The notes beneath the pieces were generated by a model, which was given only the letters and a program-made list of their open reading frames with translations, was not told where the DNA came from and did no database searches. A DNA stretch of 41,373 bases, taken from contig JAGCUZ010000025.1 in assembly GCA_017962615.1 (NCBI GenBank), positions 1 to 41,373 on the forward strand, in the 5' to 3' direction. Position 1 is the stretch's first letter. Every line of letters starts with the position of its first letter. This DNA is from Bacteroidales bacterium. GTDB lineage: Bacteria > Bacteroidota > Bacteroidia > Bacteroidales > P3. Below are positions 1-41,373 of this stretch, piece by piece. The position numbers and the translations under genes were made by a program.

Positions 1-1205
1 CTGATGCACCAGTCTTTGATGTTCTCCAGCCAGTGGCGGTAGGTGTTCTTGAACTTGGCGGGATGGAATTTGATGGTGTCGTTCTCCACCACCTCGAGAG
101 CCTTCTTGGCCATGTCGTCCATCTTCATGAACCACTGAGCCGAGAGCTTGGGCTCTATTACGGCGTCGGTGCGCTCGCTGTGACCCACCTTGTTGGTGTA
201 ATCCTCTATTTTCTCCACCAGTCCGGCCTCTTCGAGGTCTTTCATGATGGCCTTGCGGCAGGCGAAACGGTCCATGCCGGCATATTTGCCGCCGTGCTCG
301 TTGAGCGTGCCGTTGTCGTTGAAGATGTCGATGCTGTCCAAGCCATACTTCATGCCCAGGTTGTAGTCGTTGATGTCGTGGGCCGGAGTAATCTTCAGTG
401 CGCCGGTACCGAACTCGCGGTCAACGTATTCGTCCATGATGATGGGCACTACCCTGCCCACGCCGGGCACCACAACCTTCTTGCCTTTGAGCCATTGGTA
501 GCGCTCGTCTTCGGGATGCACGCACACCGCCGCGTCGCCCATGATGGTCTCAGGACGTGTGGTGGCGACCACGATATACTTGTCCTCGCCCTCCACAAAG
601 TATTTCAGGTAGAACAGTTTGCCGTGGCTCTCCTTGTATACCACCTCCTCGTCGCTCACAGCCGTGAGTGCCTGGGGGTCCCAGTTCACCATGCGCACGC
701 CGCGATAGATAAGTCCTTTGTTATAAAGGTCGACGAATACGCGCATCACGCTCTCGTAGCGCACCTCGTCCATAGTGAACGACGTGCGGTCCCAGTCGCA
801 GCTGGCTCCCAGCTTGCGGAGCTGCTTGAGAATAATGCCGCCGTATTCCTCTTTCCACTCCCACGCATATTTCAGAAATTCGTCGCGGGTCAGCGAGCGT
901 TTGTCTATACCCTTCTCGGCCAGCATCTTCACCACCTTGGCCTCGGTGGCTATGCTAGCATGGTCCGTGCCCGGCACCCAGCAGGCGTTCATGCCCTGCA
1001 TGCGTGCGCGGCGCACCAGCACGTCCTGTATGGTGTTGTTGAGCATGTGCCCCATGTGCAGCACGCCGGTCACGTTGGGCGGCGGTATCACCACCGTGTA
1101 CGGACGGCGCGTGTCGGGTTCCGAGTGAAAGATTTTCTTTTCAAGCCAAAAGGCATACCACTTATCCTCTACGGACTTGGGATCATACTTCGATGCAATT
1201 TCCAT
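1..1205 (-). CDS. valS: Valyl-tRNA synthetase, 5' part (C-terminus outside window)
   Basis: Class I aminoacyl-tRNA synthetase that charges tRNA-Val in the cytoplasm. The reading frame starts at the ATG at 1205 and is still open at base 1, giving 401 complete codons of a protein normally near 880 residues. The N-terminus reads [20 protein letters not shown], and the class I HIGH signature follows as [12 protein letters not shown] near residue 45. The editing-domain stretch [15 protein letters not shown] is also visible, as is the [13 protein letters not shown] stretch typical of ValS. The KMSKS loop and the anticodon-binding domain lie beyond the window edge. A TAnnTTTG promoter motif at 1371-1378 implies a leader of roughly 160 nt. 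Identity is secure; the partial state is only a window effect. Confidence 0.97.
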
Positions 1206-1370
1206 TGTTGATTCAGTTCTTATGCTGTTTTCGTTTGTTTCTAAAAAAGTCTCGCGTCCATCGAGCCGCACTTTACCCCCTCTCGCAACACGCACATCAT
1301 TACGCAACACATTGCTTTACCGACAAATAAGCACACGTCACACACTCCTTCGGCGCAAGAAATCAAAAGA

Positions 1371-1378
1371 CAAAGATA
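1371..1378 (-). promoter_or_regulatory. Putative valS promoter, -7 box
   Basis: On the minus strand the bases read TATCTTTG, a perfect match to the Bacteroidota -7 consensus TAnnTTTG. It lies about 165 nt upstream of the valS ATG. The stretch between them contains no other start in frame and no obvious T-box. The assignment rests on the motif only. Confidence 0.6.
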
Positions 1379-1433
1379 CGCTTTTTTATAGAAATAGAGG
1401 CTAAATTCTTTACACCCTCATTCATTATTTTTT

Positions 1434-1462
1434 TTGCAGAATGAAAAAAAAGTGTAACTTTG
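1434..1462 (+). promoter_or_regulatory. Promoter of tRNA-Leu
   Basis: TAACTTTG at 1455-1462 matches the Bacteroidota -7 box, and a TTTG at 1434-1437 sits at about the right distance for the -33 element. The tRNA starts about 50 nt downstream. The 1206-1510 interval between valS and the tRNA otherwise holds only the opposing valS promoter and leader. Confidence 0.7.
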
Positions 1463-1510
1463 CAAATGATTTTTGAGCCGCAAGGTTTACACAACATCTT
1501 GAAACTCAAA

Positions 1511-1593
1511 GCCTCGGTGGCGGAATGGTAGACGCGGTAGACTCAAAATCTGCTGTCCGCAAGGACGTGTGGGTTCGATACCCACCCGAGGTA
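1511..1593 (+). tRNA. tRNA-Leu (anticodon CAA)
   Basis: Class II (long variable arm) tRNA of 83 nt without an encoded CCA. The acceptor stem pairs GCCTCGG (1511-1517) with CCGAGGT (1586-1592), with a G-U first pair and A73 as discriminator. The anticodon stem GTAGA/TCTGC encloses the loop CTCAAAA, so the anticodon is CAA and reads the UUG leucine codon. The T arm carries GTGGG-TTCGATA-CCCAC. The long variable arm fits leucine. It is preceded by its own promoter and followed immediately by a terminator, so it is a single-gene transcript. It is not an amber suppressor. Confidence 0.96.
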
Positions 1594-1598
1594 CAAAG

Positions 1599-1624
1599 AA
1601 AGGTGGCATTTGATGCCACCTTTT
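1599..1624. terminator. Bidirectional intrinsic terminator
   Basis: A 9-bp perfect stem AGGTGGCAT/ATGCCACCT with loop TTG is flanked by A's on the left and T's on the right. It ends the tRNA-Leu transcript on the plus strand. Read on the minus strand it abuts the stop codon (1623-1625) of the cupin gene, so it can serve both convergent units. Confidence 0.85.
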
Positions 1625-1955
1625 ATTGTTCCGTCACCACGGCGAAGAAAATCAGCGGCTCGTTAGGGCTGGCGTTGATTAGGCCGTGGCCGTGACCCTT
1701 GGGGCAATACTGGCTCATGCCTGCCGTCAGCCGTTCCTCGCCCTCGTCGGTGACGCAACGGCCTTCACCACTGATGATGTACATTATCTCGCTGTTGGTC
1801 TCGTGCGTGTGGTAGCCTATGGAGCACCCCACGTCGAGGTGTCCGCGCATTATCTTGTTCATCCCGTCGTTGAACGTGCGGAACAGTGTGGTGCCCTCGC
1901 CCCCTTTGAACCCGGGGTTGGCCACCTCTTCCATCTTTTCGAAATCGATTATCAT
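1623..1955 (-). CDS. Small single-domain cupin protein
   Basis: A 110-residue cupin. The first conserved cupin motif is seen as GCSIGYHTHETNSEIMYIISG (about residues 43-63), with the HxH plus Glu metal-binding pattern. The second motif is seen in QYCPKGHGHGLINAS, with histidines at about 88 and 90. Such one-domain cupins bind a metal and act as isomerases, dioxygenases or sugar/ligand sensors; the sequence does not decide which. The ATG at 1955 lies 39 nt after the stop of the metallopeptidase gene on the same strand, so the two are probably cotranscribed. The gene ends inside the bidirectional terminator shared with tRNA-Leu. Confidence 0.85.
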   Translation of the reverse strand: MIIDFEKMEEVANPGFKGGEGTTLFRTFNDGMNKIMRGHLDVGCSIGYHTHETNSEIMYIISGEGRCVTDEGEERLTAGMSQYCPKGHGHGLINASPNEPLIFFAVVTEQ

Positions 1956-1994
1956 GGCATTACGATTTTTTACCGCCTATTATACTCCCCTGTT

Positions 1995-2849
1995 CTACAG
2001 TGCGCTGTACGCGGGCGAGAAGGTGTCGCCGCCTTGCACGCTGCCGGTGGCGAGGCCTTTCTTGAGCCAGCGCACACGCTGCTGCGAAGTGCCGTGGTTG
2101 AACGAGTCGGGCACCGTGCGGCCATAGGCTTTCTTCTGCAGGTAGTCGTCGCCGATGCGCGAAGCCACGGCAAGGCCCTCCTCGATGTCGCCGTCCTCAA
2201 GCGACGAGAACATGGCGTTGTCGTGGTAGGCCCACACGCCCGCGTAATAGTCGGCCTGCAACTCCAGGCGCACGCTTATCTGGTTGCTCTGCTTCTCGGA
2301 GAGGCGCGACATCTGCTGATGGGCATCCTGCAGTGTGCCAAGAAGATACTGCACATGGTGTCCAACCTCGTGGGCTATGACATAGGCATAGGCGAAGTCG
2401 CCGTCGGCGCCGAGCTGCGCCTTCATGCTGGTGAAAAACTCAAGGTCGAGGTAGACGCACTGGTCGGCCGAGCAGTAGAACGGGCCGCTCGAGGCCGTGG
2501 CGCCGCCGCAGCCGCTCTGCACGCTACCGTGGAACAGCACCAGCTTGGGCGGCACATACTTGCGCCCCATCTTGCGGAACTCCTCGCTCCACACGTCCTC
2601 GGTGCCGGCCAGTATCTGCTTGGCGAAGGTGGCCAGTTCCTCCTCTTCGGCCGTGGGTTCGTAGTTCGACGCCACCGTCTGGTTCGTCTGCGCCAGCTGC
2701 AGCGCCTCCTGCGGGTCGCCGCCCATAAAGAGGACTATCAGCGCCACCACAATGCCGCCAACGCCTATTCCCAATCCGCCTTTCTTCACAGCCGACGACC
2801 GGCGGCGGTCGTCGACATTAGTGCTCTCGCGTCTGCCTGTTAGATTCAT
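1995..2849 (-). CDS. Neutral zinc metallopeptidase, YpfJ family
   Basis: A 284-residue member of the putative neutral zinc metallopeptidase family (E. coli YpfJ). A charged N-terminus is followed by one membrane segment at about residues 27-42 (glycine-rich, GGIVVALIVLF), so the catalytic domain is probably periplasmic and membrane anchored. The zinc site is IAHEVGHHVQ (H160, E161, H164). The family hallmarks FHGSVQSGCGG and FYCSADQCVYLDLEFF precede it, and ELQADYYAGVW, with the third ligand region, follows. The ATG at 2849 gives the expected family length. Substrate is unknown for the family. Promoter motifs lie upstream at 2874-2881 and 2903-2910. Confidence 0.92.
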   Translation of the reverse strand: MNLTGRRESTNVDDRRRSSAVKKGGLGIGVGGIVVALIVLFMGGDPQEALQLAQTNQTVASNYEPTAEEEELATFAKQILAGTEDVWSEEFRKMGRKYVPPKLVLFHGSVQSGCGGATASSGPFYCSADQCVYLDLEFFTSMKAQLGADGDFAYAYVIAHEVGHHVQYLLGTLQDAHQQMSRLSEKQSNQISVRLELQADYYAGVWAYHDNAMFSSLEDGDIEEGLAVASRIGDDYLQKKAYGRTVPDSFNHGTSQQRVRWLKKGLATGSVQGGDTFSPAYSAL

Positions 2850-2873
2850 AGCATGCTAAGTTTTATTGTTTTA

Positions 2874-2910
2874 CAAAAATACGCAACGATTGCTTCGAAA
2901 TACAAAGATA
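2874..2910 (-). promoter_or_regulatory. Putative promoters of metallopeptidase gene (two -7 boxes)
   Basis: On the minus strand TATCTTTG (2910-2903) and TATTTTTG (2881-2874) both fit TAnnTTTG, 54 and 25 nt upstream of the ATG. Either or both may be used. The pair lies just beyond the terminator of the upstream lipoprotein gene. Confidence 0.55.
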
Positions 2911-2932
2911 CACAATTCGCCGGAAACTGACA

Positions 2933-2962
2933 AACAAAAAGCCCGGCTTTTTACACCGGGCT
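2933..2962 (-). terminator. Intrinsic terminator of lipoprotein gene
   Basis: On the minus strand a 7-bp stem AGCCCGG/CCGGGCT with a 9-nt loop is followed by a run of five T's. It lies about 28 nt past the stop codon of the small lipoprotein gene. Confidence 0.85.
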
Positions 2963-2990
2963 CTTGGTTTTGCAATATGGTTGCAGTGCC

Positions 2991-3434
2991 TTATTTCTTC
3001 TCGTTGAGCTTGTTGGCGATAGCGTTGGCACCAGCCTTGATGGCCTTGTCGCCGGCATCCTTGGCGGCAGCATTCACCTTCTCCTGAATGCAGCTCTTGT
3101 ACTCGGCATCCATAGCAGCCTTGAACTCCTCGTCGTCCATGTAAGCGGCATAGCTCTGCTGGAGGATAGCGCGGATGCAGCTCTCAACCGAAGCGGCGTC
3201 CTTCTTGTAGCAGTTGCACTTGGCCTGGCCAGCCTCTTTGGCGGCGGCGAGCATGGCGCTCTTGTCGGCGTTCACGTCAGAGTTGACGGCCTGAGCCTCG
3301 ACCGACTCGGTCTCGTTTGCCTCGATAGCCTCGGGAGCGGTGGTGTCCTCTTCGGGGGCTGCATTGTTGTTGCAAGCCACGGTCATAGCTGCAACCAGCA
3401 TGGCGCTGCTGAGAAAATAAATAACTTTCTTCAT
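2991..3434 (-). CDS. Small acidic lipoprotein, Bacteroidota-specific, function unknown
   Basis: A 147-residue predicted lipoprotein. The signal peptide MKKVIYFLSSAMLVAAMTVAC ends in a lipobox with Cys21 as the lipidated residue. An acidic linker follows (EEDTTAPEAIEANETESVEA), then an alanine- and lysine-rich helical domain with three further cysteines in KCNCYKKDAASVESC near residue 80. The cysteine pattern may form disulfides in the periplasm. No catalytic motif is recognisable. It stands alone between its own promoter (3480-3509) and terminator (2933-2962). The lipoprotein call is firm; a function is not supported. Confidence 0.85.
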   Translation of the reverse strand: MKKVIYFLSSAMLVAAMTVACNNNAAPEEDTTAPEAIEANETESVEAQAVNSDVNADKSAMLAAAKEAGQAKCNCYKKDAASVESCIRAILQQSYAAYMDDEEFKAAMDAEYKSCIQEKVNAAAKDAGDKAIKAGANAIANKLNEKK

Positions 3435-3479
3435 GTTTTACAGTGTTTTAATGTTGTTAATAATTTTCATTTTGAATTG

Positions 3480-3509
3480 CAAAAGTACACATTTTTTTGT
3501 TACCGCAAA
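3480..3509 (-). promoter_or_regulatory. Promoter of small lipoprotein gene
   Basis: Minus-strand TACTTTTG (3487-3480) fits the -7 box. A TTTG at 3509-3506 lies 18 nt upstream as a -33 element. The ATG follows after about 46 nt. Confidence 0.7.
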
Positions 3510-3719
3510 TCATATTTTCAAATATTAATAGACTTTAACATAGTGCCCACAATAAACACCCTCCATGCCACCGTGCAAACCTCCCCTGCACAACTTCCGA
3601 AAAAATCCTCCCCGACGAAACCCAATCCGACCATGCCCACGACCAGAATTATTTCGACATCAAACCCTCTCCTTTTCGGATCCCATTCCGACAATTTTCG
3701 CCCTCTTTTCAGCCCCCAT

Positions 3720-3830
3720 TCAACCCCCTTTTCGGGGTGGTTTTGCCATCAAATATAGGGTACATTTAGAGAAGGTATAGAGATGATAAAGAGTTGGTCC
3801 CACCAACTCCTTATCAACTATATACTTACG
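3720..3830 (+). repeat. Dispersed palindromic element, copy 1
   Basis: The core is GAGTTGGT-CCC-ACCAACTC (3791-3809). It is followed by the tail CTTATCAACTATATACTTA (3808-3826) and preceded by a GTACATTTA block near 3760. The same tail, core and upstream block recur at 41047-41143, both preceded by a C-rich tract. Outer limits are approximate. Confidence 0.75.
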
Positions 3831-4171
3831 ATTTACGTTCTATATACCAAAATCGGGGTCGGTGCGAAAAATTTTCGGTATTGAAATTATAAGCGTATCA
3901 CATTAATTATAAATAAGTTGCAGACAACATTGGGATAAAAACGGGCTGTTTCGGCATGAAACGTGCAAACACTGTTTTCGGGGTAGAATTAGGGAGTCGA
4001 AACGGCACCTCGGATGGCGGCAAAAAAGTGCCGGCCGATACGGCCAGGAAAACGAAAATCAAGCTGCCAAGAACCGGAAATCGGGAGGCTGAAAACTGGA
4101 AATAGAGTCACGAAAAAACGGAAATCGGGCGGCCTGAGTGAGAAAAGCGCTGCACTCTGAAATAAAGTTCG

Positions 4172-4179
4172 TATATTTG
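4172..4179 (+). promoter_or_regulatory. Promoter-like -7 box upstream of MITE and aldo/keto reductase
   Basis: TATATTTG fits TAnnTTTG and is the nearest such box ahead of the aldo/keto reductase, 343 nt from its ATG. If used, the transcript would carry the whole MITE-like element in its leader. No clear -33 element was identified. Confidence 0.4.
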
Positions 4180-4297
4180 CAATTCGACAGGGTGGCCGTT
4201 TTGAGCGCTTCAAGCACCGAAGCGGCTCATTGTCAGCGTGTCGCAAACATTACTCACCTCCTGCAAAAAGAGGTGCAAACGATAAAACCGCATATAA

Positions 4298-4495
4298 GAA
4301 ACTGTTTTGATTTTGTCGATGAGATTTATTGGCCATAGAAACGAGATGAAGAAAGTCCAGTGGACTTTCGATAGCGAAGCGGAGAACAATCGCGGTACTG
4401 AGGGCGCAATGGGGTTCCATTGTAACCGAAGGACTGCGGAAAAAGCACCGTTTATATGGCATAAGAAATGCATTGGATAAAATCAAAGCAGTTTC
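4298..4495. mobile_element. MITE-like element, copy 1
   Basis: A 198-bp non-coding element bounded by inverted repeats. The left end GAAACTGTTTTGATTTTGTC matches the complement of the right end (GAAACTGCTTTGATTTTATC) at 18 of 20 positions. TAA flanks both sides (4295-4297 and 4496-4498), consistent with a 3-bp target duplication. Internally it carries TGATGAGATTTATT-like sequence and the block GGCGCAATGGGGTTCCATTG, both shared with the copy at 34309-34470. It also has an internal hairpin (4350-4370) whose relative lies at 40316-40336. No transposase is encoded. Its right end is 26 nt from the next ATG. Confidence 0.75.
4347..4386 (+). repeat. Hairpin plus conserved tail inside MITE copy 1
   Basis: GAAAGTCC-AGT-GGACTTTC forms an 8-bp stem with loop AGT. 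It is followed by GATAGCGAAGCGGAGAA. The same arrangement with a different but still paired stem occurs at 40312-40353. Confidence 0.7.
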
Positions 4496-4521
4496 TAAAC
4501 CCGATAAAAGACAACAACGAA

Positions 4522-5550
4522 ATGCAGACTGTCGTATTAGGCCGGAGCGGCTTGACCGTTCCGAAAAACGGTTTCGGGGCTTTGCCCATACAAAGAATAA
4601 GCAAAGAGGAGTCGTCGCGGCTGCTACGCAAGGCGCTCGACCACGGGATGTACTACTTCGACACCGCGCGGTTCTACACCGACAGCGAGGAGAAGATGGG
4701 CCTCGCCCTTGAGGGCCGCCGCAACGAGGCTGTAATCAGCACTAAGACGGGTGCCGTGACGGCCGAGGGCTTCTGGCGCGACCTGGAGACCAGCCTGCGG
4801 CTGCTGAAGACCGACCACGTGGAGCTGTACCAGTTTCACAACCCCGACTTCTGTCCCAAGCCCGGCGACGGCTCGGGGCTGTACGAGGCCATGCTCGAAG
4901 CCCGCAGGCAGGGCAAGGTGCTGCACATTGGCATCACCAACCACCGCCTCAAGGTGGCGCGCGAGGCCATAGAGAGCGGCCTGTACGAGACCATACAGTT
5001 CCCGTTCTCGTACCTTGCGTCGGACGAAGACCTTGAGATAGTGAGGCTTGCACGCGAGCACGACATGGGGTTCATAGCCATGAAGGGCCTGGCTGGAGGC
5101 CTCATTGACCACGCCGCCACGGCTTACGCCTACCTGGCGCGCTACAAGCACGTTGTGCCCATCTGGGGCATACAGCGCGAGCGCGAGTTGGACGAGTTCA
5201 TATCCTTACAGGACAACCCGCCGGTGATGACCGCCGAGATGGAGCAGCGCATAGCCCGCGACCGCGAGGAGCTGAGCGGCGACTTCTGCCGCGGCTGCGG
5301 CTACTGTCAGCCTTGCCCCGAGGGCATCGAGATAGAGAGCTGCAACCGCATGTACCTCTTCCTGCGCAGGGCGCCCTACAGCGTGTACCTCAACGAGGAG
5401 TTCCACGAGAAGATGCAGAAGGTGAAGAACTGCCGCAAATGCGGGCAGTGCAAGGCCAAGTGCCCCTACGGGCTCGACACCCCTACCCTGCTGCAGCGCA
5501 ACTACGAGGACTTCATGGAGCACTGGAGCCACCGCGAGGACTACCGCTAA
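4522..5550 (+). CDS. Aldo/keto reductase with C-terminal ferredoxin-type 4Fe-4S domain
   Basis: A 342-residue cytoplasmic oxidoreductase. The N-terminal aldo/keto reductase barrel shows the tetrad D47 and Y52 (YYFDTARFYTDSE), K75 (ISTKTG) and H106 (YQFHN). The C-terminus has two cysteine clusters, FCRGCGYCQPCPEG and NCRKCGQCKAKCPYG, which should bind iron-sulfur centres. This composite architecture is known in anaerobes as a predicted oxidoreductase of the aldo/keto reductase family; substrates are unknown. The ATG at 4522 is chosen because the frame upstream (from 4468) runs into the MITE-like element and the family consensus starts at MQTVVLGRSGL. The gene precedes korAB but that operon has its own promoter. 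Confidence 0.93.
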   Translation: MQTVVLGRSGLTVPKNGFGALPIQRISKEESSRLLRKALDHGMYYFDTARFYTDSEEKMGLALEGRRNEAVISTKTGAVTAEGFWRDLETSLRLLKTDHVELYQFHNPDFCPKPGDGSGLYEAMLEARRQGKVLHIGITNHRLKVAREAIESGLYETIQFPFSYLASDEDLEIVRLAREHDMGFIAMKGLAGGLIDHAATAYAYLARYKHVVPIWGIQRERELDEFISLQDNPPVMTAEMEQRIARDREELSGDFCRGCGYCQPCPEGIEIESCNRMYLFLRRAPYSVYLNEEFHEKMQKVKNCRKCGQCKAKCPYGLDTPTLLQRNYEDFMEHWSHREDYR

Positions 5551-5634
5551 TAGAATGAGGCTGATACGGGCGGTTGGTGATAAAATGTTGACAACTACTT
5601 GCAGACAAAGTGCAGGCATGTGCCGAAAAATTAC

Positions 5635-5642
5635 TATCTTTG
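5635..5642 (+). promoter_or_regulatory. Promoter of korA-korB, -7 box
   Basis: TATCTTTG matches TAnnTTTG 43 nt upstream of the korA ATG at 5686. A longer in-frame start at 5599 would put this box inside the coding region, which supports the shorter start. Confidence 0.7.
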
Positions 5643-5685
5643 CAACACTCAAAACAAAATAAATAATAATAAAAAATACAATAAA

Positions 5686-7524
5686 ATGTCACAAGATCAA
5701 ATTGTTAACAAAGACGACATTGTTATCCGCTTTGCCGGCGATTCCGGCGACGGCATGCAACTTTCGGGCACGCTGTTCTCCGATGCCAGCGCCTTGACGG
5801 GTAACGATATTGCCACATTTCCCGACTATCCCGCCGAGATACGCGCCCCGCACAACACGGTGGCAGGCGTGAGCGGCTACCAGGTGCACGTTGGCTCGCA
5901 CATCTACAGCTCGGGCGACAAATGCGACATCCTTGTCGCCATGAACCCCGCCTCGTTCAAATCGCAGCTGAAATGGGCCAAGCGCGGTGCCACGGTGATT
6001 GTCGACATCGACACCTTCACCGACGAGGCCATGGAGAAGGCCGGATACACCGAGAACCCCTTCACCGACGAGCTGGAACGCGCCTACACCATAGTGCGCG
6101 CGCCCATCACCTCGTTCACGGCCAAGATCGGCACGGAGAAGGGCGCCGACAAGAAGACCTATGACAAATGCCGCAACATGTTTGCGCTGGGTATGATATT
6201 CTATATCACCCACAAAACCCTCGACAAGACCTACGCCTACCTGGAGCGCAAGTTTGCCAAGAAGCCCGAAGTGGTGGAGCTCAACAAGGCCGTGCTCACC
6301 GAAGGCTACGAATATGCCGACAAGCTGGAGCTTATACACTCGCACATCATCGAGGTGGCTCACGCCGACATGCCCAAGGGCCGCTACCGCAACATCACGG
6401 GCAACGTGGCCACGGCATGGGGCCTGCTGGCCGCCAGCGAGCGCAGCGGACGCCGCCTGTTCCTGGGCAGCTATCCCATAACCCCCGCCACCGACGTGAT
6501 GGTCGAGCTGGCCAAACACAAATCGCTGGGCGCACGCGTGTTCCAGGCCGAGGACGAGATTGCGGGCATCTGCTCGGCAATCGGTGCCTCCTACGCCGGA
6601 GCACTGGCCTGCACCAGCACCTCGGGTCCCGGCCTGTCGCTGAAGAGCGAGGCACTGGGTCTGGCCGTGATGGTCGAGCTGCCGTTGGTGGTTGTCGACG
6701 TGCAGCGCGGCGGTCCCTCGACGGGTCTGCCCACCAAGACCGAACAGAGCGACCTGAACCAGGCCCTCTACGGCCGCAACGGCGAGGCTCCCCTCGTGGT
6801 GGTGGCCGCCAGCAGCAGCGCCAACTGCTTCTACTGGGCCTACACCGCCGCCAAGATAGCCCTCGAGCACATGACCCCCGTGGTGCTGCTCACCGACGGC
6901 TACCTGGGCAACGGCTCGCAGCTGTTCCGCATACCCAAGACGGCCGACCTGCCGAGCATCACGCCGCGCCTGGCCAAGCCCAACGACCCGAACTACCGTC
7001 CGTTCCGCCGCGACGAAGAGAAATACGCCCGCGAATGGGCCCTGCCCGGCATGGAAGGCCTGCGCCACCGCGTTGGCGGCCTTGAGAAATGCCCCGACGG
7101 CCCGCTGAGCACCGACCCCGAGAACCACGCGCTGATGACCAAGAACCGTCAGGAGAAGGTGAACCGCGTGGCAAACTACATACCCGACCAGGAAGTGACG
7201 GGCAACCCCGACGGCGACCTGCTCGTGGTGGGCTGGGGCGGCACGAGCGGTGCCCTCACCCTTGCCGTGGAAGAGCTTAACAAGGAAGGCAAGAAAGTGG
7301 CCTACACCCACTTCAACTACATCTGCCCGCTGCCCAAGAACACCGGCGACATACTGCGCCGCTACAAGAAGATAGTGGTGTGCGAACTCAACAACGGCCA
7401 GTTTGCAGGCTACCTGCGCACGCAATACCCCGAGTGCCCCATGACCCAGTACAACAAGGTGATGGGACTGCCTTTCGAGGTGGGCGAGCTGAAAGAGCAC
7501 TTCAACAAGCTGCTTAACGCTTAA
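5686..7524 (+). CDS. korA: 2-oxoglutarate(2-oxoacid):ferredoxin oxidoreductase, fused gamma-alpha subunit
   Basis: A 612-residue subunit of the cytoplasmic enzyme that oxidatively decarboxylates a 2-oxoacid (usually 2-oxoglutarate) to the acyl-CoA while reducing ferredoxin. Residues about 10-190 form the gamma domain (RFAGDSGDGMQLSG, PDYPAEIRAPHNTVAGVSGYQ). From about 225 the alpha pyrophosphate-interacting domain follows (GSYPITPATDVMVELAK, FQAEDEIAGICSAIGASYAG, TSTSGPGLSLKSEALGLAV, QRGGPSTGLPTKTEQSDL). The fused order is typical of Bacteroidota and Actinobacteria KorA. The thiamine-binding partner korB follows after 96 nt. Specificity for 2-oxoglutarate rather than pyruvate is inferred from the family layout. 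Confidence 0.93.
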   Translation: MSQDQIVNKDDIVIRFAGDSGDGMQLSGTLFSDASALTGNDIATFPDYPAEIRAPHNTVAGVSGYQVHVGSHIYSSGDKCDILVAMNPASFKSQLKWAKRGATVIVDIDTFTDEAMEKAGYTENPFTDELERAYTIVRAPITSFTAKIGTEKGADKKTYDKCRNMFALGMIFYITHKTLDKTYAYLERKFAKKPEVVELNKAVLTEGYEYADKLELIHSHIIEVAHADMPKGRYRNITGNVATAWGLLAASERSGRRLFLGSYPITPATDVMVELAKHKSLGARVFQAEDEIAGICSAIGASYAGALACTSTSGPGLSLKSEALGLAVMVELPLVVVDVQRGGPSTGLPTKTEQSDLNQALYGRNGEAPLVVVAASSSANCFYWAYTAAKIALEHMTPVVLLTDGYLGNGSQLFRIPKTADLPSITPRLAKPNDPNYRPFRRDEEKYAREWALPGMEGLRHRVGGLEKCPDGPLSTDPENHALMTKNRQEKVNRVANYIPDQEVTGNPDGDLLVVGWGGTSGALTLAVEELNKEGKKVAYTHFNYICPLPKNTGDILRRYKKIVVCELNNGQFAGYLRTQYPECPMTQYNKVMGLPFEVGELKEHFNKLLNA

Positions 7525-7566
7525 CCCTGCATCAAAGCCAATCAACAAAACCACAACAACAAAACC

Positions 7567-7599
7567 ATGATTATGCCGACCGAGACAATCGGTAATCAT
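7567..7599 (+). other. Hairpin between korA and korB
   Basis: ATGATTA (7567-7573) pairs with TAATCAT (7593-7599) and CCGA (7576-7579) with TCGG (7589-7592), with a 2-nt bulge. The stretch from 7567 also reads as a 13-codon frame ending in TAA at 7606-7608. It may be a processing or stability element for the korB message; no T-run follows. Confidence 0.45.
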
Positions 7600-7620
7600 A
7601 AATCGTAAAACAATAAAGAT

Positions 7621-8652
7621 ATGGCAGAAAGACATTTTGTTCCGAAATCGGACATAGAATATACAAAGGCAGACTTTACAAGCGACCAGATGGTGAAATG
7701 GTGCCCGGGCTGCGGCGACCATGCCATCCTGAGCTCGCTGCTCAACACCTTCCCCAAGACCCACACCAAGAAGGAGAACGTGTGCATGGTGAGCGGCATC
7801 GGCTGCTCCTCGCGTATACCTTATTATGTGGACACCTACGGCTTCCACAGCATCCACGGACGCGCCTGCGCCATCGCCACGGGCGTGAAGCTCGCCAACC
7901 CCGAGCTGAGCGTGTGGGTTAATATGGGCGACGGCGACTCCATGGCTATCGGTGGCAACCACCTCATCCATGCCGTGCGTCGCAACCAGGACCTGAACAT
8001 CACCATCTTCAACAACGAAATCTACGGCCTCACCAAGGGACAGTACAGCCCCACGACGAAGTTCGGCCAGGTGACCAAGACCTCGCCCTACGGCACCATC
8101 GACTACCCCTTCAACCCCGGTGAGTTGGTGATGGGCGCCCAGGGCACGTTCTTCGCCCGCTCGCTCGACTGCGTGCCGCCGCTCACCACCGACGTGATGA
8201 CGCGTGCCGCACAGCACGACGGCGCCAGCGTGGTTGAGGTATTGCAGAACTGCATGATATTCAACGACAAGACCCACGCCGCCATCACCGACCGCGCTGT
8301 GCGCGACGACCGCACCATAGTGCTCGAACCCGGCAAGCCCATGCTCTACGGCAAGGAGAAGAACAAAGGCATCCGCTTCAACGGCCGCTGCCTTGAGTCG
8401 GTAACCATCGGCGAGAACGGCATCACCATCGACGATATACTGGTGTACGACGAGACCACCGAGGACACCGGCATCCACATGATGCTGGCCCGCATGAAGG
8501 GCGACCTGCCCGTGGCCCTCGGCGTGATACGCAACGTGAAAAAGCCGTCGTACACCCAGCTGTACGAAGACCAGATGGACGAGCAGATGCAGAACGGCAA
8601 ATACAAATGCGTCGACGACCTGCTCAACAGCGGCGACACCTGGGAGGTGTAA
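7621..8652 (+). CDS. korB: 2-oxoglutarate(2-oxoacid):ferredoxin oxidoreductase, beta subunit
   Basis: A 343-residue thiamine-diphosphate-binding subunit that partners the fused gamma-alpha chain. The N-terminal cysteine motif KWCPGCGDHAILSSL is present, followed by GIGCSSRIPYYVDTYGFHSIHGRACAIATG. The ThDP/Mg motif is seen as NMGDGDSMAIGGNHLIHAVRRN with FNNEIYGLTKGQ about 30 residues on. Length fits KorB. The subunit has no 2[4Fe-4S] ferredoxin domain of its own, as expected for this subclass. It is cotranscribed with korA, and a strong hairpin follows the stop. Confidence 0.94.
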   Translation: MAERHFVPKSDIEYTKADFTSDQMVKWCPGCGDHAILSSLLNTFPKTHTKKENVCMVSGIGCSSRIPYYVDTYGFHSIHGRACAIATGVKLANPELSVWVNMGDGDSMAIGGNHLIHAVRRNQDLNITIFNNEIYGLTKGQYSPTTKFGQVTKTSPYGTIDYPFNPGELVMGAQGTFFARSLDCVPPLTTDVMTRAAQHDGASVVEVLQNCMIFNDKTHAAITDRAVRDDRTIVLEPGKPMLYGKEKNKGIRFNGRCLESVTIGENGITIDDILVYDETTEDTGIHMMLARMKGDLPVALGVIRNVKKPSYTQLYEDQMDEQMQNGKYKCVDDLLNSGDTWEV

Positions 8653-8676
8653 GCCCTGACAGCCCGTCATAAACTC

Positions 8677-8712
8677 CACGAGGCTTGGCGCACCACTGCA
8701 CCAAGCCTCGTG
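8677..8712 (+). terminator. Hairpin after korB, probable terminator
   Basis: CACGAGGCTTGG (8677-8688) pairs perfectly with CCAAGCCTCGTG (8701-8712) around a 12-nt loop. Only a weak T-rich stretch follows, so it could protect the 3' end rather than terminate by itself. Confidence 0.6.
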
Positions 8713-8760
8713 AGTGTTATATGGAACCTGTGTTTGTTTTGGGCGCGGGCGAAAATAAAT

Positions 8761-8791
8761 TTTGCTACGTCGGAAATAATGTGTAATTTTG
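8761..8791 (+). promoter_or_regulatory. Strong Bacteroidota promoter of the repeat-peptide locus
   Basis: TTTG at 8761-8764 and TAATTTTG at 8784-8791 are separated by 19 bp, matching the -33/-7 consensus and spacing. The expected start is near 8796, leaving about 360 nt of leader before the ATG at 9157. Confidence 0.75.
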
Positions 8792-8795
8792 CAGC

Positions 8796-9156
8796 GTCAT
8801 TACTCCAAGGCCGAGGGAGTCAGTGCTTTTGTTGGCGTCTGATTCTGTAAGGGTTAGGGTGAGTGGCGAGACATAGATATAAGACGTTGAACGGCGTTTT
8901 ATCTGCGGCTACTCGAACTTCGCAACTTCAAGTCCAGCACGATAGAGCAAAGTCAATGTCCATGTTTGCTTACAATTATATTTATTGTACGCATCTAGCG
9001 TGGGCGTTTGGCGTTGTTTATCCTCTGGACAGGGCAATGCGAAGGCCTGAGTAGCGGGATGGGCAAAGTTGGATTCCCGCGCTTCTTCTATTTGTGTTTC
9101 CTCTAATCAGTTATGAAAGCCTGACACTTTCGGGAACCAGTGTCGAACAATATATC
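8796..9156 (+). ncRNA. Long structured leader or small RNA, unassigned
   Basis: Transcribed region between a strong promoter and the repeat-peptide ATG, with no credible gene. Three hairpins are visible near its 3' side. GCGTTGTTT/GGGCAATGC at 9011-9040 has an inner TCC-TCT-GGA. GCGGGA/TCCCGC lies at 9054-9080 and is followed by a pyrimidine-rich stretch. GACACT/AGTGTC lies at 9123-9144, ending 12 nt before the ATG. A short ACTCC/GGAGT stem starts near 8801. It does not match the signatures of tmRNA, RNase P RNA or SRP RNA that I can recognise. It may be a cis-regulatory leader or a separate RNA of about 290 nt ending at the second hairpin. Confidence 0.4.
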
Positions 9157-9414
9157 ATGAAAAAAACAGAGGAAAGAAAGCTGCCAGCATATGTGCCGCC
9201 CACTGTGACGGTGGTGGAGTTCCGCGTTGAGGGTGGCTTTGCCGCCAGCCTGGAGGGTCTGGCGCAGGGCGACAGCTATGGCGACGAACTGTTCAATCGC
9301 CGTGGAAACCTTGAGGGGCTTTCGTCGGGCAGTGACTACGGCAACCGCGACTTCAACAAGCGCGGCGGCCTTGAAGGCCTCACCGAGGACAAAAAATACA
9401 ACAACCTCTTATAA
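9157..9414 (+). CDS. Short peptide with three LEGL repeats
   Basis: An 85-residue protein. The N-terminus MKKTEERKLPAYVPPTVTVVEFRVEGGFAAS resembles leader-like small proteins of Bacteroidota that carry a YxxPT...V..GFAAS pattern. It has no signal peptide. The C-terminal half holds about 2.5 copies of a 20-residue unit: LEGLAQGDSYGDELFNRRGN, LEGLSSGSDYGNRDFNKRGG and the partial LEGLTEDKKYNNLL. The ATG at 9157 is preferred over upstream codons because it starts the conserved MKK segment. It lies downstream of a strong promoter and structured leader and about 450 nt ahead of a large lipoprotein gene. The function is not known; a precursor-peptide or secretion-linked role is only a guess. Confidence 0.75.
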   Translation: MKKTEERKLPAYVPPTVTVVEFRVEGGFAASLEGLAQGDSYGDELFNRRGNLEGLSSGSDYGNRDFNKRGGLEGLTEDKKYNNLL

Positions 9415-9504
9415 TTTGAGAGTTAGAGAAATGATAATGTATAGCGTCATCCCCAGGCCTCGGCAAATCTGGAGAGCCAACCCTGACAAACGTACATCGA
9501 GGGC

Positions 9505-9521
9505 GCGTTTCTCCGAAACGC
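9505..9521 (+). repeat. Solitary TCC-loop hairpin
   Basis: GCGTTTC-TCC-GAAACGC, a 7-bp perfect stem with a trinucleotide loop, preceded by GAGGGC. It is a relative of the second hairpin of the two-hairpin elements. Confidence 0.7.
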
Positions 9522-9540
9522 ATATATATTCTATTTCACA

Positions 9541-9604
9541 ATCCCCACACTGCGCCCTGTCGGGCTTGTGCGGGGTTATTGAGGGTGAGCCTCTCCGAGG
9601 CTCT
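9541..9604 (+). repeat. Two-hairpin intergenic element, copy A
   Basis: First module: CCCCACACTGCGC paired loosely with GCTTGTGCGGGG, followed by TTATTGAGGG. Second module: GAGCCTC-TCC-GAGGCTC (9587-9603). The same order is found in copies at 9691-9755, 40219-40278 and 41271-41328. Confidence 0.75.
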
Positions 9605-9690
9605 TTCTGTAACCGCTACGGTAAGACTATTGATTTGCCCTCTGATGTACCCAATGGGCTTGCTGAGAGAGACGTGTCGAGCGAGTTTGC

Positions 9691-9755
9691 CGGGCTCACA
9701 GCCCCAGCGGGGCTGACCCTCAATAACCCCTGACAAGCGAATCGCAGTCTGGGGT
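9691..9755 (-). repeat. Two-hairpin intergenic element, copy B
   Basis: On the minus strand the first module is CCCCAGACTGCG...TTGTCAGGGG followed by TTATTGAGGG. The second module is CAGCCCC-GCT-GGGGCTG (plus coordinates 9699-9715). It faces copy A. Confidence 0.75.
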
Positions 9756-9777
9756 CTAAGCAACCTCCCCCTATAAT

Positions 9778-9794
9778 GCGTGCCGAAGGTACGC
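9778..9794 (-). repeat. Solitary hairpin of the same family
   Basis: On the minus strand GCGTACC-TTC-GGCACGC, a 7-bp stem with one A-C mismatch, preceded by GAGGGC. Nearly the same hairpin lies at 41233-41249. Confidence 0.65.
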
Positions 9795-9863
9795 GCCCTC
9801 GAAACAGGCATGACATAGTAAACTGAAAAAACAAATAATTATAACACATCAAACACAACTAAT

Positions 9864-11528
9864 ATGAAGAAGATACAGGTTATAATCCTTACACTGGCCA
9901 CGCTGGTGAGCATGGCCTCGTGCGACAAAGACAACCACAAGACCGTGCGCACCTTCCGCGCCACCGCCGAGCGGTCGAAAGACGACGGCAAGATATCGCT
10001 CAGCGGCGGCTCGCTGCTGTGGAGCGCAGGCGACAGCATACGCATCTACGACGGCGGCGGCAACTGCGCCAACTACCTGCTGCTCTCTGGCGCAGGCGAG
10101 GTGGAGGGCGTGTTCGACTACAGCAGCGGCGACGAGATAGCCGAGAGCCCCTACAAGGCCGTCTATCCCGCCCGCTTCTTCTCCGGCAGCAGCCAGATAA
10201 CGCTGCCCAACGTGCAGCGCACCGCCGACGGCAGCCTGCGCGAGCCGCCCATGTACGCTGTGAGCGACGATGAGGAGCTGAGCTTCTACAACGTGTGCGG
10301 CGTGGTGCGCTTCCGCCTCACGGCACGGAGCAGTGTGAACCTGAGGAGCATAGCCCTGACCACCGACGTGGCTACCAACGGCACCGCCACCCTCTCGGGT
10401 TCGGGCACGTCGACGACCATCGGCACGCCCGACGGCACCACCACGACCATACTGCTGTGTGAGACGGCGCAAAGCATAGCGTCGGCGCACGACTTCTACA
10501 TGTACCTGCCCGCAGGCAGCTACACGGGCCTCAGCATACGGCTGATGGCCGACGACAAGTCGTCGTGCACCAAGAGCACCAGCGGCACCATCAACGTGCA
10601 GCGCGGCAAGATATGCACCATAACGCTGACGAACCTCAACTTCACCAACCCCGGCACGCTGCCAGGCGAGTTCTCGGTGGCGGCGGATCGCACGGTGCGT
10701 TTCTCGATGGGCAACCTGCAGTATCAGGCTTCAACAAGCACATGGCATTTAGCTGAGCACCAGTGGGACTATGTGGGATCTCAAAATCCCAGTTATGGTA
10801 GTCGTGGCGGTACTGTGGCAGGTAGCGACAACATTTACATCTCGTCGTCATACAGCGGATGGATAGACCTCTTCGGTTGGGGTACCAGCGGCTACCACGA
10901 CGCTGCCGACAGCTATAACATCTACTACCAGCCTTGGTCAACATCGATGGATACCGTTGACGTGACATACAACTGTTACGGCTATGGTCCTTCAACCAAT
11001 ATGACAGACCTTAACTTGACGGGCACCAGCGCCAATTACGACTGGGGCGTGTACAACGCCATATCGAACGGCGGCAACGCCGCTGGCTTGTGGCGAACAA
11101 TGACAGACCGTGAATGGGAATATCTGATTAACACCCGTTCGGCTTCAACGGTGAACGGCACCGCCAATGCCCGCTACACCAAGGCAATGGTAAACGACAT
11201 TAATGGTGCAATATTCTTCCCTGACAGTTATGCGCACCCAACCGATGTGGCCCAGCCTGTCAACATCAATACTCAAAGCGGACACCATACTGATAACATG
11301 TATACGACTAATGACTGGATGGCTATGGAGGCCTGCGGAGCGGTGTTCCTGCCGGCTGCCGGTCGCCGTAACGGTACACGGTTCCTCGGAGCAAGAGGTT
11401 CATACTGGACGGCCTCGATGTCCACTAATTACTTCGCGAGATCCCTGAACTTCGATGATGCCAATATGAACATACCCACCAACAACAAACGTTACGACGG
11501 CCGTTCGGTGCGTCTTGTCAAAGACTAA
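9864..11528 (+). CDS. Lipoprotein: fimbrillin-like N-terminus, C-type-lectin-like paralogous C-terminus
   Basis: A 554-residue cell-surface lipoprotein candidate. The signal peptide MKKIQVIILTLATLVSMASC ends in a lipobox with Cys20. Residues about 30-260 resemble fimbrillin-type domains (LLWSAGDSIRIYDG, YKAVYPARFF, FYMYLPAGSY). From about 270 a different domain begins (EFSVAADRTVRFSMGNLQYQ, WIDLFGWGTSGY, WGVYNAISNGG, LWRTMTDREWEYL, GAVFLPAAGRRNG). It ends in GSYWTAS...GRSVRLVKD, a tail typical of large Bacteroidota paralogous families with a C-type-lectin-like fold. Codon use changes from almost exclusively G/C-ending before about 10720 to mixed after it. A terminator follows. The ligand is unknown. 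Confidence 0.8.
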   Translation: MKKIQVIILTLATLVSMASCDKDNHKTVRTFRATAERSKDDGKISLSGGSLLWSAGDSIRIYDGGGNCANYLLLSGAGEVEGVFDYSSGDEIAESPYKAVYPARFFSGSSQITLPNVQRTADGSLREPPMYAVSDDEELSFYNVCGVVRFRLTARSSVNLRSIALTTDVATNGTATLSGSGTSTTIGTPDGTTTTILLCETAQSIASAHDFYMYLPAGSYTGLSIRLMADDKSSCTKSTSGTINVQRGKICTITLTNLNFTNPGTLPGEFSVAADRTVRFSMGNLQYQASTSTWHLAEHQWDYVGSQNPSYGSRGGTVAGSDNIYISSSYSGWIDLFGWGTSGYHDAADSYNIYYQPWSTSMDTVDVTYNCYGYGPSTNMTDLNLTGTSANYDWGVYNAISNGGNAAGLWRTMTDREWEYLINTRSASTVNGTANARYTKAMVNDINGAIFFPDSYAHPTDVAQPVNINTQSGHHTDNMYTTNDWMAMEACGAVFLPAAGRRNGTRFLGARGSYWTASMSTNYFARSLNFDDANMNIPTNNKRYDGRSVRLVKD

Positions 11529-11597
11529 ATATCAGCCTAATCCATGTCCGTCGCGTACCTGACGGCGCGCATGGCTACAATACAGGCAGAATATACT

Positions 11598-11636
11598 AAA
11601 AAATGGTGTCTCAAAAGCATTGAGACACCATTTTTC
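11598..11636. terminator. Bidirectional intrinsic terminator
   Basis: TGGTGTCTCAA pairs with TTGAGACACCA around AAGCA, with A's before and T's after. It serves the lipoprotein gene on the plus strand and the convergent lipoprotein gene (11664-12104) on the minus strand. Confidence 0.9.
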
Positions 11637-11663
11637 AATTGTCGCTACAACTATGCCAGACTC

Positions 11664-12104
11664 TTAGTTGAGGGCTCGGAGCAGGGTTACTATGGCTGAG
11701 ACCGTCTCGACCTTGCTGGCTATATTGTTGGCGTTGATGCCGCTTAGCGCTGTCGTCGACAACAGGCTGTTCATGAAGTTGACTGCGTTGGAGGTGGTTA
11801 TCGTACCGGCGCTGCCCGTCACGAGACCGGCGGCGAAGGCTTTCTTGTAGGATTCGTTAGTGCTGTTGGCACGCAGCTGGCTGTAGGCCGTGGCCAAGGC
11901 CAGGGCGTTGGTGAGGTCGTTGCTGTTGGTGAGGTTGATGCCACCCGTGGTCTTGTAGCTCCTGTAGAGACCCGACACGGCGGCACCGCAGGCACTACCC
12001 GACGCCGATGCTACGGCATTTTGCGACGAAGCATTGTTCAATGCGCTGCACGAGACTAACGCCACGGCGGCGAAAGTAACCAATAAAAAACCTAATTTTC
12101 TCAT
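11664..12104 (-). CDS. Small lipoprotein of unknown function
   Basis: A 146-residue predicted lipoprotein. The signal peptide MRKLGFLLVTFAAVALVSC gives Cys19 as the lipidation site. The mature part is rich in Ala, Ser, Asn and Thr (NNASSQNAVASASGSACGAAVSGLYRSYKTTGG) and predicted helical in its second half. No catalytic motif is seen. Similar short Ala/Asn-rich lipoproteins are common as conserved hypothetical proteins in Bacteroidales. It has its own promoter (12184-12191) in a divergent arrangement with pruA and shares a terminator with the lectin-like lipoprotein gene. Confidence 0.85.
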   Translation of the reverse strand: MRKLGFLLVTFAAVALVSCSALNNASSQNAVASASGSACGAAVSGLYRSYKTTGGINLTNSNDLTNALALATAYSQLRANSTNESYKKAFAAGLVTGSAGTITTSNAVNFMNSLLSTTALSGINANNIASKVETVSAIVTLLRALN

Positions 12105-12183
12105 TGTTCAAAAATTTTTATTATTATTTTATTTATTAATATTTAAAACGTTAGAATACATTATATGTATTGCTCAAGCGTTA

Positions 12184-12191
12184 CAAAGTTA
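12184..12191 (-). promoter_or_regulatory. Promoter of small lipoprotein gene, -7 box
   Basis: Minus-strand TAACTTTG matches TAnnTTTG, about 80 nt upstream of the lipoprotein ATG. It lies back to back with the pruA promoter. Confidence 0.65.
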
Positions 12192-12198
12192 CATTTTT

Positions 12199-12230
12199 TT
12201 TGTGATTAAGAAGAATTATTCGTATTTTTG
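12199..12230 (+). promoter_or_regulatory. Promoter of pruA
   Basis: TTTG (12199-12202) and TATTTTTG (12223-12230) are separated by 20 bp, fitting the Bacteroidota -33/-7 pattern. The pruA ATG follows 98 nt after the box. Confidence 0.7.
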
Positions 12231-12328
12231 CAATTTGTTTCAAGGCCATGAATGCACGGCGAAGAGTGCCGCGAGAAGTGCCGTGAAACACCACAAACAG
12301 AACATAATCACTAAAATACATAAAAAAA

Positions 12329-13963
12329 ATGAACAACACGATTTTTTCATTTCCGAAACCCGAAAACGAACCCGTATTGGGCTATGCCCCCGGCAGCAAA
12401 GAGCGCAAAGAGATACGCAAGGCTCTTGAAGAGCTCTACAAGAAGACCACCACGATATGCCCCATCATCGGCGGCAAAGAGGTGAAGACCAAAGAGACCG
12501 GCGAGATAGTGATGCCCACCGACAACAAGCACGTCCTGGCTAAATACTACAAGGTTGGCGAGAAAGAGGTGCGCGACGCCATCGCCGCTTCGCAGAAAGC
12601 CCACGAGGAATGGGCCAACACGCCGTGGATCGACCGCGCCAGCGTGATGCTCAAGATAGCCACCCTCATCAGCGGCAAGTACCGCTACCTTATCAACGCC
12701 GCCACCATGCTCGGCCAAGGCAAGACCACCATGCAGGCCGAGATCGACAGCGCATGCGAGCTCGTCGACTTCCTGCGCTACAACGCCTTCTACGCCTCGC
12801 AGATATACAGCGACCAGCCCTGCAGCGACAAAGGCACCCTCAACTACGTGACCTACCGTCCGCTGGAAGGCTTCGTCTTCGCCATCACCCCCTTCAACTT
12901 CACCTCTATTGCCAGCAACCTCTGCCTCAGCCCTGTGCTGATGGGCAACGTGTGCATCTGGAAGCCCTCCACCACCGCCATGCTCTCCAACTACCTGTTG
13001 ATGAAGATCTACAAGGAAGCTGGTCTGCCCGACGGCGTCGTTAACTTCCTGCCCGGCAGCGGCTCGCTCATCGGCAAGGTGGCTTTCGCCGATCCCAAAC
13101 TGGCCGGCGTCCACTTCACCGGTAGCACCGCCACATTCAACAGTTTCTGGAAATCCATCGGCAACAATATCGCCAACTACAACACCTATCCCAAGATTGT
13201 GGGCGAGACCGGCGGCAAGGACTTCATATTCGCACACAAGAGTGCCGACGCCGACCAGGTGGCCACGGCCATAGTGCGCGGAGCCTTCGAGTTCCAAGGT
13301 CAGAAATGCTCGGCAGCCAGCCGCGCCTACGTGCCCGAGAGCATGTGGCCCAAGGTGAAGAAGATTGTCGGCAAGATGCTCGACGAGATAAAGGTGGGCG
13401 ACGTGCGCGACTTCAGCGCCTTCGTCAACGCCGTGATCGACGAGGCTTCCTTCGACAACTGCATGCGCTACATCGACCATGCCAAGAAGAGCAAAGATGC
13501 CGAGATAGTGTTCGGCGGCACCGGCGACAAGAAGAAAGGCTGGTTTGTGCAGCCCACCGTCATCCTCGCCAAGACTCCCAAGTACAAAGCTATGTGCGAA
13601 GAGATATTCGGCCCCATCATCACCATCTATGTGTACAAAGATGCCGACTACGAGAAGACGCTGCACCTCTGCAACGAGACCTCGCCCTACGCCCTCACCG
13701 GAGCCATCTTCGCCAACGACCGCAAGGCTCTGCGCCTGGGTGCCGAGATACTGAAGTACGCCGCAGGCAACATCTACTACAACGATAAGCCCACCGGAGC
13801 AGTCGTCGGCCAGCAGCCCTTCGGCGGTGCCCGCGCCAGCGGTACCAACGACAAGGCCGGTTCCTACCTCAACCTTATCCGCTGGACCAGCCCGCAGGCC
13901 ATCAAGGAGACCTTCGACGCCGCCCACGACTACAAGTATCCCTTCATCAGCAGCGCTGAATAA
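12329..13963 (+). CDS. pruA: L-glutamate gamma-semialdehyde dehydrogenase (1-pyrroline-5-carboxylate dehydrogenase)
   Basis: A 544-residue NAD-dependent aldehyde dehydrogenase that oxidises glutamate semialdehyde to glutamate in proline catabolism. The catalytic residues are visible: Glu293 in VGETGGKDF and Cys327 in GQKCSAASRAYVP. The Rossmann-fold stretch FTGSTATFNSFW and the substrate-end motif GGARASGTNDKAG are also present. The length matches the monofunctional enzyme, with no proline dehydrogenase domain fused, and no putA-like gene lies nearby. The start MNNTIFSFPKPENEPVLGYAPGS matches the family. It has its own promoter, and a 19-bp perfect inverted repeat follows the stop. Confidence 0.95.
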   Translation: MNNTIFSFPKPENEPVLGYAPGSKERKEIRKALEELYKKTTTICPIIGGKEVKTKETGEIVMPTDNKHVLAKYYKVGEKEVRDAIAASQKAHEEWANTPWIDRASVMLKIATLISGKYRYLINAATMLGQGKTTMQAEIDSACELVDFLRYNAFYASQIYSDQPCSDKGTLNYVTYRPLEGFVFAITPFNFTSIASNLCLSPVLMGNVCIWKPSTTAMLSNYLLMKIYKEAGLPDGVVNFLPGSGSLIGKVAFADPKLAGVHFTGSTATFNSFWKSIGNNIANYNTYPKIVGETGGKDFIFAHKSADADQVATAIVRGAFEFQGQKCSAASRAYVPESMWPKVKKIVGKMLDEIKVGDVRDFSAFVNAVIDEASFDNCMRYIDHAKKSKDAEIVFGGTGDKKKGWFVQPTVILAKTPKYKAMCEEIFGPIITIYVYKDADYEKTLHLCNETSPYALTGAIFANDRKALRLGAEILKYAAGNIYYNDKPTGAVVGQQPFGGARASGTNDKAGSYLNLIRWTSPQAIKETFDAAHDYKYPFISSAE

Positions 13964-13983
13964 AAAACAAGTCTTAAGTTTTT

Positions 13984-14059
13984 AGTTTTAAGTTCTAAGT
14001 GGCTGACGCATTACCGGCTTGCACACAACCGGCAACCGCCCCACTTAGAACTTAAAACT
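13984..14059. repeat. 19-bp perfect inverted repeat after pruA
   Basis: AGTTTTAAGTTCTAAGTGG (13984-14002) is exactly complementary to 14041-14059, with a 38-nt interior containing CCGG...CCGG. No T-run follows. The arm motif (AACTTAAAACTTAGAAC on one strand) recurs at 16867-16893 and in shorter form near 14905-14919. Confidence 0.8.
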
Positions 14060-14109
14060 TAGCGCTAATAATTCTTTAACTGCCCTGCGCAATTTAATTA
14101 ATTATTAAT

Positions 14110-14892
14110 TTGAAACGCATAATACTCCTAATCGCCCTGTTCGCCGTTGCGCCGTGGCACATGGCTGCGCAAGACACCGTGAAAAGCCACACCATCACCA
14201 TAGGCAACAGTGAGCTGGGCACCTTCCACGAGAATCTTTTCCCCAAGAAAGCCCCGTCGCGCTGGTCGGTAGGCTTGCAGCTCGGCATGGCCGACAACCA
14301 CTACGACATCGACGTGCAATATGCCGACAAGGTGCTGTTCAAAGGCGCAAAAGGCTTCACCATAGGTCTGCAAGGGCGCAGTCACCTCACAGGATGGCTG
14401 GCGGCAAGAGCCGACCTGATGCTTGTGCAGAAGAACTACATACGCAGCCACACCGCCAAGCCCAGTGGCAACACCGTGGTGCAGGTGCGCAACGCCATCC
14501 GCAACAACTATATCTCCCTGCCCCTAATGGCCGAAGTCTCCATAGGCAACCGCCTGCGGTTCTACCTCGACGGCGGCGGCTACGTGGGCTTCTGGCTCTC
14601 AAGCCACTGCGAGGGCGAGTCGCTCTCAATGGACTTCCTACTCTACGACGAGAACGAGGGCGCCCGCTTCGACGAGTACTACACCTTCGACAAGCGTCGC
14701 GACAACCGCTTCGACGCTGGTTGGGTCTATGGCGCAGGCGTGGCCGGCACACTGGCCGGAAAGATTACCCTCAACGCCGAATGGCGCCAGTACTACGCCA
14801 TCACCGACACACAGAAGCAGTACATGCTGTTCCAGATGCCCCGCTACCACACCACCAACGTGCTGCAAGTTGGTGCCGCATACCATTTTTGA
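14110..14892 (+). CDS. Outer-membrane beta-barrel protein (porin family)
   Basis: A 260-residue protein. The signal peptide (M)KRIILLIALFAVAPWHMAAQ ends at a typical AAQ site. The mature chain has alternating polar/hydrophobic strands and ends in an aromatic residue (VLQVGAAYHF), as outer-membrane barrels do. It resembles the Bacteroidota outer-membrane beta-barrel families. The start codon is TTG at 14110; the only ATG near the N-terminus (14161) would remove the signal peptide, so TTG is preferred. It lies between pruA and the S41-like gene, and its cargo or function is unknown. Confidence 0.78.
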   Translation: MKRIILLIALFAVAPWHMAAQDTVKSHTITIGNSELGTFHENLFPKKAPSRWSVGLQLGMADNHYDIDVQYADKVLFKGAKGFTIGLQGRSHLTGWLAARADLMLVQKNYIRSHTAKPSGNTVVQVRNAIRNNYISLPLMAEVSIGNRLRFYLDGGGYVGFWLSSHCEGESLSMDFLLYDENEGARFDEYYTFDKRRDNRFDAGWVYGAGVAGTLAGKITLNAEWRQYYAITDTQKQYMLFQMPRYHTTNVLQVGAAYHF

Positions 14893-15070
14893 TATAGTTA
14901 ATAGTTATAAGTTTTAAGTTGTTCGCTATCCTTGTTTTTATTCAGCGGTGCTATTCGCTATCCATGTTCTTAATTCAGTGGTGCTCATGACCTCAGTTCA
15001 CAGCCTTCGGCATTAAGTGGCTGACGCACCGTCTATCGACTCTATCCTATCTATCGTATCTATCGCCTCT
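14893..15070 (+). repeat. Tandem and low-complexity repeats upstream of S41-like gene
   Basis: Two imperfect tandem units of 32-33 bp lie at 14921-14952 and 14953-14985 (TTCGCTATCC...TTCAG.GGTGCT). The 15-mer TAAGTGGCTGACGCA at 15014-15028 is identical to 13996-14010. A CTATC-rich run covers 15032-15070, directly before the ATG of the next gene. Confidence 0.75.
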
Positions 15071-16288
15071 ATGAAACGTTTAATACTAATTATAGCTGCA
15101 ACGGCAATTCTTCTCGGCGGCTGCCGCAAGGAGAACCCCGTTCTCGAGAACCCCAACGCCGTGAACTGCACCACCTACGTGCAGCAGTTCGACGCCATCT
15201 GGCACGGGCTGGACAACGGCTACGTCTTCTGGGGACGCGACACCACCGACTGGGACGCCGCCTACAACAACCTGCGGCCACTGTTTGAGCAGTTCGACGC
15301 CGACGGCGGCGCCACCAACTCCGAGTTGCAGAAAGCCTACGAAGAGCTTCTGCTGCCGCTGATAGACCATCACCTTACGGTGCAGGTGCGCAACCTCAAG
15401 ACCGGAGGTCTTATCTATGTGCAGCCCGGCAGCCACGAGGTGCGCCAGCGCCCCGAATACCACAATACCCCCTACGACGAGCAGATATCGGCCCTCAAGC
15501 GGCAGGAAGGCATCACCCAGCTGCGCGAATGGAGCGGCGACGTGGCCAGCTGCTTCGCTCTGCTGCCCCACAAAGGGAGCAAGAAGATAGCCTACCTCAG
15601 GATAAGCTCCTTCAGCCTGCTGTCGCTCCAGAGCTATGTGGGCTACGGCCAGTACCCCTCCTCGGCCCTCGACCCCGTGCGCTACTTCTACGGCACGGTG
15701 TGCGACGGCATGTCGCCCTCGGCATGGGCCAACGACAACAACGTGGCGGCACTTATCATCGACCTGCGCGGCAACGGCGGCGGCAACGCTGCCGAGCTCT
15801 CGCCGCTCTTCGGCTCCCTGGCACAGGAGGACGTGCTGTGGGGCTACACCCGCATCAAGGACGGCCTCGGGCGCCTCGACTACAGCCCCTGGGCTCCGTT
15901 CCACATCCGCTGTCCCGAAAACCACCTCAAGGAGCCCAAGCCCATCGTGGTGCTTGTCGACATGAACTCCGTGAGCTGCTCCGAGATAAGCACTCAGGTG
16001 GTCAAGCTGCTGCCCAACGGCACCGTCATCGGCGAGCGCACCTGGGGCGGCACCTGCCCGCTGCTGCCCGGTCAGTACAACCTGCTCTACAGCGGTGTGT
16101 TCGGCGACATCAGACAGTATGGCTACTACGTCTACACCAGCAATTTCGACCTTGTCACAACCGAATACAAGAGCCTCGAAGGCGTGGGCGTGGAGCCCGA
16201 CATCGTGGTCCCCTTCGACTACGACGCCCTCTCCCGAGGCATCGACAACCAGCTCGAAGCCGCCCTCTCCTACCTCCGCGCACTATAG
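15071..16288 (+). CDS. S41-family peptidase-like lipoprotein
   Basis: A 405-residue predicted lipoprotein with lipobox LLGGC (Cys18). An N-terminal helical domain (YVQQFDAIWHGLDNGYVFW, near 40) is followed by the S41/tail-specific protease core (AALIIDLRGNGGGNAAELSPLFGSL near 235). Ser302 in NSVSCSE aligns with the catalytic serine of CtpA-type enzymes. However, the position 25 residues later, where CtpA has its catalytic lysine (TFGK), reads TWGG, so Lys is replaced by Gly327. It may use a tricorn-like mechanism or be a non-catalytic binder. The ATG at 15071 is chosen because it starts the lipoprotein signal; an upstream GTG at 15017 does not. It converges with the ogt-like gene 3 nt away. 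Confidence 0.85.
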   Translation: MKRLILIIAATAILLGGCRKENPVLENPNAVNCTTYVQQFDAIWHGLDNGYVFWGRDTTDWDAAYNNLRPLFEQFDADGGATNSELQKAYEELLLPLIDHHLTVQVRNLKTGGLIYVQPGSHEVRQRPEYHNTPYDEQISALKRQEGITQLREWSGDVASCFALLPHKGSKKIAYLRISSFSLLSLQSYVGYGQYPSSALDPVRYFYGTVCDGMSPSAWANDNNVAALIIDLRGNGGGNAAELSPLFGSLAQEDVLWGYTRIKDGLGRLDYSPWAPFHIRCPENHLKEPKPIVVLVDMNSVSCSEISTQVVKLLPNGTVIGERTWGGTCPLLPGQYNLLYSGVFGDIRQYGYYVYTSNFDLVTTEYKSLEGVGVEPDIVVPFDYDALSRGIDNQLEAALSYLRAL

Positions 16289-16291
16289 ACA

Positions 16292-16864
16292 TTACAGATA
16301 CACTACCCCGCTATTTCCTGTTCTGAGCAATGACGCCTGTTCCAAGTCGAGCAGGCTGCGTTTGGCTTCAAGGCCACCGGCGTATCCAGTAAGCATACCG
16401 TCCGACCCCACAACACGGTGACACGGCACAAAGATGCTTATAGCGTTGGCACCCACAGCATTTGCCACAGCACGTACCGCTGTCGCACTGCCCAAACGCT
16501 GTGATAGAGCTCCGTAGCTCACCGTGGTGCCGTATGGTATTTGCAGCAACGCGTTCCATACTTGCCTTTGGAAGTCGGTGCCAACAAGCAGCAACGGCAC
16601 GTCAAGCCTTTTGCGACGACGGGCAAAGTAGTCGTCCAACTGCCTGCAAGCCTCCGCCGTCACCTCGCTTTCTTCCTCCCTGTACTTTGCACCCAGAAGC
16701 CTCTCCATGCGTCGGTCCACTGTCTGACTGTGCCTCCCCGACTCCCAGTCGCACAGACATAATCGACCATTACAGGAGCCAACTATAAGCGTTCCGCACG
16801 GCGAATTATACCGCTTTACGGAAACAATTGGTGAAGATAGTGCTATTGGAACTTTCGATGGCAC
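16292..16864 (-). CDS. Methylated-DNA--protein-cysteine methyltransferase (Ogt/AdaB type)
   Basis: A 190-residue repair protein that transfers O6-alkyl groups from guanine to its own cysteine. The active-site motif IFVPCHRVVGSDG contains Cys148, preceded by the helix-turn-helix segment TDFQRQVWNALLQIPYGTTVSYGALSQRLG and followed by GYAGGLEAKRSLLDLE. No AraC-type Ada domain is fused. Its start lies 33 nt downstream of the lon stop on the same strand, so it is probably cotranscribed with lon. The linker contains the repeated motif ACTTAGAACTTAAAACTTAG. Confidence 0.93.
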   Translation of the reverse strand: MPSKVPIALSSPIVSVKRYNSPCGTLIVGSCNGRLCLCDWESGRHSQTVDRRMERLLGAKYREEESEVTAEACRQLDDYFARRRKRLDVPLLLVGTDFQRQVWNALLQIPYGTTVSYGALSQRLGSATAVRAVANAVGANAISIFVPCHRVVGSDGMLTGYAGGLEAKRSLLDLEQASLLRTGNSGVVYL

Positions 16865-16897
16865 TAATAACTTAGAACTTAAAACTTAGAACTAATC

Positions 16898-19333
16898 TTA
16901 GCCCATCGCCAGCGGTATCACTTCCGACATCTCCGAGATGTAGTGGAACGTAAGGCCTTTGAGGTAATCAGGACTTATATCCTCTATGTCGCGACGGTTC
17001 TCGCCGCTGAGGATAATATCGGTGATGCCTGCACGCTTGGCAGCCAAAATCTTCTCCTTGATGCCGCCCACCGGCGTCACCGAGCCACGCAGGGTAATCT
17101 CGCCAGTCATGGCCACCGTGGGCTTCACCTTGCGATGAGTGAAGGCCGACAGCATGGCCACGAACATGGTGATGCCAGCCGACGGACCGTCCTTCGGCGT
17201 GGCCCCTTCGGGCACATGTATATGGATATTGCTGTTCTCAAGCTGTTTGGCTTGTATCTTGAACTTATCGGCGTTGGCTTTAAGATATTCGAAGGCCAAG
17301 GTGGCCGATTCTTTCATCACGTCGCCGAGGTTGCCGGTCATGGTGAGCTGTCCTTTGCCTTTGCTGAGCGACGACTCTACGAACAGTATCTCGCCGCCCA
17401 CGCTGGTCCAGGCCAGACCCGTCACCACGCCCACTCGCGGCTCCTTGCCGCTCACCTCGCTGCGATGTATGGGCAGTCCGAGGGCCTCCTGCACCTCCGT
17501 CAGCTGCACAGCACGCTTCAGTTTGTTGCCCGACGCCACTTTGACGGCACGGCTGCGCACTATCTTGGCCAACGCATGGTCCAGCTGGCGCACGCCCGAC
17601 TCGCGCGTGTACTCGTTGATGATTACTTCGAGTATTTCGGGGGTAAACTCCACCGAGCCTTTGCGGAAGCCCAGTTCTTTGAGCAGTCGGGGAATGAGGT
17701 GGTTGCGCGCAATCTCTATCTTCTCCTCCAGTATATAGCCGCTCAGCTCTATCACCTCCATACGGTCGATGAGCGCCGGCTGTATGGTCGACAGGCTGTT
17801 GGCCGTAGCTATGAACATCACCTTCGAGAGGTCGTAGTCAATGTCGAGGTAGTTGTCGTGGAATGCTGCGTTCTGCTCGGGGTCGAGCACCTCGAGCAAT
17901 GCCGACGTGGGGTCGCCGTTGAAGCCGTTGGGCTGTACCTTGTCCACCTCGTCGAGGATGAACACAGGGTTCGAACTGCCCGCCTTTTTCAGGCTTTGTA
18001 TTATGCGGCCCGGCATGGCGCCCACATAGGTCTTGCGGTGACCGCGTATCTCGGCCTCGTCGTGCAGGCCGCCGAGGGCTATCCTCACATACTTGCGACC
18101 CAGGGCCGACGCCACCGACTTGCCCAGCGAGGTCTTGCCTGTACCCGGAGGGCCTACAAGACATAGTATCGGGGCCTTCATGTCCTTCTTAAGGCTGAGC
18201 ACCGCCACATGCTCCACTATGCGGTCTTTTACCTTCTCGATACCGAAGTGGTCGTCGTCGAGCACCTTGCGCACGTTGACGACGTCGAGGTTGTCGTCGG
18301 TGTATTCGTTCCACGGCAGGTCGAGCATCACGTCTAGATAGTTGTACTGCACCGAATAGTCGGGCGACTGCGACGACAGGTGGCGCAGCTTGGTCAGCTC
18401 TTTGTCGAACACGTCCCTCACCTCCTGACTCCACTTCTTGGCGTCGGCACGCTCGCACAACTCCTTGAGGTCTTCCTCGCTGGGCGACGCGCCGAGCTCT
18501 TCCTGTATGGCTCGCATCTGCTGGTTGAGAAAATACTCGCGCTGCTGCTTATCTATGCTGTTGCGCGTACGATTCTGTATCTCGTTGTCAATCTTCAGGT
18601 AGTCAAGAACTTCGTCTTCGTACTTCAGCACCAGTTTCAGGCGTTCGGCATATACGAACTGCTCCAATGCGGCCTGCTTCTGTGCCACCTCCACGTCGAG
18701 GTGGTTGGCCACGAAGTTGATGGTGGTGCGCACGCCGTTGATGGTACGCATCAGCTCCTCGCCGGGCATGTTACGCGACTTGAGAATCTCTATGTACTTG
18801 CGGCGAAGCGTCTTCATGTTCTGGTTGAAGACGGTGGGCGACACCTTGCCGAGCTCTTCGGCAACACCGACCACGCTGGCCGTTATGCGGCCCGATTCCT
18901 CGCGCTTGTACTCCATCACCTTGACAGGACGGATGCCAAGCAGTATACCCATCATAGTGCCGCCGGGCATCGTTGCCACACGCAGCACTCGCGCCATGGT
19001 GCCCACGTCGTACAGCTCGCTCGGTTCGGGATCCTCGTCATTGTTGCGCTGCGCCACTACGGCTATGCGGCGCGACGACTTCGAGGCCTCCTTCAGCAGA
19101 CGCTGCGACACTGTACGGTTCACGGCTATTGGCAGCACCACGCCGGGCATCAGCACGTTGTTGCGCAACGGCAACACCGGCAACATCTCAGGAACGTCCT
19201 CGCTCATAAGCATCTCCTCGTCCTCAGTCGACAGCATCGGCACATACTCGGCCATCTCCATATTATCTCCACCCAAGGCATTCACCGTGTCCTCCATAAG
19301 GAGCGACTCAGAGAATGTATTGACATTTATCAT
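16898..19333 (-). CDS. lon: ATP-dependent protease La (Lon)
   Basis: An 811-residue homohexameric AAA+ protease that degrades misfolded and regulatory proteins in the cytoplasm. Domain order is N-terminal LON substrate domain ([20 protein letters not shown]), then the AAA+ module with Walker A GPPGTGKT (394-401) and FILDEVDKV, then the protease domain. The catalytic dyad is Ser718 (PKDGPSAG) and Lys761 (GGIKEK). An acidic extension of about 45 residues precedes the LON domain, as often in Bacteroidota. The promoter box at 19421-19428 lies just beyond the rpmE2 terminator. The ogt-like gene follows closely. Confidence 0.97.
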
Positions 19334-19420
19334 GTTAGTATCTTTTTTCTGGTTAATCTCATGGCTGCCGCTGACGGCAACCCAACGTTCGTATTATACG
19401 ACGTTTTTTATAAAAGGTTT

Positions 19421-19428
19421 CAAAAATA
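19421..19428 (-). promoter_or_regulatory. Promoter of lon, -7 box
   Basis: Minus-strand TATTTTTG fits TAnnTTTG, about 88 nt upstream of the lon ATG and immediately downstream of the rpmE2 terminator T-run. Confidence 0.6.
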
Positions 19429-19431
19429 AGA

Positions 19432-19463
19432 AAAGAAAAAAGGTCTGCAAGGATGCAGACCTT
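19432..19463 (-). terminator. Intrinsic terminator of rpmE2
   Basis: On the minus strand AAGGTCTGCA-TCCT-TGCAGACCTT is followed by a T-rich run. It is a 10-bp perfect stem about 100 nt past the rpmE2 stop. Confidence 0.88.
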
Positions 19464-19565
19464 CAAACATCAAAAATCTAAAACAAATTACGTGTTTCTT
19501 CTTGACAATGCGCCGCCGCCCTTCCGCACTCTCTGCGAACCCACGGCAGCATAATCGCCTTCGGC

Positions 19566-19829
19566 TTATTCGGCCTTCTTGGCGTATTTCTTGTACTTGT
19601 TCATGAACTTGTCGACGCGACCGGCGGTGTCCACGAGCTTCAGTTTTCCTGTGAAGAAAGGATGCGAAGTGTTCGAAATCTCGAGTTTCACAACAGGGTA
19701 CTCATTGCCGTCGGTGTACACGACCGTCTCCTTGGTGGCCGCGCAGCTCTTGGTGAGGACCATATTATCGTTCGACATATCCTTGAACACAACTAAGCGA
19801 TAATTCTCAGGATGGATACCTTTTTTCAT
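19566..19829 (-). CDS. rpmE2: 50S ribosomal protein L31 type B
   Basis: An 87-residue ribosomal protein of the zinc-independent type B class. It shows MKKGIHPENYRLVVFKDMSN, YPVVKLEISNTSHPFFTGK and a basic C-terminus FMNKYKKYAKK. The CxxC zinc pair of type A L31 is absent, and a single cysteine (KSCAATKE) remains. The length is normal for type B. It forms a monocistronic unit with a promoter at 19931-19961 and a strong terminator at 19432-19463. Confidence 0.97.
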   Translation of the reverse strand: MKKGIHPENYRLVVFKDMSNDNMVLTKSCAATKETVVYTDGNEYPVVKLEISNTSHPFFTGKLKLVDTAGRVDKFMNKYKKYAKKAE

Positions 19830-19930
19830 TTTTCTGTCTTTTTTGCCGTTTTAAGCAGTGGCTCTTAAACGATTGGTTAAAAATACTTTATTTCACTTTT
19901 TACATCCCACTTTGCACGTGGAATAGATTG

Positions 19931-19961
19931 CAAAGATACGAATATTTTTTATTCCAGCAAA
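19931..19961 (-). promoter_or_regulatory. Promoter of rpmE2
   Basis: Minus-strand TATCTTTG (19938-19931) with TTTG at 19961-19958, 19 bp apart, fits the -7/-33 consensus. It lies about 100 nt upstream of the ATG. Confidence 0.72.
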
Positions 19962-20043
19962 ATAATTTTCATTTTTGCTTCTCAAGTTGCGTGTCATCGG
20001 CATGACTATGGTTATAAAGCAGTATGCATATAGCCACAAGCAC

Positions 20044-20060
20044 AAAAGCCATAAGTGGCT
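20044..20060 (-). terminator. Weak terminator after AsmA-like gene
   Basis: On the minus strand AGCCA-CTTA-TGGCT is followed by TTTTG, about 40 nt past the AsmA-like gene stop. The stem is only 5 bp, so the call is tentative. Confidence 0.4.
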
Positions 20061-20100
20061 CTAAAGAACTGCGTCAATACCTGTCTGTGATGGCTTGAGG

Positions 20101-23100
20101 TTAGTTGGCGCGCTGCTTGGTGCGGGTCTCTTGCTTGACGTTGGCTTCGAGGGACTGCTTGATGAGGTTCTTGAGGGCGATGGTCTGCTGCTGCACCTCG
20201 TTGCGTTTCTCGGGCTTGTAGAGCTCGGCGTAGCGCAGCTTGGACAACGAGAACTTCAGGTTGGGCATCACGCCCATCACGTCGACGGCAAGCCGTGCGG
20301 GCAGCGGCGACTTGATTATCTCGAGGTGGTAGTCGTAGTTCATGTCGAGGTTGTGACGGCCCGACACCACCAGGTTGTACTTGTTCATGTTGAGCTGGAA
20401 GGGGTACACCTCGACCTCTTTGCGGAAGACGGTCATTGCCACGTCGAGGCTGTCGATCATCAGCTTGTCGTCCTTTACGCGCCAGTCTTTGGCTCCTATC
20501 AGCTTGACTATGTTGTCGATGCTGGCGTTGTCCATAACCACGAGGCTGTCGCCGGTGATGGCGGCGGCACCGCGAAGTGTTGACATCTTGGGCTGATAGA
20601 AGGCGTTGAGGTAGGTCTCGGCGCAGAGGTGGAAGTCGGCTTTGCCGTCGAAGGCAGAGAGCATAGGCAAGAGGGTGTCGACGCAGGGTATCATGTCGAC
20701 CAGCTCGTCGACGTAGATGTCGAGCAGGTGGAAGTCCAGACCCAGGAAGATGTGGTTGACGCGCGGCGTGCGGTAGAGCGCCGTGAGCTGCATGCGTGCT
20801 GCTTTGCACATGAAACCAATCTCATTGAGCACAGCCACACCGTCGCGCACGGTGATGTCGCCGCCCAGGTCGCTGACGTCGTTGCCGAAGGCCGACGCCT
20901 GACGGAACCTGGTGTGGAGCGTCACGTCTACATCCTTGGGCACTATGAAGGGGTTGGCCTCAGCGGGCACATTGTCTTCTGCGCGCTGCGCCTCCAGCGT
21001 GTCGGCGTCAGTGCCGAGGCCGCTGATGGCGTCGAGCAGGTCGTCGACATTGGTGTAGTTGGACGTGAGGTTAAGGTCGCCGCGAAGCATGCCTTCGTGG
21101 CTTATCCACTCTTCGAGGCCGAAGACTACACCGTCAAGGAATATGTCGCTGTTGCCGAAGACGAGGGCTGCATGGGCGAGCTGGCACTTCTCGGGCTTGT
21201 AGTTGAACCGTATGTCGGGCACCTGGAGCGTGTAGGGCAGCGCCGATGCGGCGAGGTAGCCGTTCTTGATGTTGATGTCGAGGTTGGGGTTCCACTGCTT
21301 CAGTATGTTCTGCCGTGTAGAGTCGTAGTCGGCGGTGCCTTTCAGCGACAAGCCGGCCAGCGAGGCGCTGAGACTGTCGCCATACTCAACCTCGAGGCGT
21401 CCGCAGTTGTAGTCGATATCATATTTTATACGAGCCGGATTGGAACGATACGGCTGCATCTTGAAGTTGCCCGACGGCGAGGCGAGCGAAGCCTTGACGG
21501 TGTCCATGTCGACCTTTGCACCGCCGATGTCAAAGATGCAGTCCATGGCAAACGGCACCGTGGTGTCGAGGATGTTGCTTATCGAGACGTCGAGCTTGAG
21601 CTTTGATAGGTCGGCCAACATATTGGCATTGGCTATGTTGGCATGGATGCCAGTACTGCTCACCTTGGCGGTCAGGAGCTCTTCCTCCACCCTACCCTTT
21701 TGGTTGGGCGTGGTGTTGAATGTAACATTCAGTTCGGGGGTCTCGGCCTCGATGCTGTCGAGCTGCACGCTGACATTCTTAAGACGCAAAGCACCGTCGA
21801 TAAGCATGTTGGCTATATCGACATTCTCTATCTGCCGCAGGTTGGTCTTGGCATGCAGGTCGAGGTGCGCCAGGTTCTTGGAGTTTATGGCTATCTCGGA
21901 CGGTAGCAGCGGCTTGAGCTCCTGCAGCTGCAGGTCGGCCTTTAGCGTGAGGTCGGTGAGCATGGCACCGAGCAGGTCGTCGACTTTGCCGCTAAGGCTC
22001 AACTTGTTGTGCCCCGTCTGAGCATGGATGTCGGTGAGCTTCACCGTGGAGGGCTTGGGGTTGGACGACGAGAGGTCGATGACCGCGTTGGCCTTGGCGT
22101 TGATATTGTTGAACTTGTAAGGAAGGAGGTCGGGGGCATGGAACTGCCCGTCTTCGAGTACCACCAAAGCATCGATCAGCGGCATCACCGAGTCGTTGAG
22201 GACACCGTCGACACGGCCTTCGATCTTGAGCTTTGCGTCGGCGTTGATTCCCTCGGGGAGTATGTCGACAACCGGCTGCGCCAGGGCAATCACCTCGGAT
22301 GCGACGAGGTTGTTGGTGGCGAAGGCCAGGGCCATCTGCATGTCGCTGTCATCTGTTGGCAGCTTGATGTCGCCCGACAGGTCGAGCTGCACCATCCTGC
22401 CGCCAACCTTTATCGAGCATTTCTCTATATTGCCCGAGTTCAGGTCGGCGTTGGTATTCAGAACCAGCTCTATATCAAGCAGCTGCCGTCCCTGCGGAAC
22501 CGTAGCTGGAGTGAGCAGCACTGTTGTGTCGATTTTAAGTGCGGCCTCTTTGAGGCATAGACCGAGGTCGGCTTTTAATGCCTCGGCGTCGCCCTTCAGC
22601 TTCAGTTTAACGCTGAAGCCGTCGGCGTTGGCCTCAATCTTGTTGTGCTCGTCGATGTAGCACGCCTTCAGGTCGTTTATGGCTATATGGTCTATATCAA
22701 TTATTTCGGGCAGCTCGAACGGTTCCGAAGCGGTGGTGTCGGTGTCGTCGGTCTTGAAGATGTCCAGGTTGCTCACGCCCAAGGAGTCGAAATAGACGTT
22801 GGCGACGGCATCGTCGATTCTCAGTTTGTGGACTATCACCGAGCCTTGCTTGACGAAGGCCATAAGGTCGACGCCGACGGTGAGGTTGGGTATGCTGGCC
22901 AAGGTGTCGCTACAGCCGCCGCCAACCGGGTTGACCAACACCACATTATGAATGTCGAGCCCCGCGCAGGGGAATGTCTTGAACAGCGTAAGGTCGACCT
23001 TGTCGAAATGTGCCTCGCACTCGATATATTTATCGCTCAATCCGTTGACTATCTTTGTGAGCCGTGCCGGAGTGAAGACGAGCCAGCATGCCACGGCCAC

Positions 23101-23166
23101 CACAATAATAAGCAGACCCAATATCGACACAAGAGATATAAGGGCTATTTTAAGACCACGTTTCAT
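20101..23166 (-). CDS. AsmA-family protein
   Basis: A 1021-residue inner-membrane-anchored protein. A single N-terminal membrane helix (about residues 7-30, IALISLVSILGLLIIVVAVACWLVF) is followed by a large periplasmic part rich in beta-strands, with family features such as FTPARLTKIVNGLSDKYI and DVDLT-like repeats. The C-terminal AsmA-type segment is seen in DLNMNYDYHLEIIKSPLPARLAVDVMG. The family belongs to bridge-like lipid-transfer proteins (AsmA, TamB, YhdP) implicated in outer-membrane lipid homeostasis. The ATG lies 3 nt after the lipocalin-like gene stop, so it is the last gene of the pyrE-hpt run. A specific substrate cannot be inferred. Confidence 0.88.
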   Translation of the reverse strand: MKRGLKIALISLVSILGLLIIVVAVACWLVFTPARLTKIVNGLSDKYIECEAHFDKVDLTLFKTFPCAGLDIHNVVLVNPVGGGCSDTLASIPNLTVGVDLMAFVKQGSVIVHKLRIDDAVANVYFDSLGVSNLDIFKTDDTDTTASEPFELPEIIDIDHIAINDLKACYIDEHNKIEANADGFSVKLKLKGDAEALKADLGLCLKEAALKIDTTVLLTPATVPQGRQLLDIELVLNTNADLNSGNIEKCSIKVGGRMVQLDLSGDIKLPTDDSDMQMALAFATNNLVASEVIALAQPVVDILPEGINADAKLKIEGRVDGVLNDSVMPLIDALVVLEDGQFHAPDLLPYKFNNINAKANAVIDLSSSNPKPSTVKLTDIHAQTGHNKLSLSGKVDDLLGAMLTDLTLKADLQLQELKPLLPSEIAINSKNLAHLDLHAKTNLRQIENVDIANMLIDGALRLKNVSVQLDSIEAETPELNVTFNTTPNQKGRVEEELLTAKVSSTGIHANIANANMLADLSKLKLDVSISNILDTTVPFAMDCIFDIGGAKVDMDTVKASLASPSGNFKMQPYRSNPARIKYDIDYNCGRLEVEYGDSLSASLAGLSLKGTADYDSTRQNILKQWNPNLDINIKNGYLAASALPYTLQVPDIRFNYKPEKCQLAHAALVFGNSDIFLDGVVFGLEEWISHEGMLRGDLNLTSNYTNVDDLLDAISGLGTDADTLEAQRAEDNVPAEANPFIVPKDVDVTLHTRFRQASAFGNDVSDLGGDITVRDGVAVLNEIGFMCKAARMQLTALYRTPRVNHIFLGLDFHLLDIYVDELVDMIPCVDTLLPMLSAFDGKADFHLCAETYLNAFYQPKMSTLRGAAAITGDSLVVMDNASIDNIVKLIGAKDWRVKDDKLMIDSLDVAMTVFRKEVEVYPFQLNMNKYNLVVSGRHNLDMNYDYHLEIIKSPLPARLAVDVMGVMPNLKFSLSKLRYAELYKPEKRNEVQQQTIALKNLIKQSLEANVKQETRTKQRAN

Positions 23167-23169
23167 ACG

Positions 23170-23544
23170 TCAGTTGACTCGATTATAGGTGAAAGACTGA
23201 GAGTAATTGTCGCGATACGAAAGCGTTGTGTTGCTCAGGGCCGTGACCGTGTAGACCTTGGGCACCCGTCCGCCCATCTCCATTATATGTATAAGTGTGA
23301 GTTGGTCGCCGTCCATAGTCCACTCAAAGGGCTGGGCCTCTTCCTCCGTCACATCGTCGGAAGTATCCCATGTGGCACCGGTGCCGGTAGCGTCGTAACG
23401 ATAATATTCAGTGCCGCTTACCCATTTGCCCGGTAACAACGACTCGTCGAATTTGGGCTTGTCTTTTTCGCACGACGCGAATATAATGCTCAACGCCGCC
23501 AGGCAGCAGAGGGCGAACCTTTTTGTTTTATTTGTCCAATACAT
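23170..23544 (-). CDS. Lipocalin-like lipoprotein
   Basis: A 124-residue predicted lipoprotein. The signal peptide MYWTNKTKRFALCCLAALSIIFASC ends in a lipobox with Cys25. The mature domain begins LLPGKWVSGTEYYRYDATG and continues with short beta-strands (EWTMDGDQLTLIHIMEM, VYTVTALSNTTLSYRD), as in lipocalin-like Bacteroidota lipoproteins. The ATG at 23544 is preferred over upstream in-frame codons because it starts the signal peptide. This start overlaps the last 17 bases of hpt, which suggests translational coupling. The AsmA-like gene follows after 3 nt. Confidence 0.8.
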   Translation of the reverse strand: MYWTNKTKRFALCCLAALSIIFASCEKDKPKFDESLLPGKWVSGTEYYRYDATGTGATWDTSDDVTEEEAQPFEWTMDGDQLTLIHIMEMGGRVPKVYTVTALSNTTLSYRDNYSQSFTYNRVN

Positions 23545-24064
23545 AGATATCCTTATATGTGCGGCCCATGTCATCGTAATCGAGGCCATAGCCAAGAATG
23601 AAGTCGTCGGGGATGGACTTCCCTATATAGTCGATCTTGAAGTCTTTGGTGAAGCTGCCAGGCTTGAACAGCAGCGTGCATACCCGTATGCTTGCGGGCT
23701 CGAGAGCCTGCAGCTCCTTGATCATGCCATCCATCGATATGCCGGTGTCGACGACGTCCTCCACAATGACCACATGACGGCCCTTGCATCTGTCGGGGAA
23801 ACGAAGCGACGCCTTCAGCACGCCGGTCGACTGCATGCCGCTGTACGACGTGTAGCGCACGAAGGCGATATCGGGGTCGAAGTCGAGACTCCTGCACAAA
23901 TCGGCCGCAAATATGAAACTTCCCGTCAGCACGGGACAAAGGATAGGGTCTTTGTCTCTCAAATCTTCCGACATCTGGCTGCCAAGGCGGGCTATAATGG
24001 CCTGTATTTCGGCTTCGCCGATGTACTGCCGGAATCTCTTGCCGTTTACTTGAATGGTATTCAC
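23528..24064 (-). CDS. hpt: Hypoxanthine phosphoribosyltransferase
   Basis: A 178-residue purine salvage enzyme converting hypoxanthine (and guanine) with PRPP to IMP/GMP. The PRPP-binding motif VVIVEDVVDTGISMDG is near residues 101-116. The flexible-loop and N-terminal motifs CPVLTGSFIFAADL and FVRYTSYSGMQSTG are present, and the purine-contact region reads DDFILGYGLDYDDMGR. The length is typical. It lies in the same-strand run pyrE, SRPBCC protein, SUMF1-like protein, hpt, lipocalin-like protein, AsmA-like protein, with its stop inside the next gene's start. Confidence 0.95.
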   Translation of the reverse strand: MNTIQVNGKRFRQYIGEAEIQAIIARLGSQMSEDLRDKDPILCPVLTGSFIFAADLCRSLDFDPDIAFVRYTSYSGMQSTGVLKASLRFPDRCKGRHVVIVEDVVDTGISMDGMIKELQALEPASIRVCTLLFKPGSFTKDFKIDYIGKSIPDDFILGYGLDYDDMGRTYKDIYVLDK

Positions 24065-24095
24065 TATTTATCCTCCGCTTTGCTATCGAAAGCCT

Positions 24096-25136
24096 TTATT
24101 CATCTTTTTTAATGGAGTCGAGCACCAGACGCATGCCGTAGAACTCGTAACCGTATTCGGGCAGCTGGCCGCTACGGTCGGACACGCGGCATCCGTATGA
24201 CGGACTGCTTATGCTACCGCCGCGCACCACACGGTTCAAACCATCCTTGGGCCCAAGGGGGTTGGTTTGCGGCTCGGCGCTGTAGGTGCCAAGCCAGTCA
24301 CTGCACCACTCCCACACGTTGCCGCTCATGTCGTAGAGGCCCAACTCGTTGGGCTGCAGCTGTCCGACGAGGTGCGTGTGGTTGTTGCTGTTGACGCAAT
24401 ACCATCCGCACAAAGCCACATCGGCGGCTCCGGCATAGATATTGCCTTTGCTCTTCTGCCCTCCCCTTGCGGCATACTCCCATTCGGCCTCGGTGGGCAG
24501 CCTGAAGCGATAGCCTGTCATCTGGCTCAGACGCATGATGAAGAGCTGGGCGTCGTTCCACGAGATGGACTCGACCGGCATGTTATCGCCCGAGAAATGA
24601 GCGGGGTTAGTGTCCATGACGGCCTGCCATAACTGCTGAGTCACTTCATATTGAGCTATATAGAAGCTTGAAAGCGTCACCTCGTGGGTCGGCAGCTCTT
24701 CTTTGTAGTAATAGCTTCCGGCCGCAGGCTTGGTGCACCCCATGGTGAAAGTTCCACCCTCTACCGGTATCAGCTTGATATTCACATTGCCCACGGTGAC
24801 GGTGAACGTGCCGTCGTCAACCTCAACACGAAAGACAATCTGGTCGTTCATCTCCTCGGGCACAAAGCGCAGCTGAGGCAAGTCGTAGGCCAGGATGCGT
24901 TTGCCGGTGCCCGGCTTCACCCCTGCCCCTACATCGCCACTAAGTCCTTCTATATAGCCGCTGTAGGTGGCGCCGGAGTCTATAGATAGCGACACGCGCA
25001 CATCGCTTTTCGCGTCCAAGTCGTAGGTGATGACCAACTCCTTGCCTTTACGCTCAAACTGCACATTGCTGACGTTCTGAGCCATCGTTGTGATGGCTGC
25101 AAGCAGCATAATCAAGCCTATGGCAAAGTGTTTCAT
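24096..25136 (-). CDS. SUMF1/FGE-like domain protein, secreted
   Basis: A 346-residue protein with a signal peptide (MKHFAIGLIMLLAAITTMAQ), an N-terminal beta-sandwich-like region to about 115, and a formylglycine-generating-enzyme-like domain. Family motifs are VEGGTFTMGC, YEVTQQLWQAVM, PVESISWNDAQLF, YRFRLPTEAEWEYAARGG, GLYDMSGNVWEWCSDW and RVVRGGS. True sulfatase-modifying enzymes have two reactive cysteines in the segment after RGGS. Here it reads ISSPSYGCRVSDRSG, with one Cys, so oxidase activity is doubtful. A Bacteroidota structural or gliding-type (GldJ/GldK-like) role is possible. The ATG at 25136 is chosen over TTG at 25148. Confidence 0.87.
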   Translation of the reverse strand: MKHFAIGLIMLLAAITTMAQNVSNVQFERKGKELVITYDLDAKSDVRVSLSIDSGATYSGYIEGLSGDVGAGVKPGTGKRILAYDLPQLRFVPEEMNDQIVFRVEVDDGTFTVTVGNVNIKLIPVEGGTFTMGCTKPAAGSYYYKEELPTHEVTLSSFYIAQYEVTQQLWQAVMDTNPAHFSGDNMPVESISWNDAQLFIMRLSQMTGYRFRLPTEAEWEYAARGGQKSKGNIYAGAADVALCGWYCVNSNNHTHLVGQLQPNELGLYDMSGNVWEWCSDWLGTYSAEPQTNPLGPKDGLNRVVRGGSISSPSYGCRVSDRSGQLPEYGYEFYGMRLVLDSIKKDE

Positions 25137-25151
25137 GAGTCGTTGCAAGTT

Positions 25152-25562
25152 CTAAAGTCCGTGACCAATATATTGCAGTTGGTCTACAATCCTGTCGACA
25201 GCCTCCTTGATTTTAGGCTTTATCATCATGTTGATCATAGGGTTGGACCCTTGAACATCCACGTTGATATGAGCGTCGCATGATGAGCCTTTGGCGGCGA
25301 TAAGTAAGATGATGTTGAGCGGAACCGGGATGCTGGCACCCCCGTCAGGAGCTATGCATACCTTGCAACAGGGCACCTTCTCGACTATCCTCAGCGACAG
25401 CTGCATGAAGCCTCCAACCTTGAAGGTGCAGGTGTCCTCGGTTGCGCTCCATCCTTCAAGTTGTGATGGTACAAGCCTTGTATAATTCTCGAAGTTAGAA
25501 GCAAATGCATAAACCTTTTCGGCCGATGCGTTGACCTCTACCGTCTTGCTTTCTATCGTCAT
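25152..25562 (-). CDS. SRPBCC (START/polyketide-cyclase-like) protein
   Basis: A 136-residue single-domain protein. It begins MTIESKTVEVNASAEKVYAFASNFENYTRLVP, the typical opening of SRPBCC ligand-binding folds, and ends in a long amphipathic helix (INMMIKPKIKEAVDRIVDQLQYIG). A hydrophobic strand PVPLNIILLIAAKG and two cysteine pairs lie in the middle. The family binds hydrophobic ligands; the ligand here is unknown. It sits 15 nt downstream of pyrE and 15 nt upstream of the SUMF1-like gene, so it is clearly in the same operon. Confidence 0.85.
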   Translation of the reverse strand: MTIESKTVEVNASAEKVYAFASNFENYTRLVPSQLEGWSATEDTCTFKVGGFMQLSLRIVEKVPCCKVCIAPDGGASIPVPLNIILLIAAKGSSCDAHINVDVQGSNPMINMMIKPKIKEAVDRIVDQLQYIGHGL

Positions 25563-25577
25563 CGCTCAAAGTGTTTT

Positions 25578-26228
25578 TCACATCCTGTCGTCGGACCATT
25601 TCTCGGGATTCATCCGCCATTCAGCCAGCGACTTGCTGTCAGTGTCGCGGATATATTCCTGCTCGCGGGCCACGTCGATCAGGGTGTCGTAATCGGTCAG
25701 CGTGAACAAGTTCATGTCAGCATCGGCAAAGTTTTTGGCCGCAACGTCCAAGCCGTAGGTGAATATTGCCACCATGCCCTTCACGTCGCAACCCTTGTCG
25801 CGCAAAGCGTGCACGGCGATGAGGCTGCTTTTGCCTGTCGACACCAGATCTTCCACAACCACAACACTTTGTCCTGGCTTAATCTCACCCTCAATCTGAT
25901 TGGTGAGGCCGTGCTTCTTCTCCTCGGAACGCACATACACGAACGGCTTTCCGAGCTCTTGCGCCACAAGTGCGCCCTGCGCGATGCCGCCAGTAGCCAC
26001 GCCGGCTATAACGTCAACATCGCCAATCTGTTCGCTTATGATGTCAACAAAACGCTGACGGATATAAGTGCGGATTTCCGGATAAGACAATGTTATGCGG
26101 TTGTCGCAGTAAATAGGTGATTTTCGACCCGAAGCCCATGTGAAAGGGTGCTCGTTATTCAATTTTATTGCTTTGATTTGCAATAAAAAACTTGCCGTCT
26201 GTACGGCCACAATTTTGTTTGTTTTCAT
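25578..26228 (-). CDS. pyrE: Orotate phosphoribosyltransferase
   Basis: A 216-residue enzyme that joins orotate to PRPP to give OMP in pyrimidine synthesis. Motifs are AIKLNNEHPFTWASGRKSPIYCDNR (orotate site), VDVIAGVATGGIAQGALVAQ, YVRSEEKKHGLTNQIEG (flexible loop) and the PRPP motif VVVVEDLVSTGKSS. The ATG at 26228 matches the family start. The only promoter box lies 4 nt upstream of it, so the message may be leaderless. It is the first gene of the six-gene minus-strand run ending with the AsmA-like gene, and divergent from the NUDIX gene. Confidence 0.96.
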   Translation of the reverse strand: MKTNKIVAVQTASFLLQIKAIKLNNEHPFTWASGRKSPIYCDNRITLSYPEIRTYIRQRFVDIISEQIGDVDVIAGVATGGIAQGALVAQELGKPFVYVRSEEKKHGLTNQIEGEIKPGQSVVVVEDLVSTGKSSLIAVHALRDKGCDVKGMVAIFTYGLDVAAKNFADADMNLFTLTDYDTLIDVAREQEYIRDTDSKSLAEWRMNPEKWSDDRM

Positions 26229-26232
26229 ATTG

Positions 26233-26240
26233 CAAATTTA
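26233..26240 (-). promoter_or_regulatory. Promoter of pyrE, -7 box nearly touching the ATG
   Basis: Minus-strand TAAATTTG fits TAnnTTTG and ends 4 nt before the pyrE ATG. Transcription would start at or next to the A of the ATG. No well-spaced -33 TTTG was seen. Confidence 0.5.
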
Positions 26241-26330
26241 CACTATTTTTTACAAATCGCCGTTATTATTGACGAACAAATTATCAACAACATAATTATG
26301 CATATCATTATATCGTACCAATATTGGCGT

Positions 26331-26906
26331 ATGACATTGATATTCGACAATATGCAATCGTCCGACACTGTACAGGCAAACGACGGCGACATAAAAAAAT
26401 GCTTTGACTCGCTCGTTGACGGCAAACACGATATGAATGTAGTGTTGCATGGCGACCCAAGGCGATTGCTGCAGTATTGCAAATCGAACTTCATAATGGT
26501 CAAGGCGGCAGGCGGTGTCGTTACCGACCCGGCCACGGGCAAGAGACTCCTAATCTATCGCAATGGCCATTGGGACCTCCCCAAAGGCAAGGTTGAAGAA
26601 GGTGAGACTCTGGCGCAGGCAGCACTTCGCGAAGTTGTTGAAGAAACAGATATAAAACCACAGTCGGTCAATGATTTGATATGCAAGTGTTATCACATTT
26701 ACAACCTGTATGGCGGATGGCATTTCAAACAAACAAGTTGGTTCAACATGGACTGCCCCGGTGGGTCTGTCAATGCCTGTGGACATCCTCAGACCGAGGA
26801 GGGCATTGAGCAGGTGGCATGGGTCGACCCGCAGGAATGGCACCGACGGCTCAACGACAGTTACGGTATGCTGCGAACCGTGAGCGAACGCATAAAACAG
26901 CAATAG
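26331..26906 (+). CDS. NUDIX hydrolase
   Basis: A 191-residue protein with the Nudix box GKVEEGETLAQAALREVVEETDI (the usual Gly near the end is Asp). The core opens with KAAGGVVTDPATGKRLLIYRNGHWDLPKG and continues with IEQVAWVDPQEW. It should hydrolyse a nucleoside-diphosphate-linked substrate, identity unknown. About 65 residues precede the Nudix fold. The ATG at 26331 (MTLIFDN) is preferred because the family often starts with such a short beta-strand; the in-frame ATG at 26298 would add 11 residues and is possible. The gene is divergent from pyrE, and dprA follows on the same strand after 46 nt. Confidence 0.88.
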   Translation: MTLIFDNMQSSDTVQANDGDIKKCFDSLVDGKHDMNVVLHGDPRRLLQYCKSNFIMVKAAGGVVTDPATGKRLLIYRNGHWDLPKGKVEEGETLAQAALREVVEETDIKPQSVNDLICKCYHIYNLYGGWHFKQTSWFNMDCPGGSVNACGHPQTEEGIEQVAWVDPQEWHRRLNDSYGMLRTVSERIKQQ

Positions 26907-26952
26907 TCCACCCTACCCCATATAAACAACGAACATAACAATATAGACAACA

Positions 26953-28074
26953 ATGAATACCGACCAATCGCACTGCTACGAGATAGCCCTCATGCTCATC
27001 CCTGGCATCGGCTGCCGCAGTGCCCGACAACTCCTCGATATATACCCTTCGGCCGAAGATGTGTACCACTTGTCGCTCAGCGAACTGCGTACAGTATTCG
27101 GCTCCCACAGGTCGATTATCGATGCCATCCGTAACAAAACGACGATGGCTCGTGCCGAAGAGGAAGTGGCCTACGCACAGAAGAACCATATAGACATATT
27201 ATTCTACAAAGACCCGCGCTACCCGCAGAGGCTGAACAGAGCGGGCTGTGAAGACTGCCCTATAGTGCTTTATTCGATAGGCAACGCCGACCTCAACGCC
27301 AAACATATAGTAAGCATTGTCGGCACGCGACGTGCCACGGAGTATGGCCGCACCGTAGTGCACGACCTGGTAAGCCAGATGCAAGGCGAAGACATTCTCG
27401 TCGTTAGCGGGTTGGCGTACGGGATAGACACCTGCGCTCACAGCGAAGCACTCAACGCAGCGTTACCCACCGTTGGCGTGCTCGGACACGGGCTAGACCA
27501 TATATATCCAAGCCAGAACCGACAGCTTGCCAAGAAGATGGTTTCGCGTGGCGGACTTCTTACCGAATACATCTCGTACACACCCATGAACCCCAGCTAC
27601 TTCCCTGCCCGCAACCGAATAATTGCAGCCTTGAGCGACGCCACCATTGTGGTGGAAGCCTCGGCCAAGGGCGGAGCACTCATAACCGCCAACATGGCCA
27701 ACGGGTACCATCGCGATGTGTTTGCCGTGCCAGGACCGCTAAAAGCCATCTACTCTGTGGGATGCAACAATTTGATTGCCGACAACAAGGCTTCGCTTTT
27801 ACGCAACGTCGACGACCTGTTCTACATCCTCAACTGGCAGCGCAACCATGCCGCATCGCCGGGTGTTCAGAACGAGCTCTTCTCCGACGTTTCGGCATTG
27901 ACGAAAGACGAGCAGACAGTGGTGGGCATTTTAAAAGAACACGGACCGTTGGCAATTGACGAAATGACATCAAAAACCGAGCTATCTTTACCCAAAATTG
28001 CCACGGCACTCCTCTCTCTGGAGCTGTCGGGGCATTGTAAATGCCTTCCTGGTAAAATATATAAACTTATTTAA
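26953..28074 (+). CDS. dprA: DNA-processing protein DprA
   Basis: A 373-residue single-strand-DNA-binding, RecA-loading protein of natural transformation. Domain order: N-terminal helix-hairpin-helix-like segment (LMLIPGIGCRSARQLLDIYP), then the Rossmann-like DprA core (VSIVGTRRATEYGR, VVSGLAYGIDTCAHSEAL, GVLGHGLDHIYPSQNRQL, LLTEY, FPARNRIIAALSDATIVVEASAKGGALITA). A C-terminal winged-helix segment ends the protein (ILKEHGPLAIDEMTSKTELSLPKIATALLSLELSGHCKCLPGKIYKL). The length is full. It probably shares a transcript with the NUDIX gene. atpD begins 177 nt downstream under its own promoter. Confidence 0.96.
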   Translation: MNTDQSHCYEIALMLIPGIGCRSARQLLDIYPSAEDVYHLSLSELRTVFGSHRSIIDAIRNKTTMARAEEEVAYAQKNHIDILFYKDPRYPQRLNRAGCEDCPIVLYSIGNADLNAKHIVSIVGTRRATEYGRTVVHDLVSQMQGEDILVVSGLAYGIDTCAHSEALNAALPTVGVLGHGLDHIYPSQNRQLAKKMVSRGGLLTEYISYTPMNPSYFPARNRIIAALSDATIVVEASAKGGALITANMANGYHRDVFAVPGPLKAIYSVGCNNLIADNKASLLRNVDDLFYILNWQRNHAASPGVQNELFSDVSALTKDEQTVVGILKEHGPLAIDEMTSKTELSLPKIATALLSLELSGHCKCLPGKIYKLI

Positions 28075-28142
28075 ATCAAGCAACTAACAATAATTTGTTA
28101 TACTTTTTTCATAAAAAACACTTACAATTCAATAAAAAATCG

Positions 28143-28150
28143 TAATTTCG
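28143..28150 (+). promoter_or_regulatory. Putative promoter of atpD-atpC, -7 box
   Basis: TAATTTCG deviates by one base from TAnnTTTG and lies about 100 nt upstream of the atpD ATG. No clear -33 element was found at the usual spacing. Confidence 0.4.
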
Positions 28151-28203
28151 CAGTTTGAAACAATACACTGTTTGGCTATTGCAGAAAGTATATATACGCC
28201 TGA

Positions 28204-29760
<1,557 letters not shown>

Positions 29761-29796
29761 AACCGGCCTCCATAGGTCAACAACAGTTTGTCAATC

Positions 29797-30033
29797 ATGA
29801 AGGTAAAGATAATCAAGCCGGACAGCACCCTCTACGAGGGGGAAGCCAAGTTGCTTCAACTGCCAGGAACAGGCGGTCTCTTTGAGATTATGAACAACCA
29901 CGCCCCCATCATCTCTGCCTTGGCCAAAGGTCGGTTGCGCGTTGTGGTGACCGACAGCGACACACGTCTCTTCGACATCAACGGAGGAGTCGTGAAAGGC
30001 CAGCAGAACGACATCCTGGTACTGGTGCAATAA
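29797..30033 (+). CDS. atpC: F-type ATP synthase, epsilon subunit
   Basis: A 78-residue epsilon subunit made only of the N-terminal beta-sandwich (MKVKIIKPDSTLYEGEAKLLQLPGTGGLFEIMNNHAPIISAL, then GRLRVVVTD and FDINGGVVKGQQNDILVLVQ). The C-terminal two-helix inhibitory domain of longer epsilon chains is absent, as usual in Bacteroidota. The ATG at 29797 is chosen over an in-frame TTG at 29788. It is cotranscribed with atpD and closed by a strong terminator. Confidence 0.95.
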   Translation: MKVKIIKPDSTLYEGEAKLLQLPGTGGLFEIMNNHAPIISALAKGRLRVVVTDSDTRLFDINGGVVKGQQNDILVLVQ

Positions 30034-30062
30034 TCACAACTGCAACATAGCAGCACAACTAC

Positions 30063-30105
30063 AAATCAGGTCGGGTAACGAAAGTTTCCCGACCTGATTG
30101 TTTTT
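30063..30105 (+). terminator. Intrinsic terminator of atpD-atpC
   Basis: AATCAGGTCGGG pairs with CCCGACCTGATT, a 12-bp perfect stem with a 12-nt loop, followed by a T-run (GTTTTT). It closes the atpDC transcript 30 nt past the stop. Confidence 0.9.
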
Positions 30106-30230
30106 ATCCGTATCATTTATGCGGCAAACACAAGAATCATCCTCCGCATTCCTGTGCATATTGTCAGCCTTTAACAGAGGGCTGTTGAAAATAACTGCGG
30201 CGGCACGTCGTTCCTCTTGCTGTTTTATTG

Positions 30231-30238
30231 TATTTTTG
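30231..30238 (+). promoter_or_regulatory. Putative clpC promoter, -7 box
   Basis: TATTTTTG fits TAnnTTTG, about 57 nt upstream of the clpC ATG. No good -33 element was seen. Confidence 0.5.
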
Positions 30239-30294
30239 GAGAATAAAACAATATCTATTATATTACCTTAAGCAATTCTGTTATAACATATTAT

Positions 30295-32973
30295 ATGGAA
30301 GCAAAACTGAGTCGCAATGTCGAAAAAGTACTCTCCAACAGCCGTGACGAGGCCATAAGGCTGCGCAACGGCGCCATAGGGGTGGAACATATTTTCCTTG
30401 GCATCCTGAGGGAGAATGCTTGCTCGGCGGTGGCCTACCTGCAGCAGCTTGGAGCCGATATAGACTCGCTGAAGCTGCGCATCGAAAAGACTCTCATACA
30501 GCCCGATGCCGGCGTGCGCTATGCCCCCGACAGCGAAATCCCCATGCTGAAACAGACCGAGAAGGTGCTGAGACTCTCCTACCTGGAGTCGACAAAGATG
30601 AAAAGTCCCGAGATACGCACCGAGCACCTGGTGCTCGCCATACTCATGGAGTCGGACAACATCGTGGCGCATCTACTTGAGAAGGACAATATTTTCTACG
30701 ACAACCTCGTCAAGTTGGTCAAAGGCAACGAGGAGGAGCAGGGCGAGAACCGCGAAGAGCGTCCCTCCTACCCCGAGTTTGACATGGCCACCGACGACGA
30801 GAACGACGACGACACTCCGTTTGCCAACCCGCAGGCAAGCCAGTCGTACTCCGGCGCCAAGCAGAACCAAGGCAAGACCAACGGCACGCCTGCGCTCGAG
30901 AACTTCGGACGCGACCTTACGCAGATGGCCATCGATGGGAAGCTCGACCCCATAGTGGGCCGCGAGAAGGAGCTGGAACGCATAGCCCAGATACTCAGCC
31001 GCCGGAAGAAGAACAACCCGATATTGATAGGCGAACCCGGCGTGGGCAAGTCGGCCATCTCGGAAGGCCTTGCCATACGCATAGTGGAAGGCCGTGTGCC
31101 GCGCACGCTGTACAACAAGCGCATCGTGTCGCTCGACCTGGCGTCGCTCGTTGCCGGCACCAAGTACCGCGGACAGTTCGAGGAGCGCATGAAAGCCATA
31201 CTCAACGAGTTGTCGAAACATCCCGAGATTATAATCTTCATCGACGAGATACACACCATAGTGGGTGCCGGCAGCGCAAGCGGGTCGCTCGACGCCAGCA
31301 ACATGTTCAAGCCTGCGCTGGCACGCGGTGAGCTGCAGTGCATCGGCGCCACCACGCTCGACGAATACCGCCAGTATATAGAGAAGGACGGCGCCCTCGA
31401 GCGCCGCTTTCAGAAGGTGCTGGTGGAGGCCACAACGCCCGAAGAGACGCTTACCATACTTAATAATATAAAGGGCAAGTACGAGGACCACCACCTGGTG
31501 AGCTACTCTGCCGACGCCATCGACGCCTGCATCAAGCTGACCAACCGATACGTGTCGGACCGCCACCTGCCCGACAAGGCCATCGACGCCCTCGACGAGG
31601 CGGGCGCACGTGTGCGTATTGCCAACGTCGAGGTGCCGACCGAGATTGTCGAGATGGAGAAAGAACTGGCCGACATAGCGAGCCGCAAGAAGGCGGTGCT
31701 GGCCAAAAAGCAGTACAACGACGCCGCCGAGCTGCGCGACCGCGAGAAAGAGCTGGCGGCACGGCTTGACGAGAGCAAACGGCAATGGGAGGAGCGCGAA
31801 CGCGAGAACCGTCCTACGGTGACCGCCAACGACGTTGCCGAGGTGATAGCCCTCATGACCGGCGTGCCCACGCAGCGCATAGCCGAGAACGAGAGCTCGC
31901 ACCTGATGCATATAGAAGACAACCTGAAGGGCTCCGTGGTTGGACAGGACGAGGCCATCATTCAGGTGGCCAGCGCCATACGCCGCAACCGTGCAGGACT
32001 CAAAGACCCCAACCGACCCATCGGGTCGTTCCTTTTCCTCGGCCCCACAGGCGTGGGCAAGACCTACCTCACCAAGGTGCTGGCGCAGTTCCTCTTTGGC
32101 AGCGAAGGCGCCATGATACGCATCGACATGAGCGAGTACATGGAGAAGTTTGCCGTGAGCCGTCTCATCGGAGCGCCTCCGGGATATGTGGGCTACGAAG
32201 AGGGCGGACAGCTTACCGAGAAGGTGCGCCGCAAGCCCTACTCTATCGTCCTGCTCGACGAGATAGAGAAGGCTCACCCCGACGTGTTCAACGTGCTGCT
32301 GCAGGTGCTCGACGACGGACAGCTCACCGACGGTATGGGTCGTAAGGTGGACTTCAAGAACACCATCATCATCATGACCTCCAATATCGGCAGCCGTCAG
32401 CTCAAGGACTTCGGCACCGGCGTAGGCTTCAACACCGCCGCACGCGAGAGCCAGCGTGCCGAGATGGAGCGGTCGGTAATCGAGAAAGCCATGAAGAAAG
32501 CCTTTGCCCCCTAGTTCCTGAACCGTGTTGACGACATCATATATTTCAACAGCCTTCAGCTCGACGACATTCATAAGATTATTGATATCGAGCTGAAAGG
32601 ATTGTTTAAGCGCGTCGTGGACATGGGCTACAACATCACGATTGATGACAGCGCCAAAGATTTCCTTATAAAGAAAGGTTGGGATCCCGACTTCGGAGCG
32701 CGTCCGCTGAAGCGTGCCATCCAGCGCTACGTGGAGGACGAGCTGGCCGAGGAGATAATCAAGGCCGACATCCTGCAGGGCGACACAATACATATCACCG
32801 CCTCTGCCAAAGTTTCGGGCGATGCCCAGGCTGCCGAATCCTCCGAGGCGGAACATCCTGAAAGCGAGGGCATCCACTTCGAGGTGGAGCGCGGCGAGAC
32901 CAGTCAGCAACTGTCGCGGGCGATAGATATGGCACGCGACATGAAGGAATCTCCCGAGGAGGTGTCTGCATAG
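30295..32973 (+). pseudogene. clpC: ATP-dependent Clp protease ATPase ClpC, interrupted by an in-frame TAG
   Basis: A Hsp100 unfoldase that feeds ClpP. The N-terminal Clp repeats ([20 protein letters not shown]), Walker A of AAA-1 (GEPGVGKS, 246-253), the UVR-like middle region ([21 protein letters not shown]) and Walker A of AAA-2 (GPTGVGKT, 583-590) are intact. After residue 739 (KKAFAP) a TAG at 32512-32514 stops the frame. Directly after it, in the same frame, 152 codons encode the missing end: FLNRVDDIIYF, the sensor-2 motif GARPLKRAIQ, and an acidic tail. Homologues read PEFLNR here, so one G-to-T change in a GAG would explain it. The 739-residue product would lack the AAA-2 arginine finger, sensor 2 and small domain. 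Sequencing error, a real null allele or low-level readthrough are the options. Confidence 0.93.
32512..32514 (+). other. Premature amber codon in clpC
   Basis: TAG replaces the glutamate codon of the conserved PEFLNR motif. The reading frame is unbroken on both sides, so this is a substitution and not an indel. Neighbouring intact genes end in TAG too (for example at 34247, 26906 and 16288), which argues against genome-wide recoding. Confidence 0.92.
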
Positions 32974-33027
32974 TAGTTCTAGGGTAGCCTAGGTTTGCCT
33001 AGGCTATCCTAATTTTTCCTAGAACTA
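32974..33027. repeat. CTAG-rich nested dyad after clpC
   Basis: TAGTTCTAGG (32974-32983) pairs with CCTAGAACTA (33018-33027). Inside, TAGCCTAGG (32985-32993) pairs with CCTAGGCTA (32998-33006) around TTTG. A short T-run (TTTTT) lies between the inner and outer right arms, so the inner stem could act as a terminator. Confidence 0.7.
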
Positions 33028-33047
33028 ATAGTATAAAATACCCGAAT

Positions 33048-34247
33048 ATGAAAAGAACACTTATCGGATTGTTGGCATTAGCCGCGCTGCTGCTTACAGG
33101 CAGCACCGTAATGGCACAGGGAACCACAACCATACCCATCAACACCATAGGCACCTTGAACGAGGCCTTGACGGGAACGAGCAGCCTGTTCCGCTGGCAG
33201 GACGCCTACTGGTCGGCCAACGACCATGGCACGCTGGTGTTTTACAATATCGACACCACGACGGCCGCGACCATTGGCACACTGCCTACCTCATTAGAAA
33301 TCAACGATGTTGAAGATATAGCGCAGGACGAGACCTATCTGTATCTTGGCGACTTCGGCAACAATATGGGCAGCCGTACCGACCTGCGCATACTGCGCCT
33401 CAGCAAGTCGTCGCTCATAGATGGCCAGCCCGTCGTCGACACCATATTCTTCTCCTTCGCCGACCAGACCAACTTCACCTACGAAAACATGGAGACCGAC
33501 TACGACTGCGAGGCGATGGCATGCCTCGGCGACACACTGTATCTGTTCTCCAAACAATGGACCACGAAAGGCACCACATGCTACGCCGTCCCTAAAGAGC
33601 CCGGCACCTATGTGGCACAACCACGCGGCACGGCCATGGTCAACGGCTATGTGACCGGTGCCTGCCTGCTGGCCGACAAACGGTTGCTGCTGCTGTGCGG
33701 CTACGACGGAACGCTGACACCTTTTATCTATATGTGCTACGATTTCCAAGGTGCCAACTTCTTCGGCGCACAGAAACGTAAAGTCGTCGTCGATCAGATG
33801 GGCTTGCAGGTGGAAGGCATTTCTACAGCCAACGGCCTCAACGTGTACCTCACCAACGAGCGCTTCTCGTACAGCTCGTATATCACCGTAGCGCAAAAGT
33901 TCCATTCGGTCGACCTCACCGATTTCCTGGGCGACTATCTGAATCCTGACGAGGAGAGCATCGAAGCGGCTTTGGCCCAGCAAAGCACTGTACAGATCTA
34001 CCCCAACCCAACAACCGACCGCGTCACAGTGCGCAACCTCGCAGCATTGCAAGGCGTAGCCAACGGCTCGGTGTTGCAGCTCTGCGATGCCAGCGGCCGC
34101 GTGATAAGCCGCCATCAACTCACCGACAGCACCATAGCCCACGGGCTGACGCTGTCGCTCAACGGCCAGCCCACCGGCGCCTACCAGCTCAGCATCACCA
34201 CCGACCAAGGCCGCGTCTGGACCTTCCCCTTCGTCAAAGCCCAATAG
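33048..34247 (+). CDS. Type IX secretion system cargo protein (type A sorting domain)
   Basis: A 399-residue secreted protein. The signal peptide MKRTLIGLLALAALLLTGSTVMAQ ends at MAQ. Residues about 30-310 look like a beta-propeller-type domain of unknown function (EDIAQDETYLYLGDFGNN, YDCEAMACLGDTLYLFSKQW, GYVTGACLLADKRLLLLCGYDG). The last 80 residues form a type A T9SS C-terminal domain (VQIYPNPTTDRVTVRN, LQLCDASGRVISRHQL, GQPTGAYQLSI, FPFVKAQ). The protein should be exported through the Sec and type IX systems and released or anchored after CTD removal. It follows clpC after a CTAG-rich dyad and ends at a strong terminator. Confidence 0.88.
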   Translation: MKRTLIGLLALAALLLTGSTVMAQGTTTIPINTIGTLNEALTGTSSLFRWQDAYWSANDHGTLVFYNIDTTTAATIGTLPTSLEINDVEDIAQDETYLYLGDFGNNMGSRTDLRILRLSKSSLIDGQPVVDTIFFSFADQTNFTYENMETDYDCEAMACLGDTLYLFSKQWTTKGTTCYAVPKEPGTYVAQPRGTAMVNGYVTGACLLADKRLLLLCGYDGTLTPFIYMCYDFQGANFFGAQKRKVVVDQMGLQVEGISTANGLNVYLTNERFSYSSYITVAQKFHSVDLTDFLGDYLNPDEESIEAALAQQSTVQIYPNPTTDRVTVRNLAALQGVANGSVLQLCDASGRVISRHQLTDSTIAHGLTLSLNGQPTGAYQLSITTDQGRVWTFPFVKAQ

Positions 34248-34269
34248 CCCCCACTCTGATATAATATGC

Positions 34270-34307
34270 AAATAGAAATGCGTGCCGCAAGGTACGCATT
34301 TCTATTT
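34270..34307. terminator. Terminator of T9SS cargo gene
   Basis: AAATAGAAATGCGTGCC pairs with GGTACGCATTTCTATTT around GCAA, a 17-bp stem with one mismatch. Its inner part (GCGTGCC/GGTACGC) resembles the solitary hairpins at 9778 and 41233. A MITE-like element starts 2 nt beyond it. Confidence 0.85.
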
Positions 34308-34308
34308 A

Positions 34309-34470
34309 GAAACTGTTTAAATTTGATTGATGAGATTTATTAAGCATATGGGCGAGCAGATTTTTCTTCTTCTTGAAGGCGCAATGGGGTTCCATTGTAA
34401 CTGAAAGAAGGAGGAAAAGATGCCGTTCAGATGCTTCAAGAAAGACATTGAATTAAATTTAAACAGTTTC
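34309..34470. mobile_element. MITE-like element, copy 2
   Basis: A 162-bp element with ends GAAACTGTTTAAATTTGATT and, on the other strand, GAAACTGTTTAAATTTAATT, differing at one position. TTA flanks both sides (34306-34308 and 34471-34473). It shares TGATGAGATTTATT and GGCGCAATGGGGTTCCATTG with the copy at 4298-4495 but lacks that copy's internal hairpin block. It encodes no protein and lies between two convergent genes. Confidence 0.78.
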
Positions 34471-34487
34471 TTATTGGCAATAGGCAT

Positions 34488-34511
34488 AAAAAGCCTTCCG
34501 CTGCGGCTTTT
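34488..34511 (-). terminator. Terminator of the porin gene
   Basis: On the minus strand AAAAGCC-GCAGCGGAA-GGCTTTTT forms a 7-bp stem with a T-run and begins within the stop codon of the porin gene. Confidence 0.7.
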
Positions 34512-36699
34512 AATCGAAGAATTTCCACACGAGGCCCCAGTAGACGGCGAGGTCCTGGCCTGGGTAGTGCGGCAGCAGCATATAGCTCGGCTCGGCTTCG
34601 AGGGGGGCGTTGAAATGGGACACCTTGAGGTAGATGGTGGCGCGCTTCACCTGCAACGACACAAAGGCATCAGCCCACAAGTAGTTGCCCACCGTGACAT
34701 CCTGCTGGCGATAGAAGGCCCCGACCACGGGATTGTAGGCCATGGCGTGGTAGGCGGTATGATAGCGCACGTCGACGCCCGTCTGTGCGTGCAAAGCCTT
34801 CTTGAACAGGTGCATGTCGGCGTAGAACGAGTTCTTGGTGGCAAACAATGGTACCTCGACCACCTGCCTGTCGCTCGAATACTGAAGCAGGTGGTGCATG
34901 TCGTAGTGGAACCAGCCCCACGAGAGCCGCCACTGCAACTCGGCCTGCATCAGGTAGCCGGTATTGGCGATCTGCTGCACCGACATGTCGGGAAGGAAAT
35001 GCACCGCGTTGCCTATGCGCGAAGCCGTGAGCGATAAGGCGAAGCCTGCCGTGTCGGCCACACGGCACGATAGCCACGACGTGGCAATCTTGCGCAAATC
35101 GTTGTCCCATCGATAGTTGTTGGCATCGTAGTGGTAATATATGTAATCGGCTGCCGCGACATTGTGCACTGCGTCGACCGACACATCGAAGCGCCGCTTG
35201 AAGAGTGTGGCGGCTATGTCGAGAGCGGCATCGACGCGCGTGTTGCCTGCAAGGTAGTTGTCGGCAATGGTCGTGGTGGCGTTGACCTTCAGCGAGGCGT
35301 CGCCTGCCAACGCCAAGCCCAGCGAGGCGAAGGGCGACAGGGATGCGAAGGTGTAGCGGTCGTCCTGCATGGCAAGGCGTGCCACCTGCGGCTTCATACC
35401 CACGGCAAGCGTGAGGGGTGTGCGGAAACGGTACTGCGGATAGGCGTCGTTGGTCCAGAAGAGCGATGCTTCGACGGTGTGCGCCACCGCCGAGTCGTAG
35501 GTCTCCACCCCGTCGTAATAGAACACCGGATAGAAGGTGTTGCCGGCAATGTTGCGGTCGCTGTAGTTGCGCTTTGAGCGCAGGTAGGATATGTCGCACG
35601 AGATGACGCCCAGGTTGAAGATGCTCGGCGTGCCGGGCCATACGGTGTCGTACACGGTCACGGTGTCGAGCTTCACCGAGTCGCCATGCTGCTCGGCGGC
35701 GACAAACACCGAGTCGCGCTGACGCGGCATAGGCACTTGACGCACAAAGTTATAGCTCTGCCGCACGAAGGCCTCGAAGGTGCGCTGCCGTGAATAGGCG
35801 TTGTAGAGGTTCACAACCATGCCGGCGCGATTGGTCTGCTGGTTAAGCAGGAACGACGCGTCGTCGGCTATGCCGCCGTTCTCGGCCGTGGTGAACTGCT
35901 GCCGGATGACGGCCGACCACAGCTGATAGCGGCTGTCGGCGGAATAATAGTTGGTGTTGATGTCGAACTGGTGGTTGTCGACATTGCCGTTGGTATAGAC
36001 CCCGTCGAGGCTCACCAGGTTGTAGTTGAACGCCACGTTCCAACGCTGCGCAACGTTCTGCGAATGAGTCACCCCTACCCTGTATTCCTTGTTGAGCGAA
36101 CTGCCGTAGGCAAGGCTGGTGAAAGGCCTCTGCACCTGGTAGAAGTTGATGTTGCGGTGGTCTTTTACGAGGGCCTCGAAGAGTTCGGGGCGGAACGAGA
36201 ACGAGGCAGCACCTTGCGGCACCTTCGACAGCGATATATGCTGCTGCCCTATGCTGCCGCGGCTGAGGTAGAAAGGGCCGACGACACGGTCGATGGGGTC
36301 GACAAACTCGGCCTCGGTGGGGTCGAGCGACGGGTTATCTATATGATATATACGCACTTTAGCGGGCTCCACGTGGAAGTGGAACACCTGCCGCCGCAGC
36401 ACCGAGTCGGCCTCCTCGTGGTGGTTGAAGTCTATGCCCTTGGGCATTCCCGCCGTTGTGTCGGTCTCCGACTGGGTTGTGGCCGGCGCGTTGCCCGTGC
36501 GATTATTGTTATTGTTGTTGCGTGTAGAAATGGTCGTCGGCACCTTGGTGGTGACGGTGGTGCCCGTCGTCAACACGCTCTGGGCACGCAGCACATGGCA
36601 CGGCAGCAGCAGCGACAGCACCACCGCTGTGCACCCAAGTATTCCCCGCCTTGCGGCGGAAACACAAACTTCTACCGATGCTTTAATACAACCCGACAA
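34510..36699 (-). CDS. Putative outer-membrane porin (Bacteroidota family)
   Basis: A 729-residue outer-membrane barrel of the Bacteroidota putative-porin family. The N-terminus has a signal-peptide-like segment (AVVLSLLLPCHVLRAQS), then a low-complexity region with six consecutive Asn encoded by a GTT/ATT-type trinucleotide run, then the conserved segment FHFHVEPAKVRIYHIDNPSLDPTEAEFVDPIDRVVGPFYLSRGSIGQ. Many aromatic-rich strands follow, and the chain ends WGLVWKFFD, with a near-terminal aromatic pair. The start used is TTG at 36699, 22 nt after the trxB stop; there is no in-frame ATG nearby and a downstream GTG is also possible. The gene is probably the last of the panD-to-porin operon. Confidence 0.85.
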   Translation of the reverse strand: MSGCIKASVEVCVSAARRGILGCTAVVLSLLLPCHVLRAQSVLTTGTTVTTKVPTTISTRNNNNNNRTGNAPATTQSETDTTAGMPKGIDFNHHEEADSVLRRQVFHFHVEPAKVRIYHIDNPSLDPTEAEFVDPIDRVVGPFYLSRGSIGQQHISLSKVPQGAASFSFRPELFEALVKDHRNINFYQVQRPFTSLAYGSSLNKEYRVGVTHSQNVAQRWNVAFNYNLVSLDGVYTNGNVDNHQFDINTNYYSADSRYQLWSAVIRQQFTTAENGGIADDASFLLNQQTNRAGMVVNLYNAYSRQRTFEAFVRQSYNFVRQVPMPRQRDSVFVAAEQHGDSVKLDTVTVYDTVWPGTPSIFNLGVISCDISYLRSKRNYSDRNIAGNTFYPVFYYDGVETYDSAVAHTVEASLFWTNDAYPQYRFRTPLTLAVGMKPQVARLAMQDDRYTFASLSPFASLGLALAGDASLKVNATTTIADNYLAGNTRVDAALDIAATLFKRRFDVSVDAVHNVAAADYIYYHYDANNYRWDNDLRKIATSWLSCRVADTAGFALSLTASRIGNAVHFLPDMSVQQIANTGYLMQAELQWRLSWGWFHYDMHHLLQYSSDRQVVEVPLFATKNSFYADMHLFKKALHAQTGVDVRYHTAYHAMAYNPVVGAFYRQQDVTVGNYLWADAFVSLQVKRATIYLKVSHFNAPLEAEPSYMLLPHYPGQDLAVYWGLVWKFFD

Positions 36700-36721
36700 C
36701 GTACTGAATATTATCTATCTA

Positions 36722-37654
36722 TCAAGACTGAGCTTGAAGAAATCTTTCCACATCCATGGCGGCGATGCAACCTCTGCCGGCCGCCACGATGGCCTGACGG
36801 TAGTTGGGGTCGCACACGTCGCCCGCGGCGAATACCCCCGGCACGCTGGTGGCGCAGCTCGGATGCTTCACCACGATGTAGCCCTGCTCGTCGAGTTCCA
36901 GCTGGCCGCGGAATAGGTCGGTGCTAGGCTTGTGACCTATGGCGATGAATACGCCCGACACGTCGATGTGCTCCACGGCGCCGGTCTTGACGTTCTCTAT
37001 GTCGGCGCCGGTCACCCCGTCGAGGTCGGTGCCGGTAATCTCTTTCACGCGGCTGTCCCACAGCATCTGTATCTTGGGATGCGTGAGCACCTTATGCTGC
37101 ATGGCCTTGGAGGCGCGCAGCTCGTCGCGACGGTGCACGAGGTACACCTTGCTGCAGAGGCCAGCAAGGTAGCAGGCCTCCTCGCAGGCGGTGTCGCCGC
37201 CGCCCACAACTATCACATCCTGATTCTTATAGAAATAGCCGTCGCATGTGGCGCACGCCGACACGCCCTGACCGTAGAAATGCTTCTCGCTGTCGAGTCC
37301 CAGCCACCGTGCCGACGCTCCCGTCGCCACGATAATGGTGTCGGCCATCACCACGTCGCCCTTGTCGTCGACGCAGCGGAAAGGACGCGCCGACAGGTCT
37401 ACCTTGGCAATGCCTCCCTGTACCACCTTGAGCCCGAAGCGGAGGGCCTGACGCTTCAAATCCTCCATCATCGCCGTTCCGGCAACGCCGTCGGGGTAGC
37501 CTGGAAAGTTCTCTATCTCAGTGGTTATCGTCAGCTGGCCTCCCGGCTGGATGCCTTCGTAAAGCACGGGGCCAAGGTCGGCACGACCGGCGTAGATGCC
37601 CGCCGTGTAGCCCGCGGGGCCCGACCCTAAAATCAAGCAACGTGTTGTAGTCAT
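36722..37654 (-). CDS. trxB: Thioredoxin-disulfide reductase
   Basis: A 310-residue FAD/NADPH enzyme that reduces thioredoxin in the cytoplasm. The FAD-binding motif LILGSGPAGYTAGIYAGRA is at the N-terminus. The redox centre CATC is at 134-137, followed by the NADPH motif VIVVGGGDTACEEACYLAGL and the C-terminal FAD motif GVFAAGDVCDPNYRQAIVAAGRGCIAA. The length is typical of the low-molecular-weight class. It sits between an outer-membrane barrel gene (20 nt upstream) and the porin gene (22 nt downstream) on the same strand. Confidence 0.97.
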   Translation of the reverse strand: MTTTRCLILGSGPAGYTAGIYAGRADLGPVLYEGIQPGGQLTITTEIENFPGYPDGVAGTAMMEDLKRQALRFGLKVVQGGIAKVDLSARPFRCVDDKGDVVMADTIIVATGASARWLGLDSEKHFYGQGVSACATCDGYFYKNQDVIVVGGGDTACEEACYLAGLCSKVYLVHRRDELRASKAMQHKVLTHPKIQMLWDSRVKEITGTDLDGVTGADIENVKTGAVEHIDVSGVFIAIGHKPSTDLFRGQLELDEQGYIVVKHPSCATSVPGVFAAGDVCDPNYRQAIVAAGRGCIAAMDVERFLQAQS

Positions 37655-37673
37655 TATTTAATTGAATTATATA

Positions 37674-38276
37674 TTACAATGTGTATGAGAGTCCTGCGGT
37701 GATAAACCTGTTAAACTGCCCCGAGTTGCCGTACACGAGCACATACGTGCCCGACTGCGACTTGGCTATGTTGACCATCGACCGGCTGTAGCGGCAAAAC
37801 ACTGCCATGTGGTCCGACCAGCGGTACGACAGTTCGGCGCAGACGGGCAGGGCGTCGAAACGACGGTAGTTGCGCGACTGCGTGGGTTCGTACTCGCCGC
37901 TTGTCGACACATGCGCCTTGGCCAGTATGCCCGGGGCGATACCCGCGCCGAGACGCAGGCGGCCCTCGTTGAAGCCGTAGGTGAGCATCATCGGCACCTC
38001 TACATACGTGAGCGATATTGTGCGGTCTATCTTATTGACATACGACCCTTTATTGGTCAAGTTGAACTCCACCATCATACGCCAGTTGCCGCCAACGGTG
38101 AAGGTGCTGTTTATGCCCGCCTGATAGCCTAACTTGTTGTACGGGCCCGAGTTGTCGCCGTCAATCTGGCACATGGTAACGCCGCCGCGCAGCGAGACAT
38201 CGAAGATGTCCTGCGCCTGAACGGCCGACGCGATGCCGGCAAGCACGAAGAGCGCAGCAAAACAGATATGTTTCAT
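37674..38276 (-). CDS. Outer-membrane beta-barrel protein (porin family)
   Basis: A 200-residue protein with signal peptide MKHICFAALFVLAGIASAVQAQ. The mature chain begins DIFDVSLRGGVTMCQIDGDNSG, a typical opening of the Bacteroidota outer-membrane beta-barrel family. Strands alternate to the C-terminal end FITAGLSYTL. The start overlaps the rfaE2 stop by ATGA, so translation is coupled. Partner and function are unknown. Confidence 0.85.
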   Translation of the reverse strand: MKHICFAALFVLAGIASAVQAQDIFDVSLRGGVTMCQIDGDNSGPYNKLGYQAGINSTFTVGGNWRMMVEFNLTNKGSYVNKIDRTISLTYVEVPMMLTYGFNEGRLRLGAGIAPGILAKAHVSTSGEYEPTQSRNYRRFDALPVCAELSYRWSDHMAVFCRYSRSMVNIAKSQSGTYVLVYGNSGQFNRFITAGLSYTL

Positions 38277-38755
38277 TTCTTTAACTTATTAATAATGTTA
38301 GTGGTTGAGAATCCCGGAATGAAGTCCAGCGCCACCACCCTGCCGCCACGGGCCTCCACGATGTCGTGTCCCACGATGGCACTCGGGTCGTAGTCGCCGC
38401 CTTTCACAAGCAGGTCGGGCTGCACGGCTTTTATAAGGTTATAAGGTGTATCTTCTTCGAACAGAACTACATAATCCACCGCCTCGAGCGATGCAAGCAT
38501 AAGCGCGCGCGAACGCTCGTCGTTGACGGGCCGTCCCTCCCCTTTCAGCCTGCGCACCGACGCGTCGCTGTTGAGTCCCACCACGAGCATGTCGGCCATG
38601 GAGCGGCTACGGGCAAGGTAGTTCAGGTGCCCCTGGTGCAGGATGTCGAAGCAGCCGTTGGTGAACGCCACACAGCGCGGACGCGCCACGGCAAGACGCC
38701 CTGCAAGGTCGTCGGCCGTCACTATCTTCGCCTCTATCTTACTCCACAACTGCAT
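38273..38755 (-). CDS. rfaE2: D-glycero-beta-D-manno-heptose 1-phosphate adenylyltransferase
   Basis: A 160-residue nucleotidyltransferase that activates heptose 1-phosphate with ATP to ADP-heptose for lipopolysaccharide core. The nucleotidyltransferase motif is VAFTNGCFDILHQGHLNYL. Further family motifs are VVGLNSDASVRRLKGEGRPVNDE, LLVKGGDYDP and the C-terminal GFSTTNIINKLKK. It is the stand-alone second domain of HldE; the kinase domain is not present here. It overlaps the flippase-like gene by 17 nt at its start and the barrel gene by 4 nt at its stop. Confidence 0.94.
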   Translation of the reverse strand: MQLWSKIEAKIVTADDLAGRLAVARPRCVAFTNGCFDILHQGHLNYLARSRSMADMLVVGLNSDASVRRLKGEGRPVNDERSRALMLASLEAVDYVVLFEEDTPYNLIKAVQPDLLVKGGDYDPSAIVGHDIVEARGGRVVALDFIPGFSTTNIINKLKK

Positions 38756-39782
38756 CTTTCGACTTTCTTTTGGCTATTGAGAAATAAATCATGAACAGCA
38801 TTCCCACGGCAATCACCACTGCCTGCTGTGCCCCCCAGAGGAGCCATCCGCAGGCCAGTCCCGCCGCCTTGGGCACGGCATACACCGCCAGCGCCATTTG
38901 CACCAGCACGGGATACACGCCTATGCCGCCCTGCGAGAACATCATGCCCACCGAGCCGAGGAAATAGAGCAGGAACGCGGCGTTGAAGCCCAGTCCCGAA
39001 GTCTCCGGGAAGGCCTGCATCATAACCAGGCCGCCCAGGATATAGAAGCCGTATATCAAGGCGCTGTACACGAAATACAGCACCGCCGAGCGCCGGTCGA
39101 GGTGCAGAATGCTCTTGACGCCGTCAAGCATGCCGCGCAGCAGTTTGTCTATGCGGCTGAAGAACGCATATTTCAGCAAACGCCTGTAAAGCAGCTTGTA
39201 AAGAGCCACGGTGATAACGACTGCAGCCACTATCGCCGCTATCACCACCGTCGTCGACGGCAGCGAATCGGCCTTGGCCGACAGCCCTTCGAACACCCAT
39301 TCCCTGATGTCCCCCACTATCAGCAGCGTGCCCACAAGTATTATCAACGCGTTGAGAACCACGTCGGTGATGCGTTCCGTGATGACCGTGCCCAGCGACT
39401 TCTCCACGGCTATGCCGTCGCTGGTGCGCAGCACGGCGCAGCGCAGCACCTCGCCCAGGCGCGGAAAGGCCATGTTGGCCATATAAGCCACCACCACCGC
39501 CCCGAAGGTCGGCAGCAGCCTCGGCTCGCGTCCAAGCGGCTTGTAGAGCAGCCGCCAGCGCAGCGTCCTTACGAAATGGCTCGCCAGGCACACCGCCATG
39601 GTCACCGCCACCCAGGCATAGTCGGCGCTCTTGAACGACGCCCATATCTCCTGCTTCTGCTCCGGCGGCAGCTTGAGCAGGAACCAATAGATGAACAGGA
39701 AGCCTATGGCAATGAAAACGACAAACTTAAGAATATCGCCCCAGCGTTTCCCTTTCTGCTGTCTGGAGAGCGTGTCGGCCAT
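38739..39782 (-). CDS. Flippase-like integral membrane protein (LPG synthase TM family)
   Basis: A 347-residue polytopic membrane protein of the lysylphosphatidylglycerol-synthase transmembrane (UPF0104) family, without the soluble aminoacyl-transfer domain. About seven to eight membrane segments are visible, for example FVVFIAIGFLFIYWFLL, VAVTMAVCLASHF, ALIILVGTLLIVG, VVIAAIVAAVVITVAL and AVVIAVGMLFMIYF. The family motifs RTLRWRLLYKPLG, MANMAFPRLGEVLRCAVL and FSQGGIGVYPVL are present. Members are thought to flip lipids or lipid-linked sugars. The ATG at 39782 is used; a GTG at 39791 overlapping the panD stop is an alternative. It lies between panD and rfaE2. Confidence 0.9.
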   Translation of the reverse strand: MADTLSRQQKGKRWGDILKFVVFIAIGFLFIYWFLLKLPPEQKQEIWASFKSADYAWVAVTMAVCLASHFVRTLRWRLLYKPLGREPRLLPTFGAVVVAYMANMAFPRLGEVLRCAVLRTSDGIAVEKSLGTVITERITDVVLNALIILVGTLLIVGDIREWVFEGLSAKADSLPSTTVVIAAIVAAVVITVALYKLLYRRLLKYAFFSRIDKLLRGMLDGVKSILHLDRRSAVLYFVYSALIYGFYILGGLVMMQAFPETSGLGFNAAFLLYFLGSVGMMFSQGGIGVYPVLVQMALAVYAVPKAAGLACGWLLWGAQQAVVIAVGMLFMIYFSIAKRKSKDAVVE

Positions 39783-39787
39783 ATTCG

Positions 39788-40132
39788 TCACACCAGATGG
39801 TTGTTTTTGGGGAATATGACCGTGGGAGTCCAGCGCTTGGCCTCTTCAAAATCCATAGAGGCATACGAGGCAATGATTATCAGGTCGCCCACCTTCACCT
39901 TGTGCGCGGCGGCGCCGTTGATGCCCACCACGCCCGTTCCACGGTCGCCCTTGATGGCATAAGTGCTCAGACGCTCGCCGTTGGTTATGTTGTATATATC
40001 CACCCGCTCGTTCTCAATCATGCCGGCAGCATCCATCAAATCCTCGTCGATGGTGATGCTTCCTATATATTCAAGGTCAGCCTCGGTAACGGTAACTCTA
40101 TGTATTTTAGACTTTAGGACTTCAACAAACAT
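39788..40132 (-). CDS. panD: Aspartate 1-decarboxylase
   Basis: A 114-residue pyruvoyl enzyme making beta-alanine for pantothenate. The self-cleavage site is Gly24-Ser25 in EYIGSITID, exactly at the family position when the start is the ATG at 40132. An in-frame TTG at 40150 would overlap the promoter box and is rejected. Other motifs are [41 protein letters not shown]. It heads the minus-strand run panD, flippase-like gene, rfaE2, barrel gene, trxB, porin gene. No panC is adjacent; the upstream region holds repeats. Confidence 0.96.
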
Positions 40133-40147
40133 CGTATTATTTTTTTG

Positions 40148-40155
40148 CAAAGATA
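40148..40155 (-). promoter_or_regulatory. Promoter of the panD operon, -7 box
   Basis: Minus-strand TATCTTTG matches TAnnTTTG, 15 nt upstream of the panD ATG. The leader would be about 10 nt. Confidence 0.65.
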
Positions 40156-40218
40156 CGCTTTTTCTATAAATTATCCGTATCTAATAATAGATTTATATAA
40201 ATACTAGATTCTTTACCT

Positions 40219-40278
40219 AAAAGTCCCGGAGGGACTTACTCTCAATAACCCCTGACTAAACGAAGTGCAGTCTGGGGT
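40219..40278 (-). repeat. Two-hairpin intergenic element, copy C
   Basis: On the minus strand the first module is CCCCAGACTGCACTTCG...TTAGTCAGGGG followed by TTATTGAGAG. The second module is AAGTCCC-TCC-GGGACTT (plus coordinates 40221-40237), a 7-bp perfect stem with loop TCC. Confidence 0.75.
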
Positions 40279-40311
40279 ACTGGAAACCAAAGATATCTAT
40301 GCGTCTCGGTG

Positions 40312-40353
40312 TGAAGAAACATCCAGTGGATGTTTCGATAGCGCAGCGGAGAA
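40312..40353 (+). repeat. Hairpin plus conserved tail, relative of the MITE-internal block
   Basis: GAAACATCC-AGT-GGATGTTTC forms a 9-bp perfect stem, followed by GATAGCGCAGCGGAGAA. It matches 4347-4386 in loop, tail and preceding TGAAGAAA, while the outer stem differs by compensating changes. Confidence 0.7.
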
Positions 40354-40384
40354 TTGGCGCACGATATAATTCAAGTATAACATT

Positions 40385-40876
40385 TTAGAAGAATATAAAA
40401 ACAAGCAGCAACAGCACAAGGCCCACATACAGTATTATCTTGCCCGCCGACACGGGACGCATATAGTCGGGGTCGTCGAAGTCGAAGCGCCGCCCTATGC
40501 GCCGCCTCTTGGCCGGTTTCTCGTAGCTCTGGCCCTGCCCATTGGCGGCCTCCCCGTCGGCGCCGAGGCGCGAAGTGTAATGAAACTGAGGCTTCTCACG
40601 GCGGCGGAACAGGTCTTTCCACGACAGCTGCGCGCTGCGCTGCCTATTCCGGCTATCAATCTCACGCACCCTCTTCTGGAAATACTCCAAGTCGGCACCG
40701 CCTTCAGCCGACTCCTTTTCGGCGGCGGCAGCGGGCGCAGGTTCGTTCTTTGCCTCATCCTCCGACTGTTGTGCCGCATATATTTTCTTTCTGCGCTCCA
40801 AGTCCTCAAGCTCAGGGTCGTATGTGCGCGGTATGTAGTGGAACTGACGCGGCTGTGGTGTATAAAGCATTGGCAT
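40385..40876 (-). CDS. Small C-terminally membrane-anchored protein, unknown function
   Basis: A 163-residue protein. It opens with MPMLYTPQPRQFHYIPRTYDPELEDLERRKKIY, a motif seen in conserved hypothetical proteins of Bacteroidales. An acidic/alanine-rich linker (APAAAAEKESAEGGADLEYF), basic stretches (KRRRIGRRFDFDDPDYM) and a single C-terminal membrane helix (AGKIILYVGLVLLLLVFIFF) follow. The topology is probably tail-anchored with a cytoplasmic head. The PRQFHY phrase recurs weakly as KPQFHYTSR near residue 100. The start is either ATG 40876 or 40870; a TTG at 40885 is less likely. No function can be assigned. Confidence 0.75.
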   Translation of the reverse strand: MPMLYTPQPRQFHYIPRTYDPELEDLERRKKIYAAQQSEDEAKNEPAPAAAAEKESAEGGADLEYFQKRVREIDSRNRQRSAQLSWKDLFRRREKPQFHYTSRLGADGEAANGQGQSYEKPAKRRRIGRRFDFDDPDYMRPVSAGKIILYVGLVLLLLVFIFF

Positions 40877-41046
40877 AGCTGTCAAGAAATATATTTGATA
40901 GTTTCAAACCAGTTTTCCATAAGAACGCCCGTTTCGCAATAATATTGTATGCCCCCGACACCAATCCATATAATGCCCTATTCACGACCAATCCATACAC
41001 AAGCCGCACCCCTATCCCACCCTTCTCCCGACCGGTCTTCACCCCC

Positions 41047-41143
41047 GTTTCAACCTAAACAAATAGTACATTTATAGAACATAAGGAGTACATAAGGAGT
41101 TGGTCCGACCAACTCCTTATCAACTATATACTTACTCCTTATG
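41047..41143 (+). repeat. Dispersed palindromic element, copy 2
   Basis: ATAAGGAGTTGGTC (41092-41105) is perfectly complementary to 41107-41120 with one central C. An outer pair CATAAGGAG (41080-41088) and CTCCTTATG (41135-41143) extends the symmetry. The tail CTTATCAACTATATACTTA and the GTACATTTA block upstream match the copy at 3720-3830. Confidence 0.8.
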
Positions 41144-41232
41144 AAAAATTTGTCATTTTCGGCATTTCGACGCAATATTTGAAAGTCTTATGCGTTATGG
41201 GGTTGTTGTATGAATGACTGTTGTTTGAGAGC

Positions 41233-41249
41233 GCGTACCTCCGGCACGC
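41233..41249 (+). repeat. Solitary TCC-loop hairpin
   Basis: GCGTACC-TCC-GGCACGC, a 7-bp stem with one A-C mismatch, preceded by GAGAGC. It is nearly identical to the minus-strand hairpin at 9778-9794. Confidence 0.65.
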
Positions 41250-41270
41250 TGATGATGGATGAGGCTGCCA

Positions 41271-41328
41271 ATCCCCACACTGCGCTACGCTTGTGCGGGG
41301 TTATGGAGAGCACGTGCCGCTGGCACGC
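41271..41328 (+). repeat. Two-hairpin intergenic element, copy D
   Basis: First module CCCCACACTGCGC...TTGTGCGGGG followed by TTATGGAGAG. Second module CGTGCC-GCT-GGCACG (41313-41327), a 6-bp perfect stem with loop GCT. Confidence 0.75.
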
Positions 41329-41373
41329 AAATGACGCGGCTTCGTCAGGCAGTGTATTTATACAGACAAATTC

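Follow-up and report, generated by a model that had tools for sequence, protein, structure and literature searches.

Tagged three-hairpin repeats of Bacteroidales as probable REP/REPIN-like elements associated with an IS200-like transposase

We consider it probable that the repeats described here, from Bacteroidales, are mobile single-stranded DNA elements of a REP/REPIN-like kind and are mobilised in trans by an IS200-like HUH enzyme of subclass 1.2. The repeats were found in a stretch of 41,373 nucleotides (the window), and the genome holding the window consists of 2.0 Mb in 71 contigs and is 67% complete. The copies were dispersed, mostly outside long ORFs, arranged in inverted pairs, covarying in their stems and, in relatives, placed at the flanks of a Y1 transposase gene. 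The first-pass annotation had taken the maintained folding as the mark of REP-like elements or of a small structured RNA; the REP-like half was borne out, and the structured RNA found no support in the Rfam search, the T-runs, the gene orientations or the empty site at panD.

Module structure and copies in the window

The module contained, in order, the tag GAGRGC with hairpin h, about 22 nucleotides, hairpin H1, the linker TTATNGAGRGY and hairpin H2. The hairpins h and H2 were similar in tag and shape, with 7-bp stems and 3-nucleotide loops. H1 contained CCCC-A-(C/G)AC-TGC followed by an inner stem, variable in length and sequence, and TT-GT(G/C)-(C/A)-GGGG, with two conserved internal loops. 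Hairpin h was present upstream of H1 in 37 of the 46 copies of the genome, at a distance of 18–25 nucleotides (median 22); nine of the 46 were without an intact h, one of them at a contig end and three with h split by another repeat. Among the 37 h hairpins, nine (GCGTACC...GGCACGC) had an A.C mismatch that marked the tag strand. When H2 was read as 7-3-7, seven Watson-Crick pairs were found in 20 of the 23 exact-motif copies; the exceptions were L012 with two mismatches, L015 with one G.T pair and the window copy at 41312–41328 with one A.C mismatch at the foot.

The window contained four copies, with cores at 9543–9603 (plus strand), 9699–9754 (minus), 40221–40277 (minus) and 41273–41328 (plus). 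These had been described as two-hairpin elements with the order CCCCA.ACTGC...GAG(A/G)G and a following hairpin. All four were present at the positions claimed, and the stems and trinucleotide loops of the second hairpins matched the earlier description. That description was incomplete, as the module consists of three hairpins (h, H1 and H2), and the presumed solitary relatives at 9505, 9778 and 41233 were found to be hairpin h of the same modules, 21–23 nucleotides before H1.

The module parts were located in the sequence, and the H1 hairpins also in the alignments. Module 1 (plus) contained the tag GAGGGC and h (GCGTTTC-TCC-GAAACGC) at 9499–9521, H1 in its long inner-stem form (CCCC-A-CAC-TGC-inner stem-TT-GTG-C-GGGG) at 9543–9575, and the linker TTATTGAGGGT, carrying the tag GAGRGY, with H2 (GAGCCTC-TCC-GAGGCTC) at 9576–9603. 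Its inverted partner, module 2 (minus), contained H2 (CAGCCCC-GCT-GGGGCTG) and the linker TTATTGAGGGT at 9699–9726, the GAC/GTC variant of H1 at 9727–9754, and h (GCGTACC-TTC-GGCACGC, with the A.C mismatch on the tag strand) and the tag GAGGGC at 9778–9800. From their spacing and fold, modules 1 and 2 were read as a REPIN-like inverted (convergent) doublet, h-H1-H2 ... H2-H1-h, at 9499–9800; as single-stranded DNA, 9495–9800 formed a long structure with a z of -6.9, and none of 100 shuffles folded as well. Module 3 (minus), upstream of a panD-like gene (39791–40150, minus), contained H2 (AAGTCCC-TCC-GGGACTT) and the linker at 40221–40248 and H1 at 40249–40277. Its h, at 40301–40360, was split by an unrelated hairpin repeat; by eye, the same split was present in the copies at C28 1756 and C63 2455, and no intact h was found in module 3. 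Module 4 (plus) contained the tag GAGAGC and h (GCGTACC-TCC-GGCACGC, with the A.C mismatch) at 41227–41249, H1 at 41273–41300, and the linker TTATGGAGAGC with H2 (ACGTGCC-GCT-GGCACGC) at 41301–41328.

Other repeats were also present in the window. A second hairpin family contained GAAAGTC-CAGTG-GACTTTC or GAAACATC-CAGTG-GATGTTTC, followed by GATAGCGNAGCGGAGAA. It was found alone at 4351–4385 and again at about 40308–40358, and also in C28 (L005) and C63 (L014) of the same genome (G000). That this family interrupts h in three main-element modules suggests a preferred target. Two perfect hairpins at 3791–3809 and 41092–41120 (GAGTTGGTCCCACCAACTC and ATAAGGAGTTGGTCCGACCAACTCCTTAT) had the common tail CTTATCAACTATATACTTAC and probably represent a third repeat family.

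Family size, covariation and genomic location

Exact matches to the motif GGGGTTATNGAGRG numbered 23 across the 2.0 Mb genome, against none for the motif read backwards. A covariance model trained on 21 copies gave at least 46 matches of at least 59 bits in the same genome, the next score being 41.5 bits; 46 is a lower bound, as scoring covered 150 of the 1037 first-look candidates. A chance origin of the family is excluded, because of the 23 forward against no reversed occurrences and the 46 strong matches followed by a gap in score. The compensatory change in the stems, which had been inferred from four copies, extended well beyond them. In a MAFFT alignment of 21 rows, 97.6% of the cells were paired and 54 cells were double-changed, against a shuffle mean of 18.1 and 0–6 in slid controls. 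In the model-fitted alignment of 46 rows (45 distinct), 98.6% were paired and 128 were double-changed, against 44.9 in shuffles and 0–12 in slid controls. Further pair types showed no excess over the shuffles (12 against 12.4 in 21 rows; 15 against 14.5 in 46 rows). The covariance model and genome search that the first-pass annotation had proposed thus gave at least 46 strong copies in the own genome and matches in 44 of the 59 genomes of the genus.

The copies were found mostly outside long ORFs. Only 3 of the 46 copies lay inside ORFs of at least 200 aa, against 68% of random 56-mers; the corresponding values were 2 of 46 against 61% for ORFs of at least 250 aa, 7 against 74% for at least 150 aa and 15 against 76% for at least 100 aa. 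Thirty of the 46 copies sat in pairs closer than 600 bp. The 16 neighbouring pairs comprised 10 divergent, 5 convergent and 1 direct, so that 15 of 16 were inverted. The 10 divergent pairs were copies of one dispersed unit, [H2-H1-h] core [h-H1-H2]. Seven of these units were 310–326 bp long, one was 226 bp with part of the core lost, and two were 357 and 364 bp with inserts. The mean pairwise identity was 0.88 and 0.71 in the 40 nucleotides inside the two ends, and 0.34 and 0.35 in the 40 nucleotides outside; some unit copies had an outer flank in common, with identities of up to 0.82 even without C69.

A passive repeat that spread without any active enzyme, through segmental duplication or recombination, would account for the flanks shared by C63 and C69 and by the start of C38 and the end of the window, and also for the 11 of 46 copies found no more than 300 bp from a contig end. 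We regard it as very unlikely, since the mean identity of the unit flanks was near chance (0.34–0.35) and copy number tracked a transposase clade, as described below. Near-identical, although not identical, modules with shared flanks were observed at the contig end (window 41225–41373) and at C38:1–320 (L009, L172); given the copies at contig ends, the repeats may break the assembly.

An empty site was found at panD, where module 3 (40221–40277) lies between the panD-like gene and a gene at 40388–40885. A match was present in 55 of the 59 genomes, and the own locus was compared with the 29 best relatives; both genes were present in 27 of these 30 loci, and the three without the second gene were dropped. 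The intergenic spacing was 255 bp in the window, with the module, 7–160 bp in 25 of the 26 relatives and 308 bp in L223. The covariance model (E<=0.01) gave module matches at the own locus, and the 29 loci of the relatives gave none. Occupancy of the site is thus polymorphic between species, at a panD identity of 73–83%, a distance at which the exact junction is not visible. The region 8700–10600 was also tried as an empty site and was left out, its matches being paralogous gene families.

The hairpins could instead be parts of structured RNAs, such as terminators, attenuators or stabilisers of 3' UTRs, and be maintained for a function in RNA, with only an incidental link to a transposase. The strong covariation and the mostly non-coding location fit such a function, and so does module 3 of the window, which shares the strand of panD and probably falls within its leader. 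However, the sole Rfam match in the whole window was a tRNA at 1511–1593, and the copies were found between genes of all relative orientations (from noisy gene calls at 100 aa, with one side unknown for 16 of the 46). The first-pass annotation had itself named, as the case against its proposal, copies that are only parts of ordinary terminators; a T-run of at least four within 12 nucleotides after H2 was present in just 4 of the 46 copies, and the intrinsic terminator was dropped as a candidate. The modules moreover bracket transposase genes in inverted order, and the panD site was empty in 26 relatives. A role in RNA therefore deserves very little credence.

The associated transposase

Two Y1_Tnp genes were present in the own genome, both flanked by hairpins with other tags, and a GAGR-type transposase gene was not found in this 67%-complete assembly. 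The matching gene may be in the missing part of the assembly or may have been lost. A dedicated transposase of the TnpA-REP/Y1 type had been suggested as something to look for in the same genome; it was in relatives that a Y1 gene flanked by the modules was found. In G001, G005 and G002, read base by base, GAGR modules flanked the Y1 gene in inverted orientation, with a degenerate tag in one h of G001 and GAAAGC in one linker of G002. The Y1 gene was likewise bracketed in G059, G043 and G042, according to the model matches, the protein matches and the tagged hairpins at the gene ends. In L044 the order was [H2-H1-h](-), gene, [h-H1-H2](+), followed by two further modules, the first inverted and the second direct. 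Each of these six draft genomes contained one GAGR-type gene (that of G042 without 14 aa) and between 5 and 58 model matches.

Palindromes were also observed at other Y1 genes. Several of those from other subclades (L016 and L017 of the own genome; L030–L052 of relatives) carried distinct palindromes at the two ends of the gene, such as CGTGGGTTTGCACCCACG or types like CAGGGG-NNNN-CCCCTG, which suggests parallel REP-like systems within one genus. In L017, compound elements with CACGG-CACTGCG...CTTGTA-CCGTG-TTAATCAAAGTC-hairpin were found at about 1980–2068 and 2360–2448, beside the TGTC-tagged transposase of the own genome; by eye, they look like a diverged H1-linker-H2 architecture.

The transposase flanked by GAGR modules was 149 aa long and contained the motifs DHVH and YIKGQKEHH or YIKNQKEHH, and H53, H55 and Y113 were invariant across seven aligned proteins. 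The L044 protein scored 53.5 bits on the IS200/IS605 NCBIfam model and that of L017 54.9 bits, both below the cut-off of 55. On the REP-transposase model NF047646 the L044 protein reached 25.4 bits against a cut-off of 80, and is thus not a class 2 TnpA-REP. The TnpA of IS608 was among the eight solved sequences that matched the transposase by sequence. In a comparison with Table 1 of PMC6006769, the motifs DH[IV]H and Y---Q--HH and the length of about 148 aa given for subclass 1.2 were all found, and by these motifs the enzyme matches subclass 1.2 TnpA-Y1.

The contigs of the genomes were scanned with the seven-protein alignment, and the best 80 of 211 relatives were kept; by record title, 79 belonged to Bacteroidota and one (L056) to Clostridia. 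An outward-facing tagged hairpin was present on both sides, within 250 bp, in 49 of the 80 loci. Among the 74 loci with full 250-bp flanks, 47 were two-sided, against a mean of 0.4 (at most 2) in first-order resampled flanks, with a loop set chosen after the loci had been inspected; the remaining 27 of the 74 failed the test. On the protein tree, 8 changes accounted for the h tags of the 39 rows with a label, where shuffles gave 21.1 on average and none of 200 was as low; the H2 linker classes of 71 rows required 16 changes against 27.9. The GTG tag label showed no clustering on the tree (4 changes against 4.0). The GAGR tag was found in a single starred clade of 10 rows, 8 tagged and 2 unlabelled, and hairpin feet of GTA, GTC, GTG or GTT occurred in other transposase subclades. 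The agreement between tag and tree is a clade-specific pairing and not proof of binding, because tags are inherited together with the gene.

The copy number of the module followed the presence of the enzyme. In a survey of the 59 genomes of the genus, own genome included (model E<=1e-6, stricter filters, 96 candidates scored per genome), modules were found in the 44 genomes noted above, the highest count being at least 58, and 22 of the 59 had a protein match of the transposase clade (E<=1e-55). The median module count was 25 in the 22 genomes with the clade and 1 in the 37 without it (p = 7e-7); for the 34 genomes that were at least 90% complete the medians were again 25 and 1 (p = 2e-5). Among genomes with no clade match, G054 (93% complete) had 22 copies, and G006, G052 and G065 (72–88% complete) had 15–25. 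A clade protein with fewer than 10 copies was found in G001 (5), G048 (8), G050 (5) and G060 (6), and G019 and G047 had the protein and no copies. It was also observed that L206 (G017:C14) contained a clade transposase with an internal TGA, which seems decayed, in a genome that keeps 33 model matches.

The type of linker was compared in 13 of the 22 genomes, which could be classed by their gene flanks, the nine with other or unclear tags being left out. The number of GAGR minus GGAT linkers was +4 to +35 in the six GAGR-flanked genomes and -3 to +1 in the seven GGAT-flanked genomes (p = 0.0006); without the linkers at the gene itself it was +2 to +31 against -3 to +6 (p = 0.007). Away from the gene, the median number of GAGR linkers was 10.5 in the six genomes against 1 in the seven (p = 0.009), whereas GGAT linkers showed no significant difference among the 13 genomes (p = 0.13); the match between linker type and transposase type is therefore supported for GAGR only. 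Reversed-pattern controls gave 0–3 matches per genome. G045 and G073 contained 8 and 5 GAGR linkers, respectively, with a GGAT-flanked gene as the only one found, and G024, G054 and G051 contained 11, 14 and 7 GAGR linkers, respectively, without a GAGR-flanked gene. G065 had 15 model matches and 14 linkers of the GGAT type, and no clade transposase was found in it. The tests of copy number and of type are not independent proof of recognition, because tags and genes are co-inherited and the species share descent, and the tests ignore kinship.

The modules might also be the ends of ordinary IS200/IS605-type insertion sequences together with MITE-like internal deletions, so that the whole IS moves and there is no REPtron. 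The units of about 310 bp share the order of their ends with the transposase-bearing loci, and the protein came closer to the cut-off on the IS200/IS605 model than on the REP model (the scores given above). Against this, each of the six genomes had one GAGR-type gene to its 5 to 58 model matches, unlike a multi-copy IS, each end was an inverted copy of the other, with no separate left and right types, and no obvious remnant of a transposase was seen by eye in the core of the unit. We consider this explanation unlikely.

For the preferred reading, mobilisation of REP/REPIN-like elements in trans, a mechanism can be proposed that is modelled on the cleavage by TnpA-REP published in PMC8266576, where, in the passages compared, the enzymes of E. 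coli and Stenotrophomonas cut single-stranded REPs beside the hairpin, dependent on the GTAG tag. The HUH tyrosine transposase of about 149 aa (IS200-like, subclass 1.2) would bind the GAGRGY-tagged triloop hairpins in single-stranded DNA and nick beside them through Tyr113, with the tag as guide, and inverted pairs of modules would be copied or moved by it in trans. H1, with its two conserved internal loops, may be a further contact or a spacing element. Binding, the cleavage site, the single-stranded intermediate and present-day mobilisation by the enzyme are what we infer for this system.

Comparison with known systems

IS200/IS605 elements and their non-autonomous derivatives (PATEs) have hairpins with 5' guide-like tags and include miniature derivatives. 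The likeness to our system is in the TnpA-fold HUH enzyme with a catalytic tyrosine, for which the TnpA of IS608 is a solved sequence relative. The difference is in the symmetric inverted ends, the one gene of the type in each of the six genomes examined and the many enzyme-free copies.

The REP/REPIN-RAYT systems of gamma-proteobacteria, as far as described in the passages compared (PMC2817692, PMC3116915, PMC6006769, PMC8266576), also have short, 5'-tagged hairpins that are scattered mainly outside long ORFs and arranged in inverted doublets, an HUH-Y1 gene flanked by inverted copies, and a tag type that varies with the transposase; the REPs of S. maltophilia in these passages include an 8-bp perfect palindrome with a 3-nucleotide loop. 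The tag here is GAGRGY instead of GTAG/GTGG, the module has three hairpins, the internal-loop H1 standing between two tagged ones that point the same way, and the enzyme is IS200-like and not of class 2. No counterpart of an H1 flanked by two tagged hairpins of like orientation was present in the passages of the REP literature compared, and the literature matches listed contained no earlier description in Bacteroidales. Judged from sequence, both tag and transposase differ from the canonical GTAG and class 2 TnpA-REP kind. REPs usually have more than 100 copies, and here at least 46 were found in the 67%-complete genome, with a maximum of at least 58 among the 59 genomes; Table 1 of PMC2817692, in the part available, also includes REPs with tens of copies. 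The family is not filed as a canonical REP, although it behaves like one, because the GTAG/GTGG foot and a class 2 enzyme were looked for and were not found.

It is quite possible, although we hold it only tentatively, that a further REP world is run by subclass 1.2 transposases in Bacteroidales, with composite three-hairpin modules and a code of tags and linkers (GAGR, GGAT and others) that diversified with the enzyme, and that such REP-like systems had an origin in IS200-type ancestors independent of class 2 and perhaps of class 3. If true, this would suggest more than one origin of REP-type systems from IS200-like ancestors, would extend REP/REPIN biology to uncultured gut and rumen Bacteroidales, with repeats also at the ends of draft contigs, and would offer a natural series of tag and enzyme pairs for testing how single-strand transposases read their guides.

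Precedents for REP-like repeats without GTAG have been published. In the passages compared from PMC6006769, subclass 2.6 is mostly from Bacteroidetes and has REP-like repeats without GT[AG]G, of atypical structure. Class 3, in the same passages, combines a Y motif like that of class 1 with a CnGA foot; its repeats number up to about 600, and it resembles both IS and REPtrons and is possibly intermediate between the two. By the descriptions given there, both are set apart from our enzyme: subclass 2.6 contains NH[LIV]H and YIH[QN]NP, whereas DHVH and YIK[NG]QKEHH were found here, and class 3 contains NHVH and YV[VI][AENY]EQ and comes from other phyla. The motifs of our enzyme match those that Quentin et al. 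(2018, PMC6006769) give for subclass 1.2 TnpA-Y1, which in the parts compared is of about 149 aa, with DHVH and YIKNQKEHH/YIKGQKEHH, low in copy number and from Bacteroidetes. Table 1 of that paper gives 'no' under REP for this subclass, which is described as generally without the typical terminal structures of IS200. If our reading is true, this entry would be corrected: the Bacteroidales members described here are flanked by tagged hairpins, and hairpins of the GAGR type are dispersed in the genomes.
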